A stretch of 64,000 nt of DNA. It comes from Actinomycetota bacterium. Its GTDB lineage: Bacteria > Actinomycetota > Acidimicrobiia > IMCC26256 > PALSA-555. Of the stretch, positions 1 to 64,000 are shown piece by piece. The notes under the pieces are model-generated. The model searched no databases, was not told where the DNA came from, and worked only from the letters and a program-made list of their open reading frames with translations. The DNA lies in the NCBI GenBank assembly GCA_016870355.1, contig VGBR01000012.1, positions 27,589 to 91,588 on the forward strand, written 5' to 3'. Within the stretch, counting starts at the first letter, position 1, and each line of letters starts with the position of its first letter. The position numbers and the translations under genes were made by a program.

Positions 1-1
1 C

Positions 2-157
2 GAGCGACTGTTGCCCCGTACGTGGCTTCCGACTTGGTACAAGTACCGGCCGTACGGGCTGATCGTGCTCTTCATGCTGATCCTGATGACCAACGTGATG
101 GGAAAGATCATCTCGCCCTTCTACGACGTGCTTCGCGACTACGTCGGTTTGGGCTGA
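2..157 (+). CDS. Site-2 protease (M50) family protein, C-terminal fragment
   Basis: The window opens inside this gene, so only its last 51 codons are visible. The frame reads through a basic/aromatic stretch (W-Y-K-Y-R-P-Y), then a strongly hydrophobic helix of about 18 residues rich in Leu, Ile and Met, and ends in a short amphipathic tail. This is the form of the last membrane helix of intramembrane site-2 metalloproteases, which often sit next to trpS and scpA in actinobacteria. The HExxH active site would lie upstream of the window, so the family call is inference from tail and context. Its TGA overlaps the ATG of the next gene by one base. Confidence 0.5.
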   Translation, partial: ERLLPRTWLPTWYKYRPYGLIVLFMLILMTNVMGKIISPFYDVLRDYVGLG

Positions 158-690
158 TGCAACGCGGTTGGCACCTGTCGCGACGGTTCTTCGGCGCCCT
201 GAGACCCGGTGGCCCGCCGAGTGGCGAGGCATCGTGGGTGGATGACGTGCTCACCGACCCCGAGCACGAGCTGTGGTCGAGGATGCCGGCACACGATCGC
301 CGCCATTCGGTGGCGGTAGCACGTCGGGTGGAGCGGGCGCTCGCCGGCACGCCCGAGGCCGGGGACGACCGGTGGATCGCGGCGGCGTTGCTCCACGATG
401 TGGGGAAGCTCGACTCCGGCCTCGGGGTGTTCGCGCGGGCGGGTGCGACGCTTGCGGGCGCGGCGGCAGGCCACGACATGGCCGACGCGTGGTCGGAGAA
501 GCACGGCATCACGCGCCGGGTCGGCCTGTACCTCCGCCACGCGGAGCTGGGGGAGACGCGCCTGCGTGTGATCGGTGCGCGTGACGAGGCCGCCGCGTGG
601 GCCGGCGCGCACCACGACGACTCGTCATGGCACAAACTCGGCTTCCCTGATCACGTCGTGCAGGCGCTCAACCAAGCCGACGACGATTAG
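157..690 (+). CDS. HD-domain hydrolase-like protein
   Basis: A 177-residue soluble protein. I placed the start at the ATG that overlaps the upstream stop (TGATG); the longer frame back to position 22 runs through the upstream gene. HD-superfamily residues are visible: His50, the His80-Asp81 pair in LLHDVGK, and a late acidic cluster (QADDD) near the C-terminus that can supply the last Asp. These bind metal in phosphohydrolases acting on nucleotides or phosphodiesters. No GGDEF, RelA or nucleotidyltransferase domain is attached, so the substrate cannot be named. It converges with trpS, overlapping by four bases. Confidence 0.75.
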   Translation: MQRGWHLSRRFFGALRPGGPPSGEASWVDDVLTDPEHELWSRMPAHDRRHSVAVARRVERALAGTPEAGDDRWIAAALLHDVGKLDSGLGVFARAGATLAGAAAGHDMADAWSEKHGITRRVGLYLRHAELGETRLRVIGARDEAAAWAGAHHDDSSWHKLGFPDHVVQALNQADDD

Positions 691-1670
691 CCGCGCGGGA
701 GCAGCCCCGTCGCCTTGCGGACTCGCTCCATCACCTTTGTGGCCATCGCTTCGGCCTTCTGGGCGCCGAGCGCGAGCTGCTTGGTGACCTGTTCGCGGTC
801 CTTGTCGAGCTCCGCGTAGCGCTCGCGCAACGGGCGGAGGAACTCGACGACTGCCTCGGCCGCTGTGTCCTTCAACGGGCCGTAGCCGCCCGAAGCGAAC
901 TCACCTTCGAGGTCCTTGATGCCGCGCCCAGTCGTCGCGGCCAGGATCTCCAAAAGGTTCGACACACCCGGCTTCTCGGGAGCATGGCGGACTTCCGTCT
1001 CCGAATCGGTCACTGCGCTGCGGATCCGCTTCGTGATCACCTTCTCGTCGTCGAGGAGCGCCACCGTGCCGGGAGACGCCGACGACTTCGACATCTTCGA
1101 CGTTGGATCCTGGAGATCCATGATCCGCGCCCCAACCGGAGGCACCGTGGCCTCTGGAACGACGAACGTGTCGCCGAAGCGGTGGTTGAAGCGGATGGCG
1201 ACGTCACGAGTGAGCTCGAGGTGCTGGCGCTGGTCGTCGCCCACGGGAACCTTGTCGGTGTCGTAGGCGAGGATGTCGGCCGCCATGAGCACGGGGTAGT
1301 CGAAGAGCCCAACGCTCACCGACTCCTGGCCACCGCTCTTCTCCTTGAACTGCGTCATCCGGTTGAGCTCGCCGAACGTCGCCACACAGTTGAGCGTCCA
1401 CGTGAGCTCGGTGTGCTGGGGCACGTGGCTCTGCACGAACAGAGTGCAACGGTTGGGGTCGAGGCCCGCGGCGATCAGCATCGCGGCCGTCTTCCACGTG
1501 AGGTCGGCCATCTCGGGCGCCTCGTAGGGGATCGTCATCGCGTGCAGATCGACGACGCAGAAGATGGTGTCGTCCTGGTCCTGCTGCGCGACCCAGTGAC
1601 GCACCGCGCCCAGCAGGTTGCCGAGATGCAGCTCGCCGGTTGGCTTCACGCCTGAGAACACTCTGGCCAT
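687..1670 (-). CDS. trpS: Tryptophanyl-tRNA synthetase
   Basis: Class I aminoacyl-tRNA synthetase of 327 residues that charges tRNA-Trp. The HIGH-type signature is HLGN at residues 15-18 within GELHLGNLLGA, and the KMSKS loop is at 192-196, both at the spacing expected of bacterial TrpRS. Length is normal for the family. The ATG lies eight bases downstream of a TACCGT hexamer and has no purine-rich ribosome site, so a leaderless mRNA is likely. It is a single-gene unit, divergent from scpA and convergent with the HD gene. No T-box leader fits in the 57-base gap upstream. Confidence 0.97.
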   Translation of the reverse strand: MARVFSGVKPTGELHLGNLLGAVRHWVAQQDQDDTIFCVVDLHAMTIPYEAPEMADLTWKTAAMLIAAGLDPNRCTLFVQSHVPQHTELTWTLNCVATFGELNRMTQFKEKSGGQESVSVGLFDYPVLMAADILAYDTDKVPVGDDQRQHLELTRDVAIRFNHRFGDTFVVPEATVPPVGARIMDLQDPTSKMSKSSASPGTVALLDDEKVITKRIRSAVTDSETEVRHAPEKPGVSNLLEILAATTGRGIKDLEGEFASGGYGPLKDTAAEAVVEFLRPLRERYAELDKDREQVTKQLALGAQKAEAMATKVMERVRKATGLLPRG

Positions 1671-1678
1671 CGCCAGCC

Positions 1679-1684
1679 ACGGTA
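1679..1684 (-). promoter_or_regulatory. Candidate -10 element for trpS
   Basis: TACCGT on the minus strand, eight bases before the ATG. The spacing places transcription initiation at or next to the start codon. No clear -35 box is seen. Confidence 0.5.
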
Positions 1685-1713
1685 CCTGGCACGGCTGCCG
1701 AATAGCCGTCCTC

Positions 1714-1719
1714 TACCCT
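1714..1719 (+). promoter_or_regulatory. Candidate -10 element for scpA operon
   Basis: TACCCT eight bases before the scpA ATG, with no Shine-Dalgarno sequence between them. This is the leaderless arrangement seen at several other operon heads in the window. Confidence 0.5.
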
Positions 1720-1727
1720 GTGCCCGA

Positions 1728-2534
1728 ATGGGCTACGAGGTGCGCACATCGGTCTTCGAGGGACCATTCGATCTCCTGTTGCACCTCATCTTGCGACAAG
1801 AAGTCGACCTCTGGGAGGTCTCGCTCGCGCCGATCGTCGACGGCTATCTCACTGAGCTCGAGCGCATGCACGCGCTCGACCTGGAGCTCGCGACCGAGTT
1901 CTTGCTGATCGCCGCGACGCTGATCGAGCTCAAGACGCGTCGTCTGCTCCCGAGCTCGAGCGATCTCGAGCTCGACGAGGAGCTGCTCCGCTTCGAAGAG
2001 CGCGACCTGCTGCTTGCGCGATTGCTGGAGTGCAAGACGTTCAAGGACGCGTCGTCGACGATCCAGAGCATGATCGCCCGCGCGTCACTCTCGGTTCCTC
2101 GCCTGGCCGGGCCCGAGGAACCCTTCAAGTCGATGGTGCCCGATCCACTCGAACGGGTGCGACTCCTTGCGCTGCGCGACGCCGCCCGCCGGGCGCTCAT
2201 GCCGCGACCGACCGAAGTCGTCGACACCGAGCACATCGCACCGATCCGAGCGAGCGTCGCGGAAGCGATCGTCGAGGTGCTGGCGCGGGTGCCGGCGGGT
2301 CGCTCGATGCAGTTCCGCGATCTGGTTGCTGATTCGTCCACTCGACTCGATGTCATCGTGCAATTCTTGGCCGTGCTGGAGCTCTTCAAGCAAGGGCTGC
2401 TCGACCTCGAGCAGATCGAGAACTTCGGCACCTTGTCGGTTCGGCGGCTGGTGAGCGACGACTACGCGCTCGACGAAGCGAGCGTGGCCGACTGGGACGA
2501 GCCGGCGACGCCGCCCTCGGAGGCACGATCGTGA
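1728..2534 (+). CDS. scpA: Segregation and condensation protein A (kleisin)
   Basis: A 268-residue kleisin subunit that bridges SMC heads with ScpB during chromosome condensation. The N-terminal signature FEGPFDLLLHLI at about residues 10-21 is diagnostic, followed by the acidic helical middle and a winged-helix C-terminus (SRxRF-type region near LVADSSTRLDVIVQFLAVLELFKQG). It heads a run of seven overlapping genes. The GTG of scpB overlaps its TGA, so the two partners are translationally coupled. A short acidic tail follows the winged helix. Confidence 0.96.
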   Translation: MGYEVRTSVFEGPFDLLLHLILRQEVDLWEVSLAPIVDGYLTELERMHALDLELATEFLLIAATLIELKTRRLLPSSSDLELDEELLRFEERDLLLARLLECKTFKDASSTIQSMIARASLSVPRLAGPEEPFKSMVPDPLERVRLLALRDAARRALMPRPTEVVDTEHIAPIRASVAEAIVEVLARVPAGRSMQFRDLVADSSTRLDVIVQFLAVLELFKQGLLDLEQIENFGTLSVRRLVSDDYALDEASVADWDEPATPPSEARS

Positions 2535-3166
2535 CGCACCGAAACCCCGAGGAAGCATCCGCGCACGACCACGGCGCGACGGAAGACCGGCGGGCCATCG
2601 AGGCCGTGATCATGGCGTCGACCGAACCCGTCGAGCCCCGCTTTCTCGCCGAGCTCGTCGAGCTGCCTGTGCAGGACGTCGAGATGATCTGCGATGACTT
2701 GGCACGTGAATACGAAGAGACCCAGCGCGGCTTCATGCTGGCGCGCGTCGCAGGCGGCTACCGCTTCCAGACTCACCCTGATGTTGCGGCCTACGTCGAA
2801 CGCTTCGTCCTAGAAGGGCAGCATGTGCGCCTCTCGGGTCCGGCGCTCGAGACCCTCGCGATCGTGGCCTACAAGCAACCGATCTCGCGCGGGCAGATCT
2901 CGGCGATCCGTGGCGTGAACGTCGAGTCGACGCTCGACACGCTCGTGGCACGCGGCTACATCGAAGAGGTCGACCGCGATCCCGGCCCCGGCCTCGCCGT
3001 GCTCTATGGCACGACTCCGGTGTTCCTCGAACGCTTGGGCATCGACTCCCGCGACGACCTTCCGCCACTCGGTGACTTCGTCCCCGACGCGAGCGTCGTC
3101 GAAGCGCTCGAGCGCGGGCTTCGACTGTCGGACAACCCCGTCGACGTCGAGATCGAGGACGCCTGA
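2531..3166 (+). CDS. scpB: Segregation and condensation protein B
   Basis: A 211-residue ScpB. It forms a dimer of two winged-helix domains that binds the ScpA middle region. The conserved core is present: LETLAIVAYKQPISRGQI near residues 113-130, the GV(N)VESTLDTLVARGYI helix, and the G-ILYGTT-like segment (LAVLYGTTPVFLERLGI). The GTG start overlaps the scpA stop (GTGA). About 20 N-terminal residues precede the first fold and are poorly conserved. Confidence 0.95.
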   Translation: MTHRNPEEASAHDHGATEDRRAIEAVIMASTEPVEPRFLAELVELPVQDVEMICDDLAREYEETQRGFMLARVAGGYRFQTHPDVAAYVERFVLEGQHVRLSGPALETLAIVAYKQPISRGQISAIRGVNVESTLDTLVARGYIEEVDRDPGPGLAVLYGTTPVFLERLGIDSRDDLPPLGDFVPDASVVEALERGLRLSDNPVDVEIEDA

Positions 3167-3175
3167 GCGCGACCC

Positions 3176-3931
3176 GTGCCTACCGACACCCCTGAAGGCG
3201 AGCGACTGCAGAAGGTCTTGGCACGCGCGGGCATCGGCTCTCGGCGCGCGTGTGACGACCTGATCGCTGCCGGGCGCGTCAGCGTCGATGGCGTGGTTGC
3301 CGAGCCGGGCACTCGCGTCGATCCCGAAACCCAACGCATTGCGGTCGACGGCACGCCGGTGACCACGCGCACGGACATCGTCTACTACCTGTTGAACAAG
3401 CCAATGCGCGTCGTCACCACCGCGGACGACCCCGAGGGGCGGCGCACGGTGATGGATCTGGTACCGGACGAGCCTCGAGTGTTCCCGGTCGGTCGGCTCG
3501 ACTACGACACCGAGGGATTGTTGATCCTCACCAACGACGGTGATCTCGCGCAGCTCCTCACTCATCCGAAGCACGGCGTGGACAAGACGTACCTCGCCGA
3601 GGTGACCGGCTCACCGAGCGATGCGATCGTGCGGACGCTCGCGGCCGGCGTCACGCTCGACGACGGGCCTACCGCACCGGCACGCGTGCGCGTGGTCCAG
3701 CGCAGTGGTGGTCGGACTGCACTCGAGCTCACGATCCACGAGGGTCGCAACCGGCAGGTGCGACGAATGTGCGAAGCCGTCGGTCATCCGGTCCGGCGAC
3801 TGGTGCGCACCCGGATCGGACCCCTCCGCGACGACCGGCTTCGCCCAGGGAAGTGGCGCGCACTCACGAACGCTGAGGTGCGCAAGCTCTACGCATCAAC
3901 CGGAGAGGCCGACCTAGCCTCGGGAACATGA
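3176..3931 (+). CDS. rluB: 23S rRNA pseudouridine synthase (RluB type)
   Basis: A 251-residue RsuA/RluB-family enzyme. An N-terminal S4 RNA-binding domain covers residues 8-60 (RLQKVLARAGIGSRRACDDLI), followed by the catalytic domain with GRLDYDTEGLL at 106-116; Asp109 is the catalytic aspartate. The NRQVRRM signature lies in the C-terminal third. It isomerises a uridine in the large-subunit rRNA peptidyl-transferase region. Linkage to scpA-scpB is common in Gram-positive bacteria and supports RluB rather than RsuA. The start is GTG, ten bases after the scpB stop; its stop overlaps the aroH ATG. Confidence 0.93.
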   Translation: MPTDTPEGERLQKVLARAGIGSRRACDDLIAAGRVSVDGVVAEPGTRVDPETQRIAVDGTPVTTRTDIVYYLLNKPMRVVTTADDPEGRRTVMDLVPDEPRVFPVGRLDYDTEGLLILTNDGDLAQLLTHPKHGVDKTYLAEVTGSPSDAIVRTLAAGVTLDDGPTAPARVRVVQRSGGRTALELTIHEGRNRQVRRMCEAVGHPVRRLVRTRIGPLRDDRLRPGKWRALTNAEVRKLYASTGEADLASGT

Positions 3932-4290
3932 AGCTGCGGGCGATCCGGGGTGCGATCACCTGCGACGAGAACACCAAAGCCGAGATCGACTCGAAGACGG
4001 CGCGGCTCGTCCAGGAGATCCTGACCCGCAACGAGATCGATCACGACGCGCTCGTGAGCATGCTCTTCACGGCCACCGACGACCTCACCGCCGAGTTCCC
4101 GGCGGCAGCCGCACGGGCGATCGGCCTCGGTGACGTGCCGCTCATCTGCGCACGTGAGCTCAACATCGATCACGGCATGGCTCGTGTCGTGCGCGTGATG
4201 ATCCACTGCTACACCGAGAAGGACCGGAACACGCTCCATCACGTCTACCTCGAAGGTGCCCGGTCCCTGCGCGACGACCTCCCCGAGTGA
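3928..4290 (+). CDS. aroH: Chorismate mutase, AroH class
   Basis: A 120-residue trimeric AroH-type chorismate mutase converting chorismate to prephenate for phenylalanine and tyrosine synthesis. Hallmarks are the N-terminal RAIRGAIT strand, the LVQEILTRN helix, FTATDDLTAEFPA, and the active-site stretch near VPLICARELNI. Length matches the Bacillus AroH class and not the all-helical AroQ class found in most mycobacteria. The ATG overlaps the rluB stop, and the aroA GTG overlaps this gene's stop, so it is coupled to the shikimate enzyme it draws on. Confidence 0.95.
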   Translation: MKLRAIRGAITCDENTKAEIDSKTARLVQEILTRNEIDHDALVSMLFTATDDLTAEFPAAAARAIGLGDVPLICARELNIDHGMARVVRVMIHCYTEKDRNTLHHVYLEGARSLRDDLPE

Positions 4291-5573
4291 TCACCCAAGA
4301 CGAGCTCGTGGTCAACGGGCCACGACCACTGCGGGGACGGTTGCGCCTTCCGGGTGACAAGGGGATCTCACATCGAGCACTGCTGGCGGCTGCCCTTGCC
4401 GACGGGCTGTCGGTGATCGAGCGCATCGCTTCCGGCGACGACGTGGTGCGGACGCAGCGAGCACTCGAGGCGCTCGGCGTCGAGATCCATCGAACCTATC
4501 AAGAGGTCCGAGTCAAGGGCTTGGGGATCGACGAGCTTCGCGAGCCGACAGGACCGATCGACTGCGGCAACTCGGGAACAACGATGCGGATGCTGACAGG
4601 CCTCCTTGCGGGACGTCCGTTCCGCACCACGCTGACCGGAGACGATTCGCTCCGCGAACGACCGATGCGTCGCGTGATCACACCGTTGCGAGCGATGGGT
4701 GCGCACATCACTGGGCGAGACGACAACTATGCGCCACTCATCATCGATGGCAACGCGCTTCACGGCGCGCGAGTCGAGCTCGAGGTGGCAAGCGGGCAGG
4801 TGAAGTCGGCGGTTGTGCTGGCCGGTCTGCAGGCGAGCGGCGCATCAGAGATCGTCGAGCCCGCGCCAAGCCGCGATCACACCGAGCGACTCTTCGCCGC
4901 CGTCGGAGCACCGGTCGAGAAGCCGGACGCTCGAGCGACGCGTGTCGCGCCTGGTGCTCCACACGCGTTCTACGGCGTCATGCCTGGTGATCCGTCGTCC
5001 GCGGCCTTCTTCGTCGTCGCCACCACCATCACCCCTGGGTCGCACCTCGTGTTGGAGGACGTGCTGCTCAACCCTGGACGCATCGCGTTCGTCGACGTGC
5101 TCGCGGAGATGGGCGCGAGGATCTCGATCGTGCCGCGAGGTGAGCGCCTCGGTGAGCCCGTCGGCGATCTCGAGATCGAAGCCGCGCCATTGCAAGGCGC
5201 CGACTTCACCGCCACCGAGTCCATCATCGACGAGGTGCCGGTGCTCGCGGTCGCCGCCGCGTTCGCCGAGGGCACCACGACCATCCGCGACGTCACCGAG
5301 CTCCGGGTCAAGGAGAGCAACCGGCTCGCGACGGTCGAGCAAGAGCTCGGCCAGCTCGGTGTGACCGTGGAGGAGACGGATGGCGGCCTCGTCGTACACG
5401 GTGGCGCACCTCGCGCCGCCACTCTCAAGAGCCATGGTGACCACAGGATCGGCATGGCCGCGGCGGTCGCCGCGAACGCGATCGAGGGAGAGAGCCAGAT
5501 CCGGGGGTGGAGCAGCGTCGCAGTGTCGTATCCCGACTTCGCCGAGACGCTCGAGCATCTCTCGGCAACATGA
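4287..5573 (+). CDS. aroA: 3-phosphoshikimate 1-carboxyvinyltransferase (EPSP synthase)
   Basis: A 428-residue EPSP synthase joining phosphoenolpyruvate to shikimate-3-phosphate. The N-terminal substrate loop reads PGDKGISHR (Lys25); the residue after the lysine is Gly where Ser is usual. The GNSGTTMRMLTG loop and the LRVKESNR motif near the C-terminal third are intact, so activity is expected. The GTG start is set by the overlap with the aroH stop, and the cmk ATG overlaps this gene's stop. Glycine in the loop could affect PEP or inhibitor binding, but that cannot be judged from sequence. Confidence 0.95.
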   Translation: MITQDELVVNGPRPLRGRLRLPGDKGISHRALLAAALADGLSVIERIASGDDVVRTQRALEALGVEIHRTYQEVRVKGLGIDELREPTGPIDCGNSGTTMRMLTGLLAGRPFRTTLTGDDSLRERPMRRVITPLRAMGAHITGRDDNYAPLIIDGNALHGARVELEVASGQVKSAVVLAGLQASGASEIVEPAPSRDHTERLFAAVGAPVEKPDARATRVAPGAPHAFYGVMPGDPSSAAFFVVATTITPGSHLVLEDVLLNPGRIAFVDVLAEMGARISIVPRGERLGEPVGDLEIEAAPLQGADFTATESIIDEVPVLAVAAAFAEGTTTIRDVTELRVKESNRLATVEQELGQLGVTVEETDGGLVVHGGAPRAATLKSHGDHRIGMAAAVAANAIEGESQIRGWSSVAVSYPDFAETLEHLSAT

Positions 5574-6226
5574 CCCTCATCGTCGCGATCGACGGCCCGT
5601 CCGGTTCAGGCAAGTCGACCGTGGCGCGCGGCGTCGCCCGAGAGCTCGGACTCGATGTGCTCGACACGGGCGCGATGTATCGAGCGGTCACGCTGGCCGT
5701 GCTGAAGTCCGGCGTCGATCCGGCCGACGCCGCGGAGTGCGCGCGGATCGCGAACGATGCGGACCTTCAGGTCGGTGCGCACGTGATGCTCGGCGGAGAG
5801 GACGTGACCGAGGCGATCCGCGGACCCGAGGTGACGTCGACAGTCTCCCAGGTATCGGCGCATCCCGAAGTGCGTCACGAGCTCGTCGACCGCCAGCGCG
5901 CGTGGATCGACGAGCGGGGCGGGGGAGTCGTCGAGGGCCGCGACATCGGCACCATGGTGTTCCCCGACGCGACGATCAAGGTGTTCGTGACCGCCAGTGA
6001 TGAAGAGCGCGCTCGTCGCCGTCAACGCGACGAGGTTGCCGCGGAACGAGCCGTGGACGTGGACTCAGTAAAAGAGGATCTTGCGCGGCGAGACCGCGCC
6101 GACAGCAGCCGGGAAGCGTCGCCGCTGCGCGCCGCCGACGATGCCGTCATCATGGACACGACCGATCGTGACGTCGATGACACGGTTCAGGACATCGTCG
6201 AACGGGTGCGGGCGGTGAGCGACTGA
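5570..6226 (+). CDS. cmk: Cytidylate kinase
   Basis: A 218-residue CMP/dCMP kinase. The P-loop GPSGSGKST is at residues 9-17, followed by LDTGAMYRAVTLAVL, the NMP-binding GGEDVT and the VVEGRDIGTMVFPDA signature. I chose the ATG overlapping the aroA stop; the longer frame upstream would add 21 residues from inside aroA. The aroA-cmk pairing is widespread in bacteria. The stop overlaps the plsC ATG. Confidence 0.96.
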   Translation: MTLIVAIDGPSGSGKSTVARGVARELGLDVLDTGAMYRAVTLAVLKSGVDPADAAECARIANDADLQVGAHVMLGGEDVTEAIRGPEVTSTVSQVSAHPEVRHELVDRQRAWIDERGGGVVEGRDIGTMVFPDATIKVFVTASDEERARRRQRDEVAAERAVDVDSVKEDLARRDRADSSREASPLRAADDAVIMDTTDRDVDDTVQDIVERVRAVSD

Positions 6227-6885
6227 TGTTCTACCGTGTGTTCAGGGCATTCGTGCTCACGATCTTCAAGGTCGTGTTCCGAGTCAAGGTCGAAGGCAAG
6301 GAGCACGTGCCGAGCGAAGGCGTCTACGTCGTGGCACCGTCGCACCGCTCGATCCTCGACATTCCGTTCGCCGCCTACCTCACGCGGCGACGCATCCGCT
6401 TCATGGCCAAGAAGGAGCTGTTCAGCACCTGGATCGGCCGCAAGTTCTTCCAAGCGCTCGCCGCGATCGAGGTAGACCGCGAAGTGGCCGACCGATCCGC
6501 CCTGCGCACCGCGCAGGAAGCGCTTCAGTCCGGTGAGCCGGTTGGCGTGTTCCCCGAGGGGACGCGACACACCGGACCGGTGTTGGGTGACATGCACGAC
6601 GGCGCCGCGTACCTCGCGCGCCGGATCGGCGTGCCGATCGTGCCGGTCGGCGTAGGGGGCAGCGAGAAGATCATGGAACGGGGCCGGCTGTTCCCTCGGT
6701 TCCACAAGGTCGTGGTGGTGATCGGCCCGCCGCTCATGCCAGAAGCTGACGCAACCTCGTCGCGCCGCCGTTCAGAAGTGCGCGCGCTCACCGATCAGCT
6801 GCGGACGAGCCTTCAGGCGTGCTTCGACACGGCTCGACGGGCCGCGGGGGAGTCAGCTCGCGACGAGGTCGGCCAGTGCGGCTGA
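6226..6885 (+). CDS. plsC: 1-acylglycerol-3-phosphate acyltransferase
   Basis: A 219-residue membrane-associated acyltransferase that makes phosphatidic acid from lysophosphatidic acid. The HX4D catalytic motif is SHRSILD (His40, Asp45), and the acceptor-binding PEGTR is at 110-114. A short hydrophobic N-terminal helix precedes the catalytic domain. It is the last gene of the scpA run, starts by TGATG overlap with cmk, and its 3' end overlaps the converging ispH by 33 bases. Confidence 0.92.
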   Translation: MFYRVFRAFVLTIFKVVFRVKVEGKEHVPSEGVYVVAPSHRSILDIPFAAYLTRRRIRFMAKKELFSTWIGRKFFQALAAIEVDREVADRSALRTAQEALQSGEPVGVFPEGTRHTGPVLGDMHDGAAYLARRIGVPIVPVGVGGSEKIMERGRLFPRFHKVVVVIGPPLMPEADATSSRRRSEVRALTDQLRTSLQACFDTARRAAGESARDEVGQCG

Positions 6886-7923
6886 CGCGTCGGCGCTTGT
6901 GTCGCTGACGAACGGCCCGCCGGCGGCGCGTGCGGCACGCGGGTCAGCGCCCACCAGCAACGCGGCCAGTGCATCGACTGCCGGCACGAGCTCACGGAGC
7001 TCGCGTGGCGGCGGGAAGTACTCGTCTTCCTCGGTCACGTAGACCGGCTCCACACCACCGGACGGGTTGAGCTTCTCGATCACCGCTTGTACAAGGTGTT
7101 CTGGCGCGCTCGCGCCCGCTGTGACACCGACGACACGCGCTTCGCTCAGGGTTTCGAGGTCGAGCTCTTCGGGACCGTCGACCCGCAGTACGTGCCGGCA
7201 CCCGGCTTCTTCGGCAACCTTCGCCAACGCGATCGTGTTCGAGGAGTTCGAGCTCCCGATCACCACCACCGCGTCGGCAGCCGCGGCGATCTGACGGAGC
7301 GCGGCCTGCCGGTTCGTGGTGGCAAAGCAGAGGTCGTCGCGTGTGGCGGTCCACAGCTCGGGAAACGTCTCACGCGCCTCGGCCATGATCCCTTCCCAGT
7401 CGTGCAGGGCGAGGGTGGTCTGCGCCAGCAGCGCGACCTTCTCCGGGTCCGTGACCTTCGTGACGGCCTGGCCGAGATCGCTCTCGTGCTCCACGAGCTG
7501 CATGCGCTCCGGGGCGACGGCGAGCGTGCCGACGGCTTCGTCGTGCCCGGCGTGACCGACGTACAGGATCGTGTAGCCCTTGTTCGCGCGCACCTTGGCC
7601 TCGTGGTGGACCTTCGTGACCAGAGGGCAGACGGCGTTGACGACGAACCGCTCGCCCTCACGCGCAGCCTCGATCACTTCGGGCGCGGAGCCGTGCGCCG
7701 ACAACATGAGCGGCGCACCAGGTGGAACCTCGCTCACGTCGTCGACGAACACCACGCCCAGCTCGCAGAAGCGGTCGACGACGAGCCGATTGTGCACGAT
7801 CTCGTGGTAGCAGTACACGGGCGGCTCGAACGCGCGCACCATCCACGCGAGCGCTTTGATCGCCATCTCGACGCCTGCACAGAATCCGCGCGGCTCCGCG
7901 AGCAGCACACGTTCGATGGTCAC
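6853..7923 (-). CDS. ispH: 4-hydroxy-3-methylbut-2-enyl diphosphate reductase
   Basis: A 356-residue iron-sulfur enzyme for the last step of the MEP isoprenoid pathway, producing IPP and DMAPP. The three cluster ligands are visible as Cys15 (RGFCAGV), Cys99 (AVCPLVTKVH) and Cys199 (DDLCFATTNRQ), with the SSNSSNT substrate loop after them. I start at a GTG seven bases from a TACCCT hexamer. A longer frame adds 53 low-complexity Ala/Ser residues and would run into the divergent gene, so it is unlikely. A C-terminal extension of about 40 Ala-rich residues follows the usual end. Confidence 0.96.
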   Translation of the reverse strand: MTIERVLLAEPRGFCAGVEMAIKALAWMVRAFEPPVYCYHEIVHNRLVVDRFCELGVVFVDDVSEVPPGAPLMLSAHGSAPEVIEAAREGERFVVNAVCPLVTKVHHEAKVRANKGYTILYVGHAGHDEAVGTLAVAPERMQLVEHESDLGQAVTKVTDPEKVALLAQTTLALHDWEGIMAEARETFPELWTATRDDLCFATTNRQAALRQIAAAADAVVVIGSSNSSNTIALAKVAEEAGCRHVLRVDGPEELDLETLSEARVVGVTAGASAPEHLVQAVIEKLNPSGGVEPVYVTEEDEYFPPPRELRELVPAVDALAALLVGADPRAARAAGGPFVSDTSADASAALADLVAS

Positions 7924-7930
7924 TGAAGCG

Positions 7931-7936
7931 AGGGTA
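7931..7936 (-). promoter_or_regulatory. Candidate -10 element for ispH
   Basis: TACCCT on the minus strand, seven bases before the GTG chosen for ispH. It lies back to back with the DUF512 promoter in a 46-base divergent gap. Confidence 0.5.
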
Positions 7937-7955
7937 CCCCGCACGCGCTGGCTCC

Positions 7956-7961
7956 TAGACT
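7956..7961 (+). promoter_or_regulatory. Candidate -10 element for DUF512-der operon
   Basis: TAGACT eight bases before the ATG of the DUF512 gene, with no ribosome-binding site between. Confidence 0.5.
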
Positions 7962-7969
7962 TGTCACCT

Positions 7970-9346
7970 ATGCCGACCGCACGCGTGGTGGCGGTCGCGC
8001 CCGCCTCGCCTGCCGCGGCAGCAGGACTCGTCGCCGGCGACGAGCTCTTGAGCATCAACGGCGAGGCCGTACGCGACGTCATCCGGTACCACCTTCACGC
8101 CGACGAGGCGCACGTCGATCTCGAGGTGCGTCGCGGCGGCATCGAACGCTCGCTGACGATCGACAAGCGAGCGGGTGAACCGCTCGGCGTCGATCTCGCG
8201 AGCCCAGTGTTCGACCGCGTGCGCACGTGTGACAACCACTGCCCGTTCTGCTTCATCTACCAGCTACCGAAGGGCATGCGGCGCAGCCTCTACGTGAAGG
8301 ACGACGACTACCGACTGTCCTTCCTGTACGGGAACTTCACGACGCTCACGCGATTCACCGAGGCTGACCTCGAGCGAGTGGCGACCGAACGACTGGGACC
8401 GTTGTACGTGAGCATCCATTCCACGGACCCCGCGCTGCGAGCGCGCTTGCTCCGGAACCCGCGCGGGGCGGTAAGTCTGCGGTGGCTCCGCGCGCTGCTG
8501 GATGCCGGCATCGAGGTGCACGGCCAGATCGTCGTGTGCCCGGACATCAACGATGGCGCTCGACTCGACGGCACCTTGCTCGGGATCCTCGACGAGTACC
8601 CAGAGCTCGCGTCGGTGGGGCTGGTTCCGCTCGGCGTGAGTGATCACACCACAGAACCCGACCTGCGCCCGCACACTTCGAAGGAAGCCGCCGCGGTCAT
8701 CGACGCGGTCGAGCGCTGGCAGCCGCGGTTCCTCGATGCCGTGGGGCGACGAATGGTGTTCGCGTCAGACGAGCTCTACCTGCTCGCCGGCCGCGACTTC
8801 CCCCAAGCAAACGACTACGAGGGCTACCCGCAACACGAGAACGGCATCGGCATGGCGGAGTCGTTCGCCACCGACCTCGATGCCGCGCTCGGCGGTCAAG
8901 CGTTCGAGTCGCACTCCGCCGGTCGGGGCTTCTTTGGGTCAGTCGATGGCGCGCCGGCCTGGGGCTACCGAGCACCCCGCGTGTTCGCGGTGCAGGACTC
9001 GCGCGCGAGCGCGCGACCTGTCACCGTCCTCACCGGTGAGTACGGCGCACTCGTGCTCGAGCCCATCGTCGAGCGGCTGCGCGCTGACGTCAGCGCGCCG
9101 GTCGACGTGCTGCCCGTGCCCAACCGGTTCTTCGGCGGCAACATCGCCGTCACCGGTCTTCTGACCGGTGCCGACCTCACCGCCGTGCTGAAGGACGCGC
9201 CGACCGACCGGCGCTACGTGCTGCCCGACGTCACTCTCTCGAACGGGCGGTTCCTCGATGGCGCGACCGTTGATGATCTCCCGGTGCCCATCGAGGTGGT
9301 CCCGACGGATGCCGCCGGGCTCGTGGCCGCACTCGGTGTGCGATGA
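7970..9346 (+). CDS. DUF512 PDZ/radical-SAM-like protein
   Basis: A 458-residue member of the DUF512 family. An N-terminal PDZ-like domain (about residues 1-65) precedes a Cys-rich segment with Cys87, Cys91 and Cys94 in a CxxxCxxC pattern typical of radical-SAM clusters, then YVKDDDYRLSFLYGNFTTLT, a family signature. The C-terminal DUF512 domain follows. The biochemical function is not established; the cluster motif and the barrel-like body suggest SAM chemistry. The start is the ATG downstream of TAGACT. Its stop overlaps the der ATG, a common pairing that hints at a role near ribosome assembly. Confidence 0.88.
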   Translation: MPTARVVAVAPASPAAAAGLVAGDELLSINGEAVRDVIRYHLHADEAHVDLEVRRGGIERSLTIDKRAGEPLGVDLASPVFDRVRTCDNHCPFCFIYQLPKGMRRSLYVKDDDYRLSFLYGNFTTLTRFTEADLERVATERLGPLYVSIHSTDPALRARLLRNPRGAVSLRWLRALLDAGIEVHGQIVVCPDINDGARLDGTLLGILDEYPELASVGLVPLGVSDHTTEPDLRPHTSKEAAAVIDAVERWQPRFLDAVGRRMVFASDELYLLAGRDFPQANDYEGYPQHENGIGMAESFATDLDAALGGQAFESHSAGRGFFGSVDGAPAWGYRAPRVFAVQDSRASARPVTVLTGEYGALVLEPIVERLRADVSAPVDVLPVPNRFFGGNIAVTGLLTGADLTAVLKDAPTDRRYVLPDVTLSNGRFLDGATVDDLPVPIEVVPTDAAGLVAALGVR

Positions 9347-10689
9347 CGACGACCCTCACCGCGCTTCCGCTCGTCGCAGTCGTCGGCCGTCCGAACGTCG
9401 GCAAGTCCACGCTCGTGAACCGGCTCGTCGGTCGGCGTGCCGCCATCGTCGAGGAGCGTCCCGGCGTCACGCGTGACCGCAAGGAGCTGCTTGCCGACTG
9501 GCGCGACCGGGGCTTCCGCATCGTCGACACCGGCGGTTGGATGCCGGACCGGGCTGCGGGTGACGAGCTCCTCGCACTGACCCGTCAGGTGAGCGCGCAA
9601 GCCGAGCGTGCGATCAGGGAAGCCGACGTCGTCGTGCTCGTCGTCGACGCGACGGTGGGCGTGGTCGAAGAGGACGCGCAGGTTGCCCGGATCCTCCAAC
9701 GAGCGGAGGCACCGGTGCTCGTCGTCGCGAACAAGGTCGACGGTGAGCGCCAGGAATCCGACACATGGCAGTTCAGTCGCCTCGGCCTGGGGGAACCGAT
9801 GCCGGTATCAGCCGTGCACGGACGCGGGTCCGGGGATGTGCTCGACGCGATCGTCGCGGCGCTGCCGCCCGCTGTGGAGACCGCACCGGTCGAAGACGAC
9901 GGCATCTTCGCGGTCGCGATCGTCGGACGGCCGAACGTCGGGAAGTCGACGCTGTTCAACCAGATCGTCGGCGACGAACGAGTGGTCGTCCACGACGAGC
10001 CGGGCACGACCCGTGACGCGATCGACACGCTCATCGACACGCCAGACGGACCGCTGCGCATCGTCGACACCGCCGGCATGCGCAGGCGGAGTCGTGTGGA
10101 TGAGGGCACCGAGCACTTTGGCGTCGTTCGCGCGCTCGAAGCGGCCGACCGCGCGGATGCTGCGCTGTTCGTCATCGACGCCTCGGCCGGCGTCACTCAC
10201 CAGGACCAACGGCTCGCCGAGCGGATCGACGCCGCCGGCACTGCGATCGTCGTCGTGCTCAACAAATGGGACCTGCTCGATGATGACGCTGAACGCCGAC
10301 GCGACGTGGTCATCGACATCGCCGATCGGCTGTCGTTCCTCGCGTATGCGCCCGTCCTCAAGATCTCCGCGAAGACGGGCCGCGGCATCTCCCGGCTGCT
10401 CCCCGCGCTACGAGAGGCCGAAACCGCGTACCACGTGCGCATCCCGACCGCGGCGTTGAACCGTGTGCTCCAGGAAGCCCAGGCCAGCCACGCCCCGCCA
10501 CCCGCGAAGCGGCACCGGCCGCGCATCCTCTATGCGACCCAGGGGGCGAGCGAGCCACCCACCTTCACGATCTTCGCCACCCACGAGCTGCCCCAGACCT
10601 ACTTGCGCTACCTCGAGCGCAAGCTCCGGGAGGGACTGAATCTGGGGCCAACCCCGATGAAGCTGCGCGTGCGGCGTCGGAGCGCATGA
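9343..10689 (+). CDS. der: Ribosome biogenesis GTPase Der (EngA)
   Basis: A 448-residue tandem GTPase. G1 motifs GRPNVGKST occur twice, at residues 15-23 and again about 180 residues later, each with its own DxxG and NKxD (NKVD, NKWD). A KH-like domain forms the C-terminus (FTIFATHELPQTYLRYLERKLRE). It matures the 50S subunit. The start is the ATGA overlap with the DUF512 gene. The last 15 residues are basic, as expected for rRNA contact. Confidence 0.97.
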   Translation: MTTTLTALPLVAVVGRPNVGKSTLVNRLVGRRAAIVEERPGVTRDRKELLADWRDRGFRIVDTGGWMPDRAAGDELLALTRQVSAQAERAIREADVVVLVVDATVGVVEEDAQVARILQRAEAPVLVVANKVDGERQESDTWQFSRLGLGEPMPVSAVHGRGSGDVLDAIVAALPPAVETAPVEDDGIFAVAIVGRPNVGKSTLFNQIVGDERVVVHDEPGTTRDAIDTLIDTPDGPLRIVDTAGMRRRSRVDEGTEHFGVVRALEAADRADAALFVIDASAGVTHQDQRLAERIDAAGTAIVVVLNKWDLLDDDAERRRDVVIDIADRLSFLAYAPVLKISAKTGRGISRLLPALREAETAYHVRIPTAALNRVLQEAQASHAPPPAKRHRPRILYATQGASEPPTFTIFATHELPQTYLRYLERKLREGLNLGPTPMKLRVRRRSA

Positions 10690-10889
10690 CCAACGCGCCC
10701 GGGGGTCTACGCCTCGCTTGCTCGATGAGCTAAATGAAGTCGTTCTGACCGATCGATGCCGGCGTGCCGCGCAATCCGAGCGGAAGCATCGTGGGGAGGG
10801 GTCGAGCCTTGCCGGCACGCGTCATCTGGTGGTCGTCGGCAGCCGAGCCCCCGCTCTGAAGTCCTGGGCGAACATGCTGGAATGCGGAC

Positions 10890-11108
10890 ATGCCCTGGTG
10901 CGCTGCCTGCAGCCGCTTCCTGTCGCCCTCAACGGTGCGCTGCGACGGCACCTGCCCCAGCTGCGGGAGCCTCGTCGACGCAGAAGGTGGGCGAGCCCGA
11001 CTTCTCGGCACGATCCCGTGGCACCTGAAGCTGCTCGCCGGGGTCTTCGGCGTCTACCTCTTGTATCGCCTCGGGCAGGGGATCGATTGGCTGATCGGGC
11101 GGCTCTGA
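10890..11108 (+). CDS. Small zinc-ribbon membrane protein
   Basis: A 72-residue protein. It begins with two Cys pairs (CAAC at residues 4-7, and C-x4-CPSC at about 18-26) that can form a zinc ribbon, followed by one hydrophobic helix (LLAGVFGVYLLYRLG) and a short tail. Four cysteines and one membrane span in so short a frame, with good third-position GC, argue that it is real. Function is unknown. It stands alone between der and tRNA-Pro. The 200 bases upstream (10690-10889) hold nothing I can assign. Confidence 0.7.
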   Translation: MPWCAACSRFLSPSTVRCDGTCPSCGSLVDAEGGRARLLGTIPWHLKLLAGVFGVYLLYRLGQGIDWLIGRL

Positions 11109-11161
11109 GCCGCGGCACACCCGCCGGTAGCATCGTCGTCCCGGTGCGGCACCGCGCACTG

Positions 11162-11236
11162 CGGGCTGTGGCGCAGCTTGGTTAGCGCGTTGGTCTGGGG
11201 GACCAAAGGTCCCGGGTTCGAATCCCGGCAGCCCGA
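11162..11236 (+). tRNA. tRNA-Pro (anticodon GGG)
   Basis: A 75-base cloverleaf. The acceptor stem pairs CGGGCTG with CAGCCCG; the D stem is GCGC/GCGC around AGCTTGGTTA; the anticodon arm is TTGGT-CTGGGGG-ACCAA with GGG at positions 34-36; the T arm is CCGGG-TTCGAAT-CCCGG. The discriminator is A and CCA is not encoded. The 3' half is a typical integrase target, and integrase remnants lie just downstream. Confidence 0.97.
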
Positions 11237-11272
11237 CTGGAAGAAGTGCTGGTCAGAGCTACGCGCTGTTGA

Positions 11273-11698
11273 CCGTCCCTTCGTTCTAACCGAAAGAATG
11301 ACAGGGGTTGGCACTCGATCCTCAGCCACACGCTCAACGACATCGCCGACGCGCTGAGCGCGATCGCGACCAGCGCTACCGACGGAACTGCGGAGCCAAT
11401 CGCGGCGGAACTCCAATCCAAGGATGGACTTTCGCAATGGATCTGGCAGCATCCGTGGTTGACGGCGTCCCTTCTCGGCGCGTTCCCGGCCGTAAACGCA
11501 ATTTCGGCGGTCGACGACAAGGATTGGGTGCTTGCTGGCTTCGAGATCGCGCTCGTGATCAACCTGTTCGTACTCTTCGGATCCGCCGCGTTACGGCGGC
11601 GTGATCGGAAGTGGTCTAGCCAAACACGACGGCGCCGAGCTTCTTGGCCGCCTCGTCCTGCATGCCGGGGACGACGTGGCTGTAGATGTCGAGCGTGA
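11273..11698 (+). pseudogene. Remnant of an unidentified membrane protein gene
   Basis: An open frame without an ATG or GTG start follows a TGA at 11270. It has coherent protein character: a helical segment (LNDIADALSAIATSATD), a Trp-rich stretch (QWIWQHPW), then a hydrophobic helix (FEIALVINLFVLFGSAALRRR) ending in Arg. The only in-frame start is a TTG at 11459, in the middle of that pattern. The last 80 bases run antisense into the integrase remnant. I read it as the 3' end of a gene carried by a former mobile element. I do not recognise the family. Confidence 0.4.
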
Positions 11699-12044
11699 TC
11701 GCGATCGACGAGTGGCCGAGCATCTCCTGAACGACCTTGGGATGCACTTCGGCCTGGAGAAGCAGCGTGGCGCACGTGTGCCGCAGGTCGTGGAAGCGAA
11801 TCGCCGGCACATCCATCACCCGTACGCGGCGCTCAAACGCGTCGGTGAGCGAGTGCGGGTGGAGCGGCGCTCCGTCCTCGCACGTGATCACATAGCCGCT
11901 GTCGATCCAGTCCGGTCCCCACGCCAGGCGTTCCTCGAGCTGCGCCCCACGGTGTCTCCTGAGCGCTGTGACGGTCCCTTCCGGGATCCGCACGACGCCC
12001 GACGGGGTGGGGGAGCCCGAGTTCGATTCGAGCCTCTCATGCAC
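11616..12044 (-). pseudogene. Tyrosine recombinase/integrase, C-terminal remnant
   Basis: About 142 codons encoding only the last part of a phage-type integrase. Visible catalytic elements are HDLRHTCATLLL (the HxxR box), LGHSSIAITLDIYSHV with the second His and the Tyr nucleophile, and the usual tail. The SAM-like core-binding domain and the first catalytic Arg are absent. Similarity begins near VRIPEGTVTALRRHR; the residues before that look unrelated, so the break is near 12000. No intact integrase or recombination directionality factor is nearby. The 3' end points toward tRNA-Pro, fitting a decayed element integrated at that tRNA. Confidence 0.8.
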
Positions 12045-12124
12045 GCTTTTGCAGGGAGCCGCACGGCATGATCGCCACAGTGATTCGAGTTTGATTACCG
12101 GCTCACCGGTCCCGACGCGCCGAG

Positions 12125-13612
12125 CTAGCCGACGAGGCCACCCGCGTCATAGGAGAACCCGACCGTAGTGGTGGTCTCGGTGACGGTGTGCGTGGTCGGG
12201 ACGTTGCGATCCATGTCGTAGGCGATGGTGATGCCTGACGGGTTGCCCTTCATCGTCACGAAGTTGGCGATGATCATGCTGGCCAACGTGTACCCGTTGC
12301 CGCGCAGATCGAGCGTCCCGCGCTTCAAGTAGAACGTCCCGGCGCCGCCGTCCGTGAGCCCGTTCTCGTTGGTGCCGTTGCCCCGGTAGGTCTGGGTCGC
12401 CGTGTTGTTCCGATCGGCGAAGATGCTGAGCCCGACGTACGGGCACACCGAGACTTGGGTCTCGCATTGCTCTTCTGTGGGGGGCGTGACGCGGATCGAA
12501 CCGTTCCCGGTGGCATTGATGCGCGCACCGGCTTGACCCGAGCTGTTGCACGGCGTCGGGTAGCTGCTGCACGCGAAGTAGATCATCACGCCCTCGCCGG
12601 TCAGCTTGTCGTTCCCGTTGAGCGTGATGGCGCCCTTCAAGATGTAGATGCCCGGGTTGAGCGTCTTCGTGCCCGAGATGCTGCTGTAGATGCCCGGGTT
12701 CAGCGTCGAGCCACCGCTGCCACTGTTCGTCGGACATGTCGAGCCGGTGCCGCACGCGGGCACGTGCGCAATCGGGTCGACCACCGGGTCGAGGTGCACC
12801 GGGCCGGGGGAGTAGCCGCTGCCCGAGAAGTTGGTGGGCGCGAGCGGACCCCCGATCGCACCGGGCCCAGTGATCCGCACGTGCCCGTTCGTGTGCAGAC
12901 TGGCCGCGGTGCCGGCGGTCGAGTTCACGATGACGTTGCCACCGGTGACCGTGATATCGCCGTTCTGGCCGTCGAGCGACGTCTCGGTGGGTGAGAGCAC
13001 GCACAGTGCGCACGGTCCGCCCGCGACTTCTTCGTGCACCGTGGTGGTGATCTCTTGGCGACTGCGGACCACTGCTGCCGTGGCCGTTGCCGAGACCGAC
13101 AGGGAGTCCTGATCGAGCGTCTTGCCGAACCCCGTCTCGATCTCCTTGGAGGGGACCTGGACGCGCACTCGGTTGCTCAAGGAGATCTCCCCCTCGAGCG
13201 CCGCCGGCCAGAGCTGGAAGTCGGCGGAGATGCACGAGTTGCCGTTGCTGGCATCGGGGTGGAAGGGAAGGGCGTCAGCGTCCGCGCAGCCCTCCCAGCT
13301 CGAGAGGTCGACGCCGAAGTTGGCGTGCGAGTAGGCCTTGACCTGCTCGACGACATCGAGCCATTCACCGGTTGACCCGGTGAAGGTCGCACCGAGGTTC
13401 TCGATGATCTGCGCGCCAGCCAGTGCCGCCGCATCGGCAGCCGCCTCTGCTTGCCGGTCCTGTTGGCGCGCGTTGCCGAGGTCGACCACCAGCGCCGCCA
13501 GCGCCATCATCGACGAGAGGATCAGCGCAGTGAAGACGAGGACGACACCTGACTCGTCGTCACGCGCCCGTCGTGCGCGGGCTAGGGCGAGACCGAAGAC
13601 ACGGTGCACCAT
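12125..13612 (-). CDS. TadG-like pilus-assembly protein
   Basis: A 495-residue protein with a single N-terminal membrane helix in the TadE/TadG pattern (ESGVVLVFTALILSSMMALAALVVDLG), then AEAAADAAALAGA, typical of TadG-like proteins. The rest is extracellular and rich in Gly, Asn, Ser and Thr, with two copies of an LNPGIY segment near the middle that suggest beta repeats, and several Cys that may pair outside the cell. The ATG start lies 31 bases inside the upstream tadE-like gene. No Flp pilin, TadA ATPase or TadB/C genes occur in the window, so this pair is isolated. Confidence 0.8.
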   Translation of the reverse strand: MVHRVFGLALARARRARDDESGVVLVFTALILSSMMALAALVVDLGNARQQDRQAEAAADAAALAGAQIIENLGATFTGSTGEWLDVVEQVKAYSHANFGVDLSSWEGCADADALPFHPDASNGNSCISADFQLWPAALEGEISLSNRVRVQVPSKEIETGFGKTLDQDSLSVSATATAAVVRSRQEITTTVHEEVAGGPCALCVLSPTETSLDGQNGDITVTGGNVIVNSTAGTAASLHTNGHVRITGPGAIGGPLAPTNFSGSGYSPGPVHLDPVVDPIAHVPACGTGSTCPTNSGSGGSTLNPGIYSSISGTKTLNPGIYILKGAITLNGNDKLTGEGVMIYFACSSYPTPCNSSGQAGARINATGNGSIRVTPPTEEQCETQVSVCPYVGLSIFADRNNTATQTYRGNGTNENGLTDGGAGTFYLKRGTLDLRGNGYTLASMIIANFVTMKGNPSGITIAYDMDRNVPTTHTVTETTTTVGFSYDAGGLVG

Positions 13613-14175
13613 GACCAGTCGCCTCCTTCGGGTGGGGTCTCTTCGCCTCCGGTGGCGACCATGTCCGAGAGCTCGATGCGCATCGAGGTCTTCGTGCGCA
13701 GCGTGGAGCCTCCGAAGAACGCGCCGAACAACGACGTCACTCCGTCGAGCGGGTACTGCGCGCAGACGATGATCGAATCCGCCTTGGCGAAGGTGCCGGC
13801 GGTGCTGAAGTCAGGCTGGCCCGACAGGATCTTGACGCGCACCTTCGACGCGTCGAGGCCGATGCGGTTCTTGGCCTGACATATGAGGTTCTTCAGGTTG
13901 TCGCTCGCGGTGGCGGCGCCGGTCAGGTGACACGGGGTAGTGGTGGAATAGGTGGGTCCGAAGTTGCCGACTGCGCCCTGACGCGCGGCTTCCCGGACTC
14001 CTTGACGGAGCGCGATGTTGTTGTTGAAGGCGATGCCGAACTCGATCATCCCGAAGACGAGGGTGACCAGGATGGGCAGCACGACGGCGAACTCGATCAG
14101 AGCCGATCCACGCTGCCGGCCCCCACGGCCGAGGCGCGACCGCTCAGCCGGCCGACGCACCCGTCGCTCTCGCAT
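13582..14175 (-). CDS. TadE-like pilus-assembly protein
   Basis: A 197-residue protein with the TadE signature: a basic N-terminus (about 23 residues), then GSALIEFAVVLPILVTLVFGMIEFG, one membrane helix with the conserved ALIEFA glutamate, and LRQGVREAARQGAVG. The periplasmic/extracellular part holds several Cys. An RBS-like CTGGAGG sits seven bases before the ATG. It is first in a two-gene unit with the TadG-like gene, which it overlaps by 31 bases. Confidence 0.85.
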   Translation of the reverse strand: MRERRVRRPAERSRLGRGGRQRGSALIEFAVVLPILVTLVFGMIEFGIAFNNNIALRQGVREAARQGAVGNFGPTYSTTTPCHLTGAATASDNLKNLICQAKNRIGLDASKVRVKILSGQPDFSTAGTFAKADSIIVCAQYPLDGVTSLFGAFFGGSTLRTKTSMRIELSDMVATGGEETPPEGGDWSWCTVSSVSP

Positions 14176-14406
14176 ACGCCGCCTCCAGCAAGACTCGTGA
14201 GCGTTGGCCTCTCCATCTGGCCTTGCTCAGCGGCTCTTGGTCTTGTCGGTGTCTCCGCCCCGGAGGCGACCTCGCCGATTCGGAGTATCGGCACCAGGTG
14301 CCCCAGATCTGTAGCGAGGCCGCGATTGCCGGTGACGTTTGACCATGGGTACCGTTCTCTACTGAGAGCGCTCGTTCGTCCACAGATCGTCCAAAGGGGT
14401 GTCCAC

Positions 14407-14832
14407 ATGGCCGTCCAGCACAGTCCGCTCCCGCTCGGTGGGGAGCGCAGCCAGCCGGGAATGGCGCCGTTGGCGCGCTGCTGCCGGCGATGTGGGATCA
14501 TCATCGGCTTCGGCGACCGCTGTGACTTCTGCCTCAGACGGCCGGCCGACCACGAGGACGCGCCGGGGCAGCACCTCGGCCGTCACCACACCGAATGGAT
14601 CCCGACCGTTGAGGCCTTGATCGCCGACGGCGACCTCGACGCCGCCGAGTTCCTGCTCTGGCGACTGGTCGAGGCCACCGAAGCCGAAGCCCGCGTCGCA
14701 CAGGTGCCTCCGCTCGAGCAGCACTTCCGACGGCTCGGGTGGATCGCGCGTCAGCGGGGTGACGAAGCGCTCGCGACCCAGCTCCGCAAGCGGAGCGAGA
14801 AGAGCAAGGCGTCGGTGCGCGAGGCCAGCTAA
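14407..14832 (+). CDS. Zinc-ribbon hypothetical protein
   Basis: A 141-residue protein not assigned to a known family. The N-terminal quarter has CCRRCG and CDFC, a likely zinc ribbon, followed by HHTEWIPTVEALIADGDLDAAEFLLWRLVEATEAEA, a helical region, and an Arg/Lys-rich end. I placed the start at the ATG preceded by AAAGGGG eight bases upstream; the frame is open further back but without that signal. It converges with the RNB gene, overlapping by four bases. The 230-base gap before it, shared with tadE, shows no structure I can name. Confidence 0.6.
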   Translation: MAVQHSPLPLGGERSQPGMAPLARCCRRCGIIIGFGDRCDFCLRRPADHEDAPGQHLGRHHTEWIPTVEALIADGDLDAAEFLLWRLVEATEAEARVAQVPPLEQHFRRLGWIARQRGDEALATQLRKRSEKSKASVREAS

Positions 14833-16277
14833 CCGCTCGGCACCACCGTCAGCTCGAGTCTTCGTTCTTGCACGTTCACCCCGTCGAGGCGCGCTCGAAC
14901 GCTGCCTCCGAGCGACAACCCATCGCTTGCGACGCTCGCGAGGACCGGTGGCATCGAGAGCTGGAGAGCGGCTCGGTCGCCGTCGAGGTCGATGACCGTC
15001 GCGGCGAACTCTTCGCCGATGTGCGGTTGCAGCACGATGCACTCGATGAGGTCGAGCGCGGCGCGTTCAGCATTCGCGGCGCGATGACCGGACGTACCCA
15101 TGATCTCAGGAAGATCTGACAGGCCGTCGACCGCCCACGACGGCGGCGTCGAGTCGACACACGCAGCGAGCACGACTTCGTTCGCGTAGCGGTCGGCGAG
15201 CCGCCGAAGTGGGGCGGTGACGTGCGCGTACCGGGCACCGATTGCTGCATGCTCCAGCGCTACTGAGTCGTGAGCAGCCGTGCTTGCATCGACGACCGCG
15301 TATCCCGCGCCGCGGAAGAGCTCGAGTGCCTCGGTGAGGAATGCGGCATGGTGCGGATCGCCGGGCGTCAGGGTCCGTACGACGTCGGGATACGTCTGAT
15401 CGGACGACCACGTGATGTGGAGCGATGCCGCGACGCGCTTCAGCCGATCGAGCGCGACCGGATCTGCTGGCGGAAGCGTCCTCAGGATGCCGACGCCGGC
15501 ATCCATCATCGTGCTGGCGGCACACATGCCGGCGAGCAGCGAGATCTGCGCGTTCCAGCCCTCGACCGGTACTCCCACCTCGTACGACAGCAGGTAGGAG
15601 CCTCGCCGGCGAGCAAGCTCCTGGACGGGCGCGGCGATGCTGACCCCGCCGCGTTGCTTCTCCTGCTCTTCGCGGAGGAGCCCGATCTCGCGCAAGAGCA
15701 TCAGAGGCTCGGAGGCAGAGCCGCGGTCGATCGAACGTTGCACTCCTGCATAGGTGAGCGCCCGACGGCTCCGCACGGTTGCAGGCTCGAGTCGCCACGT
15801 GGTCGGCATGCCTTCCGCGTCGAGATCGATCGTCCAGAGAAGCGCGGGACGGTCGCGACGGGGGAGGAGGCTCGCCGCGCCTTCGCCAATCGTCGGTGGA
15901 TAGAGAGACGCGCGACGATCGGGGAGGTAGACGGTGACGCCGCGCTCATGGGCCTCGATGTCGACCGCGTCGTTGGCGCCGACGAACGACGAGACGTCGG
16001 CGATGGCGTAGTGCACACGGAAGCCGTCGTCGATCCGCTCAGCATGGAACGCTTGATCGAGGTCGCGACTGCCGGGCGGATCGATCGTCAGGAACGGGAT
16101 CGCACGCGCGTCGATCGCGTTCACACGCGGGTGGGCGGGCTGACGGGCTCCCGCACGGGCCGCCTGCGCAACTGCAGCCGGGAACTCGCGCGGGATCTTC
16201 ATCTCGTCGCGGATGCGATCGAGGCCGGCGCGCACCGCGCGCGACGACGCCGCCAGCCGCACGACAGGTCTCGGCAC
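14829..16277 (-). CDS. RNB-domain (RNase II-type) ribonuclease
   Basis: A 482-residue exoribonuclease-like protein made almost entirely of the RNB catalytic domain. The metal-binding run is IDPPGSRDLDQAFH, giving Asp66, Asp72 and Asp74; the usual fourth Asp is Gln75. HYAIADVSSFV, the YLPDRRASLYP segment and the RRLADRYAN helix are also typical. It lacks the N-terminal cold-shock domains and full S1 domain of RNase R, with only a short beta-rich C-terminus. A 3'-5' exonuclease role is expected from the family. It lies three bases after the LOG gene, in the same operon. Confidence 0.88.
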   Translation of the reverse strand: MPRPVVRLAASSRAVRAGLDRIRDEMKIPREFPAAVAQAARAGARQPAHPRVNAIDARAIPFLTIDPPGSRDLDQAFHAERIDDGFRVHYAIADVSSFVGANDAVDIEAHERGVTVYLPDRRASLYPPTIGEGAASLLPRRDRPALLWTIDLDAEGMPTTWRLEPATVRSRRALTYAGVQRSIDRGSASEPLMLLREIGLLREEQEKQRGGVSIAAPVQELARRRGSYLLSYEVGVPVEGWNAQISLLAGMCAASTMMDAGVGILRTLPPADPVALDRLKRVAASLHITWSSDQTYPDVVRTLTPGDPHHAAFLTEALELFRGAGYAVVDASTAAHDSVALEHAAIGARYAHVTAPLRRLADRYANEVVLAACVDSTPPSWAVDGLSDLPEIMGTSGHRAANAERAALDLIECIVLQPHIGEEFAATVIDLDGDRAALQLSMPPVLASVASDGLSLGGSVRARLDGVNVQERRLELTVVPSG

Positions 16278-16280
16278 GGG

Positions 16281-17429
16281 TCAGCGCCGTCGCAGCGCCG
16301 GTCGGGGCGGCATGACCTCAGATGGCAGCAGCTCGCGGATCGACTCGAACGCGCCATCGGCATCGTCGACCACGCGCACGAGCCGACCCCAACCGCCGCG
16401 CTCGGCCAACTTCTGCAGCGCCGCCGTCGCATCGGTGAGTCGCCCCGATCGGTATTCCGCGCCCATCAGGATCATCGGGCTGCGCACGTCGTAGAGGGTG
16501 TACTCGTTCTGCGCAGCATCGGTGAAGAGCTCCTGGAGCGTCCCACTTCCGCCCGGGGTGTACACGATCCCCGCGTGAGCGATCGCGAGCAGCCCGTTCT
16601 CACGGATGCTGTTCTGGAAGTACTTCGCGATGTGCGTCGCGAACTGGTTGAACGGCTCGTCGACGTAGATCCACGTCGGCACGCCCAAGCTCGTCGCCCC
16701 TTGCGGCCAACGCTGCCGCACCTCGATGGCGCGGTCGACGTAGGCCCCCGGATCAGGCTCGTACGACGGAACTGTGCTGAGGATCTCGAACGCCTCGTCG
16801 AGCGCGCCATCGTCAGCCGGCGCGAGCCACGCGCCGAGGTTGGCCGCCTCCATCAGGCCAGGACCGCCGCCGGTAGCGACGATGAAGCCGTCGCGAGTGA
16901 AGCGCCGAGCGAGCGTCGCAACTTCTCTGTAGTCCGAGTCGCCGCGTGGCGTGATGTGACTGCCCATGATCCCGACCACGGGTGCCCCAGCCTCGTCGAG
17001 GAAGCGCATCAACGCAGCTTCGATGCACACGTCATGGATCCCACGTGCGAGCACGTCGGCGGGTCCCATGCGCGTCGACACCGCACCGATGCGGGCATCG
17101 AGCGCGGTCTCGGGGCGGCCCTCCACGTACCCCGCGCTGAGCTCCGCGTACGAGTAGAGCGTCGTCCGGAATGGCTCGAACTCGATGCCTTCGAGTCGGT
17201 GCAAGATCGTCGCCCCGGCGTCGCGGAGCATGCGCTCGGTCGCGTCCGACATCGGGCAGCGCGCGAAGACGGCGTCAGTGGCGTCGACCTGCTCCCACAC
17301 CAGGTCGACCTCACCGAGATCGACACCGACGATCAGTGCTCCACGCAGGTCTGTGCCTCGTGCCTGGACGTCGGGTGCGGCGACAAGCACGGGATGTTGG
17401 GGGTGCAAGACGGGCACGCTACCCGTCAC
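16281..17429 (-). CDS. LOG-family Rossmann protein
   Basis: A 382-residue protein whose C-terminal half carries the LOG motifs GGGPGLMEAAN and PGGSGTLQELF. These form the phosphoribohydrolase active site in cytokinin-activating LOG enzymes and in nucleotide 5'-monophosphate nucleosidases. The N-terminal half (about 130 residues) is an extra domain that resembles the larger Rossmann-nucleotide-binding group. The substrate is uncertain. The GTG at 17429 is the longest start; a TTG at 17408, seven bases from TAGCGT, fits the leaderless pattern better and would remove seven residues. It heads an operon with the RNB nuclease. Confidence 0.82.
   Translation of the reverse strand: MTGSVPVLHPQHPVLVAAPDVQARGTDLRGALIVGVDLGEVDLVWEQVDATDAVFARCPMSDATERMLRDAGATILHRLEGIEFEPFRTTLYSYAELSAGYVEGRPETALDARIGAVSTRMGPADVLARGIHDVCIEAALMRFLDEAGAPVVGIMGSHITPRGDSDYREVATLARRFTRDGFIVATGGGPGLMEAANLGAWLAPADDGALDEAFEILSTVPSYEPDPGAYVDRAIEVRQRWPQGATSLGVPTWIYVDEPFNQFATHIAKYFQNSIRENGLLAIAHAGIVYTPGGSGTLQELFTDAAQNEYTLYDVRSPMILMGAEYRSGRLTDATAALQKLAERGGWGRLVRVVDDADGAFESIRELLPSEVMPPRPALRRR
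17416..17421 (-). promoter_or_regulatory. Candidate -10 element for LOG-RNB operon
   Basis: TAGCGT on the minus strand, seven bases before an in-frame TTG at 17408. If used, the GTG at 17429 is not the start. Confidence 0.4.
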
Positions 17430-17453
17430 CCTCTCCGTCCCCGGGTGCGCCCG

Positions 17454-17459
17454 TAGGCT
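17454..17459 (+). promoter_or_regulatory. Candidate -10 element for the gamma-glutamyltransferase gene
   Basis: TAGGCT six bases before the GTG start, with no ribosome-binding site between. It is divergent from the LOG promoter. Confidence 0.5.
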
Positions 17460-17465
17460 TCATCT

Positions 17466-19010
17466 GTGCGGCTGAGCCATCGGTACCCGCGCGCGGCAGT
17501 GGCGACGCCTCACTACCTCGCGTCCACCGCGGGAGCCGCGGTCCTCGCTGACGGCGGCAACGCGGTCGACGCGATCGTTGCGGCCAACCTCGCCCTTGGC
17601 GTCGTCGCGCCGTACTTCTGTGGCTACGGCGGCGACCTGTTCGCGATCGTGTGGGACGGCGACCTGCACGGCTACCTCGGGTCCGGTCGGTCGCCGGCGG
17701 CAGCCACGCGCGAACGCGTCGAAGCGCGCGCCGGTGGACGGGCGATGCCGGTGTTCGGTCCCGATTCCGTGACCGTCCCCGGTGGGGTTAGGGGTTGGTT
17801 CGACCTGCTCGAGCGGTTCGGCACCCGTTCGTTCGGTGAGCTCACGTGCTTCGCGGTGCGGTACGCGACCGAGGGCTTCGAGATGACGACGCTCGGCGCA
17901 CGTGCCATCGAAGAAGGCCGTCACATGTACGGGCAGTTCGCGGCGTGGCAGGCCGCGTACGGCGACGTGCAGCTCGGTGACGTCCTGTGTCAGCCGGGGA
18001 TGGCGCGGACCATCGAGCTGCTCGCGCAGGACGGACCGAACGCCTACTACCGCGGCCCGATCGCAGACGCAATCGCGTCGAGCGTGCAGGAGCTCGGCGG
18101 CGACATGGCTGCGGCCGATCTCGCCGCGCACGCAGGTGAGTGGGTCGAGCCGCTGCGCCAGTCGTTCCACGGCGTCGAGGTCGCCGAGTTGCCTCCGCCG
18201 ACCCAGGGTGTGAGCGCGCTCGAAGCGCTGCGCATCCTCGACTCGGTAGACCTTCCGCCGAACGGCGTCGAGCGAGTCCACGTCATGATCGAAGCGACCA
18301 AGCTCGCATTGGCCGATCGTGATCGATGGGTGAGCGACCCAGCCACCATGCCGCGACCGGCCGAGGAACTGTTGACCGACGCATGGATCAAGGCGCGAGC
18401 CGCCGAGATCGACCCTCGGCGCGCCGTCACGCCGAGCGGCGTCGACCCGCAGCCGGGCGGCACCGCGTACCTGTGTGCCGCGGATGCCGATGGGTTGCTG
18501 GTGAGCCTGATCCAGTCGAACTTCGTGCACTTCGGTTCTGGGGTCCATGTTGCGGAGTGGGGCATCAACCTCAACAACCGCGGGTTCTCGTTCTCGCTCG
18601 ATCCTGATCGCGTGAACGCGTTCGAGCCGTCCAAGCGTCCCATGCACACGCTCATCCCGGCCATGACGCTGCGCGACGGTCGACCCGATCTCGTGTTCGG
18701 CAGCATGGGCGGTGACGCGCAGGTACCGGTGCACGTGCAGGTGCTCACACGCATCATCGATGATGGGGAAGACCCGGCCGACGCGATCGCGGCACCGCGC
18801 TGGCGTCTCGACACCGGGTCATGGAACGTGCGCGCCGAGACGCGACTTGCGCCGGAGCTCGTGGAAGGTCTGCGCGCGTTGGGTCACGACGTCACCGAGA
18901 CGACCGCGTACGACACCGGCATGGGACACGCGCACGCGGTTTGGCCGTCGAGCCAAGGACTCGGCGCCACGTATGACCCGCGCTCGGAAGGCGCAGCACT
19001 GGGCTGTTGA
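17466..19010 (+). CDS. Gamma-glutamyltransferase family protein
   Basis: A 514-residue Ntn-hydrolase precursor of the GGT family. The self-cleavage site is expected before Thr333 (PQPGGTAYLCAADADG), which becomes the N-terminal nucleophile of the small subunit. The usual GNAVDA stretch near residue 31 and GSMGGD in the small subunit are present. There is no signal peptide, so it should be cytoplasmic, unlike classical periplasmic GGT. The family includes enzymes for glutathione analogues and acylases, so the substrate is open. The GTG start fits the leaderless pattern. Confidence 0.88.
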   Translation: MRLSHRYPRAAVATPHYLASTAGAAVLADGGNAVDAIVAANLALGVVAPYFCGYGGDLFAIVWDGDLHGYLGSGRSPAAATRERVEARAGGRAMPVFGPDSVTVPGGVRGWFDLLERFGTRSFGELTCFAVRYATEGFEMTTLGARAIEEGRHMYGQFAAWQAAYGDVQLGDVLCQPGMARTIELLAQDGPNAYYRGPIADAIASSVQELGGDMAAADLAAHAGEWVEPLRQSFHGVEVAELPPPTQGVSALEALRILDSVDLPPNGVERVHVMIEATKLALADRDRWVSDPATMPRPAEELLTDAWIKARAAEIDPRRAVTPSGVDPQPGGTAYLCAADADGLLVSLIQSNFVHFGSGVHVAEWGINLNNRGFSFSLDPDRVNAFEPSKRPMHTLIPAMTLRDGRPDLVFGSMGGDAQVPVHVQVLTRIIDDGEDPADAIAAPRWRLDTGSWNVRAETRLAPELVEGLRALGHDVTETTAYDTGMGHAHAVWPSSQGLGATYDPRSEGAALGC

Positions 19011-19037
19011 GCCGCCGATCAATGGCGCGAGTTGGCG

Positions 19038-19043
19038 TACCAT
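19038..19043 (+). promoter_or_regulatory. Candidate -10 element for moxR-vwa-xdhC operon
   Basis: TACCAT six bases before the GTG start at 19050. It lies in the 39-base gap after the gamma-glutamyltransferase gene, suggesting the maturation set has its own promoter. Confidence 0.45.
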
Positions 19044-19049
19044 CGACGC

Positions 19050-19949
19050 GTGATCGACGTGAAGGACGTTGGCGCGGTGCGCGATGCACTCGGTGCGCAC
19101 GACTACCTCGCCGACGAAGGACTCGCGACCGCGATCTTCCTCGCGCTGAAGCTGAATCGGCCGCTGCTCCTCGAGGGCGAAGCCGGCGTCGGCAAGACCG
19201 AGGTCGCCAAAGTCCTCGCCCGTTGGACCGGCGGAGAGCTCCTTCGGCTTCAGTGCTACGAGGGCATCGACGCCGCGCAGGCCGTCTACGAGTGGGACTA
19301 CTCGCGCCAGCTGCTGCACCTCCGCGCGGCCGAGGCCAGCGGCGACGCCATCGATGAAGATGAGCTCTACTCGGAGCGATTCCTGGTTCGGCGGCCGCTG
19401 CTGCGAGCAATCGCGCACGATTCCCAACAGGTGCCCGTGCTGCTCGTCGACGAGGTCGACCGCGCCGACGACGAGTTCGAAGCCTTCTTGTTGGAGGTGC
19501 TCTCGGACTTCGCGATCACCGTGCCCGAGCTCGGCACGTTTCGCGCCGAGTCGCCGCCCGTCGTCGTCGTGACGTCCAACCGCACCCGCGACGTACATAA
19601 CGCGCTCAAGCGCCGGTGCCTCTACCACTGGATCGACCATCCCGACTTCGAACGCGAGCTGGCGATCCTCCGAGTGCGAGCACCCGAGGTCCGCGAGGAG
19701 CTGGCTCGTCAGGTCGCGGGCGCGGCCGAAGCGCTCCGCGACCTCGATCTCTACAAGCCACCCGGTGTCGCAGAGACCATCGACTGGGCGCACGCGGTCG
19801 CTGCGCTGGGTGCGGCGCGTCTCGACGCCACGACGGTCGACGTCACGCTCGGCACGGTTCTGAAGTACCGCGAGGACCAAGAACGCGCTCGCGCGCACGG
19901 CCTGGACCACCTGGTGGACGCCGCGGCCGCGCACGACCGTGCGTCCTGA
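19050..19949 (+). CDS. MoxR/CoxD-type AAA+ ATPase
   Basis: A 299-residue single-domain AAA+ ATPase. Walker A is GEAGVGKT at residues 43-50 and Walker B is VLLVDEVDRAD near 130, followed by a sensor Asn (VTSNRTRD). MoxR proteins work with VWA partners to insert metals or mature oxidoreductases; CoxD does so for CO dehydrogenase. The VWA partner follows with an 11-base overlap. The start is the GTG six bases after TACCAT; the TTG at 19032 lies upstream of that hexamer. Confidence 0.92.
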   Translation: MIDVKDVGAVRDALGAHDYLADEGLATAIFLALKLNRPLLLEGEAGVGKTEVAKVLARWTGGELLRLQCYEGIDAAQAVYEWDYSRQLLHLRAAEASGDAIDEDELYSERFLVRRPLLRAIAHDSQQVPVLLVDEVDRADDEFEAFLLEVLSDFAITVPELGTFRAESPPVVVVTSNRTRDVHNALKRRCLYHWIDHPDFERELAILRVRAPEVREELARQVAGAAEALRDLDLYKPPGVAETIDWAHAVAALGAARLDATTVDVTLGTVLKYREDQERARAHGLDHLVDAAAAHDRAS

Positions 19950-21060
19950 CTCCGAAGCCGACCGGCTTGCCGTCACATTCGCCCGCGTGCTGCGCGGCGC
20001 GGGCCTGGACGTGCCGGTGGGATCGACGATCACCTTCGCCGACGCGCTCGCCGCGGTGGGGCTGGAGCGACGCGCCGGCGTCTACTGGGCCGGACGGGCG
20101 ACCCTCGTCCGCTCGCCGGAAGACCGTGATGCCTACGACCGCGCGTTTGCGTCGTTCTGGGAAGGCATCGTCGAGATCCCTGAACGATCGGTTCCCGCTG
20201 GGTCGATCTCCCTTGCGTTCGATGCCGACCGTGACACTCCGGATGCCGACGAGGAGGCGAGCGACGACGAGCAGGCCACTCCGACGGTCGCGGTGCGCTG
20301 GAGTCCAGCCGAGGTGCTGCGCCATTGCGACTTTGCGGAGCTCACGCACGCCGAGCTCGTCGAAGCGCGACGGATGATGGCCGACCTCAAGCTCGCAGGA
20401 CCACTTCGACGGTCGCGTCGGCGACAACGTACCCACCGAGAGCGGGGGAGGCCGGATCTCCGCCGGACCGTGCGGCGCACGCTGCGAACGGCGGGTGAGC
20501 CGATCGACCGGGCGTTCACCGCGCCGTCGCAGCGACCGCGACGCATCGTGCTGCTGTGCGACGTGAGCGGCTCGATGGAGCCCTACGCGCGAGCGTTCCT
20601 CCGGTTCGTACAGGCCGCCGTCGTCGGGCACGGACGCGTCGAGGCGTTCGCCATGGGCACGCGCCTAACTCGGATCACACGAGAGCTGTCATCACGTGAC
20701 CCCGACGCCGCGCTCTCTGCCGCGTCACGCCGCGTGCTCGATTGGTCTGGTGGGACCCGGCTTGGTGAAGCACTGCGCGCGTTCAACGACCAGTGGGGTG
20801 TGCGTGGCATGGCTCGGGGCGCGGTGGTGGTCATCCTCTCCGATGGCTGGGATCGCGGCGACCCCGACGTGCTCGCCGGTGAGATGGCTCGATTGCGGCG
20901 GGTCGCGCATCGCATCGTGTGGGTGAACCCACTGAAGGCGACGCCCGAGTACGCACCTCTCGCTCGCGGCATGGCCGCGGCCCTGCCGTACGTTGATGAG
21001 TTCGTGACCGGTCACTCGATGGCCGCGCTGGGTGAGCTCGCGGAGGTCATCTCGAAGTGA
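19939..21060 (+). CDS. VWA-domain CoxE-like protein
   Basis: A 373-residue protein with an N-terminal helical region, a strongly Arg-rich middle (residues 155-190) and a C-terminal von Willebrand A domain. The MIDAS motif DVSGSM gives Asp208, Ser210 and Ser212, and SDGWDRGD supplies later metal contacts. This is the CoxE architecture, the partner of CoxD-type MoxR ATPases. It overlaps moxR and is followed by XdhC-type genes, supporting a role in maturing a molybdenum hydroxylase whose subunits are not in the window. Confidence 0.9.
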   Translation: MRPDSEADRLAVTFARVLRGAGLDVPVGSTITFADALAAVGLERRAGVYWAGRATLVRSPEDRDAYDRAFASFWEGIVEIPERSVPAGSISLAFDADRDTPDADEEASDDEQATPTVAVRWSPAEVLRHCDFAELTHAELVEARRMMADLKLAGPLRRSRRRQRTHRERGRPDLRRTVRRTLRTAGEPIDRAFTAPSQRPRRIVLLCDVSGSMEPYARAFLRFVQAAVVGHGRVEAFAMGTRLTRITRELSSRDPDAALSAASRRVLDWSGGTRLGEALRAFNDQWGVRGMARGAVVVILSDGWDRGDPDVLAGEMARLRRVAHRIVWVNPLKATPEYAPLARGMAAALPYVDEFVTGHSMAALGELAEVISK

Positions 21061-21076
21061 GTGGAGGAGCGGACGC

Positions 21077-21394
21077 ATGAAGGAGATCCTCAACGACATC
21101 GATCGCTGGCGCGATCAAGGTCAACGCGTCGCGGTCGCGCGAGTGGTAGGTCTCGACGGATCCGGACCACGCGACCCGGGCGCGGCCATGGCCGTCAGCG
21201 AGAAGGGCGAGGTCGCGGGATCGGTGTCGGGTGGATGCGTCGAAGGCGCGGTGGTCACGGAAGCTCTCGCGGTGCTCGCCGGTGAGCGCGAGCGCGGCGT
21301 CGTGACGTTCGGCTACTCCGACGACGAAGCATTCGCAGTCGGTCTCACCTGCGGCGGCACCATCCACGTGTACGTGGAGCCTCTCGACTGGTGA
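21077..21394 (+). CDS. XdhC/CoxI N-terminal domain protein
   Basis: A 105-residue protein comprising only the XdhC_CoxI domain. Conserved elements are GPRDPGAAMAVSEKGEVAGS, SGGCVEGAV with its Cys, and VGLTCGGTI with a second Cys. XdhC proteins bind molybdenum cofactor, help sulfurate it and insert it into xanthine dehydrogenase-type enzymes. In most genomes this domain is fused to the Rossmann domain encoded by the next gene. The ATG at 21077 is 16 bases after the VWA stop; a longer frame would overlap that gene. Confidence 0.88.
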   Translation: MKEILNDIDRWRDQGQRVAVARVVGLDGSGPRDPGAAMAVSEKGEVAGSVSGGCVEGAVVTEALAVLAGERERGVVTFGYSDDEAFAVGLTCGGTIHVYVEPLDW

Positions 21395-22200
21395 GTCCGA
21401 GCACGCCTGACAACACCGGTGGCATCTTCGAGGCGCTCGAAGAGGCGTTGCGAGCCGATGAACCCGTCGCACTCGCGACGGTGATCGCGGGCGTCGGCAT
21501 CGGCGCCAAGCTGGTCGTGCGTCCCGATGCTGCACCGCGCGGCACGCTCGGCGACCCCGACCTCGATCGCGTGGTCACGAGAGACGCGCTGGGTGAGCTC
21601 GAAGCCGGCTTGACGGTCACGCGCCACTACGGCCCGCATGGCGAGGCGCGTGAGCGCGACGTCGAAGTCTTCATCGAGTCGTTCGTTCGGCCACCCCGGA
21701 TGGTCATCTTCGGTGCGGTGGACTTCACCGCGGCACTGGCGCGTGCCGCAAAGCTGCTCGGGTACCACGTGACGGTCTGCGACGCGCGCGAGGTGTTCGC
21801 AACTCCTGCACGCTTCCCGATGGCCGACGAGGTGGTCTGCGAGTGGCCCGATCGTCATCTCGCGAAGGTGGGACCATCCCTCGGACCGCGTGATGCGGTG
21901 TGCGTGCTCACCCACGACACCAAGTTCGACGTCCCGGCGATCGTCGGTGCACTGGCCACCAAGGTCGGCTACCTCGGTGCGATGGGAAGTCGCTCCACGC
22001 ATGCCAAGCGCGTCGAGCGGCTTCGGGAAGTTGGCGTCACCGACGCCGAGCTCGACACGGTGATGGCACCCATCGGCCTCGACATCGGCGCCCGCACCCC
22101 CGAAGAGACAGCCGTCTCCATCTGTGCCGAGATCATCGCCAGCCGTACTGGCCGGGCCGCGCCGTCGTTGCGCGACACCGAAGGCCCCATCCACGCCTGA
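21391..22200 (+). CDS. XdhC Rossmann-domain protein (CoxF-like)
   Basis: A 269-residue protein. The N-terminal 100 residues are a degenerate XdhC-like beta region, then a Rossmann domain: RMVIFGAVDFTAALARAAKLLGYHVTVCDAREVFA, LTHDTKFDVPAI, and the family signature YLGAMGSRSTHAKRVERL followed by PIGLDIGARTPEETAVSI. The start GTG overlaps the stop of the N-domain gene (GTGA), so the two halves are translationally coupled and probably form one complex. A role in cofactor insertion is inferred from the family. Confidence 0.9.
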   Translation: MSPSTPDNTGGIFEALEEALRADEPVALATVIAGVGIGAKLVVRPDAAPRGTLGDPDLDRVVTRDALGELEAGLTVTRHYGPHGEARERDVEVFIESFVRPPRMVIFGAVDFTAALARAAKLLGYHVTVCDAREVFATPARFPMADEVVCEWPDRHLAKVGPSLGPRDAVCVLTHDTKFDVPAIVGALATKVGYLGAMGSRSTHAKRVERLREVGVTDAELDTVMAPIGLDIGARTPEETAVSICAEIIASRTGRAAPSLRDTEGPIHA

Positions 22201-22220
22201 CCGCAAGGAGGACAAGCGCC

Positions 22221-22949
22221 ATGGATCTCGGCATCGAAGGCCGCCGCGCCGCGGTGGCAGCGGCATCGCAAGGCCTCGGCTTGGCGGCCGCCGTCGCGCT
22301 CGCTGCCGAAGGGGTGCAGGTCGCGATCTGCGGCCGGGATCGCGCCAAGGTCGAGGCGGCGGCAGCCGAGCACGGCCTCGTTCCACTCGTGGCTGATGTC
22401 GGTACTCCGGACGGTGCACGCCGCTTCGTGACCGACGCTCACCGCGAGCTGGGCGGCATCGACATCCTCGTCCCGAACGCCGGCGGACCACCGCCGGGGC
22501 GGTTCGCCGACGTCACTGACGTCGAGAGCTACGCGCGTGCCTTCGAGCTCAGCTGCCTGTCGACGATCGCGATGTGCGTCGAAGCCGTTCCTGCGATGCG
22601 CGCACAGAAGTGGGGGCGAGTCGTCGCGATCACCTCTCTCGCGGCGCGACAGCCGATCCCACACCTGATCCTGTCGAACACCGCGCGCGCCGGCGTCACG
22701 GGCTTCTTAAAGACGCTTGCCGGCGAGGTTGCCGCGGACGGCGTGACCGTGAACTCGCTGCAACCCGGCTTTCACGGCACCGAGCGGGTCCGATCGATGG
22801 GTGTCGACGCGAGCTCTATCCCCGCTGGCGCGATCGGTCAGCCCGCAGACTTCGGCACCATCGCCGCGTTCTTGTGCTCCGAGCACGCGCGCTTCATCAC
22901 CGGTGCAGCGATCCCGGTCGATGGTGGCGCATCCGGGGGGCTTCAGTAG
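22221..22949 (+). CDS. Short-chain dehydrogenase/reductase, atypical active site
   Basis: A 242-residue SDR. The cofactor-binding GxxxGxG-like loop is AASQGLGLAAAVALA at about residues 13-27, NAGG follows the fourth strand, and ITSLAARQP carries the catalytic Ser. The YxxxK motif is missing: the aligned stretch reads SNTARAGV, with Ser for Tyr and Arg for Lys. The C-terminal ITGAAIPVDGG is normal. An AAGGAGGA ribosome site precedes the ATG, one of the few strong ones in the window. The substrate is unknown. Confidence 0.88.
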   Translation: MDLGIEGRRAAVAAASQGLGLAAAVALAAEGVQVAICGRDRAKVEAAAAEHGLVPLVADVGTPDGARRFVTDAHRELGGIDILVPNAGGPPPGRFADVTDVESYARAFELSCLSTIAMCVEAVPAMRAQKWGRVVAITSLAARQPIPHLILSNTARAGVTGFLKTLAGEVAADGVTVNSLQPGFHGTERVRSMGVDASSIPAGAIGQPADFGTIAAFLCSEHARFITGAAIPVDGGASGGLQ

Positions 22950-23012
22950 CGCACGCACGCACGCACACCATCCTCATCTGGCGTCGAGGAGGGTGCTCCT
23001 CACCGCGCCGCC

Positions 23013-23018
23013 TACGCT
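23013..23018 (+). promoter_or_regulatory. Candidate -10 element for the pgsA-like gene
   Basis: TACGCT six bases before the GTG at 23025. The preceding 75 bases after the SDR stop contain a run of CGCACG repeats but no terminator-like hairpin. Confidence 0.5.
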
Positions 23019-23024
23019 TGGCGC

Positions 23025-23627
23025 GTGACCGATCGCGGGTTGTTCACCGTGCCCAATGCGATCTCGATCGTTCGGTTGCTGTGCATCCCTCTGTTCCTCT
23101 GGCTCCTCTTTGGGGTAGAGGAGCGCATGGCCGCCTTCGCGTTGCTCGCGGGGCTTGGCGCAACCGACTGGGTCGATGGATGGATCGCACGCCGCTTCGA
23201 CCAGGTAAGCACTGTTGGCAAGATCCTCGATCCCGTGGCTGACCGCATCCTCTTGCTCACGGCAGTCATTGCGCTGATGGTGGACGGCGTCGTGCCGACG
23301 TGGGTCGGTGTTCTGGTGCTCGTGCGTGAGGCGATCGTCAGCGCGGCCACACTCGCCCTCGCGCTCGCCGGCGCGGCGCGGATCGACGTGAAGTGGGCCG
23401 GCAAGGCAGGGACGTTTGCCCTGATGTTCGCGCTGCCCGGCTTCCTGTTGATCGACGTGCTCGACCCAGGCACCGGGCGCGACGTTGCGGAAGTGGCGAC
23501 CTGGATCGCCACCGCCGGCGGGCTCGTGCTCGGCTACATCGCAGTCGCGCAGTACGTCCCGATCGCGCGCAACGCGCTTCGCTCGGGACGCCAGACCCGC
23601 GCTGACACGACCGGGGTGGCCGCATGA
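23025..23627 (+). CDS. CDP-alcohol phosphatidyltransferase (PgsA-like)
   Basis: A 200-residue integral membrane enzyme with about six hydrophobic helices. The full CDP-alcohol signature is present: Asp48, Asp51-Gly52, Ala55-Arg56, Gly65, Asp69, Asp73, matching DxxDGxxARx8GxxxDxxxD. It transfers a phosphatidyl group from CDP-diacylglycerol to an alcohol, glycerol-3-phosphate if it is PgsA. Mycobacteria carry a pgsA-like gene at the same place, upstream of gcvH and the FHA gene. The stop overlaps the next ATG. Confidence 0.88.
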   Translation: MTDRGLFTVPNAISIVRLLCIPLFLWLLFGVEERMAAFALLAGLGATDWVDGWIARRFDQVSTVGKILDPVADRILLLTAVIALMVDGVVPTWVGVLVLVREAIVSAATLALALAGAARIDVKWAGKAGTFALMFALPGFLLIDVLDPGTGRDVAEVATWIATAGGLVLGYIAVAQYVPIARNALRSGRQTRADTTGVAA

Positions 23628-26119
23628 AGGCAGTGATCCTGGCGGGCGGCGAGGGAACTCGGCTGCGCCCGCTCACGAGCAACCAGCCCAAGCCGATGAT
23701 GCCGCTCGTCAACCGTCCGTTGATGGAGCACATCGTCACGCTGCTCGCGCGGCATGGCTTCGACGACGTCGTCGTCACGGTGGCGTACCTCGCCAACCAG
23801 ATCCGCGACTACTTCGGTGACGGCACCGACTTCGGGCCGCGCATGCGCTACGCCACCGACGAGACACTGCTTGGCACTGCGGGCTCGGTCCGCAACGCGG
23901 CCGCGGAGCTCGACGACACGTTCCTCGTCATCTCGGGTGACGTGCTCACCGACGTCGACCTCACCGAGCTCGTGAAAGCCCATCGCGACAGCGGCGCGAC
24001 CGCGTCGATCGCACTCAAGCGGGTGGAGAACCCGCTCGAGTTCGGGATCGTCATCACGCGCCCCGACAACAGCGTGGAGCGCTTCCTGGAGAAGCCCAGC
24101 TGGGGCCAGGTGTTCTCGGACACGATCAACACCGGCATCTACGTGCTCGAGCCCGAGATCTTCGACTTGATCCCCGAAGGCGCCGTGGTGGACTTCGCCG
24201 GCGACGTGTTCCCGGCGCTGCTCGACAGGGGCCTCACCATCCACGGTCACGTGATGGATGGTTACTGGGAGGACATCGGGACGACCGATGCCTACCTGAG
24301 TGCGCACGCCGACGTGCTCGACGGCCGCGTGAAGGTCGACATCGGCGGGTTCGAGCTCAGCAAGGGCGTGTGGCTCGGCGAGGGCGCGGACATCGATCCC
24401 GCGGCCGTCGTGGAGGGTCCGGCGATCATCGGCGACAACTGCAAGATCGAAGCCGGCGCAAGCATCCGTGAGTACACGGTGCTGGGCACCGACGTGGTCG
24501 TGAAGAGCGACGCGACGTTGGAGCGAGCGCTCTGCCACGACCACGTGCACATCGGGCGAAGTGCGCGGTTGCGCGGTTGCGTGATCGGACGCTCGAGCGA
24601 CCTCCGCAGCCACGCGCGCCTCGAAGAAGGCGTCGTCGTGGGGGACGAGTGCTTCATCGGCGACCACGCGGTGGTCAACGCCGGGGTGCGGATCTACCCG
24701 TTCAAGACCGTCGAAGCCGACGCCGTCGTCAACTCCTCGATCGTTTGGGAGAGCCGCGGCGCCCGCACGTTGTTCGGGCGTCGAGGCGTGCGCGGGTTGG
24801 CGAACGTCGACATCACGCCCGAGGCAGCGGTGCGTCTGGCGATGTCGTATGGGACCGCGCTGGTGCGCGGCGCGGTCGTCACGACGAGCCGCGACACGAG
24901 CCGCGCGGCCCGTGCGCTGAAGCGCGCGGTCATCGGTGGGCTGAACCTGGCCGGCGCCAACGTCGAAGACGTCGAGCTGGCCACCGTGCCCGTCACACGC
25001 TTCCAGGTTCGTAACAGCCAAGCCCGCGCGGGGATCACGGTTCGGCTCGTGCCCGACGATCCCGACAGCGTGGAGCTGCGCTTCTTCGACGCCGACGGGC
25101 GCGACATCGACGAGGGCATGCAGCGCAAAATCGAGCGGCTGCTCGCTCGTGAGGACTACCGGCGCGCGTTCGCGGGCGACATCGGAGACATCGTGTTTCC
25201 GCCCCGCTCGATCGAGTTCTACACCGCCGCGCTCGCGAACACCGTCGACACTGCGAAGCTGCACGAGCGTCAGTTCAAGGTCGTCCTCGACTACTCCTAC
25301 GGCGCCGCGTCGATGGTGATGCCGTCCGTGCTCGCCGCGCTCGGAGTGGATGCCCTCGCGATCAATCCCTTCGCCAGCACGGCCGCGAGCACCGCAACGG
25401 AGCTCGATCAGCAGATCGAACGGATCACCGAGCTCGTGCGCGCCTCAGGTAGCCACCTCGGGTGCGTCATCTCACCCGATGGTGAGACGCTCGCCATCGT
25501 CGATGACGAGGGCCACGCGCTCACCAACACCCAGGCGCTCCTCGCATTCGTGAGCTTGGTTGCAGAGGCGCGGAAGCCCGCTCGCATCGCGCTTCCGGTG
25601 TCGGTCACCCAAGAAGCCGAGCACCTCGCCAACGAGCACGGGGGCGAAGTCGTGTGGACCAAGCGATCCTCCACGCACCTCATGGAGGTGGCGGCAGGGG
25701 AGGACATCGCCTTCGCCGCATCGCTCGAAGGGGGCTTCATCTGGCCCGAGTTCCTGCCCGCGTACGACGCGACCGCCTCGCTCGCACACCTGCTCGACCT
25801 GCTTGCCACGACCGGCCACCGCTTGTCGGCAGTCGTGAAGCGACTCCCACGAGTGCATGTGGCACACGAAGCGGTACCCACGCCGTGGGAGCGGAAGGGC
25901 GCGGTGATGCGTGAGCTCGTCGAGCTGCTCACCCGTGACGCTGAGCACGAGTTCCTCCTCGTCGACGGGGTCAAGGTCCTGCGGCCCGACGGCTGGGCAT
26001 TGGTCATGCCCGACCTCGAACAACCCTCGACGCACATCTGGGCCGAAGCCGAAGACGACGAGTCGGCGCAGCGGCTCGCCCGCGACTACGCGACCGCGAT
26101 CCGTCAGCTCCTTCGCTGA
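23624..26119 (+). CDS. Sugar nucleotidyltransferase-phosphohexomutase fusion
   Basis: An 831-residue protein in three parts. Residues 1-235 form a nucleotidyltransferase (LAGGEGTRLRPLTSNQPKPM; SGDVLTD; sugar loop VENPLEFG). Residues 250-370 are left-handed beta-helix hexapeptides. From about 385 there is a phosphomannomutase-type fold whose catalytic loops are degenerate: the TASHNP serine loop is NSQARAG, the DxDxDR metal loop is SPDGETLA, and the sugar loop is SLEGGF. Such long fusions are annotated as mannose-1-phosphate guanylyltransferases in actinobacteria. The first domain should be active; the mutase probably is not. It overlaps pgsA by four bases. Confidence 0.88.
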   Translation: MKAVILAGGEGTRLRPLTSNQPKPMMPLVNRPLMEHIVTLLARHGFDDVVVTVAYLANQIRDYFGDGTDFGPRMRYATDETLLGTAGSVRNAAAELDDTFLVISGDVLTDVDLTELVKAHRDSGATASIALKRVENPLEFGIVITRPDNSVERFLEKPSWGQVFSDTINTGIYVLEPEIFDLIPEGAVVDFAGDVFPALLDRGLTIHGHVMDGYWEDIGTTDAYLSAHADVLDGRVKVDIGGFELSKGVWLGEGADIDPAAVVEGPAIIGDNCKIEAGASIREYTVLGTDVVVKSDATLERALCHDHVHIGRSARLRGCVIGRSSDLRSHARLEEGVVVGDECFIGDHAVVNAGVRIYPFKTVEADAVVNSSIVWESRGARTLFGRRGVRGLANVDITPEAAVRLAMSYGTALVRGAVVTTSRDTSRAARALKRAVIGGLNLAGANVEDVELATVPVTRFQVRNSQARAGITVRLVPDDPDSVELRFFDADGRDIDEGMQRKIERLLAREDYRRAFAGDIGDIVFPPRSIEFYTAALANTVDTAKLHERQFKVVLDYSYGAASMVMPSVLAALGVDALAINPFASTAASTATELDQQIERITELVRASGSHLGCVISPDGETLAIVDDEGHALTNTQALLAFVSLVAEARKPARIALPVSVTQEAEHLANEHGGEVVWTKRSSTHLMEVAAGEDIAFAASLEGGFIWPEFLPAYDATASLAHLLDLLATTGHRLSAVVKRLPRVHVAHEAVPTPWERKGAVMRELVELLTRDAEHEFLLVDGVKVLRPDGWALVMPDLEQPSTHIWAEAEDDESAQRLARDYATAIRQLLR

Positions 26120-26176
26120 CGGGGCAAGCGTGGCGCCTACGATGCGCCGACCCTTCGACCCGTAACGGAGTGAGCC

Positions 26177-26560
26177 GTGGAGTTCCCTGAACAGCTGAAG
26201 TACACGAAGGAACACGAGTGGGTCGCCATCGACGGCGCGCGCGCCCGGGTCGGAATCACCGACTACGCGCAGGACGCGCTCGGCGACATCGTATTCGTGC
26301 AGCTCCCGAAGGTCGGAGCAGCCGTCGCCGCCAACGCGACCTGCGCAGAGGTGGAGTCCACCAAGTCCGTGTCGGACATCTACGCGCCGGTGTCCGGGAC
26401 AATCGCGGCGGTGAACGAGACGCTGAACGACACACCTGAGATCGTGAACCGGGATCCGTACGGCGCAGGCTGGATCTTCGACGTGGATCTCACCGACGCC
26501 GCAGAGGTCGACGGGCTCCTCGACGCGAGTGCGTATCGCGCACTTGTCGAGAGCGATTGA
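26177..26560 (+). CDS. gcvH: Glycine cleavage system H protein
   Basis: A 127-residue lipoyl carrier that shuttles the aminomethyl group between GcvP, GcvT and dihydrolipoamide dehydrogenase. The lipoylated residue is Lys63 in [14 protein letters not shown], and the N-terminal KYTKEHEWV is typical. The start is GTG, preceded by CGGAGTGAG about six bases upstream. A lipoate ligase-like gene follows within nine bases, which would modify it. The gcvH-FHA-MerR order is shared with mycobacteria. Confidence 0.97.
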
Positions 26561-26568
26561 CCAACGCG

Positions 26569-27315
26569 ATGCCGACAGCCGTCGGTGTCACCTGGCGTCT
26601 CATCGATGACGTCGGCTGCGGACCGGCCGATCACATGCAACGCGATCTGGCCATGCTCGACGACGTGCTCGCCGGCGCGCCACCTGCGCTGCGTGTGTAC
26701 ACCTGGTCCGTCCCGACGCTGTCGCTCGGGAAGTTCCAGTCCATCGACGAGATCGACAACGACGCGTGTGAGCGACTCGGTGTCGCACTCGCGCGCCGCC
26801 CGACCGGTGGGGCCGCGCTGCTCCACGGGGGCGACCTGACGTACTCGGTCGCGATGCCACTTCCCGAAGATGGTCACACCGGCGTTCAAGAGATCTATGA
26901 CTGGCTCGCGAGAGCCCTGATCGCGGGGCTCGCGCGCCTCGGCGTCGATTCGGCCGTCGCGCGCCACGACGGTCCCGGGGGACCGGTGTGCTTCGCCGGC
27001 CAGCAAGGCGCAGACCTGCGCGTCGGCGATCGCAAGGTGTGCGGTTCCGCCCAAGTTCGGCGGCAGGGTGCCGTGCTCCAGCACGGCTCGATCCTGCTTC
27101 GCCGGCTCGCGATCGATGAGTGCGATCTCGTCATGACTCCCTATGACAAGCAGGCGCTTCGCGCCGCGACGATCACGCTCGATGAGCTGGGCGCGCCCTG
27201 TGAGGCCTCCGTAGTCGCGGATGCGATCGTGACCGGCTTCATGACCGCGCTGGGCGTCGCGTTCACCCCGACAACGCTTGTGGCAGCAAAGGATTCGCGC
27301 GACGCGTTGATGTAG
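26569..27315 (+). CDS. Lipoate-protein ligase A-like protein
   Basis: A 248-residue BPL/LPL-fold protein. ARRPTGGAALLHGGDLTYSV is the RRxTGGG-H acyl-binding motif, and KVCGSAQVRRQGAVLQHGSILL contains the conserved lysine. It either ligates free lipoate or transfers octanoyl groups (LipM/LplA types); the absence of an adenylation C-domain does not settle this. Its place directly after gcvH makes GcvH the likely substrate. I chose the ATG at 26569; a TTG at 26557 overlapping the gcvH stop (TTGA) is possible and adds four residues. Confidence 0.88.
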   Translation: MPTAVGVTWRLIDDVGCGPADHMQRDLAMLDDVLAGAPPALRVYTWSVPTLSLGKFQSIDEIDNDACERLGVALARRPTGGAALLHGGDLTYSVAMPLPEDGHTGVQEIYDWLARALIAGLARLGVDSAVARHDGPGGPVCFAGQQGADLRVGDRKVCGSAQVRRQGAVLQHGSILLRRLAIDECDLVMTPYDKQALRAATITLDELGAPCEASVVADAIVTGFMTALGVAFTPTTLVAAKDSRDALM

Positions 27316-27330
27316 CACCGCGGGCGTCGG

Positions 27331-27336
27331 TACCCT
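27331..27336 (+). promoter_or_regulatory. Candidate -10 element for the FHA gene
   Basis: TACCCT seven bases before the GTG at 27344. It lies within the imperfect dyad TACCCTTGTAAGGGTG, so the same bases could also form a short hairpin or an operator. Confidence 0.5.
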
Positions 27337-27343
27337 TGTAAGG

Positions 27344-27817
27344 GTGCGTTGTCGCCAATGTGGGCACGAGAACGAAGGCGGGGCCAACTTCTGCTCGTCG
27401 TGCGGCGCCGTGCTGTCCGAGGAAGACACGACGGTCTCGCTGGAGCTGATCGAGGGCCGGCGCGCGCTCGAGCAAGAGATCGGTGACCTGCTGGAGCAGC
27501 TGCCCGAGGGCATGGGAATGCTCGTCGTGCGGCGCGGCCCGAACGCAGGGAGCACGTTCGCGTTGGACGACAAGACCACGACGGTGGGGCGTGACCCGGG
27601 GTCGAACATCTTCCTCGACGACGTCACGGTGTCACGCAACCACGCGGTCGTCGAGCGCATCGGCGACGACTACGAGATCCGAGATGCGGGCTCGCTGAAC
27701 GGCACCTACGTGGATCACGAGCGGATCGACACCGCCAAGCTCCAGGACATGAACGAGCTCCAGATCGGCCGGTTCGTGCTCACCTTCGTGATCGGTGGCT
27801 CGGGAGAACCCGAGTGA
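27344..27817 (+). CDS. Zinc-ribbon FHA-domain protein (GarA/OdhI-like)
   Basis: A 157-residue signalling protein. Cys3, Cys6, Cys17 and Cys20 form an N-terminal zinc ribbon, followed by an acidic segment with Thr29-Thr30 (EEDTTVSLE), then an FHA domain with [21 protein letters not shown] and SLNGTYV. GarA/OdhI proteins are phosphorylated by Ser/Thr kinases at an N-terminal Thr-Thr motif, which the FHA then binds, switching off inhibition of 2-oxoglutarate dehydrogenase and glutamate dehydrogenase. GarA sits at the same locus in mycobacteria. The exact ETTS motif is not conserved, so the phosphosite is inferred. Confidence 0.88.
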
Positions 27818-28929
27818 CCACCGACACCACCGCCGGCTCCGGCGCCCACCTCTCGATCGGCGAGGTCCTCGACCAGCTCCGCAGTGAGTTTCCCGACGTC
27901 ACGATCTCGAAGATCCGCTTCCTCGAGAGCCAGGGGCTCATCGACCCCGAGCGCACACCGTCGGGCTACCGGCGCTTCTACCCACCCGACCTCCAACGGC
28001 TGCGGTGGATCCTGCTGCAGCAGCGTGACCACTTCCTCCCGCTGCGAGTGATCAAGGAGCGCCTCGACGCGTTCGGCCCGACCGGCGCGCCGCGCATCGG
28101 CTCGGCGAACGGCGGGGGAGCGCCATCGGGTTCGTCCGAAGCGTCGGAGTCTCCGCGACCCATGCCGGATGCGCTCGACACGCCGAAACCGTCTGCGCCA
28201 GCACTACCCACGCCAGCGCCAGCCGCGGCATCGTTGCCCTCGGAAGCTCGGGACGTGTCCGCACCGAAGGCGCTGACCGATACCCCGAGTACACCGACAT
28301 CCTCCGCGCCTGCGCCGCGTCCTGAACCTTCGACTCCGCCGCCGAGCGCACCGTTGCCACCCGTACCACCCAAGGTGGAAGCACCGACGCCGGCGTCACC
28401 CCCGCCCGCGCCGCGTCCCCAGCCCGCGCCTCCTGCTCCAAAGCCCGCCGCGCGTCTGCCGCTGGCCGAGCTCGACGACCACGCAGACACTGAAGACGAC
28501 GAGGATCAGGTCGGCAGCATCCACAACGGCCCGAGCGTGGCGGCATCCACTGATTTCACGCGCAGTGAGCTGCTCGAAGCGACGGGTCTCGCCGACTCGC
28601 AGCTCGACGCGATCGAGTCGTTCGGCTTGCTCGAGTCGCTCGAATCCGACGACGGCGTCGCCCGTTACGACGACGAGATGCTCTCGATCGCGGAGCTCGC
28701 GGCCGGTTGTTACCGCCGCGGGATCGAAGCCCGCCACCTGAAGATGTACTTGCACTTCACCGAGCGCGAAGCCGCGCTGTTCGGCCAGGTGCTGATGCCG
28801 TACGTCAAGCAGCGCAACCCTGCATCACGCGCCAAGCTCCAAGGCGAGCTCGAGGAGCTCGCCAGGCTCGGGCGTCGTCTCCGCACCGCAATGCTCCGCC
28901 GCGCGTTGCGGACACTGCTCACCGAGTGA
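27814..28929 (+). CDS. MerR-family regulator with Pro-rich linker (FtsR-like)
   Basis: A 371-residue protein. The N-terminal MerR helix-turn-helix ([30 protein letters not shown]) is joined by a long Pro/Ala/Ser-rich linker (about residues 95-215) to a C-terminal helical domain. Orthologues at this locus (Rv1828 in mycobacteria, FtsR in corynebacteria) regulate cell division genes; that role is from known family members. The linker is much longer than usual. The GTG start overlaps the FHA stop and hpt overlaps this gene's stop. Confidence 0.88.
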
Positions 28930-29510
28930 CCCCGCCCTCCGGCGCGCCGCCGACGGTGGTGCTGGACGAGGACGCTCTGCGCGATCGTGTCGAAGCGCTC
29001 GCGCACGAGATCTCGAACGATCACCCGGATGGCGTGGTGTTCGTTGCCGTGCTCAAGGGCGCGCTGATCCTCCTCGCCGACCTCGTTCGACACGTCAGCG
29101 TCGACGTGTCCGTCGACTTCCTCGCCATCTCGCGGTACGCGCCGGATTCGGGTCGAGTGCGCATCCTGAAGGATCTCGATCTCGACGTGACTGATCGCGA
29201 TGTCGTGATCGTCGAAGACCTCGTCGACACCGGGTTGACACTCGCGTACCTGGTCCAGCACATGAGCGATCGCGGTGCCCGCCGGATCACGACGTGCGCG
29301 CTGCTGAACCGGAGCGAGCGACGAATCGTCCCCTTGCCCGTCCGCTACGTCGGCCTCGACATTCCCGGCGACGCGTACGTGCTCGGGTACGGGCTGCACG
29401 CAGACGACCGGTACCGCAACCTGCCGTTCGTCGTGCGCGCCGACCCCGACACGCTGCGCGCCGACCCTGACGCGTACCTCGACCTGTACGCGGCGGAGCC
29501 CCGGTCCTGA
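28926..29510 (+). CDS. Hypoxanthine/purine phosphoribosyltransferase
   Basis: A 194-residue type I phosphoribosyltransferase. The PRPP loop [13 protein letters not shown] is at 93-105, and the upstream [15 protein letters not shown] with the SRYAP segment are typical of hypoxanthine-guanine enzymes. It salvages purine bases to IMP or GMP. I start at the GTG that overlaps the MerR stop (GTGA); a longer frame reaches back 73 codons into that gene. Hpt is not usually at this locus in mycobacteria, so it is an insertion in the shared block. Confidence 0.9.
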
Positions 29511-29555
29511 CCCGTGGAGGGCAGGGTCTAGGGTGGCCGCGAGGAGGACTGCGCC

Positions 29556-30047
29556 GTGATCCAGATGTCACTCGTGGGTGTCCGGGTCGAGGTCCCCACG
29601 AACCAGCCCATCGTGCTGCTCAGGGAGGATGATGGGCAGCGCTACCTGCCCATCTTCATCGGGCCGCCCGAGGCGACGGCGATCGTCTACGCACTCCAGG
29701 GGATGGAGACGCCCCGGCCGATGACGCACGACCTCTTCAAGTCGGTGCTCGACGAGCTCCACATCGAGCTCCAGCGGGTCGTGATCACCGAGCTGCACGA
29801 CGGCACCTTCTACGCCGAGATCGAGCTGGGCGGAAACGGAAGCGAGACCCGCCGCATCTCGTCCCGACCGTCCGACGCCCTCGCCCTGGCCGCCCGGTAC
29901 CCCGAGCCGGTGCCGATCTTCGCGGCCGAGGCCGTCCTCGAGGAGGCCGGCATCCTGTTCGACCAAGACGACGAAGAGGCCCAGATCGAGGAGTTCCGGT
30001 CTTTCCTCGACGAGGTGCAGCCCGAGGACTTCGCTGAGGGCTCCTGA
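29556..30047 (+). CDS. Bifunctional nuclease domain protein
   Basis: A 163-residue protein of the BFN/DUF151 family. Signature segments are YLPIFIGPPEATAIVYALQG, RPMTHDLFKSVLDEL and ISSRPSDALALAARYPEPVPIF, and the acidic C-terminus is typical. The name comes from a plant protein with DNase and RNase activity; the bacterial role is unclear. The GTG start has a GAGGAGG ribosome site. The position between two MerR genes matches Rv1829 of mycobacteria. Confidence 0.93.
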   Translation: MIQMSLVGVRVEVPTNQPIVLLREDDGQRYLPIFIGPPEATAIVYALQGMETPRPMTHDLFKSVLDELHIELQRVVITELHDGTFYAEIELGGNGSETRRISSRPSDALALAARYPEPVPIFAAEAVLEEAGILFDQDDEEAQIEEFRSFLDEVQPEDFAEGS

Positions 30048-30082
30048 AGCCCCGACCAGCGGCTACAGGCCCCGCTGGGGGG

Positions 30083-30111
30083 TTGACTCCCGCGCGCGGG
30101 AGGCGTAGCGT
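30083..30111 (+). promoter_or_regulatory. Promoter with palindromic spacer, MerR operator candidate
   Basis: TTGACT (30083-30088) and TAGCGT (30106-30111) are separated by 17 bases. The spacer carries TCCCGCGCGCGGGA, a perfect 14-base palindrome at 30088-30101. MerR-family regulators bind dyads between the -35 and -10 boxes, and the next gene is a MerR protein, so autoregulation is likely. Classical MerR activation uses a 19-20 base spacer; a 17-base spacer suggests repression instead. Confidence 0.65.
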
Positions 30112-30190
30112 CACATGGCCGTAACTACGCCGGTGTGACTTCCTGGGGCCCTGTGGCGGGGTCTCAGAGAGCGTCAGGCCGGCTACCGCG

Positions 30191-30261
30191 AAGGCGGCGG
30201 CGTGCCGACCGCCGGAGCACCGAGTCGTCGCCCGCGGCGGCGACCAATGGAGGCGAGGGAG
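30191..30261 (+). repeat. Imperfect direct repeat, copy 1
   Basis: About 70 bases that recur 120 bases downstream with a few substitutions and a one-base indel. The identical core is GCCGACCGCCGGAGCACCGA. This copy lies in the untranslated leader of the second MerR gene. Confidence 0.85.
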
Positions 30262-30270
30262 CACGGCCTG

Positions 30271-30840
30271 ATGACGAGCATCCAGGGCACCTTTGACGAC
30301 CACGTGCGTGCAGGCGGCGGCTCTGCCGACCGCCGGAGCACCGAGTCGTCGCCTGCGACGGCGACCAGTGGAGGCGGGGAGGGCTGGAGCGGCCCGGTTG
30401 TCTGCGAGATCGTCGGGATCACGTACCGCCAGCTCGACTACTGGGACTCCACCGACCTGCTGAAGCCGTCGCTGGCGCCAGCGGCGGGGAGTGGCACCCA
30501 GCGGCGGTACTCGTACCGAGACCTCCTCCAGCTGAAGGTCATCAAGGGACTCCTCGACGCCGGGGTGAACCTCAAGACGGCCCGCAAAGTCATCGACTCG
30601 CTGCGTGAGCGCGGCGACGATTGGCAGGTCGCCGACCTCGTGATCGACGGCGTCAACACCGTGCTCGTGCGCGACGGCGACCACCTCATCGACCTCGTCC
30701 GCAAGGGCCAGGGCGTCCTCAACGTCGTCACGGTCAGCAACATGACCCAGGACCTCGACGCCGCGATCAAGAAGCTCGCACCGGCGGGGTCGCGAAGTGA
30801 TGCCGCGCCTGGCGAACGTCGAACTGCCACCGGGGGCTGA
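30271..30840 (+). CDS. MerR-family regulator (Rv1830-like)
   Basis: A 189-residue regulator. An N-terminal Gly/Ser/Thr-rich segment of about 35 residues comes partly from a duplicated DNA repeat. The MerR helix-turn-helix follows (VCEIVGITYRQLDYWDSTDLL), then a dimerisation and effector region (LKVIKGLLDAGVNLKTARKVIDSLRERG). No metal-binding Cys is seen, so this is not a metal sensor. Its mycobacterial counterpart sits next to gcvB. I chose the ATG preceded by AGGGAG at nine bases; a GTG at 30202 is in frame but has no ribosome site and would translate the first repeat. Confidence 0.85.
   Translation: MTSIQGTFDDHVRAGGGSADRRSTESSPATATSGGGEGWSGPVVCEIVGITYRQLDYWDSTDLLKPSLAPAAGSGTQRRYSYRDLLQLKVIKGLLDAGVNLKTARKVIDSLRERGDDWQVADLVIDGVNTVLVRDGDHLIDLVRKGQGVLNVVTVSNMTQDLDAAIKKLAPAGSRSDAAPGERRTATGG
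30311..30381 (+). repeat. Imperfect direct repeat, copy 2
   Basis: Second copy of the 70-base repeat, here inside the MerR coding region, where it encodes a disordered Ser/Thr/Gly-rich N-terminus. Relative to copy 1 it has one extra base, so the two copies would be read in different frames. Confidence 0.85.
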
Positions 30841-30930
30841 GCCATCTCAGAAGCGCTGCCACACGAGCAGGTTCGCTTCGCGCACAACTCGGAGCGGCAG
30901 TTCGCCAAGCTGCTCGACTTCTACGGGATC

Positions 30931-31281
30931 GTGTGGGAGTACGAGCCGCGCACGTTCACGCTCGAGACCGATCGGGATGGCAACCCCGCGCAGGCGTTCA
31001 CGCCCGACTTCTATCTGCCCGCGTACGACGTCTTCATCGAGATCACGACGCTGAACCAGAAGCTGGTGACGAAGAAGAACCGCAAGGCGCGCCGCCTGCG
31101 CGAGCTTCACGCCGAGGTTCAGATCAAGGTGCTGTACCAGCGGGACTACCTGCACCTGCTCGTGAAGTACGGCCTCGAGCCACCCGAGCAGCTCGGTGAC
31201 CTTGCAGGGGTGAAGCCGCAGCCGCTCGACCTCCGACCTGAGCCGAGTGACGCGGACGCGTCGGAGGCCGAGAGCGCCTGA
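30931..31281 (+). CDS. PD-(D/E)XK nuclease-like protein
   Basis: At least 116 residues from the first canonical start (GTG). The coding pattern begins earlier: from a CTG at 30856 the frame reads EQVRFAHNSERQFAKLLDFY, a typical N-terminal helix of this nuclease class. The core follows: WEYEPRTF, FTPDFYLPAYDVFIEITT, then KLVTKKNRKARRL and VKVLYQRDYLHLL-like strands. Asp in TPDFYLP and Glu in IEITT match the catalytic pair, but the Lys of ExK is Thr; a nearby Lys may substitute. It lies just after the MerR gene, in the same frame beyond its stop. The start is unresolved. Function unknown. Confidence 0.6.
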   Translation: MWEYEPRTFTLETDRDGNPAQAFTPDFYLPAYDVFIEITTLNQKLVTKKNRKARRLRELHAEVQIKVLYQRDYLHLLVKYGLEPPEQLGDLAGVKPQPLDLRPEPSDADASEAESA

Positions 31282-31283
31282 CT

Positions 31284-31310
31284 CGTTGTAGGTACTAGGT
31301 CCATACAACG
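31284..31310 (+). terminator. Imperfect hairpin after the nuclease-like gene
   Basis: Twelve-base arms (10 of 12 paired) with a TAG loop, starting three bases after the stop codon and ahead of the gcvT promoter. There is no T-tract, so termination is a guess. Confidence 0.35.
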
Positions 31311-31324
31311 GCTGGCGCTCGCCG

Positions 31325-31330
31325 TAGGCT
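31325..31330 (+). promoter_or_regulatory. Candidate -10 element for gcvT
   Basis: TAGGCT eight bases before the GTG start of gcvT, in the leaderless arrangement. Confidence 0.5.
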
Positions 31331-31338
31331 CCCGAGCC

Positions 31339-32403
31339 GTGGCAGCGCTGCGACACACGTCTCTTGACGCGGAACACCGCGCGCTCGGCGCACGCATGGT
31401 GGAGTTCGGCGGGTGGGAGATGCCGATCCAGTACTCGAGTGTGCTGGAGGAGCACCGAGCGTGCCGTGAGCACGCGGTCGCGTTCGACGTCTCGCATCTT
31501 GGCTCTTTGCACGTCCAAGGCGACGGTGCGTTGGATCTGCTCCAAAGTGCCTTCACGAACGACGTCGGGCGCATCGCACCAGGCCAGGCGCAGTACACCC
31601 ACCTCCTGGATCCGGCCGACGCGCACGTGGTCGACGACATCATCGTCTGGTGGCTCGCCGACGATGACTTCATCGTGATGCCGAACGCGTCGAACACTTC
31701 GCGCATCGCCGACGCGCTGGCGGGCGACCACAGCTGCACCGTCGAGGACATCACGATGAGTCGAGCGATCATCGCCGTGCAGGGGCCGGAAGCGCGCAAG
31801 ACGCTCGCGCCGGTAGTCACGTCCGACGTCGAGCGATTCCACGTCGCGCCGACGACCTACGGGTCGGCCGATGGCTTCATCGCCGGCACCGGCTACACGG
31901 GCGAAGACGGCGTGGAGCTGCACGTGCCGAGAGAGGCCGCTGCCGAGACCTGGCGCGCGGTCGTGGCAGCAGGCATCCAGCCGGCAGGTCTCGGAGCCCG
32001 CGACACGCTTCGCCTCGAAGCCGGCCTTCCACTGCACGGCCACGAGCTCGGGCCCGGCATCACCACGCTTCAAGCCGGGCTCGGCTGGGTGGTGCGCTGG
32101 GACAAGGGTGACTTCCGTGGCCGGGACGCGCTGCTCGCGGAGAAGGAGCGCGGTGTGGACCGCAAGCTGCGCGGGTTGCTCGTCGCCGGACGACAGATCC
32201 CACGCGAGGGCTGCAGGGTGTCGATCGACGGCAAGGAAGTCGGTGCCGTCACCAGCGGCAACATCTCACCGATGCTCCAGCAGGGCATCGCGCTCGCGTT
32301 CCTTCCACCCGGCGTTTCCGACGGCACGCAGGTCGAGATCGACATCCGCGGCCGCACCGCTACCGCGAAGGTCGTGAAGCCTCCCTTCTTCAAACGGGCC
32401 TGA
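31339..32403 (+). CDS. gcvT: Aminomethyltransferase, glycine cleavage T protein
   Basis: A 354-residue T protein that moves the methylene group from lipoyl-GcvH to tetrahydrofolate and releases ammonia. Signatures include VEFGGWEMPIQY at the N-terminus, FDVSHLGSLHVQG, the conserved TGYTGEDGVELHV and LGARDTLRLEAGLPLHGHEL. Length is normal. The GTG fits a leaderless mRNA. A tandem glycine riboswitch follows before gcvP, so gcvT itself lies outside that control unless transcripts read through. Confidence 0.96.
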   Translation: MAALRHTSLDAEHRALGARMVEFGGWEMPIQYSSVLEEHRACREHAVAFDVSHLGSLHVQGDGALDLLQSAFTNDVGRIAPGQAQYTHLLDPADAHVVDDIIVWWLADDDFIVMPNASNTSRIADALAGDHSCTVEDITMSRAIIAVQGPEARKTLAPVVTSDVERFHVAPTTYGSADGFIAGTGYTGEDGVELHVPREAAAETWRAVVAAGIQPAGLGARDTLRLEAGLPLHGHELGPGITTLQAGLGWVVRWDKGDFRGRDALLAEKERGVDRKLRGLLVAGRQIPREGCRVSIDGKEVGAVTSGNISPMLQQGIALAFLPPGVSDGTQVEIDIRGRTATAKVVKPPFFKRA

Positions 32404-32436
32404 GCGCGCGGTAACGTCAGCGCACAAGCCGTCGAC

Positions 32437-32612
32437 CCTGGGCGGGAGAGCTCGTTCACTCGGGCGCCGAAGGAGCAACCCTCCCCGGAACCTCTCAGGC
32501 ACCAGGACCGCCCGGGCGAGGCAACGCTGGAGAGCAGGTGCGCGAGCACCTCACCGAAGGGGAAAGTCGGGATCGTCCCGGCGAATCTCTCAGGTTCCGC
32601 GACAGCGGGGGA
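32437..32612 (+). promoter_or_regulatory. Tandem glycine riboswitch
   Basis: Two consecutive glycine aptamers. Aptamer 1 (about 32438-32516) has P1 arms CTGGGCGG/CCGCCCGG, GGGAGAG, CGCCGAAGGAGCAA and CCTCTCAGGCACCAGGAC. Aptamer 2 (about 32525-32607) has P1 arms CGCTG/CAGCG, TGGAGAGC, ACCGAAGGGGAAA and TCTCTCAGGTT. The linker is short, as in cooperative tandem switches. Glycine binding would normally turn on the downstream gene, here gcvP. Confidence 0.95.
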
Positions 32613-32618
32613 GGCCGA

Positions 32619-32636
32619 GAGTCACGCGCGTGACTC
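32619..32636 (+). promoter_or_regulatory. Palindrome after riboswitch, possible expression platform
   Basis: A perfect 18-base inverted repeat, GAGTCACGC followed by GCGTGACTC, directly after the second aptamer and 15 bases before the gcvP start. It has no T-tract, so control of translation or a Rho-type event is more likely than intrinsic termination. Confidence 0.55.
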
Positions 32637-32651
32637 GCACGCCGGTCGCGG

Positions 32652-35546
32652 ATGGAGAACCTGAGAATGGTGAACACGAAGCTCTCGCAGCTCGAGCAGC
32701 CCGACGCCTTTGTCGGCCGCCACGTCGGCCCTGACGACGCCGAGCAGCAAGCGATGCTCGACCTCCTCGGCTACGGATCGCTCGACGAGCTCACCGACAA
32801 GGCCGTCCCGATCACGATCCGCGATCGCACGCCGCTTGCACTGCCCGACGCATGCGACGAGGACGCCATGCTCGCCGAGCTGCGCGGTCTCGCCAACGAG
32901 AACCGTGTGATGACCTCGCTCCTCGGCCTCGGCTACTCCGACACGATCACGCCGAACGTGATCCTGCGCAACGTGCTCGAGAACCCCGCCTGGTACACCG
33001 CGTATACGCCGTACCAGCCGGAGATCTCTCAGGGCCGGCTCGAAGCGCTCCTCAACTTCCAGACGATGGTGACCGACCTCACCGGGCTGGAGATCGCGAA
33101 CGCTTCGTTGCTCGACGAGGGCACGGCGGCCGCCGAGGCGATGACGCTCTGTCACCGCATGAACCCGAGCTCTGGGTCGGTGTTCTTCGTGGACTCGGAA
33201 TGTCATCCTCAGACGATCGCGGTGGTCGAGACCCGCGCGGTTCCGCTCGGGCTCGACGTGCGCGTGGGTGATCCCGAAGCAGACGTGCCAGCCGACGGCG
33301 TGTTCGGCGTGCTGATCCAGCACCCCGGTACTAGCGGTCGACTGCGAGACCTCGGCCCGATCATCGAGCGTCTGCACGCGCAAGGTGCGCTCGTCACTGT
33401 CGCCACGGACCTCCTCGCCCTGACGCTGCTCGTGCCACCAGGGGAGCAGGGCGCTGACGTCGTCGTGGGCTCGTCGCAGCGCTTCGGCGTGCCACTCGGC
33501 TACGGCGGACCACACGCCGGGTTCATCGCCACCCGCACCGAGTACCAGCGCAGCCTGCCGGGCCGCCTCGTCGGCGTCTCGGTCGACGCTGGTGGCCGCA
33601 AGGCCTTGCGCCTCGCGCTCCAGACGCGCGAGCAGCACATCCGGCGGGAGAAGGCCACGAGCAACATCTGCACCGCGCAGGTGCTCCTCGCGGTCATCGC
33701 AGGGCTGTACGGCGTGTACCACGGGCCCGACGGCCTGCGTCGCATCGCCAGCCGCGTGCACCGGCTGACGAGTGTGCTCGCGACTGGCCTGCGGAGCGGT
33801 GGCATCGACGTCGTGCACTCATCCTTCTTTGACACCATCCGCGTGCGCCTGCCCGGTAAGGCGCGCGCGATCGCCACCGCCGCGCGGGAGCACGGGATCA
33901 ACCTCTTGGAGGTCGATGACGACGAGCTCAGGATCGCGCTCGACGAGACCACCACTCGCGCGGTTGTTGAAGCGGTGTGGAGCGCATTCGGAGTGACCGC
34001 AACGGTCGACGACGTCGATGCTCAGACCGAGACGGGGATCCCTGTCGGGCTGGGGCGGTCGTCCGACTTCATGACGCACCCGGTGTTCCACGAGCATCAC
34101 TCCGAGCACGAAATGCTCCGGTACATGCGGCGACTGTCAGACCGTGACCTCGCGCTCGACCGTACGATGATCCCGCTCGGGTCGTGCACGATGAAGCTCA
34201 ACGCGACGGCCGAGATGATCCCGGTGACATGGCCCGAGTTCGGCGCGCTGCACCCGTTTGCGCCAATCGACCAGGCCGCCGGATACCGAAAGATGTTCTC
34301 CGACCTCGAGTCGTGGCTCTGCGAGATCACCGGATACGACGCGGTGTCGCTCCAGCCCAACGCCGGATCACAGGGCGAGCTCGCGGGCTTGCTCGCGATC
34401 CGTGCGTACCACCAGAGCAGGGGAGAGGGGCACCGCAGCGTGTGCCTGATCCCGGCATCGGCCCACGGCACGAACGCCGCGAGCGCCGCGATGGCCGCCA
34501 TGCGCGTCGTGGTGGTGGCCTGCGACGACCACGGCAACGTCGACGTCGACGACCTGAAGACCAAGGCGCACGAGAACGCTAACGACCTCGCCGCGTTGAT
34601 GGTCACGTACCCATCGACGCACGGCGTGTTCGAGGAGCAGATCCGCGACGTGTGCGCGGTCGTGCACGAACACGGCGGGCAGGTGTACCTCGACGGCGCG
34701 AACCTGAACGCGCTGGTCGGCGTGGCGAAGCCCGGCCAGTTCGGTGCGGACGTGTCGCACCTGAACCTGCACAAGACGTTCTGCATCCCGCACGGCGGTG
34801 GCGGCCCCGGCGTGGGGCCTGTCGCGGTGCGCGAGCACCTCGCCCCGTTCCTGCCGAACCACCCGCTTGTCGCCGAGGCCGGCCCTGAGACCGGAGTCGG
34901 GCCGATCTCGGCTGCGCCGTGGGGTTCGGCGGGAATCCTCGCGATCTCATGGGCGTACGTCCGGATGATGGGCGGCGCCGGCCTGCTCCACGCGACCCAG
35001 GTCGCGATCCTCAATGCGAACTACATCGCACGCCGACTCGATGAGCACTTCCCGGTGCTCTACGCCGGTCCCGACGGACTCGTGGCTCACGAGTGCATCC
35101 TCGATCTGCGCGGCATCACGCACGACATCGGAGTCACCGCGGAAGACGTCGCGAAGCGCTTGATCGACTTCGGTTTCCACGCACCGACGATGTCGTTCCC
35201 CGTTGCAGGCACGCTCATGGTCGAGCCGACCGAATCCGAGAGCAAGCACGAGCTCGATCGCTTCTGTGACGCGATGATCGCCATCCGCGCCGAGATCGCA
35301 CGCGTCGAGCAGGGGGAGTGGTCCGAAGACGAGAGCCCGCTGCGACGCGCGCCGCACCCGGCCGCCGACGTCGCTACCGACGACTGGAACCGCCCCTATA
35401 CACGCGACGAGGCGGCATTCCCTGGGTCGGTCGAACCAGGGAGCAAGTACTGGCCGCCTGTAAGCCGGATCGACAATGCGTACGGCGACCGAAACCTGTT
35501 CTGTTCGTGCCCACCGGTCGAGGCCTACATGGAAGACGACGAATGA
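32652..35546 (+). CDS. gcvP: Glycine dehydrogenase (decarboxylating), P protein
   Basis: A 964-residue full-length, single-chain P protein that decarboxylates glycine on PLP and passes the aminomethyl group to GcvH. The N-half ([19 protein letters not shown], then [20 protein letters not shown]) and C-half are both present. The PLP lysine is Lys708 in [16 protein letters not shown]. The glycine riboswitch precedes it. The first ATG is used; a second ATG at 32667 lies ten bases after GGAG and would drop five residues. The stop overlaps the start of the broken gene that follows. Confidence 0.97.
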
Positions 35547-35919
35547 TCACGCCCCAGCCCGGCATCTTCGCCCAGGGCACCCGTTCGCAGTACCACTTGG
35601 AGCTCGACACGAAGGTGAGCGCAAAGCCGGAGGATGTCGGTCGACCCTCGACCCGCTGACCGCCGGACCGCCGATCGAGCTGAAGAAGAAGACGGCGCGG
35701 GTCCACCTCGATGAGACCATGCCGGAAGGGACGATCGTCACCGTCGACACGTTCGGAACGCACCGCGCGGGCGACGACAAGGGGCACGACCAGGCGGGTC
35801 TCGAGCTCGAACAGCAGGTGGGCGCGCCACAGGGCGGACGCCCCGACGTGGGTCCACCGATCGCGGGCACCCTCGATCAGATCGGCCCCTCAATCTCTGG
35901 TACGCAGGCGGGGAGGTGA
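35543..35919 (+). pseudogene. Broken gene, Dyp-type peroxidase-like N-terminus
   Basis: An ATG overlapping the gcvP stop opens a frame reading PQPGIFAQGTRSQYHLELD, which resembles the N-terminus of Dyp-type peroxidases, but a TGA ends it at 35659. From about 35640 the adjacent frame has strong coding character (GPPIELKKKTARVHLDET to the TGA at 35919) with no start codon of its own. The join looks like a frameshift or deletion of most of a gene. The haem-binding GxxDG and His are absent. The second part is not recognised. A sequencing error could explain the frame change but not the missing domain. Confidence 0.5.
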
Positions 35920-36003
35920 ATGTGCCGGCACCAGCTCGTGCTGTCGAGCAGCTCGGGCCCGGGGCTCCTCGAGGTCTTCGCGCCCCAAGTTCGGTCAAGC
36001 ACC

Positions 36004-36057
36004 CCTCGTTGTGTCCAGTACACGCCGGCGAAGCCGGCGGTACTTGACATAACGAGG
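36004..36057. repeat. Long imperfect inverted repeat (54 bases)
   Basis: Arms of 26 and 25 bases around a GAA loop, with two mismatches and one bulge; the inner ten bases (GCCGGC core) pair perfectly. It lies between the broken gene and the converging NUDIX gene, so it may act as a bidirectional terminator. It has no T-tract. Confidence 0.7.
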
Positions 36058-36082
36058 CTTCTCGGCAGAACTCGAAGGGCGC

Positions 36083-36493
36083 CTACAGGCCGTCGAGAGC
36101 GCCGGATTCCTCCAGGAAGTCCAGGAGGCCAAAGGCCAGCCGGTACTCGCTGAGCTCCTCGACGGGCACCCAGGCGGCCTCGTCAGCGTCGTCGCCAGCA
36201 GATGGTTCGGCATCGACGTCGAGCGGCGTGACAGCGAAGTCCAAGATGACGAAGTGCCCGGTGTGCCCGTCGGGATGGATGCGCTCGACCCAGCCGAGGA
36301 AGCCGTCGACGGCGACCCGGAGGCCGGTCTCCTCGGCCACCTCCCGCACGACGGCCTCGTGGAGGGTCTCTCCGAGCTCCACACGGCCGCCGGGGACGGA
36401 CCAGACGCCAGCCGCCGGTCCCTGACCGCGCCGCACCAAGAGGATCGCGCCGTCACAGATCGCGACCGCGCCGACTGCGACCAGGGGCTGCAT
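36083..36493 (-). CDS. NUDIX hydrolase
   Basis: A 136-residue NUDIX protein. The box is complete: GRVELGETLHEAVVREVAEE followed by TGL, matching Gx5Ex7REUxEExGU. It hydrolyses a nucleoside diphosphate linked to another group; which one cannot be told. The ATG overlaps the GNAT stop by one base (TGATG); the longer frame runs through the GNAT gene. It is the last of the DUF4193-lnt-GNAT-NUDIX minus-strand run. Confidence 0.92.
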   Translation of the reverse strand: MQPLVAVGAVAICDGAILLVRRGQGPAAGVWSVPGGRVELGETLHEAVVREVAEETGLRVAVDGFLGWVERIHPDGHTGHFVILDFAVTPLDVDAEPSAGDDADEAAWVPVEELSEYRLAFGLLDFLEESGALDGL

Positions 36494-36975
36494 CAGTCGT
36501 CCTCGCGCAGGCTCCGGTGCATCACCAGCGAGCGCGCCGTGAACCCCTGCTCCTCGAAGAAGTTCTTCGCGGCGCGGTGGCCGGGGAGTGCGAACGTGTC
36601 GATCCCGATGCACTCGCGTGCATGACAGAAGGCGACGAGATCGCCTGCCATCGCCTCCCCTACGCCGACCGATCTCGCTCCCTCTTCGACGAACAGCTCC
36701 GTGATCCGACCCAGCGATGCACCGGTACGCAACGTCGCGACCTCCACGACACCGAAGCCGACGGGCACGTCGTCGATCGTGCCGACGACGACCAGCGCGG
36801 CGTCATCCCCCATCACGCTGCCGAAGGCGGCGTCGAGCGGCTCCGCGCGAGCGTCGCGGTCGCGGTACAGCTCTCCCCCGCGCATGGCGCTCAGCTCGTC
36901 GCGCATGGCCTCAGCCAGCCGCACGATGTCGGCCAGGTCGTCTCGGGTGGCCAGCCGAGATCCCTCCACGGTCAA
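36493..36975 (-). CDS. GNAT-family acetyltransferase
   Basis: A 160-residue N-acetyltransferase. The acetyl-CoA loop region reads ITELFVEEGARSVGVGEAMAGDLVAF, with a degenerate Q/RxxGxG/A, and the C-terminal IDTFALPGHRAAKNFFEEQGF is typical. The substrate is unknown. The TTG start overlaps the upstream stop (TTGA); a GTG two codons later is an alternative. It is coupled to the NUDIX gene. Confidence 0.85.
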   Translation of the reverse strand: MTVEGSRLATRDDLADIVRLAEAMRDELSAMRGGELYRDRDARAEPLDAAFGSVMGDDAALVVVGTIDDVPVGFGVVEVATLRTGASLGRITELFVEEGARSVGVGEAMAGDLVAFCHARECIGIDTFALPGHRAAKNFFEEQGFTARSLVMHRSLREDD

Positions 36976-37556
36976 GTGCCGCGAGTGAGCTGCTCGATCT
37001 TTGCGAGGATCGTGTTGCGCGCCCGGTTTGCTGTCTCATAGCCACGGATCGCCTGGAGGTCGGCGGCGGCAAGACCGTCGAGCCGGTCGACGACCTGCGA
37101 TGCCGAGAGGTCGTCGTAGCCCGGGATGGCGAGCGAGCCAACGTCGGCGGTCACAGCCGAGCTGTGCGGCGCATCCGCAGTCCATCCGACGGCTTCGATC
37201 GGTTCACTCGGTGCGTCGGCCAGCTCGGCGTCGTCGCGACCCGACTCTTGAGACTCGTCGGTGTTCACGCCGAGCGCGGTGAGCGCCTCCTCGGCCTTCT
37301 CCCGAAGCGTCGCGATCCCGGTGGAGAGCAAGCGCAGCATCTCGGGTCCGCCATCGGTCGCCGCGTTCTCTCCCAGCGAGCGTACCTGATCGATCTGCGC
37401 GCCGACTGCTTTCCGTCGCTGTTCGACCTCGTTGCGCCCGCGAGCCACGAACATCTTCAGGAACTGCGGCGCGCTGTCGCGCAAGAAGAGCGCAAGGCCG
37501 ACCGGTCCGTAGACCAGCAGCTCCTTGGCCTTCTCCGTGCTGGAGTCGTCGCTCAC
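36972..37556 (-). CDS. Conserved actinobacterial helical protein
   Basis: A 194-residue soluble protein without a known activity. The N-terminal part (KAKELLVYGPVGLALFLRD, then a basic helix) resembles a membrane-surface or lipid-associated segment. A charged linker follows, then a C-terminal helical hairpin (IPGYDDLSASQVVDRLDGL and EQLTRGT) that recurs in many actinobacterial proteins. The GTG start overlaps the lnt stop. It may assist the lipoprotein or envelope enzymes with which it is co-transcribed. Confidence 0.65.
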   Translation of the reverse strand: MSDDSSTEKAKELLVYGPVGLALFLRDSAPQFLKMFVARGRNEVEQRRKAVGAQIDQVRSLGENAATDGGPEMLRLLSTGIATLREKAEEALTALGVNTDESQESGRDDAELADAPSEPIEAVGWTADAPHSSAVTADVGSLAIPGYDDLSASQVVDRLDGLAAADLQAIRGYETANRARNTILAKIEQLTRGT

Positions 37557-39136
37557 GGGCGGGAGTCTACGGCTGAGGCACGCCGAGCCCGAAGAGTGAC
37601 GACCGCGCTGATCCCCAACAGCGCGAGCAAGCAGCCCAGCAGCACCCAGTCCCCCAGCCTCACGAACAGGGTGTCGCCGGTAGTCGTCGCGATCGTGCCC
37701 TCGGTGATGCGTCGCTCGAACAGGTCGGTCTCCTGGAGCACGTCGCCCTCAGCGTCGATCACACCCGTGATGCCGGAGATCGCCGCATGCAACACCGGAC
37801 GAGCGGTCTCGACGGCCCGCATCTGACTCATGGCGAGATGCTGTGACGACAGGCCGGACCGGTGGTACGAGCGGTTGTTCGTGGTCACGACGATCAGCTC
37901 CGCGCCATCGTTCACGAAGTCGCGCACGAGCGGCGCGAACGCCGACTCGAAGCAGATCACCGTTGCGAACCGATGGCCGGCCGCGCGGAACAGCACGCGG
38001 TCACTGCCGGGCTCGTAGTCGTACGGCACCTGATCGAGCTGGCCGATGAACGACAAGAGGCCTCGCAACGGAACGTGCTCACCGAACGGCACGAGGTGCT
38101 GCTTGGAGTAGATGCCCTGGAGCTTCCCGTCGGGTGTGTACGCCATGTTGCTGTTCGAGACCTCGTTGTCCTCGTCGACGGTGCGCGCGTTGGCGAGGAC
38201 GGTCGCATCGTGTGCCGCCCCGACCGCGACGAGGTTCTCGCGCACATCGTCGAACCGGATTGGGTCGCGCTCGAGCGCCGACTCTGGGAACACGATGAGG
38301 TCGTACGACCCGCGCAGCTGGTCGGCAAGCCTCAGATGCCGACGCATCAAGTAGCTGTTCTCGATCTCCTCTTGGGTGAGCGTCCGGTCCTCGTCGATGC
38401 CTTGCAGCAGCGCGAACCGCAGCCGGCCCGACACCTCAGGGGTGTACCGGACGACGTGCGCCAGCGTGGTCACGAGCACGAGCGCAGCCAACCCGATCCT
38501 CGCGGCACGAAGGGAAGGTCGCGCGCGGCGACGAGAGGCTTCGAACGCGTCGAGCAGCAGCCCGTTTGCCACCACCAGCACGAACGAGATGAGTGCGACA
38601 CCACCGACGCCGGCCAGCGAGCGCACGATCGGGAGATCGTGCATCGACATGCCGAGCTCGCCCCACGGCATCCCGCCGAACGGGACCCGCGCTCGCGCAC
38701 CTTCGATCACCACCCAGACGACGGCGGTCAGCCACGGGGACCGCAGGCCGCGACGGTCGAGCGCGGCGACGATCGCGCCCGCGCCGGCGATGAACCCGGC
38801 CTCCCCCACCACCAACGGCACGATGGCGACCGCGCCGAAGTGTCGCGACCACTCGAGCAGCACCACGAAGAACCCGAGCCCGAACAGGAAGCCGTAGAGC
38901 GCTGCTCGCGCCGGGCCAGCACCGCGCCACGCCCACAGCAGCGGGGTGAGCGCGACGAACGCGAGCGGTCCGACGTCCGCGGGTGGAAACGAGATCGCGA
39001 GCGCGAGGCCACCCGCGACACACGCGAGCGCGCGGGCGCGCACGCCCGACTCTCGCAGAGAGCGGATCAGGCGCAGTCGCGGCAGAGCATCCGCGACTCT
39101 TCGGCGAGCTGCGTCCTTGGAAGCACCAGGAAGCAC
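37553..39136 (-). CDS. lnt: Apolipoprotein N-acyltransferase
   Basis: A 527-residue membrane enzyme with about six N-terminal helices and a nitrilase domain, followed by one more helix. The nitrilase triad is visible: Glu in VFPESAL, Lys in YSKQHLVPFGEHVPLR, Cys in VICFESAF. It N-acylates lipoproteins, an activity also known in mycobacteria and streptomycetes. The GTG at 39136 overlaps the DUF4193 gene by 70 bases; a GTG at 39043 just beyond that gene's stop is a more economical start and would remove 31 residues. Confidence 0.9.
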   Translation of the reverse strand: MLPGASKDAARRRVADALPRLRLIRSLRESGVRARALACVAGGLALAISFPPADVGPLAFVALTPLLWAWRGAGPARAALYGFLFGLGFFVVLLEWSRHFGAVAIVPLVVGEAGFIAGAGAIVAALDRRGLRSPWLTAVVWVVIEGARARVPFGGMPWGELGMSMHDLPIVRSLAGVGGVALISFVLVVANGLLLDAFEASRRRARPSLRAARIGLAALVLVTTLAHVVRYTPEVSGRLRFALLQGIDEDRTLTQEEIENSYLMRRHLRLADQLRGSYDLIVFPESALERDPIRFDDVRENLVAVGAAHDATVLANARTVDEDNEVSNSNMAYTPDGKLQGIYSKQHLVPFGEHVPLRGLLSFIGQLDQVPYDYEPGSDRVLFRAAGHRFATVICFESAFAPLVRDFVNDGAELIVVTTNNRSYHRSGLSSQHLAMSQMRAVETARPVLHAAISGITGVIDAEGDVLQETDLFERRITEGTIATTTGDTLFVRLGDWVLLGCLLALLGISAVVTLRARRASAVDSRP

Positions 39137-39585
39137 GACGAACAGAGGAACTCATCAGCCCGGCGAGGCATGATCTTCGTCGGGCCCTCGCCGCGCTCGT
39201 CGAGCTCGACCTCTTCCTCTTCGACTTCCTCTTCTTCGTCTTCGAGGGTGGCCTTCGCCGTCCGCTCCTTGAGCAGCGCATCGAGGGGCACCTCGACGTC
39301 ATCGGGGTGGAGCTCCTCATCGAGGTCGAGACCGTCCTCGTCCTCGTCGTCCTCACCTTTCGCAGCCTTCGTGGCGCGCGGAGACCCGCCGGCGTCACCA
39401 CCGGCGTCGGCGTCACCACCGGCGATGTCGACGACCTGGCCGTCCTCGTCCAGGTCGAGGTCCACGACGTCGTCGTCCCCGAGGTCGTCGTCGTCCTCGA
39501 GATCCTCGTCGTCGAGGTCGCCGTCCTCGAGATCGTCGTCGTCGAGCGCGTCGTCGTCGTTGTCTTCGAACTCTTCGTCGCTCAT
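39067..39585 (-). CDS. DUF4193 acidic protein with zinc ribbon
   Basis: A 172-residue protein. The first 130 residues are extremely acidic (long Asp/Glu runs), ending in a short basic patch. The C-terminus is the DUF4193 signature: RADEFLCSSCFLVLPRTQLA and CRDCA, two CxxC pairs for one zinc. DUF4193 is restricted to actinobacteria. The acidic part here is unusually long. Function is unknown; zinc ribbon plus acidic tail suggests contact with a nucleic-acid enzyme such as RNA polymerase, but that is speculation. First gene of the minus-strand run containing lnt. Confidence 0.85.
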   Translation of the reverse strand: MSDEEFEDNDDDALDDDDLEDGDLDDEDLEDDDDLGDDDVVDLDLDEDGQVVDIAGGDADAGGDAGGSPRATKAAKGEDDEDEDGLDLDEELHPDDVEVPLDALLKERTAKATLEDEEEEVEEEEVELDERGEGPTKIMPRRADEFLCSSCFLVLPRTQLAEESRMLCRDCA

Positions 39586-39640
39586 GTGCTCGGTCTCCGG
39601 CCCGGTCCGGGCCTGTCAGGGGCCGGAGCATATCCACACC

Positions 39641-39726
39641 ATTCGCTCGCTCCCTGCGGCGCAGGGTACCTGCGCCGCGGCCGGTCGCTCCCTGGCGAGT
39701 GCCTCCGCTTCGCTGCGGCACCGCGC
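39641..39726. repeat. Dispersed GGTACC-hairpin repeat, copy A
   Basis: Begins TTCGCTCGCTCCCTGCGG, then the palindromic core GCGCAGGGTACCTGCGC, then TCGCTCCCTGGCGAG. The same sequence with changes recurs at 62821 and at the right window edge. It occupies most of the 297-base gap between DUF4193 and the ThyX-like gene; the rest (39727-39882) shows nothing I can name. Confidence 0.75.
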
Positions 39727-39882
39727 TGCGCGAGAAGTGCATGGTCTGGGGTCCAGGAGACCGTTGGGGCCACTGCTTCGCCCGCCTCGACGATGGCGAG
39801 AGGACTATCGCAGCGTTCTCTACTTCGTCTCCTGGACCCACTGGTAGTACGCCCGAACCGGGGGCTCGCTGTCAAGCGCGCC

Positions 39883-41481
39883 TCAGCGCGCCGCGCGCTT
39901 GGCTTCCGCGGCGCGCTCGGACTCGAGGCGCTCGAGCCCGTACGTCTCGTGGTCGACGTAGGTCATCGCGGCGGCGATGGCCCGGTGCCCCGCCTGATTC
40001 TCGATGAGTCGATGCATCTCCTGGCACACCCGCCGATACGACGGGTGACCTTGTGGCGAGGTTCGGAGCTCGAGCATGTGCACCGCCTCGCGGGCGTTCA
40101 GCTGCATCGTGAACCGAATCCGGAACGCGAGCGCGACGGCATACGACGCCTCGCCTGGGAAGAGCTCGGCGATCGCTTCGTGGAGCGCCTCGGACCGGTC
40201 CATCGTCTCGTGGAACTCGTCCGCGAGCCCTGCAGCGGTCACCTCGTCGGGCACCTCGTAGCCGTGCTCGGGCGTGAGCGTCTGCCACTCGATCGTGAGC
40301 ATTCGGTGCCGCTGGAGATCTCGGAACGCTCCGTAGTCGGTCATCACGTCGAATCGGTAGTCGGTGCGCTCGAACGCGCGCCCTGGCTTGTGGCGCCGGT
40401 TCGACCGCTCCCCCACGTACGCGCGCAACAGCGCCACTCGCTCGTCCGTGCCGAGCGCGCGCACGCGGCGCAGCACCTGGTCGTCCGCCAGCGCAACGTG
40501 CGGGTAGCAGATCGCGGCGAGCACCTTGTCCTCTCCGTCAGGGTCGAAGTCAGTGAGGGCGACCGCGGGCCGCGGTTCGCCCTCCTCCTCACCGAAGATG
40601 CGGGCAACGACGGCTTCGGTATCCTCACGAGTGCGTTCGAGGTAGCTGCTCCACGCGATGCCCCGATCCTCACGATCGACGCGGGTCAGGAACGACGGGA
40701 TGACCTTGCGCAGCTCGTGGAGCATCATCGCGGCGTAGGCGCGGGCCTCAGGCAAGGGGTGCGCGCGCATGCGCAGCAGCAGCGCCTCGAACGCCTGCCC
40801 GGTGCCGTAGATGCCGACGTTCGAGAGCGTCGCGGCGGGCAGCAGTCCGCGCACCGCGTCGCATGCCTTGGCCTTGATCGTCTGCTTGTAGACGAAGTCG
40901 GTGTCGTCGGGCTGCTTGGGGTACGACTCGCGGGCCCAGTCGGTAACGACCGGAAGGCATCGTGAATACGTGTCGAAGGTGGCGTCCATGTCAGCGATGA
41001 AGCGGAGGCCCAGCTCGGACTCGAGCACGTTCTTCGGGCGGTAGAAGCGATACCGGCCTTCGAGGCGCGTGTCGTACGGGATGTAGCGCGTCGACTGCTC
41101 GAGGTAGGCCATGAGTCGACCCCACTCGAGGATCTTCGTGAGCAGGTTCGAAGCCTGCTCGCACGCGAGGTGCACGCCGCCGAGCTGCGCGACCGAGTCG
41201 TCGCCGTACTCGAGGAACACGCGCTCGTAGAGCTCCTCGGCCCGCGCCAACCCGATGCTCGCGTCGACGGTGAGATCGCCGGTGAGGTCGAGGTCGCCGA
41301 CGAACTCGTCGAGGAACAAGCGGCGCAGGCTCTTCGGTGATCGCGAGTAACGGGCGAAGAGCGCGCCCTTCACCACCTCCGGCAGGTTGACGAGCGCGAA
41401 GACCGGGCTGTCGAGGTTCGTGAAGTACGGGCGCAGCGTCGTCTCCTCGTCGGCGCTGAAGCGCTCGGCCGCGTACTGCAT
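39883..41481 (-). CDS. Double-length ThyX-like flavin thymidylate synthase
   Basis: A 532-residue protein, about twice the length of ThyX, with two ThyX-like halves. The N-half has WGRLMAYLEQSTRY at residues 120-133, keeping the QSTRY part of the RHRxxSxxExSxR signature but not RHR. The C-half has LQRHRMLTIEWQ at 389-400, keeping RHR but not the Ser/Arg end, and NAREAVHMLELRTSPQGHP, the usual C-terminal core. ThyX makes dTMP from dUMP with FAD and methylene-tetrahydrofolate in sites formed between subunits. Whether this version is active is unknown. ATG start; monocistronic. Confidence 0.82.
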   Translation of the reverse strand: MQYAAERFSADEETTLRPYFTNLDSPVFALVNLPEVVKGALFARYSRSPKSLRRLFLDEFVGDLDLTGDLTVDASIGLARAEELYERVFLEYGDDSVAQLGGVHLACEQASNLLTKILEWGRLMAYLEQSTRYIPYDTRLEGRYRFYRPKNVLESELGLRFIADMDATFDTYSRCLPVVTDWARESYPKQPDDTDFVYKQTIKAKACDAVRGLLPAATLSNVGIYGTGQAFEALLLRMRAHPLPEARAYAAMMLHELRKVIPSFLTRVDREDRGIAWSSYLERTREDTEAVVARIFGEEEGEPRPAVALTDFDPDGEDKVLAAICYPHVALADDQVLRRVRALGTDERVALLRAYVGERSNRRHKPGRAFERTDYRFDVMTDYGAFRDLQRHRMLTIEWQTLTPEHGYEVPDEVTAAGLADEFHETMDRSEALHEAIAELFPGEASYAVALAFRIRFTMQLNAREAVHMLELRTSPQGHPSYRRVCQEMHRLIENQAGHRAIAAAMTYVDHETYGLERLESERAAEAKRAAR

Positions 41482-41575
41482 GGGCTGGCGGTCCTCGGTG
41501 CTCGGTAGGGGTCGGGGCGCCGATGGTACCGATGGCCCTCTGAACCCCCGGGGATGGAGCCCACGACCGTTCAGG

Positions 41576-42193
41576 TCAGTGCACGAGCACAGCAGCTCCC
41601 GGCATGAGACGGGCGGTCACCGCTCGGGTCGGGGTCCTACCTACGCCGTCGACTTCGAGCGGGACCGGCCGGTCCCAGCCGATCGTGACGGTGGATCCCT
41701 GCGCGGTGCGGATGTCGGGGTGTGGGAGATGGATCCCGGTCACCAGGCGCGAGCGCATCTGTCGTCGCTGTCGACCTCCGAGGGCATGCACGTGCACTTC
41801 GAGCCGCCTGTCACCCGGATGGCCGCGGGGCACGACGTCGTGGCCGCGCAAGTACTCGCCGTTCGCGACGAGCACGGTCGTGGCGGGCCCGTCCCACGTC
41901 GCGCGCCCGTCTACCTCGACGACGCACCGCCGCGGCCGGACCCACTGTCGACGTCGATCGGGCGGGAGGCCGGACACCACCATGTTCACCGCCACCAGAC
42001 CACTGTCGAGGCGGATGGCGTCGATCGTGACGGGCTCCCCGGCCGGCACGCCCGCAGTGAGGCCGAGTGCGCGCGCGAGGTCGCTCGGCCCGTCCGGAAC
42101 GAAACGGATCCGGGTCTCGGCTCCGCTCTGCCCCGCGATCGCTGCGCCGAGGTCCGCGTCACCGCCACGGACGTCGATCGCGTCGGAGGTCAC
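41576..42193 (-). CDS. Lipid-kinase C-terminal domain protein
   Basis: A 205-residue protein resembling the C-terminal beta domain of diacylglycerol/sphingosine kinases: VLVANGEYLRGHDVVPRG, GDRRLEVHVHAL and VPLEVDGVG match the usual N-x-x-Y-GGG, DG-L-D and EVDGE positions in degenerate form. The N-terminal nucleotide-binding domain with GGDGT is absent, so it cannot be a kinase alone. It may bind lipid or be a partner. The GTG overlaps the helicase stop (GTGA), so it is translated with HelY. Confidence 0.5.
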   Translation of the reverse strand: MTSDAIDVRGGDADLGAAIAGQSGAETRIRFVPDGPSDLARALGLTAGVPAGEPVTIDAIRLDSGLVAVNMVVSGLPPDRRRQWVRPRRCVVEVDGRATWDGPATTVLVANGEYLRGHDVVPRGHPGDRRLEVHVHALGGRQRRQMRSRLVTGIHLPHPDIRTAQGSTVTIGWDRPVPLEVDGVGRTPTRAVTARLMPGAAVLVH

Positions 42194-44823
42194 GCGACGA
42201 CGGACGCGGCGCGCACGACCCCGCGCAGGCAGGCATCGGTTGCGGCGCGTGCGCTGTGACGAGTGGTGGGGTCCGGCGCGACCTCAGCAACCTGTCCAAG
42301 GAGATCGATGCACTGCTTGATGTTCCGGACGAAGTCGCCACCGGCGAGCTCGTCGTCGTCGAGGATCGCCGACAGGTCGTCCCCGCGCGCCCACTCGTAG
42401 GCGTAGGCGGTGAAGCCGGGGTCAGGCGGGCGCGTCTCAGGCAAGCCGGCGTCGTCCTCGGCAGCGCTGAGCGAGCGCCACAGCTTCTCGATCGCGCGAG
42501 CGCGCTCGGCCACCAGGCTCGACGGCCAGCGTGGTGGCGGCATCGGGATGCCGTCGTCGGCACCCCGGCGTTCGTACGCGAAGCACGACACCAGCGCGGC
42601 GATCTCGGGGGCAGACGCTCCATCGAGCAGTCCGTCACGGATCGATTCGGCCAGGAGCAGATCGGTCTCGGTGTACAGCCGCGCGAGCAGCTCACCGGGT
42701 GGCGTGAGCGCCCAACCGTCGAGGTACCCCCACGACACGAGGAGGTCGCGCACCTGATCCAGCTGACGGGCGAGGCTCTCGCTGCGACCACGCACGCGTC
42801 GTTCGAGTCGTGCGATGTCGCGCTCGAGCCGCTCCACGGCATGCAACGCCCGTACACGCGACTCGCGCCGCGGGTCCTCATGCACCGGATGGCTCCTGAT
42901 CGCTTCGGTGAGCGTCTCGACCGGATCCGCACTGTCGCTCGCGGGCCGGCGCGCCTTCACCTTGCGCACCGCGTCGGCCACTTGGTGCTGGAACACCTTG
43001 CTCTTGGGTGCGAATGGCTCAGGGAGGTCGACGCGGGCCACGGCCTCTGGTGTGTCGTCGAAGTCTCCGGCACCGAGGCGCACGAGCTGGCGCGACGGCG
43101 TGACGGCCAGGAGACGGGCGTCCCCGCGCCGCTCGTCCCTCGATATCACTGCGACCTTTCCGCGGTGGCGCGTCCAGACCACGTCGCCGGGTTGAAGCGC
43201 GAGCAGCGCGCGCTCGGTGCGCCGCGCCGATCCCTGCTCTCGCCGGGCCGCGTCGAGCTCCTGGCGCAGCCGTTGGTACTCGGCCACCTCACCGTGGCTG
43301 CTGGCCGTTGCCTCGCGGGCCCGCTCGCGGTCGCTGCGGGCCCGTTCGAGCTGGCGCTCCAAGGAGACCACGTCCCGGTCGGCGTGGAATTGGGCGAACG
43401 ACAGGTTGAGCAGATGGTGCGCGGCTTCGCTCGAGTACCGCCGCACGAGGTTGACGGTCATGTTGTACGTAGGACGGAACGACGAGCGCAGCGCGTCGGT
43501 GCGTCGCGACGCGAGCCCGGCGACCTGCTCGAACGTCACCCACGGACTCCAGCAGACGATGGCGTACCCGACGTCGTCGATGCCGCGGCGACCGGCCCGC
43601 CCGGTGAGCTGGGTGTACTCCCCCGGCGTCAGCATCTCGTGGCGCTCTCCAGTGAACTTCGTGAGCTTCTCGATCACGACCGACCGCGCCGGCATGTTGA
43701 TCCCGAGCGCGAGCGTCTCGGTAGCGAAGACCACCTTGAGGAGCCCGGCCGCGAACGCCTCCTCCACGGCCTCTTTCATCGGCGGCACCAACCCCGCGTG
43801 GTGCGACGCCAAGCCAGCTTCGAGCGCCGCTCGCCACGACGCGAAGCCGAGGACGGCGAGATCGTCATCGTTGAGTCCCGCGGTGTGGGCGTCGGCGATG
43901 GCGCGGATGCGCGCGGCCTCATCCTTCGTCGTGAGACGGGCTCCGCCGGCTCGGCACTGTTCGACCGCTTGATCGCAGCCGGCCCGGCTGAAGACGAACA
44001 CGATCGCGGGCAGCAAGCGGTCTTGCACCAGCACGTCGAGCATCTCGGTTCGCAACGGCGGTCGCAGGCGGCTGCGCGCGCGGCCTCGCCCTCGACCGCC
44101 GTAGCGCCCGGTGCGCCGGTCGAGCTTGATCACGTCAGGGTTCGGCGCGCGCTCCTCGTCATCGCCAGCGAACGTCGGCAGCAGGTGCAGCCCATCCATG
44201 CCGCGCTCCCCCAACAGGTAACGGTGATGCAGCACGACGGGTCGTCGCTCCTCGATGACGGCAGTGGTCGCGCCGCGGACGGTCTCGATCCACGCCGCGA
44301 GCTCTTCGGCGTTCGAGACCGTCGCGGAGAGGCACACGAGATCCACTTCGGGATCGAGATGGATGATGACTTCTTCCCAGACCGCGCCGCGGTAGCGGTC
44401 CTGGAGGTAGTGGACCTCGTCGAGTACGACATAGCGGAGTCCCGAAAGCGTGCCCGACGCCGCGTAGATCATGTTGCGGAGCACCTCGGTCGTCATCACG
44501 ACGATCGGGGCGTCGCCGTTGACCGAGGTGTCGCCGGTGAGCAACCCGACGCGCTCGTCGCCGTAGGCGCGGCGGAAGTCGCCGAACTTCTGGTTCGAGA
44601 GCGCCTTCAGCGGGGTCGTGTAGAAGATCTTCCCGCCGAGTGCGAGCGCGCGCTCGATCGCATACTCGGCCACCAACGTCTTGCCTGAACCAGTGGGCGC
44701 GGCAACCAGCACCGACCGGCCGGCGTCGAGGGCGTCGAGCGCGTCGCGTTGGAAGTCGTCGAGCGCAAAACCCCGCGCCGACTCGAACTCGGCGCGGGAG
44801 CTCACTCCAACCTCTGGACTCAC
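42190..44823 (-). CDS. helY: Ski2/Mtr4-type DExH RNA helicase (HelY)
   Basis: An 877-residue superfamily 2 helicase. Motif I is APTGSGKT at 42-49, motif Ia TPLKALSNQKF, motif II DEVH at 135-138, motif III SAT, motif VI QLTGRAGRRGID. A KOW-like arch region (LQPGDVVWTRHRGKVAVISR) and the C-terminal DSHCT domain identify the Ski2-like group, HelY in mycobacteria. It probably unwinds RNA for decay. HelY-tatC-tatA order is the same in mycobacteria. A short membrane protein gene lies between it and tatC, with four-base overlaps. Confidence 0.93.
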   Translation of the reverse strand: MSPEVGVSSRAEFESARGFALDDFQRDALDALDAGRSVLVAAPTGSGKTLVAEYAIERALALGGKIFYTTPLKALSNQKFGDFRRAYGDERVGLLTGDTSVNGDAPIVVMTTEVLRNMIYAASGTLSGLRYVVLDEVHYLQDRYRGAVWEEVIIHLDPEVDLVCLSATVSNAEELAAWIETVRGATTAVIEERRPVVLHHRYLLGERGMDGLHLLPTFAGDDEERAPNPDVIKLDRRTGRYGGRGRGRARSRLRPPLRTEMLDVLVQDRLLPAIVFVFSRAGCDQAVEQCRAGGARLTTKDEAARIRAIADAHTAGLNDDDLAVLGFASWRAALEAGLASHHAGLVPPMKEAVEEAFAAGLLKVVFATETLALGINMPARSVVIEKLTKFTGERHEMLTPGEYTQLTGRAGRRGIDDVGYAIVCWSPWVTFEQVAGLASRRTDALRSSFRPTYNMTVNLVRRYSSEAAHHLLNLSFAQFHADRDVVSLERQLERARSDRERAREATASSHGEVAEYQRLRQELDAARREQGSARRTERALLALQPGDVVWTRHRGKVAVISRDERRGDARLLAVTPSRQLVRLGAGDFDDTPEAVARVDLPEPFAPKSKVFQHQVADAVRKVKARRPASDSADPVETLTEAIRSHPVHEDPRRESRVRALHAVERLERDIARLERRVRGRSESLARQLDQVRDLLVSWGYLDGWALTPPGELLARLYTETDLLLAESIRDGLLDGASAPEIAALVSCFAYERRGADDGIPMPPPRWPSSLVAERARAIEKLWRSLSAAEDDAGLPETRPPDPGFTAYAYEWARGDDLSAILDDDELAGGDFVRNIKQCIDLLGQVAEVAPDPTTRHSARAATDACLRGVVRAASVVA

Positions 44824-45083
44824 CCCGGCGTGGACGTGGTGGTGACGCCGGTGGGAAGAGTGGTCGCGCCGGGCAGCGTGGTCGTTGCGCCGGGCAGCGT
44901 CGTCTCGGTGGGTGCCGGGGGGAACTCGGGCAGCTCGACGTCCTCGGGATCCTCGGGCGCGAGCACCCAGATCAGGGCCGCGGCGATCAGCACCACGACC
45001 GCGACGCCGAGGACGGCGAACACGACTTCGAGTCGCTGGCGAGGCGCCCGGTAGCCCCGGCTGGGCGCGCGCGACGGGCTCAT
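44820..45083 (-). CDS. Small membrane protein with Thr/Pro tail
   Basis: An 87-residue protein. A basic N-terminus (MSPSRAPSRGYRAPRQRLE) is followed by one hydrophobic helix (VVFAVLGVAVVVLIAAALIWVLA), an acidic linker and a Thr/Pro/Gly-rich tail with a repeated TTLPGAT unit. By the positive-inside rule the tail is outside. The ATG overlaps the tatC stop, and its end overlaps helY. Function is unknown; co-transcription with tatC suggests an accessory or substrate role. Confidence 0.72.
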   Translation of the reverse strand: MSPSRAPSRGYRAPRQRLEVVFAVLGVAVVVLIAAALIWVLAPEDPEDVELPEFPPAPTETTLPGATTTLPGATTLPTGVTTTSTPG

Positions 45084-45811
45084 CGCTTGAGCAGCTTCCC
45101 GATCAGGATGCTGCCCTCGAAGAAGAGATACATCGGCACGGCCATGAAGAACAAAGAGTAGGGGTCCTGACTCGGCGTGATCACTGCGGCGAACACGAAG
45201 ATCAGGACGACTGCCCACCGGCGCCATTTGATGAGTCGGGCAGTCGACAGCACCCGGGCGATGAGCAGGAACACCAGGACGACGGGGAACTCGAACGCCA
45301 ACCCGAACGCCAGGATCAACAGCGTGACGAGCGAGATGTACTTGTCGGCGGTGAGCATCGGCTTGATGTCCTGGCCGCCGATGTCGAGGAGGAACTCGAG
45401 TGCCTGCGGCAGCGTGATGAGCGCGACGACGGCACCGCCGATGAACAGCAGCACCGAGACGAGCACGAACGGCACTGCGTAGCGCTTCTCCTTGGGGTGG
45501 AGCCCAGGAGTGATGAAGCGCCACAGCTGCCAGAGCCAGATCGGGACGGCGAGGATGATCCCGCCGTATGTCGCGATCTTCAGCCTGGTCACGAAGGCGT
45601 CCAACGGTCCGGTGAAGATCAGGAAGCCATCGGTGCCCTTGGGTGCCGCATCTCGGTAGTAGCGCACGAGCTCATGGACGATGTCCGGAGCGAAGATGTA
45701 GGCGACGACCGCTGTCGCGAGGACCGCGACGAGCGAGATGATGATCCGTCGTCGCAGCTCGGTGAGGTGCTCGACGACCGTCATGCGGCCGTCGGTGGCG
45801 CGCTTGGTCAC
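45080..45811 (-). CDS. tatC: Sec-independent protein translocase TatC
   Basis: A 243-residue six-helix receptor of the twin-arginine pathway. Landmarks are the N-terminal VVEHLTELRRRIIISL, with the conserved E and LR used for signal-peptide binding, the first periplasmic loop with DGFLIFTGPLDAF, FITPGLHPKEKRY, and the late AVITPSQDPYSLFFMAVPMYLFFEGSI region. The start overlaps the tatA stop by four bases. Confidence 0.97.
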   Translation of the reverse strand: MTKRATDGRMTVVEHLTELRRRIIISLVAVLATAVVAYIFAPDIVHELVRYYRDAAPKGTDGFLIFTGPLDAFVTRLKIATYGGIILAVPIWLWQLWRFITPGLHPKEKRYAVPFVLVSVLLFIGGAVVALITLPQALEFLLDIGGQDIKPMLTADKYISLVTLLILAFGLAFEFPVVLVFLLIARVLSTARLIKWRRWAVVLIFVFAAVITPSQDPYSLFFMAVPMYLFFEGSILIGKLLKR

Positions 45812-46155
45812 GCGTCAGGTGGGCTCGGTCGGTGCCGGGGGTCCGGCGCCATCGGAGGTGCCGGTGGCATCGCATCCGCGACGTCAGGCGTGGAGGTCGT
45901 GTCACCCGTCTCCGCCACAGTCCCCGCTGGCGACGCATCGGGCGTCATCGGCGGCAGGATCGGCGCCGGCTCCACCTGATCACTGAGGTCGTCGGCGAGC
46001 ACGTCATCGAAGTCACTGCGCAGCGACTGCTGGAACTTGCGGATCTCCCGCATGCCCTTGCCCACCTGCCTGCCGATCTCGGGCAGGCGCTGCGGGCCGA
46101 AGACCAGCAAGGCGATCACGAAGATCACAAGGATCTCGGCGGGGCCGAGCGACAC
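45808..46155 (-). CDS. tatA: Twin-arginine translocase TatA
   Basis: A 115-residue TatA. The N-terminal helix (GPAEILVIFVIALLVFGPQRLPEIGRQVG) with the FGP hinge and the following amphipathic helix are standard; the rest is a Pro/Asp-rich tail that is longer than usual. It polymerises to form the export pore with TatC. The GTG has a strong AAAAGGAG ribosome site, so this operon head is not leaderless. Confidence 0.95.
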   Translation of the reverse strand: MSLGPAEILVIFVIALLVFGPQRLPEIGRQVGKGMREIRKFQQSLRSDFDDVLADDLSDQVEPAPILPPMTPDASPAGTVAETGDTTSTPDVADAMPPAPPMAPDPRHRPSPPDA

Positions 46156-46293
46156 GAAGCGCTCCTTTTCCCTGCTCAGGGACTCTCCGAACCGACGCGG
46201 GATCGTACCTAGATGCCTGGTCGATTCCGCAGGCTACGTCTCCACCGACATCGGGGCGGCCCAGCCACACCCGATGTCTGCGATGCCCGCGCT

Positions 46294-46310
46294 CGGCGGC
46301 TACGCCGCCG
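46294..46310. terminator. GC hairpin between tatA and zinc-ribbon gene
   Basis: CGGCGGC-TAC-GCCGCCG, a perfect seven-base stem without a T-tract. It lies just beyond the 3' end of the zinc-ribbon gene and is a plausible terminator for it. Confidence 0.35.
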
Positions 46311-46321
46311 GGTTGCCCAGG

Positions 46322-46657
46322 CTAGGAGGTGGATTCAGCGACGAGCGCGGGGTGCGATACCCAGTCGTCGCGCTCGAGGAAGAGGTGGAAGTCGAGGAGG
46401 TCGTCGGGGGTGAGCGCTGGGCCGGTGTGCTCTTCGTGGAACTCGGCCGGGAGACTCCAGACCTCTTCCTCGACCCCTACCGAGACCAGCAAGGCGCAGA
46501 TCGCCGCGGTCGCATCGTGGACGACGGCCGAGGCGCAGTGCGGGCACCGGAAGCGATACGCGCCGCGCTCGTCATCGACGCAGACCCTGACGGTCAGGTC
46601 GGAGACCCGCAGGCGGACGGCTCCGCAGCTCTGGCACTCGGCCTTGATGGTCGCCAC
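46322..46657 (-). CDS. Zinc-ribbon hypothetical protein
   Basis: A 111-residue protein. CQSCG near residue 9 and CPHC near residue 38 form a zinc ribbon, followed by HDATAAICALLVSVGVEEEV and an acidic, Leu/Phe-rich C-terminal helix (LTPDDLLDFHLFLERDDW). Such proteins are often described as RNA polymerase- or sigma-adjacent in actinobacteria, but I see no decisive motif. I chose the GTG immediately before ATIKAECQSC; the frame is open another 130 codons without coding character. Confidence 0.6.
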   Translation of the reverse strand: MATIKAECQSCGAVRLRVSDLTVRVCVDDERGAYRFRCPHCASAVVHDATAAICALLVSVGVEEEVWSLPAEFHEEHTGPALTPDDLLDFHLFLERDDWVSHPALVAESTS

Positions 46658-46700
46658 GAAACGTGTGTCGTCACGCCCTGAGGGCCCCTTGAGTGGATTC

Positions 46701-46724
46701 ACGGGGAGGGCAGGCCCTCCCCGT
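46701..46724. terminator. GC-rich hairpin upstream of GDPD
   Basis: ACGGGGAGGG-CAGG-CCCTCCCCGT, a perfect ten-base stem. The left half reappears inverted at 47633-47646 on the other side of the GDPD gene. Confidence 0.4.
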
Positions 46725-46765
46725 GTGCCCCTCCCGGCGCTTGCGCCCGCCTCGAGACGGGGTCT

Positions 46766-46788
46766 GACGGCCGGCAAAGCCGGCCGTC
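46766..46788. terminator. GC-rich hairpin upstream of GDPD, second
   Basis: GACGGCCGGC-AAA-GCCGGCCGTC, a perfect ten-base stem with a triloop and no T-tract. The region 46658-46838 otherwise holds only the weak TACATT element before the GDPD start. Confidence 0.4.
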
Positions 46789-46838
46789 GGCGACCCAAGG
46801 GCTGCATGGTCGCCAAAGACTCATACATTCGTGGCCCT

Positions 46839-47528
46839 GTGGCCGTCGCAATCACGTTTGCGCATCGGGGGGCACGGGCTGTCCATCCCGAGAACACCCT
46901 CCCGGCCTTCCGCCATGCCCTGGAGCACGGCGCCCGGGGCCTGGAGTCTGACGCCTGGCGGGCCGGGGACGACGAGGTGGTGCTCGTCCACGACGAGTCG
47001 CTGCGGGGCGGGCGGCTCGGCCGACGGGTCGCGGTCGGCTCGAGCACGTCGACGCGACTGGCCGAGCTCGGAGTCCCCCGCCTCGCCGACCTCTACCGCG
47101 AGCTCGGGAGCGACTACGAGCTCTCGATCGATCTGAAGGACCACGAGGTCGGTGCCAGCATCATCGATCTCGCTCGTGCCGAGGGCGCGGTCGAGCGACT
47201 GTGGCTCTGCTCCCCCTCCCGCGGGGTGCTGCGGCCGCTGCGTGAGCAGTCGAGCGATGTGCGTCTCGTGCACTCGCAGTCGAAGAGCCGATTGGAGCAG
47301 CCGATCGAGCGACACGCCGCGGGTCTGGCCGAGTCAAAGATCGACGCGGTGAACCTCCATCACTCCGAGTGGACAGCAGGTCTCGTCGCGCTGTTCCACC
47401 GATTCAACGTCAAAGCCTTCGCGTGGGACTGCCAGGAGGAACGACATCTGCGCGCAATGCAGCAGATCGGCATCGACGCGGTGTACTCCGACCACGTCGA
47501 CCGCATGGTCAGCGTCATCGGTTCGTAG
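46839..47528 (+). CDS. Glycerophosphodiester phosphodiesterase
   Basis: A 229-residue GDPD-family TIM-barrel enzyme that releases glycerol-3-phosphate from phospholipid headgroups. The catalytic HRGARAVHPENTLPAF (His and Glu-Asn) and LESDAW, VLVHDESL (Asp and second His) are intact. LKDHEVG and the C-terminal FAWDCQEERHLRAMQQIGIDAVYSD complete the fold. There is no signal peptide, so it is cytoplasmic. I chose the GTG directly before the first strand, nine bases after TACATT; an ATG at 46806 would add 11 residues. It is the only plus-strand gene between thyX and the PPOX-like gene. Confidence 0.88.
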   Translation: MAVAITFAHRGARAVHPENTLPAFRHALEHGARGLESDAWRAGDDEVVLVHDESLRGGRLGRRVAVGSSTSTRLAELGVPRLADLYRELGSDYELSIDLKDHEVGASIIDLARAEGAVERLWLCSPSRGVLRPLREQSSDVRLVHSQSKSRLEQPIERHAAGLAESKIDAVNLHHSEWTAGLVALFHRFNVKAFAWDCQEERHLRAMQQIGIDAVYSDHVDRMVSVIGS

Positions 47529-47540
47529 CCCTCGGCTCGC

Positions 47541-47565
47541 CGCGGGGTGGCTTCGCCACCCCGCG
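47541..47565. terminator. Strong hairpin after GDPD
   Basis: CGCGGGGTGGC-TTC-GCCACCCCGCG, a perfect 11-base stem 12 bases after the GDPD stop. It probably ends that transcript although no T-tract follows. Confidence 0.55.
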
Positions 47566-47603
47566 ACCTCATCGTCGCGTGGCGAGCCGCGCTGGAGTGG
47601 GCC

Positions 47604-47629
47604 GACGGGAGGGGCCTGCCCCTCCCGTC
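47604..47629. terminator. Strong hairpin after lepB
   Basis: GACGGGAGGGGC-CT-GCCCCTCCCGTC, a perfect 12-base stem just beyond the lepB stop on the opposite strand. Together with the previous hairpin it separates the two converging genes. Confidence 0.55.
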
Positions 47630-47645
47630 ACACCTGCCCTCCCCG

Positions 47646-48401
47646 TCACAAGAACCCGATGGAGCCGATCGGCCAGATGCGCATGAACACGCGGCCGATG
47701 ATGATGTCATGGTCGATCACGCCGAACGAACGACCGTCCTTCGAGTTCTCGCGGTTGTCGCCGAGCACGAGCACGGTGCCTTCGGGGACCACACACCCGT
47801 TCTCGCCACCTGCTGGCGTCCCGCACTTCGGGATGGTGGTCTGCTCCCCGGCGTCGCCCGTGTCGGGGCATGGGCTCGAGTTCACGCAGGTGTCGACGCC
47901 ATCGGGAAGATACGGCTCGCGCACCACCCGTCCGTCGACGTAGACCCGGCCATCACCGGGGAACGTCACGGTCTCACCGGGCAGGCCGATCACCCGCTTC
48001 ACGAAGTCTTTGATCTCGTCAGTGCGCGCTTCGGGCGGCGCCTCGAACACGACGATGTCGCCGCGGTTCACATCGTGGAAGTCGTAGCTCAGCTTGTTCA
48101 CGAGCACCCGGTCCTCGATCTCGAGCGTGGGCTCCATCGACGACGACGGGATGTAGAACGCCTGGAAGAGGAAGGTCTTGATGAGGAATGCGATCGCGAG
48201 CGCCGCCGCGATCAGGAGCACCCACTCGATGACCAGGCGCTCCAACCGCTTGCGTCGCTTCTTCGGGGGATCGAGCTGCTCCTCCATCCCCGGGAGGTCT
48301 CGCAGCGGTGGCGAAGGGAGGACCGCGGTCGAGTCGCCGTCGTGCCCGTCGGGGCCGGTGGGGCCAGCGGTGGTCACGAACGGGGCTCCATGACTCGCCA
48401 T
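47646..48401 (-). CDS. lepB: Signal peptidase I
   Basis: A 251-residue membrane serine protease that removes Sec and Tat signal peptides. One N-terminal helix (VLLIAAALAIAFLIKTFLFQ) anchors it. The catalytic Ser88 is in IPSSSMEPTL and Lys135 is in DFVKRVIGLPGE; GDNRENSKDGRSFGVI is box E. A Cys-containing insertion (CVNSSPCPDTG to KCGTPAGGENGC) lies in the extracellular domain. I chose the ATG that gives a basic, Pro-rich cytoplasmic tail; the longer frame adds 37 residues with no support. Confidence 0.93.
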   Translation of the reverse strand: MASHGAPFVTTAGPTGPDGHDGDSTAVLPSPPLRDLPGMEEQLDPPKKRRKRLERLVIEWVLLIAAALAIAFLIKTFLFQAFYIPSSSMEPTLEIEDRVLVNKLSYDFHDVNRGDIVVFEAPPEARTDEIKDFVKRVIGLPGETVTFPGDGRVYVDGRVVREPYLPDGVDTCVNSSPCPDTGDAGEQTTIPKCGTPAGGENGCVVPEGTVLVLGDNRENSKDGRSFGVIDHDIIIGRVFMRIWPIGSIGFL

Positions 48402-48435
48402 CCTCCCACGCCACGGCGCGTGCCTTAGCCTCGGG

Positions 48436-49389
48436 TCACGACGCACGCTCGTAGCGCTCGAGCACCCGGCTCGCGGCGTCCGCCGCGATCGAACGCGCTT
48501 CGCGTGGGGCAACCACCTCGGCGTCGGACCCGAGCCCGAGGAGGAGGCGCTCGAGGAAGCCGACCGCGCTGACCGGAAGCACGACGTCGACTCGACCTTT
48601 CGCGCGCGGGGTCACCGACTCGACGGGCAGCTCCTCGGCGACCCACGCCGCTTCTGGTCCGACGCGCAGCGTGACCCGCAGGTCGTCGGGTGACGGCGTG
48701 TAGACCACGTCGTCGAGCTCGTCGCTCGCATCAGCGCGCTCAGGAGCGATTGCCTCCCCCGTCGGGCGAACCGCACGGATGCGGTCGACACGAAAGAGCC
48801 GATCTGCTTCGGCTCGATGGCAGTACGCGCCCAGGTACCACTCACCGAACGCGTGGAACACCCGCATCGGATCGACGACGCGGGTCGTCATCTCGTCGCG
48901 GGCGAAGGAGAAGTAGTCGATTTCGAGCTGCTGACGCGCCGCGACAGCCTCTTGGAGACGTTCGAGCTCGCCGGTGTCGCCCACATCCACCGCCACGCCG
49001 CCGCGCGCACCGAGCGCGTCCTCCAGCTTCTCGAGCGCAGTCGCGAGTGGACCGCGCTGGTCGGCACCCGGGACGGCGAGGAGCGCGCGCCCGGCCGCGA
49101 CCAGCCCGATGCCTTCGGCCGGCGTGAGCCGCAGCGGGCGCTCGAAGTACTCCGCGAGCCGCACGGTGACAGCGCCGTCATCGGCGACCCACACGTCGAT
49201 GAGTCGATCGGCCGTGTAGGGCGGCAACCCGCACATGGGCAGGAGCTCGAGGTCGCGTTCGATCTGACGCTCGTCGATCTCGAAGCGCGCCGCGAGCTCC
49301 GGGATGGTGACGCCAGGGTGCGCCAGGATCCACGGCACCAGCGACAGCATCCGCTGAAGGCGCGGCCCGGATGGTGGTGACGCGCTCAT
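48436..49389 (-). CDS. pafC: WYL-domain regulator PafC
   Basis: A 317-residue protein with an N-terminal winged helix (RLQRMLSLVPWILAHPGVTIPELAARFEI) and a WYL domain (VFHAFGEWYLGAYCHRAEADRLFRVDRI), then a C-terminal WCX region. PafB and PafC form a transcription activator of LexA-independent DNA-damage genes in mycobacteria, and the WYL domain may sense single-stranded DNA. The ATG overlaps the pafB stop. The WYL residues are GEWYLGAYC, slightly changed from the norm. Confidence 0.9.
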   Translation of the reverse strand: MSASPPSGPRLQRMLSLVPWILAHPGVTIPELAARFEIDERQIERDLELLPMCGLPPYTADRLIDVWVADDGAVTVRLAEYFERPLRLTPAEGIGLVAAGRALLAVPGADQRGPLATALEKLEDALGARGGVAVDVGDTGELERLQEAVAARQQLEIDYFSFARDEMTTRVVDPMRVFHAFGEWYLGAYCHRAEADRLFRVDRIRAVRPTGEAIAPERADASDELDDVVYTPSPDDLRVTLRVGPEAAWVAEELPVESVTPRAKGRVDVVLPVSAVGFLERLLLGLGSDAEVVAPREARSIAADAASRVLERYERAS

Positions 49390-50315
49390 TTCGCCCGTGC
49401 TACCAGGTCGCGCAGCCACTCGATCATCTCGGCGCGGAGGTCAAGGGGCTCGAGGACTTCCGCGTGCTCAAGCAGGTTGAGCACCCAGGTGCGGAACGCG
49501 GCGCGGTTCGCAACGGACAGCGCAACGACGATCGCCTCGTCGTCGCGTCGCTCGACCACCGCGTCGTCGCCCAGCTCGTCGATCACCCACGCGGCTCTCG
49601 TCGCGTCCACGAGCACGTGCGCCTCGACCGGTTCCTCCTCGCCATAGGTCATGGGATCGGCGCGTAGGTATTCCGCCGGATCGACCTCGGGCGGTGGGAC
49701 GAACCCGCCAGCATCGCCGGCGCTCGGCTCGCCCTCGATGCGCTCGACCCGGAAGGCCCGCGGGGCCTCGCGGTCCTGGTCGCGGCCGACGACGTACCAG
49801 TGCCCGAAGCGGTGTACGACCCCGTACGGCTCGAGCCGACGGGTCTCGCCTCGGTACTCGAAGGTGACGACCCGTCGCTTGGCGACCGCGTCGAAGAGCT
49901 CCGCGAGCGCCGGCGTGCTCTCCAGATGCGCCAACGGTGCCGCGCCAGTGCCCTCGAACCCACCGAGCTTGCGCAGCCCCTCGCGCCCAGCGCCGCCAAA
50001 GAGGCGCACTGCTGTGACCGCGACGTGCAGCGCGGCGCGCTCTTCTGCGGCGAGCGCCAGCTCCGGGAGGTAGTAGTCCTCGGGCCGGATCCGGTAGCCC
50101 TGCTCCCCGCCCAGCGCGTCGATCGTCTCGATGGTGATGGGCACACCGAGGTCGCGCAGCGTCTCCTTGTCGCGTTCGAACGCGCGCCGTTGCGCCGCTT
50201 TGTCGCTTGGGTACGCGGGCTCGAGGCGTTCGGCGAGGTCGTCGAGCGTGAGCGGACGGCGGGTGTCGAGCAACGTCGCCGTGAGGTTCACGAGGCGCTC
50301 GACGCGGTCGGTCAT
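49386..50315 (-). CDS. pafB: WYL-domain regulator PafB
   Basis: A 309-residue winged-helix and WYL protein, partner of PafC. The HTH is VERLVNLTATLLDTRRPLTLDDLAERL; the WYL core is YGVVHRFGHWYVVGRDQDREAPRAFRVERI. The tandem pafB-pafC arrangement next to pafA is the mycobacterial one. The ATG overlaps the stop of the DUF3866 gene, so all three are translationally coupled. Confidence 0.92.
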   Translation of the reverse strand: MTDRVERLVNLTATLLDTRRPLTLDDLAERLEPAYPSDKAAQRRAFERDKETLRDLGVPITIETIDALGGEQGYRIRPEDYYLPELALAAEERAALHVAVTAVRLFGGAGREGLRKLGGFEGTGAAPLAHLESTPALAELFDAVAKRRVVTFEYRGETRRLEPYGVVHRFGHWYVVGRDQDREAPRAFRVERIEGEPSAGDAGGFVPPPEVDPAEYLRADPMTYGEEEPVEAHVLVDATRAAWVIDELGDDAVVERRDDEAIVVALSVANRAAFRTWVLNLLEHAEVLEPLDLRAEMIEWLRDLVARAK

Positions 50316-51382
50316 GAGCCGCTCGCGATCGCGTCCGCGGCCACGATTCCCGCCGCGGCCGCAACCTGGAAGAGCACCGGGTCATCGGCTGCCGCGCGAC
50401 CCATCGACACGACCTCGAGGTCGTGCTCCGCAAAGCGCGCGACCACGTCCGGAACCTCGACCTCGACGATGTCGTGGCGGTCGGTGATGCCGGCTTGGGC
50501 CAGATCATCACGTAGGCGCTGCTCTTCTGGTCCACCGATCAGCGGTAGCGCGACTCGTACGCGCTCGCGGCATGCGAGCCGCAATGCAGTCGCGGTGTGG
50601 TGTGAGAGACCCTCATGGCGCGGTCGCGGATCGGCGAATGATGCGCGCAGCGTTGCAATCGGCACCCCGTCGAGCGCGGCGGCCGCGTCGAGGATTCCCC
50701 CCACCTCCATCCCCGAGAACCCGAGGCGGGTGTTGGTGCCAACGATGCCGGGACCCATCGCGACGATCGCCACGTCGGCTTTTGCCGCGTGACGGGCCAC
50801 CGCGAGCGCCGAAAAGATCGAGACGGCTTCGAAGTCACCACCGAAGGCGTGTCCACACGTCACCGTCGCGTCGAGCAACCCCCGATCGCAGAGCTGCGCG
50901 ACGGTGTCGGAGAGGGCCAGCGGCAGGCCGGCGCCGTCGGTCATCACGTACGCGACCTTCGCTTCTGGTCGGCGGTCTTTGATCGCGATCGCGATCGCCG
51001 GCACCTGGCTGTGCAACGCCGCGGCCACCACCGGCATGCCGTCGATCGACTCGACCTCGGCCAGCTCTTCGAGATGCTCCTCGCTGCTCCCGACGTCGGC
51101 CTGGAGGCTCGTGTATCGACTCTTGATGATGTGGCCCGGGCCCTTCTCGCTCCAACGATCACGTTCGAGGTTCCAGTGCACGACGTGCCAGCCACCGGTG
51201 CCGAGGCCCAGCTCCACTGCGGTCGTGTTCACCACCACCCGATCGCCGAGCGCGACGGCGCCCGTGAGCTGAGGGAGCACATAGGCGCGCTCCGCGCCGT
51301 CACCAAGGTCGACTTCGACGCGTTGTAGTCCCGGACGTTCCTCGAGGATGGCGGTGACGGTCCCTGACCGGAACGACGGCAT
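50312..51382 (-). CDS. DUF3866 family protein
   Basis: A 356-residue protein of the actinobacterial DUF3866 family. It begins with a beta barrel-like region (GTVTAILEERPGLQRVEVDL), includes HIIKSRYTSLQ, and has a Rossmann-like central part with VAYVMTDGAGLPLALSD, CGHAFGGDFEAVSI and GPGIVGTNTRLGFSGMEVG. No activity is known. It is placed between pafA and pafB, 15 bases after pafA and overlapping pafB. Its constant association with the Pup genes in related taxa would be worth testing. Confidence 0.82.
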   Translation of the reverse strand: MPSFRSGTVTAILEERPGLQRVEVDLGDGAERAYVLPQLTGAVALGDRVVVNTTAVELGLGTGGWHVVHWNLERDRWSEKGPGHIIKSRYTSLQADVGSSEEHLEELAEVESIDGMPVVAAALHSQVPAIAIAIKDRRPEAKVAYVMTDGAGLPLALSDTVAQLCDRGLLDATVTCGHAFGGDFEAVSIFSALAVARHAAKADVAIVAMGPGIVGTNTRLGFSGMEVGGILDAAAALDGVPIATLRASFADPRPRHEGLSHHTATALRLACRERVRVALPLIGGPEEQRLRDDLAQAGITDRHDIVEVEVPDVVARFAEHDLEVVSMGRAAADDPVLFQVAAAAGIVAADAIASGS

Positions 51383-51397
51383 GGAGCAGGGCGGCTG

Positions 51398-52756
51398 CTA
51401 GAGCGACGCGATGAGCCGTTCGACGCGCTCATCGCGCGCCTTGAACGGGTCCTTGCAGAGCACCGTTCGCTGAGCCTGGTCGTTGAGCTTCAGGTGCACC
51501 CAATCGACGGTGTAGTCGCGCTTGCGTTCCTTGGCTCGCTTGATGAACGCGCCGCGCAACCGCGCCCGCGTCGTCTGCGGTGGCGTGGTGACGGCCGTCT
51601 CGATCGCTTCGTCAGTGGCGGTGCGGTCGACCTGCCCGCGGCGCTCGAGCAGGTAGTAGAGCGAGCGCGACCGCGTGACGTCGTGATAGGCGAGGTCGAC
51701 GAGCGCGACGCGCGGGTGCGTGAGCGGAAGGTCGTGGTGCTCGCGGTATGCCTCGATGAGGTGGTACTTGACCACCCAGTCGACTTCGGTGCGCAGCTTC
51801 AGCGGGTCGTTCTCGAGGTGGGTCATCACGTGCTCCCACATGTCGAGCGCCTGCTGCTCCAAATCCGAGAGGCCGCGCTTCTTCGCGAACTTCAGCGCGC
51901 GGTTCAAGTACTCCGCCTGCACCTCGACCGCCGAGAGTTCGCGCCCGTTGGCAAGACGGACTCGTCGGCGCGCGGTCATGTCGTGGCTGATCTCGCGAAT
52001 GGCGCGGATCGGGTTCTCGAGGGTGAGGTCGCGCCACGGCCCCTGGTCCTCTTCGAGCATCCGCAAGAGGATCGAGGTGGCACCGACCTTGAGGAAGGTC
52101 GTGTACTCGCTCATGTTGGAGTCGCCGACGATCACGTGGAGCCGACGGAAGCGCTCGGCGTCGGCGTGGGGCTCGTCGCGAGTGTTGATGATGGGACGAG
52201 AGCGGGTGGTGGCGCTCGACACGCCCTCCCAGATGTGCTCGGCCCGTTGAGAGATGCAGTACATGGCGCCGCGGGCGGTCTGGAGCACCTTGCCCGCCCC
52301 GGCGTAGACCTGGCGGGTCACCAGGAACGGGATCAGGACGTCAGTGAACTTGGTGAAGTCGCCTTCGCGCTCGACGAGGTAGTTCTCGTGGCAGCCGTAG
52401 GAGTTACCGGCCGAGTCAGTGTTGTTCTTGAACAAGAACACCTCGCCGCGGATCCCCTCCTCGCGGAGCCGCTGCTCGGCACTGCGCACGAGACCCTCGA
52501 GGATCCGCTCCCCCGCTTTGTCGTGCACGACGAGATCGTCGATCGCGTCACACTCGGGCGTCGCGTACTCCGGGTGGCTGCCGACGTCGAGGTAGAGGCG
52601 CGCGCCGTTCTCGAGGAACACGTTGCTCGACCGACCCCACGAGACCACGCGCCGGAACAGGTAGCGCGCGACCTCGTCAGGGCTCAGCCGGCGTTGACCT
52701 CGCAGCGTGCACGTGACGCCGTACTCGTTCTCGAGCCCGAAGATGCGCCGTTCCAC
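51398..52756 (-). CDS. pafA: Proteasome accessory factor PafA (Pup ligase)
   Basis: A 452-residue glutamine-synthetase-like ligase that links the Pup C-terminal glutamate to lysines of target proteins with ATP. The N-terminal [12 protein letters not shown] places the catalytic Glu-Asn-Glu, [19 protein letters not shown] is the base-binding region, and [17 protein letters not shown] is typical; the Pup-binding C-domain is present. The GTG start lies six bases after TACGCT, so the mRNA is probably leaderless, independent of the proteasome genes upstream. Confidence 0.96.
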
Positions 52757-52762
52757 ATCACG

Positions 52763-52768
52763 AGCGTA
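52763..52768 (-). promoter_or_regulatory. Candidate -10 element for pafA operon
   Basis: TACGCT on the minus strand, six bases before the pafA GTG. It suggests pafA-DUF3866-pafB-pafC has its own promoter. Confidence 0.5.
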
Positions 52769-52799
52769 CCGGTCCGGTCAGGCCTTCCCGGTGCAGTGC

Positions 52800-53075
52800 T
52801 CAGATGATGGTGACGACGTCGTCGCAGGACTTCTCGTCGTCGAACGCCCCGAGCAGGCCCTGGTCGTCGACTGCGGCGAAGGGATCAGACTCACCGACGT
52901 CGAGCAGGTTGATCGCGAGCTCGAACGATGTGACATCAGCCGTGAACGCGACGCCGCTCGCATCGGCCGCCTCGAACTCGGCCAGCGCGTCGGCAATAGT
53001 CGTGGTGTCTTCTCTATCAGGACTACCGCAACCTGACGTGCGACCGAGCGCGCCGCTTACAGCGAGCGACGAGCG
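52800..53075 (-). pseudogene. Start-less coding-like frame, possible lipoprotein
   Basis: Immediately after the prcA stop and in the same frame, an open stretch of about 92 codons ends in TGA at 52800. It has no ATG, GTG or TTG. The translation has protein character: a Cys at 53028-53030 in a lipobox-like TSGCGSPD, then TTTIADALAEFEAADASG, SFELAINLLDVGESDPFAAV and SCDDVVTII. It resembles the mature part of a small secreted lipoprotein. The opposite frame is also open, as often happens in GC-rich DNA, so this may be chance. A decayed start or an unusual start codon are the alternatives. Confidence 0.35.
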
Positions 53076-53759
53076 TCAGCCAGCCAGAAGTGCGTCGAGC
53101 TCTGGCCCCCGGAGGCGTTGGAACGCCCGGCGAGTGCGGGCCCGGTCGAGGATAGCGACCTCGAGCGCGCTCGCCTCCAGCGGCGGCTGCTCCGGTGCGG
53201 CCAGCACCGTGGCGCCGAGCTTGACGGTCGCAGCACGGTCGAGCGGCGCCTGGTATTGCGCGGCAAGCGCCTCGGCGATCTGCTCGGACTGCCCGCCGAG
53301 GACCGTGAAGCCCTCTTCGTCCATCACGGTGCCGTCGTAGAGGATGTGGAACAACTCGTCCTCTTCAGGTGTCGCGCCCACCTGAGCCACGAGGATCTCC
53401 ACCTCATACGGCTTCATCTCGTGCGTGAAGATCTGACCGAGCGTCTGCGCGTAGGCGTTGGCCAAGGCACGGGCGTTCACGTCCTCACGGGCGAACGAGT
53501 AGCCCTTCACGTCGGCCTGACGCACGCCGGCGATCCGGAGCATCTCGAACTCGTTGTACTTGCCGACGCCGGCAAACGCGATGCGGTCGTAGATCTCGCT
53601 GATCTTGTAGAGCGTGCGCGACGGGTTCTCGGCCACGATCACGATCGCATCACTCGCGCTCATGGCGACCAGGCTGCGCCCCCGGGCGATGCCCTTGCGG
53701 GCGTAATCCGCCCGGTCCTTCATCACCTGCTCGGGCGACACGTAGAAGGGCATCGTCAT
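53076..53759 (-). CDS. prcA: 20S proteasome alpha subunit
   Basis: A 227-residue alpha subunit. The N-terminus FYVSPEQVMKDRADYARKGIARG closely follows the mycobacterial form; VGKYNEFEMLRIAG and ALANAYAQTLGQIFTHEMKPYEVEILVAQVG are conserved. Alpha rings gate the chamber and bind Mpa. The ATG overlaps the prcB stop (ATGA). The C-terminus is shorter than in mycobacteria and ends at the LLAG. Confidence 0.96.
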   Translation of the reverse strand: MTMPFYVSPEQVMKDRADYARKGIARGRSLVAMSASDAIVIVAENPSRTLYKISEIYDRIAFAGVGKYNEFEMLRIAGVRQADVKGYSFAREDVNARALANAYAQTLGQIFTHEMKPYEVEILVAQVGATPEEDELFHILYDGTVMDEEGFTVLGGQSEQIAEALAAQYQAPLDRAATVKLGATVLAAPEQPPLEASALEVAILDRARTRRAFQRLRGPELDALLAG

Positions 53760-54568
53760 ACTCCGGCGCCCTCCTCACGCCCGCCGAGCAACTCAGCGGC
53801 GCGCGCGGCGACGTCGTTGTCGCTCACACTGCTGAACCCGTTGACGTCGATCACGGCCACCGTCGGGAAGATCCGCCGCACGAGGTCGGGTCCGCCAGTC
53901 GCCGCGTCCTCGTCGGCCGCGGCGAACAGCGCGCGCAATGCGAGATCGATCGTCTCCGCTTGCGTGATGTCCTCGCGCCACTGCGACTTGATCCAGTTGC
54001 GGGCGTGCACACCACCAGAGCCGTTGGTCTGGAAGTCGGCTTCCTCGTACTTGCCGCCGGTGACGTCGTAGCTGAACACGCGCCCGGCTTGACGCCGGTC
54101 GTCGTACCCGGCGAACAGCGGAACCACCACGAGGCCCTGCCTCGCGAACGGGAGGTTGGCGCGCACCATCGCCGCGAGCTGGTTCGCCTTCCCGTCGAGC
54201 GACAGCGCCTCGCCTTCGATCTTCTCGTAGTGCTCGAGCTGGGTCTGGAACAGACGCACGAGCTCGACCGCCGGACCCGCGGCGCCGGCAATGGCGATCC
54301 CGGAGAAGTCGTCAGCCGGGAACACCTTCTCGATCCGCCGGCTCGCGATCATCATCCCAGCCGTCGCGCGACGGTCACCCGCCATCACTACCCCACCGGC
54401 AAACCGGATCGCGACCACCGTCGTCGCGTGCACCGTCTCGATGGGCACCGACGAGGCGTCGGGAGTCGAGGGCGCGATGCCCTCAGGACCAAGCCGCCGC
54501 AACACATCAACGAACGAAGGCCCAGGGTCAGCCCCAGGCGAGAAGAACGGCAACGGCGACTCGTTCAC
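53756..54568 (-). CDS. prcB: 20S proteasome beta subunit
   Basis: A 270-residue precursor of the catalytic subunit. A propeptide of about 48 residues ends at HA, and self-cleavage would expose Thr49 (TTVVAIRFAGGVVMAGDRRATAG). Conserved features include the catalytic lysine and aspartate region and GSGG(V)HA. It forms the inner rings. The pup gene, normally directly upstream, is displaced by an HNH gene 12 bases before the ATG. Confidence 0.96.
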   Translation of the reverse strand: MNESPLPFFSPGADPGPSFVDVLRRLGPEGIAPSTPDASSVPIETVHATTVVAIRFAGGVVMAGDRRATAGMMIASRRIEKVFPADDFSGIAIAGAAGPAVELVRLFQTQLEHYEKIEGEALSLDGKANQLAAMVRANLPFARQGLVVVPLFAGYDDRRQAGRVFSYDVTGGKYEEADFQTNGSGGVHARNWIKSQWREDITQAETIDLALRALFAAADEDAATGGPDLVRRIFPTVAVIDVNGFSSVSDNDVAARAAELLGGREEGAGV

Positions 54569-54580
54569 AGCGAAAACAGG

Positions 54581-55141
54581 CTAGCCGGGAGCCTTCACGA
54601 GCCCTCCGGCCCGAACGATCGCAAGCTCCCGCATTTCGCAGTAGCTGGTGAGCACAAAGCCGTTCGACGCCAGATAGTCCACCGCTCGGCCGGCAATTCC
54701 TTCATCTTCGCGCAGTTGACCAAGAGCGTTGTTGCATCGCACACAGAGAATGCCTCGCACGCCGGCCTCGCAGTGATCGACGTGAAAGGACTCCCCAGCC
54801 TTCGGCTTGTCACCGCAGATCGCACAGCCGCCGCTTTGCGCTCGAAGCATCTCGTCGTAGTCGGCCTGTGTCAGCCCGAACGTGCGCCTCAAGTGCCCCT
54901 CCCGCATTGCGGGCTTGTTCTTGGCCCGATACTGCCTCTGGTACGCGTGGAACTTCTCTGGGTTCTTCTCGCGCCACGCGCGCACTCGCTCGATCTGCTT
55001 CTGAGGATTCTTGAGATACCGGGCCTTCTGCGCTTTCGCGAAACACGCCTTGCACTCCGGCCGGTGACCGTCCGCGCAGGCCCTTGCTCGGTAGAACCCT
55101 GCGAAAGGCTTCGTCTCGCCGCACTTCGAACAGCGCTTCAT
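54581..55141 (-). CDS. HNH endonuclease (endonuclease VII-like)
   Basis: A 186-residue nuclease. An N-terminal zinc finger (CSKCGETKPFAGFY with a second CxxC at CKAC) is followed by a basic helical region and an endonuclease VII-type core: FGLTQADYDEMLRAQSGGCAICG, FHVDHCEAGVRGILCVRCNNALGQL. The His-Asp-His of the HNH motif is partly kept (VDHCEAG), and the cysteines bind zinc. Freestanding genes of this sort are often homing or phage-type nucleases. It sits between pup and prcB in the same direction. Its composition is a little less GC-rich than its neighbours. Confidence 0.88.
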   Translation of the reverse strand: MKRCSKCGETKPFAGFYRARACADGHRPECKACFAKAQKARYLKNPQKQIERVRAWREKNPEKFHAYQRQYRAKNKPAMREGHLRRTFGLTQADYDEMLRAQSGGCAICGDKPKAGESFHVDHCEAGVRGILCVRCNNALGQLREDEGIAGRAVDYLASNGFVLTSYCEMRELAIVRAGGLVKAPG

Positions 55142-55201
55142 GCGGGGACGGTATGACGAGGGGGTGACACATGCCCGGCTCCTAGGAATCGGACATATGG
55201 A

Positions 55202-55396
55202 TCATTCCCCCCCTTTCTGGACGTACGACTTGACGAAGTCCTCCGCATTGACCTCGAGGACCTCGTCGATCTCGTCCAGGAGATCGTCCAGCTCGCCCTT
55301 GAGCTTCTCGCCCTTCTCGGTGGGCGCGGCGACCTCGGCGGTCTCCTCCACACGCTCCTTGGGCGCTGGGCGCTGCTTTCGCTGCTGCTCGGGCAT
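55202..55396 (-). CDS. pup: Prokaryotic ubiquitin-like protein Pup
   Basis: A 64-residue disordered modifier. The C-terminal half carries the two Mpa-binding helices (LKGELDDLLDEIDEVLEVN, then AEDFVKSYVQKGGE). It ends in Gly-Gly-Glu, so it can be ligated directly by PafA without deamidation by Dop; mycobacterial Pup ends in Gln. I chose the internal ATG that gives the normal length. It lies 49 bases after dop. Confidence 0.95.
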   Translation of the reverse strand: MPEQQRKQRPAPKERVEETAEVAAPTEKGEKLKGELDDLLDEIDEVLEVNAEDFVKSYVQKGGE

Positions 55397-55445
55397 GACT
55401 CGAAGGTACCTCCTGCGGACCCCTCCGCTGAACCGTGTGCCTTGG

Positions 55446-56942
55446 CTAGCTGGACTCCTGGCCCAGCTGGCTGACCAGGTCGGCGGGGGTCTTCGCACTC
55501 GCGAACAAGGATTCGACGTAGGCCTTCGTGCCCTTGAGCGGCTCCATCATCGGGATCCGCTTCAGCGGATCGCCGCCCACGTCCAAGATGATGCTGTCCC
55601 AGTTGGCAGCGACCACCGAATCGGGCCAGCGTGACAGACACGTGCCGCGGAAGTACGCGCGGGTCGACGCCGGCGGCTCGGTAGTCGCGGCCATCACCTC
55701 GGCTTCGTCAGCCAACCGCTCGACCTTGCCGGCGCGCACGAGGCGCTCGTAGAGCGATCGATCCGGACGCACGTCGTGGTACTGGAGGTCGACGAGCGCG
55801 AGCTTCGCGTCGTTCCAACCGATGCCGTCGCGCTCGGCGTACGCGTTGCAGAGCGAGAGCTTCGTGACCCAATCGAGCTGACCGTCGAGCAGCATCGGGT
55901 CGCGCTCGAGCGCGGTGAGCACCGATTCCCAGCGGTCGAGAACTTGCTGGCCGACGTCCTCGCCGCCACACGCGTCAAGACCGGTGTCGTCGGCGTACTT
56001 CTGCGCAAGACGGAGGAACTCCCACTGGAGCTCGACCGCGGTCATCCGACCACCGTCGACCAGCTCGATCGTGGCGCGGCACGTGGGGTCGTGCGAGACG
56101 ACGCGCATCGCGGGCACAGTCGACACGACTGAGTAGTCCTTGTCGAAAAAGTCGTCTTCGATCATCGCAAGGACGATCGCCGTGGTGCCGACCTTGAGGA
56201 ACGTCGCGACCTCACACAGGTTCGCGTCGCCGGCGATCACGTGGAGGCGGCGGTAGAGCTGCGGATCGGCGTGCGGCTCGTCGCGCGTGTTCACGATCGG
56301 GCGCTTCAGCGTCGTCTCGAGCCCGACCTCCTCCTCGAAGAAGTCCGCGCGCTGGCTGAGCTGGTACTCGACCCCGCCCGCGCCGTTCTCGCCACCGACC
56401 TTGCCGGCCCCGGTGAAGACCTGGCGGGTCACGAACCACGGCAGGAGGTAGCGCACGAGGTTGGCGAACGGGACGGCCCGGTCGACGAGGTAGTTCTCGT
56501 GGGTGCCGTAGCTGTTGCCCTTGCCGTCGGAGTTGTTCTTGTAGACGACGACCTCTTGGCCCGGGTCGAGCAGGCGCCGGGCGGCGAGCATCGAGCGAGC
56601 CAGGACCCTCTCCCCTGCCTTGTCGGCCACCACCAGCTCGAGGGCATCAGCGCACTCGGGCGTGGAGTACTCGGGGTGGGCGTGGTCGACGTAGTACCGG
56701 GCGCCGTTGGTGAGCACGGTGTTGACGAGGTGCGTCTCGATCTCAGGCGGCTGGGCACCGTCACGTGCGTACCCGCGCGCATCGCGCCCTGGGCTCTCGT
56801 CCTCGAAGTCCCAACCGACCTTGTGATGCTCGACGTAGCCGTTGATCAGCATCGACGACGCGAGCACCGGGTTGGCTTCGCCCGCCCCACGCAGCACCAC
56901 GCCGTACTCGGTCTCGATGCCACACACCTTGGGGACGGCCAC
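55446..56942 (-). CDS. dop: Depupylase/deamidase Dop
   Basis: A 498-residue PafA homologue that removes Pup from substrates and deamidates Pup-Gln where needed. CGIETEYGVVLRG gives the catalytic Glu, YYVDHAHPEYSTPECADAL and NNSDGKGNSYGTHENYLV are conserved, and the Dop-loop region after residue 40 (WDFEDESPGRDARG) is present, separating it from PafA. Because Pup here ends in Glu, only depupylation should be needed. The GTG lies six bases after TAGGCT. Confidence 0.96.
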   Translation of the reverse strand: MAVPKVCGIETEYGVVLRGAGEANPVLASSMLINGYVEHHKVGWDFEDESPGRDARGYARDGAQPPEIETHLVNTVLTNGARYYVDHAHPEYSTPECADALELVVADKAGERVLARSMLAARRLLDPGQEVVVYKNNSDGKGNSYGTHENYLVDRAVPFANLVRYLLPWFVTRQVFTGAGKVGGENGAGGVEYQLSQRADFFEEEVGLETTLKRPIVNTRDEPHADPQLYRRLHVIAGDANLCEVATFLKVGTTAIVLAMIEDDFFDKDYSVVSTVPAMRVVSHDPTCRATIELVDGGRMTAVELQWEFLRLAQKYADDTGLDACGGEDVGQQVLDRWESVLTALERDPMLLDGQLDWVTKLSLCNAYAERDGIGWNDAKLALVDLQYHDVRPDRSLYERLVRAGKVERLADEAEVMAATTEPPASTRAYFRGTCLSRWPDSVVAANWDSIILDVGGDPLKRIPMMEPLKGTKAYVESLFASAKTPADLVSQLGQESS

Positions 56943-56948
56943 GAGGAA

Positions 56949-56954
56949 AGCCTA
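56949..56954 (-). promoter_or_regulatory. Candidate -10 element for dop-pup-proteasome operon
   Basis: TAGGCT on the minus strand six bases before the dop GTG. It would drive dop, pup, the HNH gene, prcB and prcA. Confidence 0.5.
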
Positions 56955-57028
56955 CCGGCGCCTCACAGCGTTTCCGCGCCCGTTGAAATGGGTTGTGAAC
57001 AGCCACTTCGGGCCACGAACATCACTGC

Positions 57029-57712
57029 ATGCCGACCGAAGAGCTCACGAAGACCGACGCCGTCACGGTGAAGCGCAAACGAGAGCGCGCCGACTACCGG
57101 CGCGACAGCGCGAACGCAATCCTCGACGAAGGGCTTGTCGCGCACGTGGGCATCGCCGTGGACGGGCAGCCGCTCGTGATCCCGATGGCGTACGGCCGTG
57201 ATGGCGACCGGCTCATCCTGCACGGCTCACGTGTCAGTCGCCTGCTCAAGGCGCTCGGCGATGGTCAACCGGTGTGCGTCACCGTCACGCTGGTCGACGA
57301 CGTCGTCTTCGCGCGCTCGCAGTTCCACATGTCGATGAACTATCGGTCAGTCGTTGTCGTCGGCGTTCCACGGCTTCTCGCGGACACTGAGGAGAAGCGG
57401 GCCGCGCTGGAGGCGCTCGTCGAGCACGTCGCGCCGGGGCGAACCGCCGAAGCGCGCCCTGCGACCGACGACGAGCTCGATCAGATCCTCGCGGTCGAGA
57501 TCCCGATCGACACTGCGTCGGTGAAGGCGCGGACCGAGGGCGTGATCGACGAGCCCGAGGACCACGACCTCGACATCTGGGCCGGCCTCATCCCCATCAA
57601 GACCGTCTACGGAGCACCCATCTGCGAACCCGACCTGCGCCCAGGGATCAACGTTGCGCCCTCCGCGTTGCGGTATCGCCGACCGACGAAGAGCGGCAAA
57701 GAACGGGAGTGA
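57029..57712 (+). CDS. Pyridoxamine 5'-phosphate oxidase-family flavin protein
   Basis: A 227-residue FMN-binding split-barrel protein of the NimA/PNPOx-like group: IAVDGQPLVIPMAYGRDGDRLILHGS, VCVTVTLVDDVVFARSQFHMSMNYRSVVVVG. It probably reduces or binds a flavin-linked substrate; the specific activity cannot be assigned. It is the only plus-strand gene between dop and mpa, with dop divergent and mpa convergent. The ATG has no clear ribosome site. Confidence 0.85.
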   Translation: MPTEELTKTDAVTVKRKRERADYRRDSANAILDEGLVAHVGIAVDGQPLVIPMAYGRDGDRLILHGSRVSRLLKALGDGQPVCVTVTLVDDVVFARSQFHMSMNYRSVVVVGVPRLLADTEEKRAALEALVEHVAPGRTAEARPATDDELDQILAVEIPIDTASVKARTEGVIDEPEDHDLDIWAGLIPIKTVYGAPICEPDLRPGINVAPSALRYRRPTKSGKERE

Positions 57713-57748
57713 GACCCCGACAACGGTGCGCGAAGCCGTGAGACCGCG

Positions 57749-59506
57749 CTACAGGTATTGACCGGTGGTGACGCGCTCGATCTGACGGCCGCCCTTGGCC
57801 TCGTCGCCTTCGGACATGAGCGTGCGCACGTAGACGATGCGCTCGCCCTTCTTGCCCGAGATCTTCGCCCAGTCGTCGGGGTTCGTCGTGTTGGGCAGAT
57901 CCTCGTGCTCGCGGTACTCCTGCTTGATCGACGCGTACAGGTCGTCGGCGGAGATGCCGCGGTCGCCGCCCTCGATCTGGCGCTTGATCGACAGCTTCTT
58001 CGAGCGCCGCACGATGTTCTCGATCATGGCTCCCGATGAGAAGTCGCGGAAGTAGAGGACTTCCTTGTCGCCGTTCTGGTACGTGACCTCGAGGAAGCGG
58101 TTGTCGTCGTCGTCGGCGTACATGCGCTCGACCGCCAACGCGATCATCTCTTCGACGGCCTTCGCCGCGTCGCCGCCGTGCTGCTCCAACTCCTTCTCGG
58201 AGATCGGCAACGTGGGCGTGAGGTACTGAGCGAAGATCTGCCGGGCGCTCGCCTGGTCAGGACGTTCGATCTTGATCTTCACGTCGAGACGACCAGGGCG
58301 CAGGATCGCCGGGTCGATGAGGTCCTCACGGTTGGACGCGCCGATCACGATCACGTTCTTGAGGCTCTCCACCCCATCGATCTCGGCGAGCAGCTGAGGA
58401 ACGATCGTGCTCTCGATATCGGACGAGATGCCGGTGCCCCGCGTGCGGAACAACGAGTCCATCTCGTCGAAGAACACGATGACAGGCACGCCCTCTTCGG
58501 ACTTTTCCCGCGCGCGCTGGAAGATCAGGCGGATCTGACGCTCGGTCTCACCGACGTACTTGTTGAGCAGCTCCGGACCCTTGATGTTCAAGAAGTACGA
58601 GCGCGTCGAGTCGTTGCCCGTCTTCTCCGCGACGCGCTTGGCGAGCGAGTTCGCCACTGCCTTCGCGATGAGCGTCTTGCCGCAGCCTGGTGGTCCGTAC
58701 AGCAAGATGCCCTTCGGCGGTTGGAGCTCGTGCTCGTGGAACAGCTCGGCGTACAGGTACGGGAGCTCGACCGCGTCGCGAATCTGCTCGATCTGATCGT
58801 CGAGGCCACCCACGTTTTCGTAGGTGACGTCGGGAACCTCTTCGAGGACGAGCTCTTCGACTTCCGGACGCGGCAGGCGCTCGACGACGAGACCCGACCG
58901 TTGGTCCATCAGCAGGTGATCGCCGGCGCGCAGCTTCTCGCCGAACAGCGCACCCGCGAGCTCGCAGACGCGCTCCTCGTCGGCGCGCCCGACGACCAGC
59001 ACCCGACGCTCGTCCTCCATCAGCTCCTTCAGCACGACGACCTCACCCGAGATCTCGAGCCCGCGCGCCAACACGACGTTGAGCGACTCGTTGAGCGCGA
59101 CCTCTTGCCCGCGCTCCATCGCGTCGAGATCGACCTCGGGGTGCACGGCCACTCGCATCTTGCGACCAGCGGTGAAGATGTCGACCGTTCCGTCGTCGTT
59201 CGCACCGAGATACGTGCCGTACGCGGACGGCGGCATCGTGAGCTTCTCGACCTCCTCGCGCAGCGCGGCGATGTGCTCGCGCGCCTCGCGCAGGGTGGCC
59301 GACAGCCGCTCGTTCTGGGAGACCGCCTGGGCGAGCTGGCCCTTGGCCTCGAGCAGGCGCTCCTCGAGCGTGCGGACCCGCTTCGGGGCGTCCTGGAGGC
59401 GCCGTCGGAGCACGACGACCTCTTCCTCCAGCGACTTGAGCTGGGACTGGAGGTCGCCGACCTGGCGCTCGTACTCGGCGAGGCGCCGCTCGTGCTCCGT
59501 CGCCAC
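57749..59506 (-). CDS. mpa: Proteasome-associated ATPase Mpa/ARC
   Basis: A 585-residue AAA+ ATPase. A coiled coil (residues 5-90) captures Pup, two OB folds follow, and the AAA domain has Walker A GPPGCGKT at 271-278 and Walker [11 protein letters not shown]. The C-terminus GQYL is the motif that opens the 20S gate. It unfolds pupylated proteins into PrcAB. The GTG has a GGAGGTG ribosome site, unlike most operon heads here. Confidence 0.97.
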
Positions 59507-59617
59507 GTCCGTTCACCTCCAGGTCCCGAAAGGGCTGTTTCCGGGCTTCGCGGACCCTACACCGGTGATTTCAGCATCCCGCGGCACCCCGGTCGCGCAG
59601 ATTTACCCCGCCACGGC

Positions 59618-59646
59618 TTGAGAAATGCCTGCCATCCGTCTAGCCT
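59618..59646 (+). promoter_or_regulatory. Promoter for ferredoxin gene
   Basis: TTGAGA (59618-59623) and TAGCCT (59641-59646) with a 17-base spacer. A 5' untranslated region with AAGGAG follows before the ATG. Confidence 0.6.
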
Positions 59647-59679
59647 CGCCGTCACCACGGACAAGGAGTGCCTTCGGCC

Positions 59680-59916
59680 ATGAAGGTCTGGATCGATCAG
59701 GACCTCTGCACCGGTGACGGTCTCTGCGAGGAGATCGCACCCGACGTGTTCACGCTGCTCGACGACGGGCTCGCGTACGTCAAGGAAGGTGCGAAGGTCT
59801 TCAGTGATCCGGGTGGCGCCGAAGGGCTCGCCGCGGTTCCCGCCGGCATGGAAGAGGCCGTCATCGAATCGGCCGAAGAGTGCCCCGGCGAGTGCATCTT
59901 CATCGAAGTCGACTGA
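59680..59916 (+). CDS. Ferredoxin, single-cluster type
   Basis: A 78-residue ferredoxin. Cys ligands are seen in LCTGDGLCEEIAPDVF and in AEECPGECIFIE, the pattern of single [3Fe-4S] or [4Fe-4S] actinobacterial ferredoxins that serve cytochromes P450 and other oxidoreductases. The position usually filled by a Cys or Asp between the first two is Asp/Gly, favouring a 3Fe cluster. The ATG is preceded by AAGGAG at about 11 bases; a GTG four codons earlier sits on that site. No P450 gene is in the window. Confidence 0.9.
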   Translation: MKVWIDQDLCTGDGLCEEIAPDVFTLLDDGLAYVKEGAKVFSDPGGAEGLAAVPAGMEEAVIESAEECPGECIFIEVD

Positions 59917-59928
59917 TCTCACCGGCGC

Positions 59929-61107
59929 TCAGCCGAGCAGACAGTCCCCGGTCGAGACCGGGGTTTCGGAACCAGCTTCCACCGCTTCGTTGATCCCATC
60001 GCTCACCTCGTCGTGCGTGAGCGCGTACGCAGTGTCGTCATCACCCGGGTCCACCGCGAACGCCATCCCCACCACCCGGCCGCGCGCATCCAAGAGCGGC
60101 GCACCCGAGTCCCCTGGCGCGAGCACCGCGGCGAGCACGAACACCTCACGTACGGTCGCCGCCCGACGGTAGATGTCGGTGCCCTCGGCGAGGATCTCCT
60201 CGGCGACGCGCGCGGGTGACTGCTGGATCGATCCACCGCCCGGGTACCCGAGCACAGCGCCGGTCATGCCGACGTCAGCGCTCACACGCTCCAGAGGATC
60301 GAGGCCGAGCCCGGGCACGTGCAACACCGCGATGTCCCGATTCGCGTCGAAGTGCACGATCGCACCTTCCACACGACGACTCGATGATGTGATCACCGTG
60401 GTGTTCTGGTCGCCCGCCACGACGTGTGCGTTCGTGACGACGACATCGTCGGCGACGACCCAGCCCGAGCCCTGCTGGATGAGCTCGCAGGCGCGGCCTT
60501 CGATCTTCACGACAGAGCGGGCCACGCGCGACGAGACGTCGGGATCGAGACCCGACCCTGGCGGCAGACCCGCGTCGTCGGGTCGCTCGTGCAGATCGAA
60601 GACCTCTGGGAACGGTGCCGCGTCAACGAGCTGCCCGAGCGTCTCGATCGAGTGCGGTGGCTCGGGCGCGTACCGGTCGACGGCTCGTACGATCGCCGAG
60701 CCCCTTGCCGCGCGCGCCGTCCACCCCGGCGAGCTCGCGATTGCCGGCGTGAGCAGCCAGATCGCGAGCAGCACCGCGAACCCGCCTGCGAGCGCGCCAG
60801 CCCACCGATCGGCGACGCTGAGCACGTTGTGTGCCGGAAGATGCCGGCGCAGCAGCGCACCGACCGCGATGCCGATCCCTTGCCCGATGACCGTCATCAA
60901 GAAGAGGAAGGCGAGCGCACCAACCAGCTTCGTCGAGGGCGTCGAGTCCCGAAGCTCGTGCACCACGTCGTCGACGAACAGCACGCCGACGAGCACGCCG
61001 AGCGAGAGTCCGAGCCACGACACGGCCCGGCTCACGAGCCCGTAGCGGTAGCCGGCCAGCGCAGCGCCGATCCCAACGACCGTGATGACCGCGTCGAGCC
61101 AGTTCAC
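59929..61107 (-). CDS. MarP-like membrane serine protease
   Basis: A 392-residue protein with four N-terminal membrane helices of the CvpA type and an extracytoplasmic trypsin-like domain. The triad is His228 (TNAHVV), Asp258 (RDIAVL) and Ser334 (APGDSGAP). Cys207 and a Cys near the end (TGDCLLG) could form the activity-controlling disulfide known in mycobacterial MarP, which protects against acid and oxidative stress. The GTG start overlaps the trmI stop (GTGA). Confidence 0.92.
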   Translation of the reverse strand: MNWLDAVITVVGIGAALAGYRYGLVSRAVSWLGLSLGVLVGVLFVDDVVHELRDSTPSTKLVGALAFLFLMTVIGQGIGIAVGALLRRHLPAHNVLSVADRWAGALAGGFAVLLAIWLLTPAIASSPGWTARAARGSAIVRAVDRYAPEPPHSIETLGQLVDAAPFPEVFDLHERPDDAGLPPGSGLDPDVSSRVARSVVKIEGRACELIQQGSGWVVADDVVVTNAHVVAGDQNTTVITSSSRRVEGAIVHFDANRDIAVLHVPGLGLDPLERVSADVGMTGAVLGYPGGGSIQQSPARVAEEILAEGTDIYRRAATVREVFVLAAVLAPGDSGAPLLDARGRVVGMAFAVDPGDDDTAYALTHDEVSDGINEAVEAGSETPVSTGDCLLG

Positions 61108-61889
61108 CCCGACGGGACGAGCAACCGTGCGCTGGTGAGGAAGCCGGTGTGCGCCACCATCCGGTGGTCGGGTCGCACGGACTGGCCCTCGACGTGCCAG
61201 GTCCGGTGGAGCACCTCGAGCGTCTGCGCCATCCCGAACGCCGACTCTTCGAGCTCTTCACGCAGCCGCGCCACCTGCCCGATCGTCGGCAGGTAGGCGA
61301 CGAGGATGCCGCCCGGGCGCAGCGCGCCCGCCGCGTGCTTCACGACCTGCCACGGTTCGGGCAGATCGAGCACCACGCGATCGAAATCGTGGTTGTCGAT
61401 GCCCTCATAGGTGTCGCGCACGTGGATGTCGAGCGGCACATCCGGACCGAGCAGCCCTTCGATGTTGCGGCGCGCGCGGTCGGCGAAGTCCTCGCGCAGC
61501 TCGTAGCCGATGACGCGCCCGGTCGGGCCGATCGCGCGCAGCAGGGCCATCGTGAGCGCGCCAGATCCGACGCCGGACTCCAGCACCTTCGCGCCAGGGA
61601 ACACATCGGCGAGCACCAAGATCGGTCCGAGGTCCTTCGGATAGATGACCTGCGCGCCCCGCGGCATCTCGAGCACGTAGTCGGCAAGCGTCGGGCTCAC
61701 TGCGGTCAAGCGGGCACCGAGTGTGGTGCGCACGGTCGAGCCGTCGGGCGCGCCGATCAAATCATCGTGCCGGACGACGCCGGTGTGCAGATGGAACTCC
61801 CCGCCGACTTCGAGCGTGACGAGATGCCGCCGCCGCTTGGCGTCGACGAGGAGCGCACGGTCCCCGACCGCAAAGGTCCCCGACGGCAC
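61104..61889 (-). CDS. trmI: tRNA (adenine-58-N1)-methyltransferase TrmI
   Basis: A 261-residue SAM methyltransferase forming m1A58 in the T-loop. The N-terminal beta domain, then KVLESGVGSGALTMALLRAIG (SAM site), VIGYELREDFADRARRNIEGL, VVLDLPEPWQVV and the LPTIGQVARLREELEESAFG helix are all typical. It is four bases from the next gene, a TtuA-like enzyme acting on position 54 of the same loop. The ATG is used. Confidence 0.95.
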   Translation of the reverse strand: MPSGTFAVGDRALLVDAKRRRHLVTLEVGGEFHLHTGVVRHDDLIGAPDGSTVRTTLGARLTAVSPTLADYVLEMPRGAQVIYPKDLGPILVLADVFPGAKVLESGVGSGALTMALLRAIGPTGRVIGYELREDFADRARRNIEGLLGPDVPLDIHVRDTYEGIDNHDFDRVVLDLPEPWQVVKHAAGALRPGGILVAYLPTIGQVARLREELEESAFGMAQTLEVLHRTWHVEGQSVRPDHRMVAHTGFLTSARLLVPSG

Positions 61890-61892
61890 GGA

Positions 61893-62816
61893 CTACTCCG
61901 CCGCTTCGGGAGCGCTCGCGGCGCGCTCTTGGAGCCGGCAGAACGCACAAAGGCTGCCCGTGGTCGTCGGGCTCCCACACGACTCGCACGCGCCGAGTGC
62001 GGCGCGCTCTTCGTCCGCACTCGTCGAGAAGAGAGGATGCGCGCGGTCGATGAACCCAAACACGAACGCGGCCTTTGCCCCGGGCGACCGATCCTCGAGC
62101 GCGTTGAGAACCTCTTTGTATCCGAGGTGGCGATTGCCCTCCGCCATCGGACACTCCTCGACCTGGTAGTCGATGCCACGGATGACGCAGTACGCGGCCA
62201 TCTCGCGTTCACCAAGCCTGATCAGTGGTTTCACCTTGCGCACGAACCCCAGAGCGGTCGGGAGCACCGGGTGCTGGCGTCCGAGGTACCCGGTCTCCCA
62301 ACGCAGCACGTTGCCGAGCAAGACGGCCGCCTCGTCATCGAGATTGTGCCCAGTGGCGACGACGTCGTACCCGTGGTCACGCGCGAACGAGTTGAAGAGA
62401 TGACGCTTCGAAAGACCACACGCACCGCAGGGCGCACGGTGCGTGACGCTCGCGGCGACCGGGATCGTGAACCCATCGTCCTGGCCGAGGTCGACCTCGT
62501 GGAGCTTCAGTCCGCGGCTGCTCGCGTAGGCGCGCGTGTGCTGCAGCGATTCGTCGGAGTACCCGTCGATGCCGAGACCGAGATACAGCCCCTCCGCCGC
62601 GTACTCGAGGTCGGTGAGGAGGTCCCACAGCGCGAGCGAGTCCTTCCCGCCCGACACCGCGACAAGCACCCGCTCCGCCGGATCCATCATCTTGTGCTCG
62701 TGAACGGCGCGCTTCACCTGTTCCCGGCAGTGCGTGACGAAGTGGTCGCCACAGAAAGCCGCGTTGTGACGCCGGATGTCGATCACCGCTGGCCCGCGGC
62801 AGACCCGACACTTCAT
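61893..62816 (-). CDS. ttuA: tRNA 2-thiouridine-54 synthetase, TtuA-like
   Basis: A 307-residue PP-loop enzyme of the TtuA/Ncs6 group. Zinc fingers at both ends (CRVC with CGDH; CESC with CAFC), the PP-loop SGGKDS at 55-60, and cluster ligands Cys130, Cys133 (PCGACG) and Cys222 (ECPMAEG), which match the positions known in Thermus TtuA. It adenylates U54 of tRNA and thiolates it using a sulfur carrier. The carrier gene is adjacent (two bases), and trmI is co-directional, so the three form a T-loop modification set. Confidence 0.9.
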   Translation of the reverse strand: MKCRVCRGPAVIDIRRHNAAFCGDHFVTHCREQVKRAVHEHKMMDPAERVLVAVSGGKDSLALWDLLTDLEYAAEGLYLGLGIDGYSDESLQHTRAYASSRGLKLHEVDLGQDDGFTIPVAASVTHRAPCGACGLSKRHLFNSFARDHGYDVVATGHNLDDEAAVLLGNVLRWETGYLGRQHPVLPTALGFVRKVKPLIRLGEREMAAYCVIRGIDYQVEECPMAEGNRHLGYKEVLNALEDRSPGAKAAFVFGFIDRAHPLFSTSADEERAALGACESCGSPTTTGSLCAFCRLQERAASAPEAAE

Positions 62817-62818
62817 CT

Positions 62819-63094
62819 CTACTCGCTCGCTCTCTGCGGCCGGGGATACCCCGTCCGCGGGCGTTCGCTCGCTGGCGAGCTCCCTTCGGTCGCCGCGTCG
62901 GCGCCGCCAGAGATGACGGGGCGGATCTCGACTTCAGCATCGTCAGCGATACGGGCATCGCGAGCAACGAGCTCGTCGCCGACGATCACGAGCACCGACT
63001 CTGGATTCAGGTCGAGTCGACCCAGGAGCGCATGCACGGTGAGCGGACCGTCGATCTGGAGCTCACGCCGCGGGTTGCGCAGCAAGACATTCAC
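62819..63094 (-). CDS. Sulfur carrier (ThiS/MoaD/TtuB-like) with C-terminal tail
   Basis: A 91-residue beta-grasp protein. The start NVLLRNPRRELQID and VLVIVGDELVARD are typical of ThiS/TtuB, and the thiocarboxylate Gly-Gly is at residues 63-64 (RPVISGG). Carriers end at that pair, but here 27 more residues follow (from ADAATEGSSPASERP to the stop), encoded by a dispersed repeat. Activity would need proteolytic removal of the tail. The GTG start is chosen because it gives the usual N-terminus; a longer frame adds 17 residues. It precedes ttuA by two bases. Confidence 0.8.
   Translation of the reverse strand: MNVLLRNPRRELQIDGPLTVHALLGRLDLNPESVLVIVGDELVARDARIADDAEVEIRPVISGGADAATEGSSPASERPRTGYPRPQRASE
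62821..62905. repeat. Dispersed GGTACC-hairpin repeat, copy B
   Basis: TCGCTCGCTCTCTGCGGC, a hairpin core (CGGGG-ATA-CCCCG), then TTCGCTCGCTGGCGAG, parallel to copy A in order and spacing. It ends at the Gly-Gly codons of the sulfur carrier and supplies its tail. Confidence 0.7.
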
Positions 63095-63104
63095 GCGCGA
63101 AAGG

Positions 63105-63341
63105 CTACCGGCGCTTCTTTCGCCCTTTGGGCTCGTCCTTCTCACGGCGAACCGTTCGCACCTCGATCCCCTGCCCGGGCTTCAGCTCGGCCGAGTACAC
63201 CGTCTCTTCGGGCTCCGTGAGGATCCGCTTCGCAACGTTCACCGCCGCGGCGGCCACACCGACATAGAGCCAGCCGCGCGAGCCCTCGAGCAGCCCGCGC
63301 TTGAACCCGTTGCGCAACAGGCGGCCTAGGAGCCAGGTCAT
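63105..63341 (-). CDS. Small basic membrane-associated protein
   Basis: A 78-residue protein: a hydrophobic-amphipathic N-terminal half (FKRGLLEGSRGWLYVGVAAAAVNVAK) and a Lys/Arg-rich C-terminus (RREKDEPKGRKKRR). I do not recognise a family. It is in a close minus-strand run (2-11 base gaps) with two other small membrane proteins, so it may work with them at the membrane. Confidence 0.6.
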   Translation of the reverse strand: MTWLLGRLLRNGFKRGLLEGSRGWLYVGVAAAAVNVAKRILTEPEETVYSAELKPGQGIEVRTVRREKDEPKGRKKRR

Positions 63342-63343
63342 CG

Positions 63344-63562
63344 TCAGACGCGCCGAACTTCGACGATCGTGCGCCGCTTCTTCCCGCGACGACGGCCGAG
63401 GAGGTACGCCACGCCAATGGCGCCGGCGGCGACGAGCACCCCCGTCATGCGGCCGACGCCGCGCGCGGCTTCAGCACCGGCCTGCTGACCACCCTGGATC
63501 TCGCGGAGCTTCGACTCGATGTCGTCACGCGTGATCGGTCCGGGTGCGCCGAGCCTGTTCAT
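63344..63562 (-). CDS. Small membrane protein
   Basis: A 72-residue protein. An N-terminal soluble helix (ITRDDIESKLREIQGGQQAG) precedes one membrane helix (MTGVLVAAGAIGVAYLLG) and an Arg/Lys-rich cytoplasmic end. Function unknown. The ATG has an AAGGAGCAG-like sequence seven bases upstream. It lies two bases before the previous entry. Confidence 0.6.
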   Translation of the reverse strand: MNRLGAPGPITRDDIESKLREIQGGQQAGAEAARGVGRMTGVLVAAGAIGVAYLLGRRRGKKRRTIVEVRRV

Positions 63563-63586
63563 CGCTGCTCCTTCACTTCGAAAGAC

Positions 63587-63946
63587 CTACGCACTCGCGC
63601 GCCGCGCTTTGCGCTGTTCGCGCGATCGGCGGGCAGACCACACCAGCACCCCACTCGTCATGAGCGTGACGAACATGATCCCGTAGGGCGCCCACGACCA
63701 ATCGCCCTTGAACGTGTCGCCGGTCTCGGTCTGGAGCGCGCGCAGTCCGCCAACACCCAGGAGGAGAGAGCCGAGACCTAGCAGGAACGCGCCGGCGATC
63801 CCGAAGCCCACGTAGCGACCCAGCTGCTTGAGCGGGGCGACCGTCTCTTGCTTGACGTACGAGACGACGAGATCACGCAGCTCGAGCACGAGCTGCGGGA
63901 GCGGAGCGCGCGGGGTGTCCTCCGCAGCGGTGTCGTCGGCCGCCAT
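63587..63946 (-). CDS. Holin-like/DUF-type membrane protein
   Basis: A 119-residue protein with two predicted membrane helices (VGFGIAGAFLLGLGSLLLGVGG and WAPYGIMFVTLMTSGVLVWSA) and charged termini. It resembles the putative actinobacterial holin-X group, which is often found next to small stress proteins; the holin name is a family label and not evidence of lysis. It heads the three-gene run. Confidence 0.6.
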   Translation of the reverse strand: MAADDTAAEDTPRAPLPQLVLELRDLVVSYVKQETVAPLKQLGRYVGFGIAGAFLLGLGSLLLGVGGLRALQTETGDTFKGDWSWAPYGIMFVTLMTSGVLVWSARRSREQRKARRASA

Positions 63947-63954
63947 TACGGTCG

Positions 63955-64000
63955 CACTCGCTCGACCGCAGGGTACCTACGGTCGCCCTTCGGAACGCTC
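63955..64000. repeat. Dispersed GGTACC-hairpin repeat, copy C (partial)
   Basis: CACTCGCTCGACCGCAGGG and TACCTACGGTCGC match the left part of copy A. The copy runs off the window edge. Confidence 0.55.

What the first reader, a model, noticed from the sequence alone, without database searches (positions are those of the whole stretch)
62819..63094. Sulfur carrier with its Gly-Gly end buried by a repeat-encoded tail
The beta-grasp carrier ends in Gly63-Gly64, the pair that must be free to carry a thiocarboxylate. Here 27 residues follow, and they are encoded by copy B of the dispersed repeat, which begins just after the Gly-Gly codons. Either a protease trims it (as JAMM-type enzymes do for some ThiS-like carriers), or the tail has blocked the system, or the stop codon was lost by the insertion.
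Basis: partly seen in the sequence, partly recalled or inferred. Interest (0 to 1): 0.75.

Follow-up and report, generated by a model that had tools for sequence, protein, structure and literature searches.

The report
Capped tRNA-sulfur carrier with repeat-encoded tail
A bacterial sulfur-carrier protein has its working end (Gly-Gly) covered by 27 extra amino acids encoded by a dispersed DNA repeat, but nearly all its relatives also have that end covered, by a couple of residues or even by a whole partner enzyme, so it is most likely made as a precursor that a protease trims.

Summary
The 62819-63094 (-) gene encodes a TtuB-type carrier ending ...VISGG plus 27 residues, and the tail is almost entirely one copy of a dispersed hairpin repeat (about 40 copies in the genome). 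The reading "the repeat buried the Gly-Gly" is only partly right. In 62 orthologues found among 100 relatives the Gly-Gly is always kept, yet 52 have residues after it, most often exactly two, and the first is Ala or Ser in 49 of 52. In the wider phylum 30 of 65 carriers are fused in one reading frame to TtuA (SGG-A...-TtuA). Burial is the lineage's normal state; the repeat only lengthened the cap. The core is under purifying selection, TtuA is intact, and the genome has one E1 and one JAMM peptidase with a complete motif. JAMM is present in 63 of 66 carrier-bearing genomes against 166 of 330 others. Best explanation: a capped precursor trimmed after Gly64, probably by JAMM, like QbsE/QbsD, PtmS2/PtmS1 and the Deinococcus MoaD-MoaE fusion. 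Cleavage itself is not shown. "Blocked" and "sequencing error" are unlikely. New variant of a known kind; the TtuB-TtuA fusions are the most interesting part.

The parts
62903..63094 (-). TtuB-like sulfur carrier, beta-grasp core residues 1-64 ending in Gly63-Gly64
   Evidence: ORF; Pfam ThiS; TtuB 5ztb/5gha by sequence and fold; 62 orthologues; AF2 core pLDDT 84-89
62903..62908 (-). Gly63-Gly64 codons
   Evidence: Invariant in 62 of 62 orthologues of relatives and in all 65 further loci of the phylum
62822..62902 (-). 27-residue C-terminal cap ADAATEGSSPASERPRTGYPRPQRASE; Ala right after Gly-Gly as in most orthologues
   Evidence: Translation; disordered in the model, pLDDT about 50
62819..62821 (-). 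TAG stop at the end of the repeat, two bases before the ttuA ATG
   Evidence: Sequence; junction comparison
62822..62897 (-). copy of the dispersed palindromic repeat that encodes the cap
   Evidence: About 40 matches in own genome, alignment; also in other genomes of the genus and order
62836..62858 (-). covarying hairpin of the repeat (arms 62836-62845 and 62849-62858, loop 3 nt)
   Evidence: Pair counts over 30 copies with compensatory changes at pairs 4-7 and 9
61893..62816 (-). ttuA: tRNA 2-thiolation enzyme, partner of the carrier, intact PP-loop SGGKDS and CxxC motifs
   Evidence: Pfam TtuA_LIM_N and ATP_bind_3; NCBIfam TtuA-type model is the best hit, below its cut-off; sequence
61104..61889 (-). 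trmI-like tRNA m1A58 methyltransferase gene, same direction
   Evidence: Pfam GCD14 and TrmI-like_N

Best explanation
The gene encodes a TtuB-type sulfur carrier for tRNA 2-thiolation, made as a capped precursor. Its partner is TtuA, encoded next door. In this lineage the carrier's Gly-Gly is normally followed by one to six residues, apparently because the carrier stop codon overlaps the ttuA start, and in many other genomes of the phylum by TtuA itself. A protease must cut after Gly64 before the E1 enzyme can adenylate and thiocarboxylate it; the single JAMM peptidase of the genome is the likely one. In this species a dispersed hairpin repeat inserted in the tolerant seam between Gly-Gly and ttuA, so the cap is 27 residues long and its stop codon comes from the repeat. 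Shown: the sequence, the repeat, conserved Gly-Gly behind variable caps, the fusions, gene content and JAMM co-occurrence. Inferred: that cleavage happens, that JAMM does it, and that the modified base is 2-thio-T54 of tRNA.
For: All 62 carriers from relatives keep SGG although 52 have residues after it; 30 of 62 have exactly two, and the first is Ala or Ser in 49 of 52. Short caps go with the 4-nt RTGA overlap with ttuA (36 of 37 against 16 of 25, Fisher p=7e-4). Core dN/dS 0.18-0.26 against neighbours. Tail disordered and accessible. JAMM gene with HSH-x7-SATD motif beside cysO and cysM; one strong E1 match. JAMM in 63 of 66 carrier genomes against 166 of 330 without (p=1.6e-13); one JAMM-less complete genome, G264, has an exposed Gly-Gly. 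Precedents: capped carriers PtmS2 and PtmS3 with a JAMM enzyme, and QbsD (PMC6006322); MoaD-MoaE cut by DRJAMM (PMC8832034); Thermus JAMM mutant with half the tRNA thiouridine (PMC3980101).
Against: No cleavage data. JAMM sits with cysO, not with ttuB, so its substrate is inferred. The JAMM association follows phylogeny, and JAMM-CysO loci are common in the phylum. G109 has a fused carrier but only sub-cut-off JAMM hits. The conserved Ala/Ser after Gly-Gly could reflect constraints other than a cleavage site.
Confidence: 0.66

Rival explanations
1. The precursor is trimmed, but by other peptidases (Clp, Pup-proteasome or carboxypeptidases nibbling a disordered tail up to the folded core), so JAMM is not needed.
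For: Tail is disordered in the model and its sequence is unconserved beyond the first residue; JAMM is not linked to ttuB in the genome.
Against: Exact stopping after Gly64 needs a specific enzyme; TtuA fusions with an apparently intact TtuA need an endopeptidase; known capped carriers use JAMM (PMC6006322, PMC8832034).
Confidence: 0.15
2. The repeat insertion has blocked the carrier: the system is dead or dying in this species.
For: Caps longer than 12 residues occur in only three of 62 relatives (own, G001, G010).
Against: Core under purifying selection; ttuA intact; E1 and JAMM present; relatives with caps and fusions keep everything. A very recent insertion would not yet show in dN/dS.
Confidence: 0.1
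3. The Gly-Gly works without being C-terminal: the carrier is no longer thiocarboxylated and acts only as a bound domain or chaperone of TtuA.
For: Frequent fusion to TtuA and tight gene pairing.
Against: Gly-Gly would not need to be invariant in about 118 distinct loci; 10 of 62 and 5 of 65 still end exactly at Gly-Gly.
Confidence: 0.06
4. Sequencing or assembly error that removed a stop codon right after Gly-Gly.
For: The genome is a draft of 31 contigs, probably a metagenome bin like several relatives.
Against: The tail is a standard repeat copy in standard orientation with its usual end; G001 of the same genus has a repeat at the same site.
Confidence: 0.02

Closest known systems
TtuB of Thermus thermophilus (partner TtuA, activator TtuC)
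   Same: Beta-grasp fold, SGG motif, gene partner TtuA, single E1 and JAMM in the genome
   Different: Thermus TtuB ends at Gly-Gly (chain 5ztb ends there); here 27 residues follow, and about two residues in most relatives
Capped sulfur carriers QbsE/QbsD, PtmS2 (GG-MV) and PtmS3 (GG-C) with JAMM PtmS1 (PMC6006322)
   Same: One or a few residues after Gly-Gly in most relatives; JAMM protease in the genome
   Different: Those serve thiocarboxylate natural products, and ptmS1 is clustered with the carrier; here the carrier pairs with TtuA, and the cap is up to 64 residues or a whole enzyme
MoaD-MoaE fusion of Deinococcus radiodurans cut by DRJAMM (PMC8832034)
   Same: Carrier fused through Gly-Gly to the enzyme it serves, as in the TtuB-TtuA fusions found here
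   Different: Molybdopterin pathway; cleavage was shown there, not here
Palindromic repeats in coding regions: Rickettsia RPE and GTAG/CGTC-tagged REPs (PMC3733652)
   Same: Short hairpin repeats between genes, sometimes inside ORFs, and supplying TAG stop codons to flanking genes
   Different: Other sequence and phylum; GTAG tag not conserved in the copies; no REP-associated transposase found in this genome

Membership tests
TtuB-type sulfur carrier | Ubiquitin-like beta-grasp domain closest to TtuB | tested here: met
   Pfam ThiS, TtuB best by sequence and by fold
TtuB-type sulfur carrier | Gene partner TtuA and a ThiF/MoeB-type activator in the genome | tested here: met
   ttuA adjacent, one strong ThiF match
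TtuB-type sulfur carrier | C-terminal Gly free in the mature protein and thiocarboxylated | not testable with these tools
   The gene product has 27 residues after Gly64; maturation needs an experiment
Capped sulfur carrier (QbsE/PtmS2 kind) | Residues after a conserved Gly-Gly in the gene product | tested here: met
   27 residues; 52 of 62 relatives capped
Capped sulfur carrier (QbsE/PtmS2 kind) | JAMM protease that removes the cap | tested here: inconclusive
   JAMM present with complete motif but beside cysO on another contig (C2, not C12); activity untested
REP (GTAG) element | Stem-loop with a GTAG tag at one foot | tested here: not met
   Stem-loop present and covarying, GTAG not conserved
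REP (GTAG) element | RAYT tyrosine transposase in the genome | tested here: not met
   No PF01797 match in own genome or in the other repeat-bearing relatives
Rickettsia-palindromic-element-like repeat | In-frame copies inside protein-coding genes | tested here: met
   Copies within acyl-CoA dehydrogenase (L035), SnoaL-like protein (L033), ribosomal L10 C-terminal part (L023); works like RPE, homology not tested

The most novel reading that the evidence does not exclude
Across much of the phylum the tRNA-thiolation carrier TtuB is made as a ubiquitin-like precursor whose Gly-Gly is released by a JAMM protease from caps ranging from two residues to the entire TtuA enzyme. TtuB-TtuA polyproteins would be a bacterial counterpart of ubiquitin-ribosomal protein fusions, and because the cap is discarded it is a safe landing site for dispersed repeats.
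Probability: 0.45. Interest if true: 0.68.

Novelty: new variant of a known kind. Interest (0 to 1): 0.55.

Why it matters
It shows that buried Gly-Gly is the rule, not an accident, for this carrier in its lineage, and predicts one directly testable step (JAMM cleavage after Gly64) in tRNA thiolation. The TtuB-TtuA fusions, for which I found no description in the held literature, suggest a ubiquitin-like precursor economy in ordinary bacteria. It also gives a clear example of a dispersed repeat tolerated inside a gene because it falls on a stretch that is probably discarded.

Tried and rejected
Rfam search of repeat loci: nothing above chance. Shine-Dalgarno idea, that the Gly-Gly codons act as the ttuA ribosome site: Gly63 codons show no enrichment of GGA/GGG over other glycines (p=0.75), so dropped. 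RAYT/REP origin of the repeat: no PF01797 in the genome. One insertion shared by the genus: the TtuA tree puts G000 outside (G001,(G002,G003)) and only G000 and G001 carry a repeat there, so either one gain and a later loss or two gains; not resolved. Two literature look-ups failed on a search-term rule. The genome-contig scan gave only nine loci. Paper searches found no TtuB-TtuA fusion and no report of this repeat, but only open-licence papers are held.

Full report
WHAT IS THERE. The window is G000:C12:27589-91588 of a 2.8-Mb draft genome; several of its relatives are lake metagenome-assembled genomes named Acidimicrobiia or Actinomycetota. On the minus strand, 63094-62819, lies a 91-residue ORF that starts with GTG, as many orthologues do. 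Residues 1-64 are a ThiS/MoaD-like domain (Pfam ThiS, E=6.7e-7) whose nearest solved relatives by sequence and by fold are Thermus TtuB chains. An AlphaFold2 model gives the core pLDDT 84-89 and shows residues 61-91 as disordered. The next gene, two bases after the TAG, is ttuA (TtuA_LIM_N plus PP-loop ATPase), followed by a TrmI-like methyltransferase gene. In Thermus, TtuA/TtuB make the 2-thio group of T54 in tRNA (PMC3980101), so the gene order makes biological sense.

THE TAIL IS A REPEAT. A search of the genome with the tail DNA gives about 40 other matches. An alignment of 30 shows an element of roughly 75-100 nt with a 10-bp hairpin around GGG-TAT-CCC. Stem pairs 4-7 and 9 occur as C-G, G-C, A-T or T-A in different copies with pairing kept in 26-30 of 30, so the structure is real. 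Most copies fill the gap between neighbouring, mostly co-directional genes, and the 3' end often abuts the next start codon. Some are read in frame: inside an acyl-CoA dehydrogenase (L035), inside a SnoaL-like protein (L033), in the C-terminal part of ribosomal protein L10 (L023), and as the C-terminal end of an AMP-binding enzyme (L036). This is like the Rickettsia palindromic elements and REPs, which are also known to lie in ORFs and to supply TAG stops (PMC3733652). The same repeat family is found in three congeners and in several other families of the order, patchily. It lacks a conserved GTAG tag, and no RAYT transposase gene was found, so I do not file it as a REP.

BURIED GLY-GLY IS NORMAL HERE. 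The carrier was found in 62 of 100 genomes, the own one included, and I read all C-termini. All 62 keep SGG. Only 10 stop there. Fifty-two have more residues: one to six in 47 (exactly two in 30), and ten or more in five (own 27, G001 64, G010 55, G009 12, G007 10). The first residue after Gly-Gly is Ala (33) or Ser (16) in 49 of 52; the second is variable. Thirty-six of 37 genes with a 4-nt RTGA overlap between carrier stop and ttuA start have a cap, against 16 of 25 without (Fisher p=7e-4), so the short caps are tied to that overlap. As a control, CysO carriers in eight of these genomes end exactly at Gly-Gly in six and at GGAG in two, and another carrier of the own genome (L132) ends at Gly-Gly. 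So capping is a feature of the TtuB-like carrier, not of all carriers here.

FUSIONS. A profile search of 396 genomes of the phylum found the carrier in 66. I read 65 loci other than the window's own. A Gly-Gly that stays invariant in front of an entire enzyme is hard to explain unless it is exposed by cutting. Nine genomes are in both samples, and closely related genomes are not independent.

WHO WOULD CUT. The genome has one Prok-JAB gene (G000:C2:161061-161384), a 162-residue protein with the motif HSH-x7-SATD, directly before cysO and a cysteine synthase gene. It has one strong ThiF/MoeB-type E1. In the 396-genome sample JAMM is found in 63 of 66 carrier-bearing genomes and in 166 of the other 330 (p=1.6e-13). 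The three exceptions are a complete genome whose carrier already ends at Gly-Gly (G264), an 81%-complete genome (G313), and G109, which has a fusion and only sub-cut-off JAMM hits. The last one argues mildly against JAMM being obligatory. Published work shows the kind of reaction proposed: capped carriers need a protease such as QbsD (PMC6006322), Deinococcus MoaD-MoaE is cut by DRJAMM to leave a C-terminal Gly (PMC8832034), archaeal CsUb precursor is cut after Gly-Gly by CsRpn11 (PMC6043591), and a JAMM deletion in Thermus halves tRNA thiouridine and alters TtuB conjugates (PMC3980101).

HISTORY OF THE INSERTION. The nearest genomes form G000,(G001,(G002,G003)) in a TtuA tree (bootstrap 89 and 94). 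G000 and G001 both have the repeat starting a few bases after Gly-Gly; G002 and G003 have two-residue caps with the ttuA overlap. In G001 the repeat is followed by a second copy of the carrier's last codons, EIRPVISGGARP, so that its product ends again near a Gly-Gly; over the ten codons EIRPVISGGA the two copies match at 27 of 30 bases and differ only at third positions. One insertion with a duplicated flank, later lost in G002/G003 and trimmed in G000, would explain this, as would two insertions. G010 has an unrelated, perfect 84-nt tandem at the same seam, which may be an assembly product. Repeated hits on the same seam fit a stretch of protein that is discarded.

IS IT DEAD? The core's dN/dS against six relatives is 0.18-0.26, and all partners are present. 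A very recent block cannot be excluded by this, but nothing supports it.

VERDICT. The interpretation changes: the repeat lengthened a cap that the lineage already had. The most likely mechanism is endoproteolytic release of Gly64, probably by the JAMM enzyme, followed by E1 activation and sulfur transfer to TtuA. The cutting step is inferred, not shown.

Noticed in passing
L181, L184-L186, L188, L189, L194, L195, L197, L199, L201 and further loci: TtuB-like carrier fused in one ORF to TtuA (380-419 aa in those measured) in 30 of 65 phylum loci, junction SGG-A/S; no description found in the held papers.
   Followed up: partly
L049:1300-1560 (-): In G001 the repeat at the carrier's end is flanked by a second copy of the codons for EIRPVISGGA (27 of 30 bases, differences only at third positions), like a long target duplication.
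   Followed up: partly
L035, L033, L023, L036: In-frame copies of the same repeat inside or at the end of an acyl-CoA dehydrogenase, a SnoaL-like protein, ribosomal protein L10 and an AMP-binding enzyme.
   Followed up: partly
30203-30258 and 30324-30379: A second repeat type (93% identical pair, 121 nt apart) encodes the N-terminal extension of a MerR-type regulator; a similar module sits in the middle of the G001 insertion.
   Followed up: partly
39642-39722 (-): Another copy of the carrier-tail repeat in the window, upstream of or between genes.
   Followed up: no
L010, L012, L013, L017, L028: The repeat's 3' end abuts the likely start codon of acyl-CoA dehydrogenase-like genes in about five of 30 copies; whether it affects translation is unknown.
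   Followed up: no
L047:1660-1860: G010 carries a perfect 84-nt tandem duplication at the same carrier/ttuA seam, from a different repeat sequence; recent event or assembly artefact.
   Followed up: no
57749-59506 (-): AAA ATPase that looks like the proteasome-associated ARC/Mpa (by eye, not tested), in the same gene neighbourhood as trmI-ttuA-ttuB.
   Followed up: no
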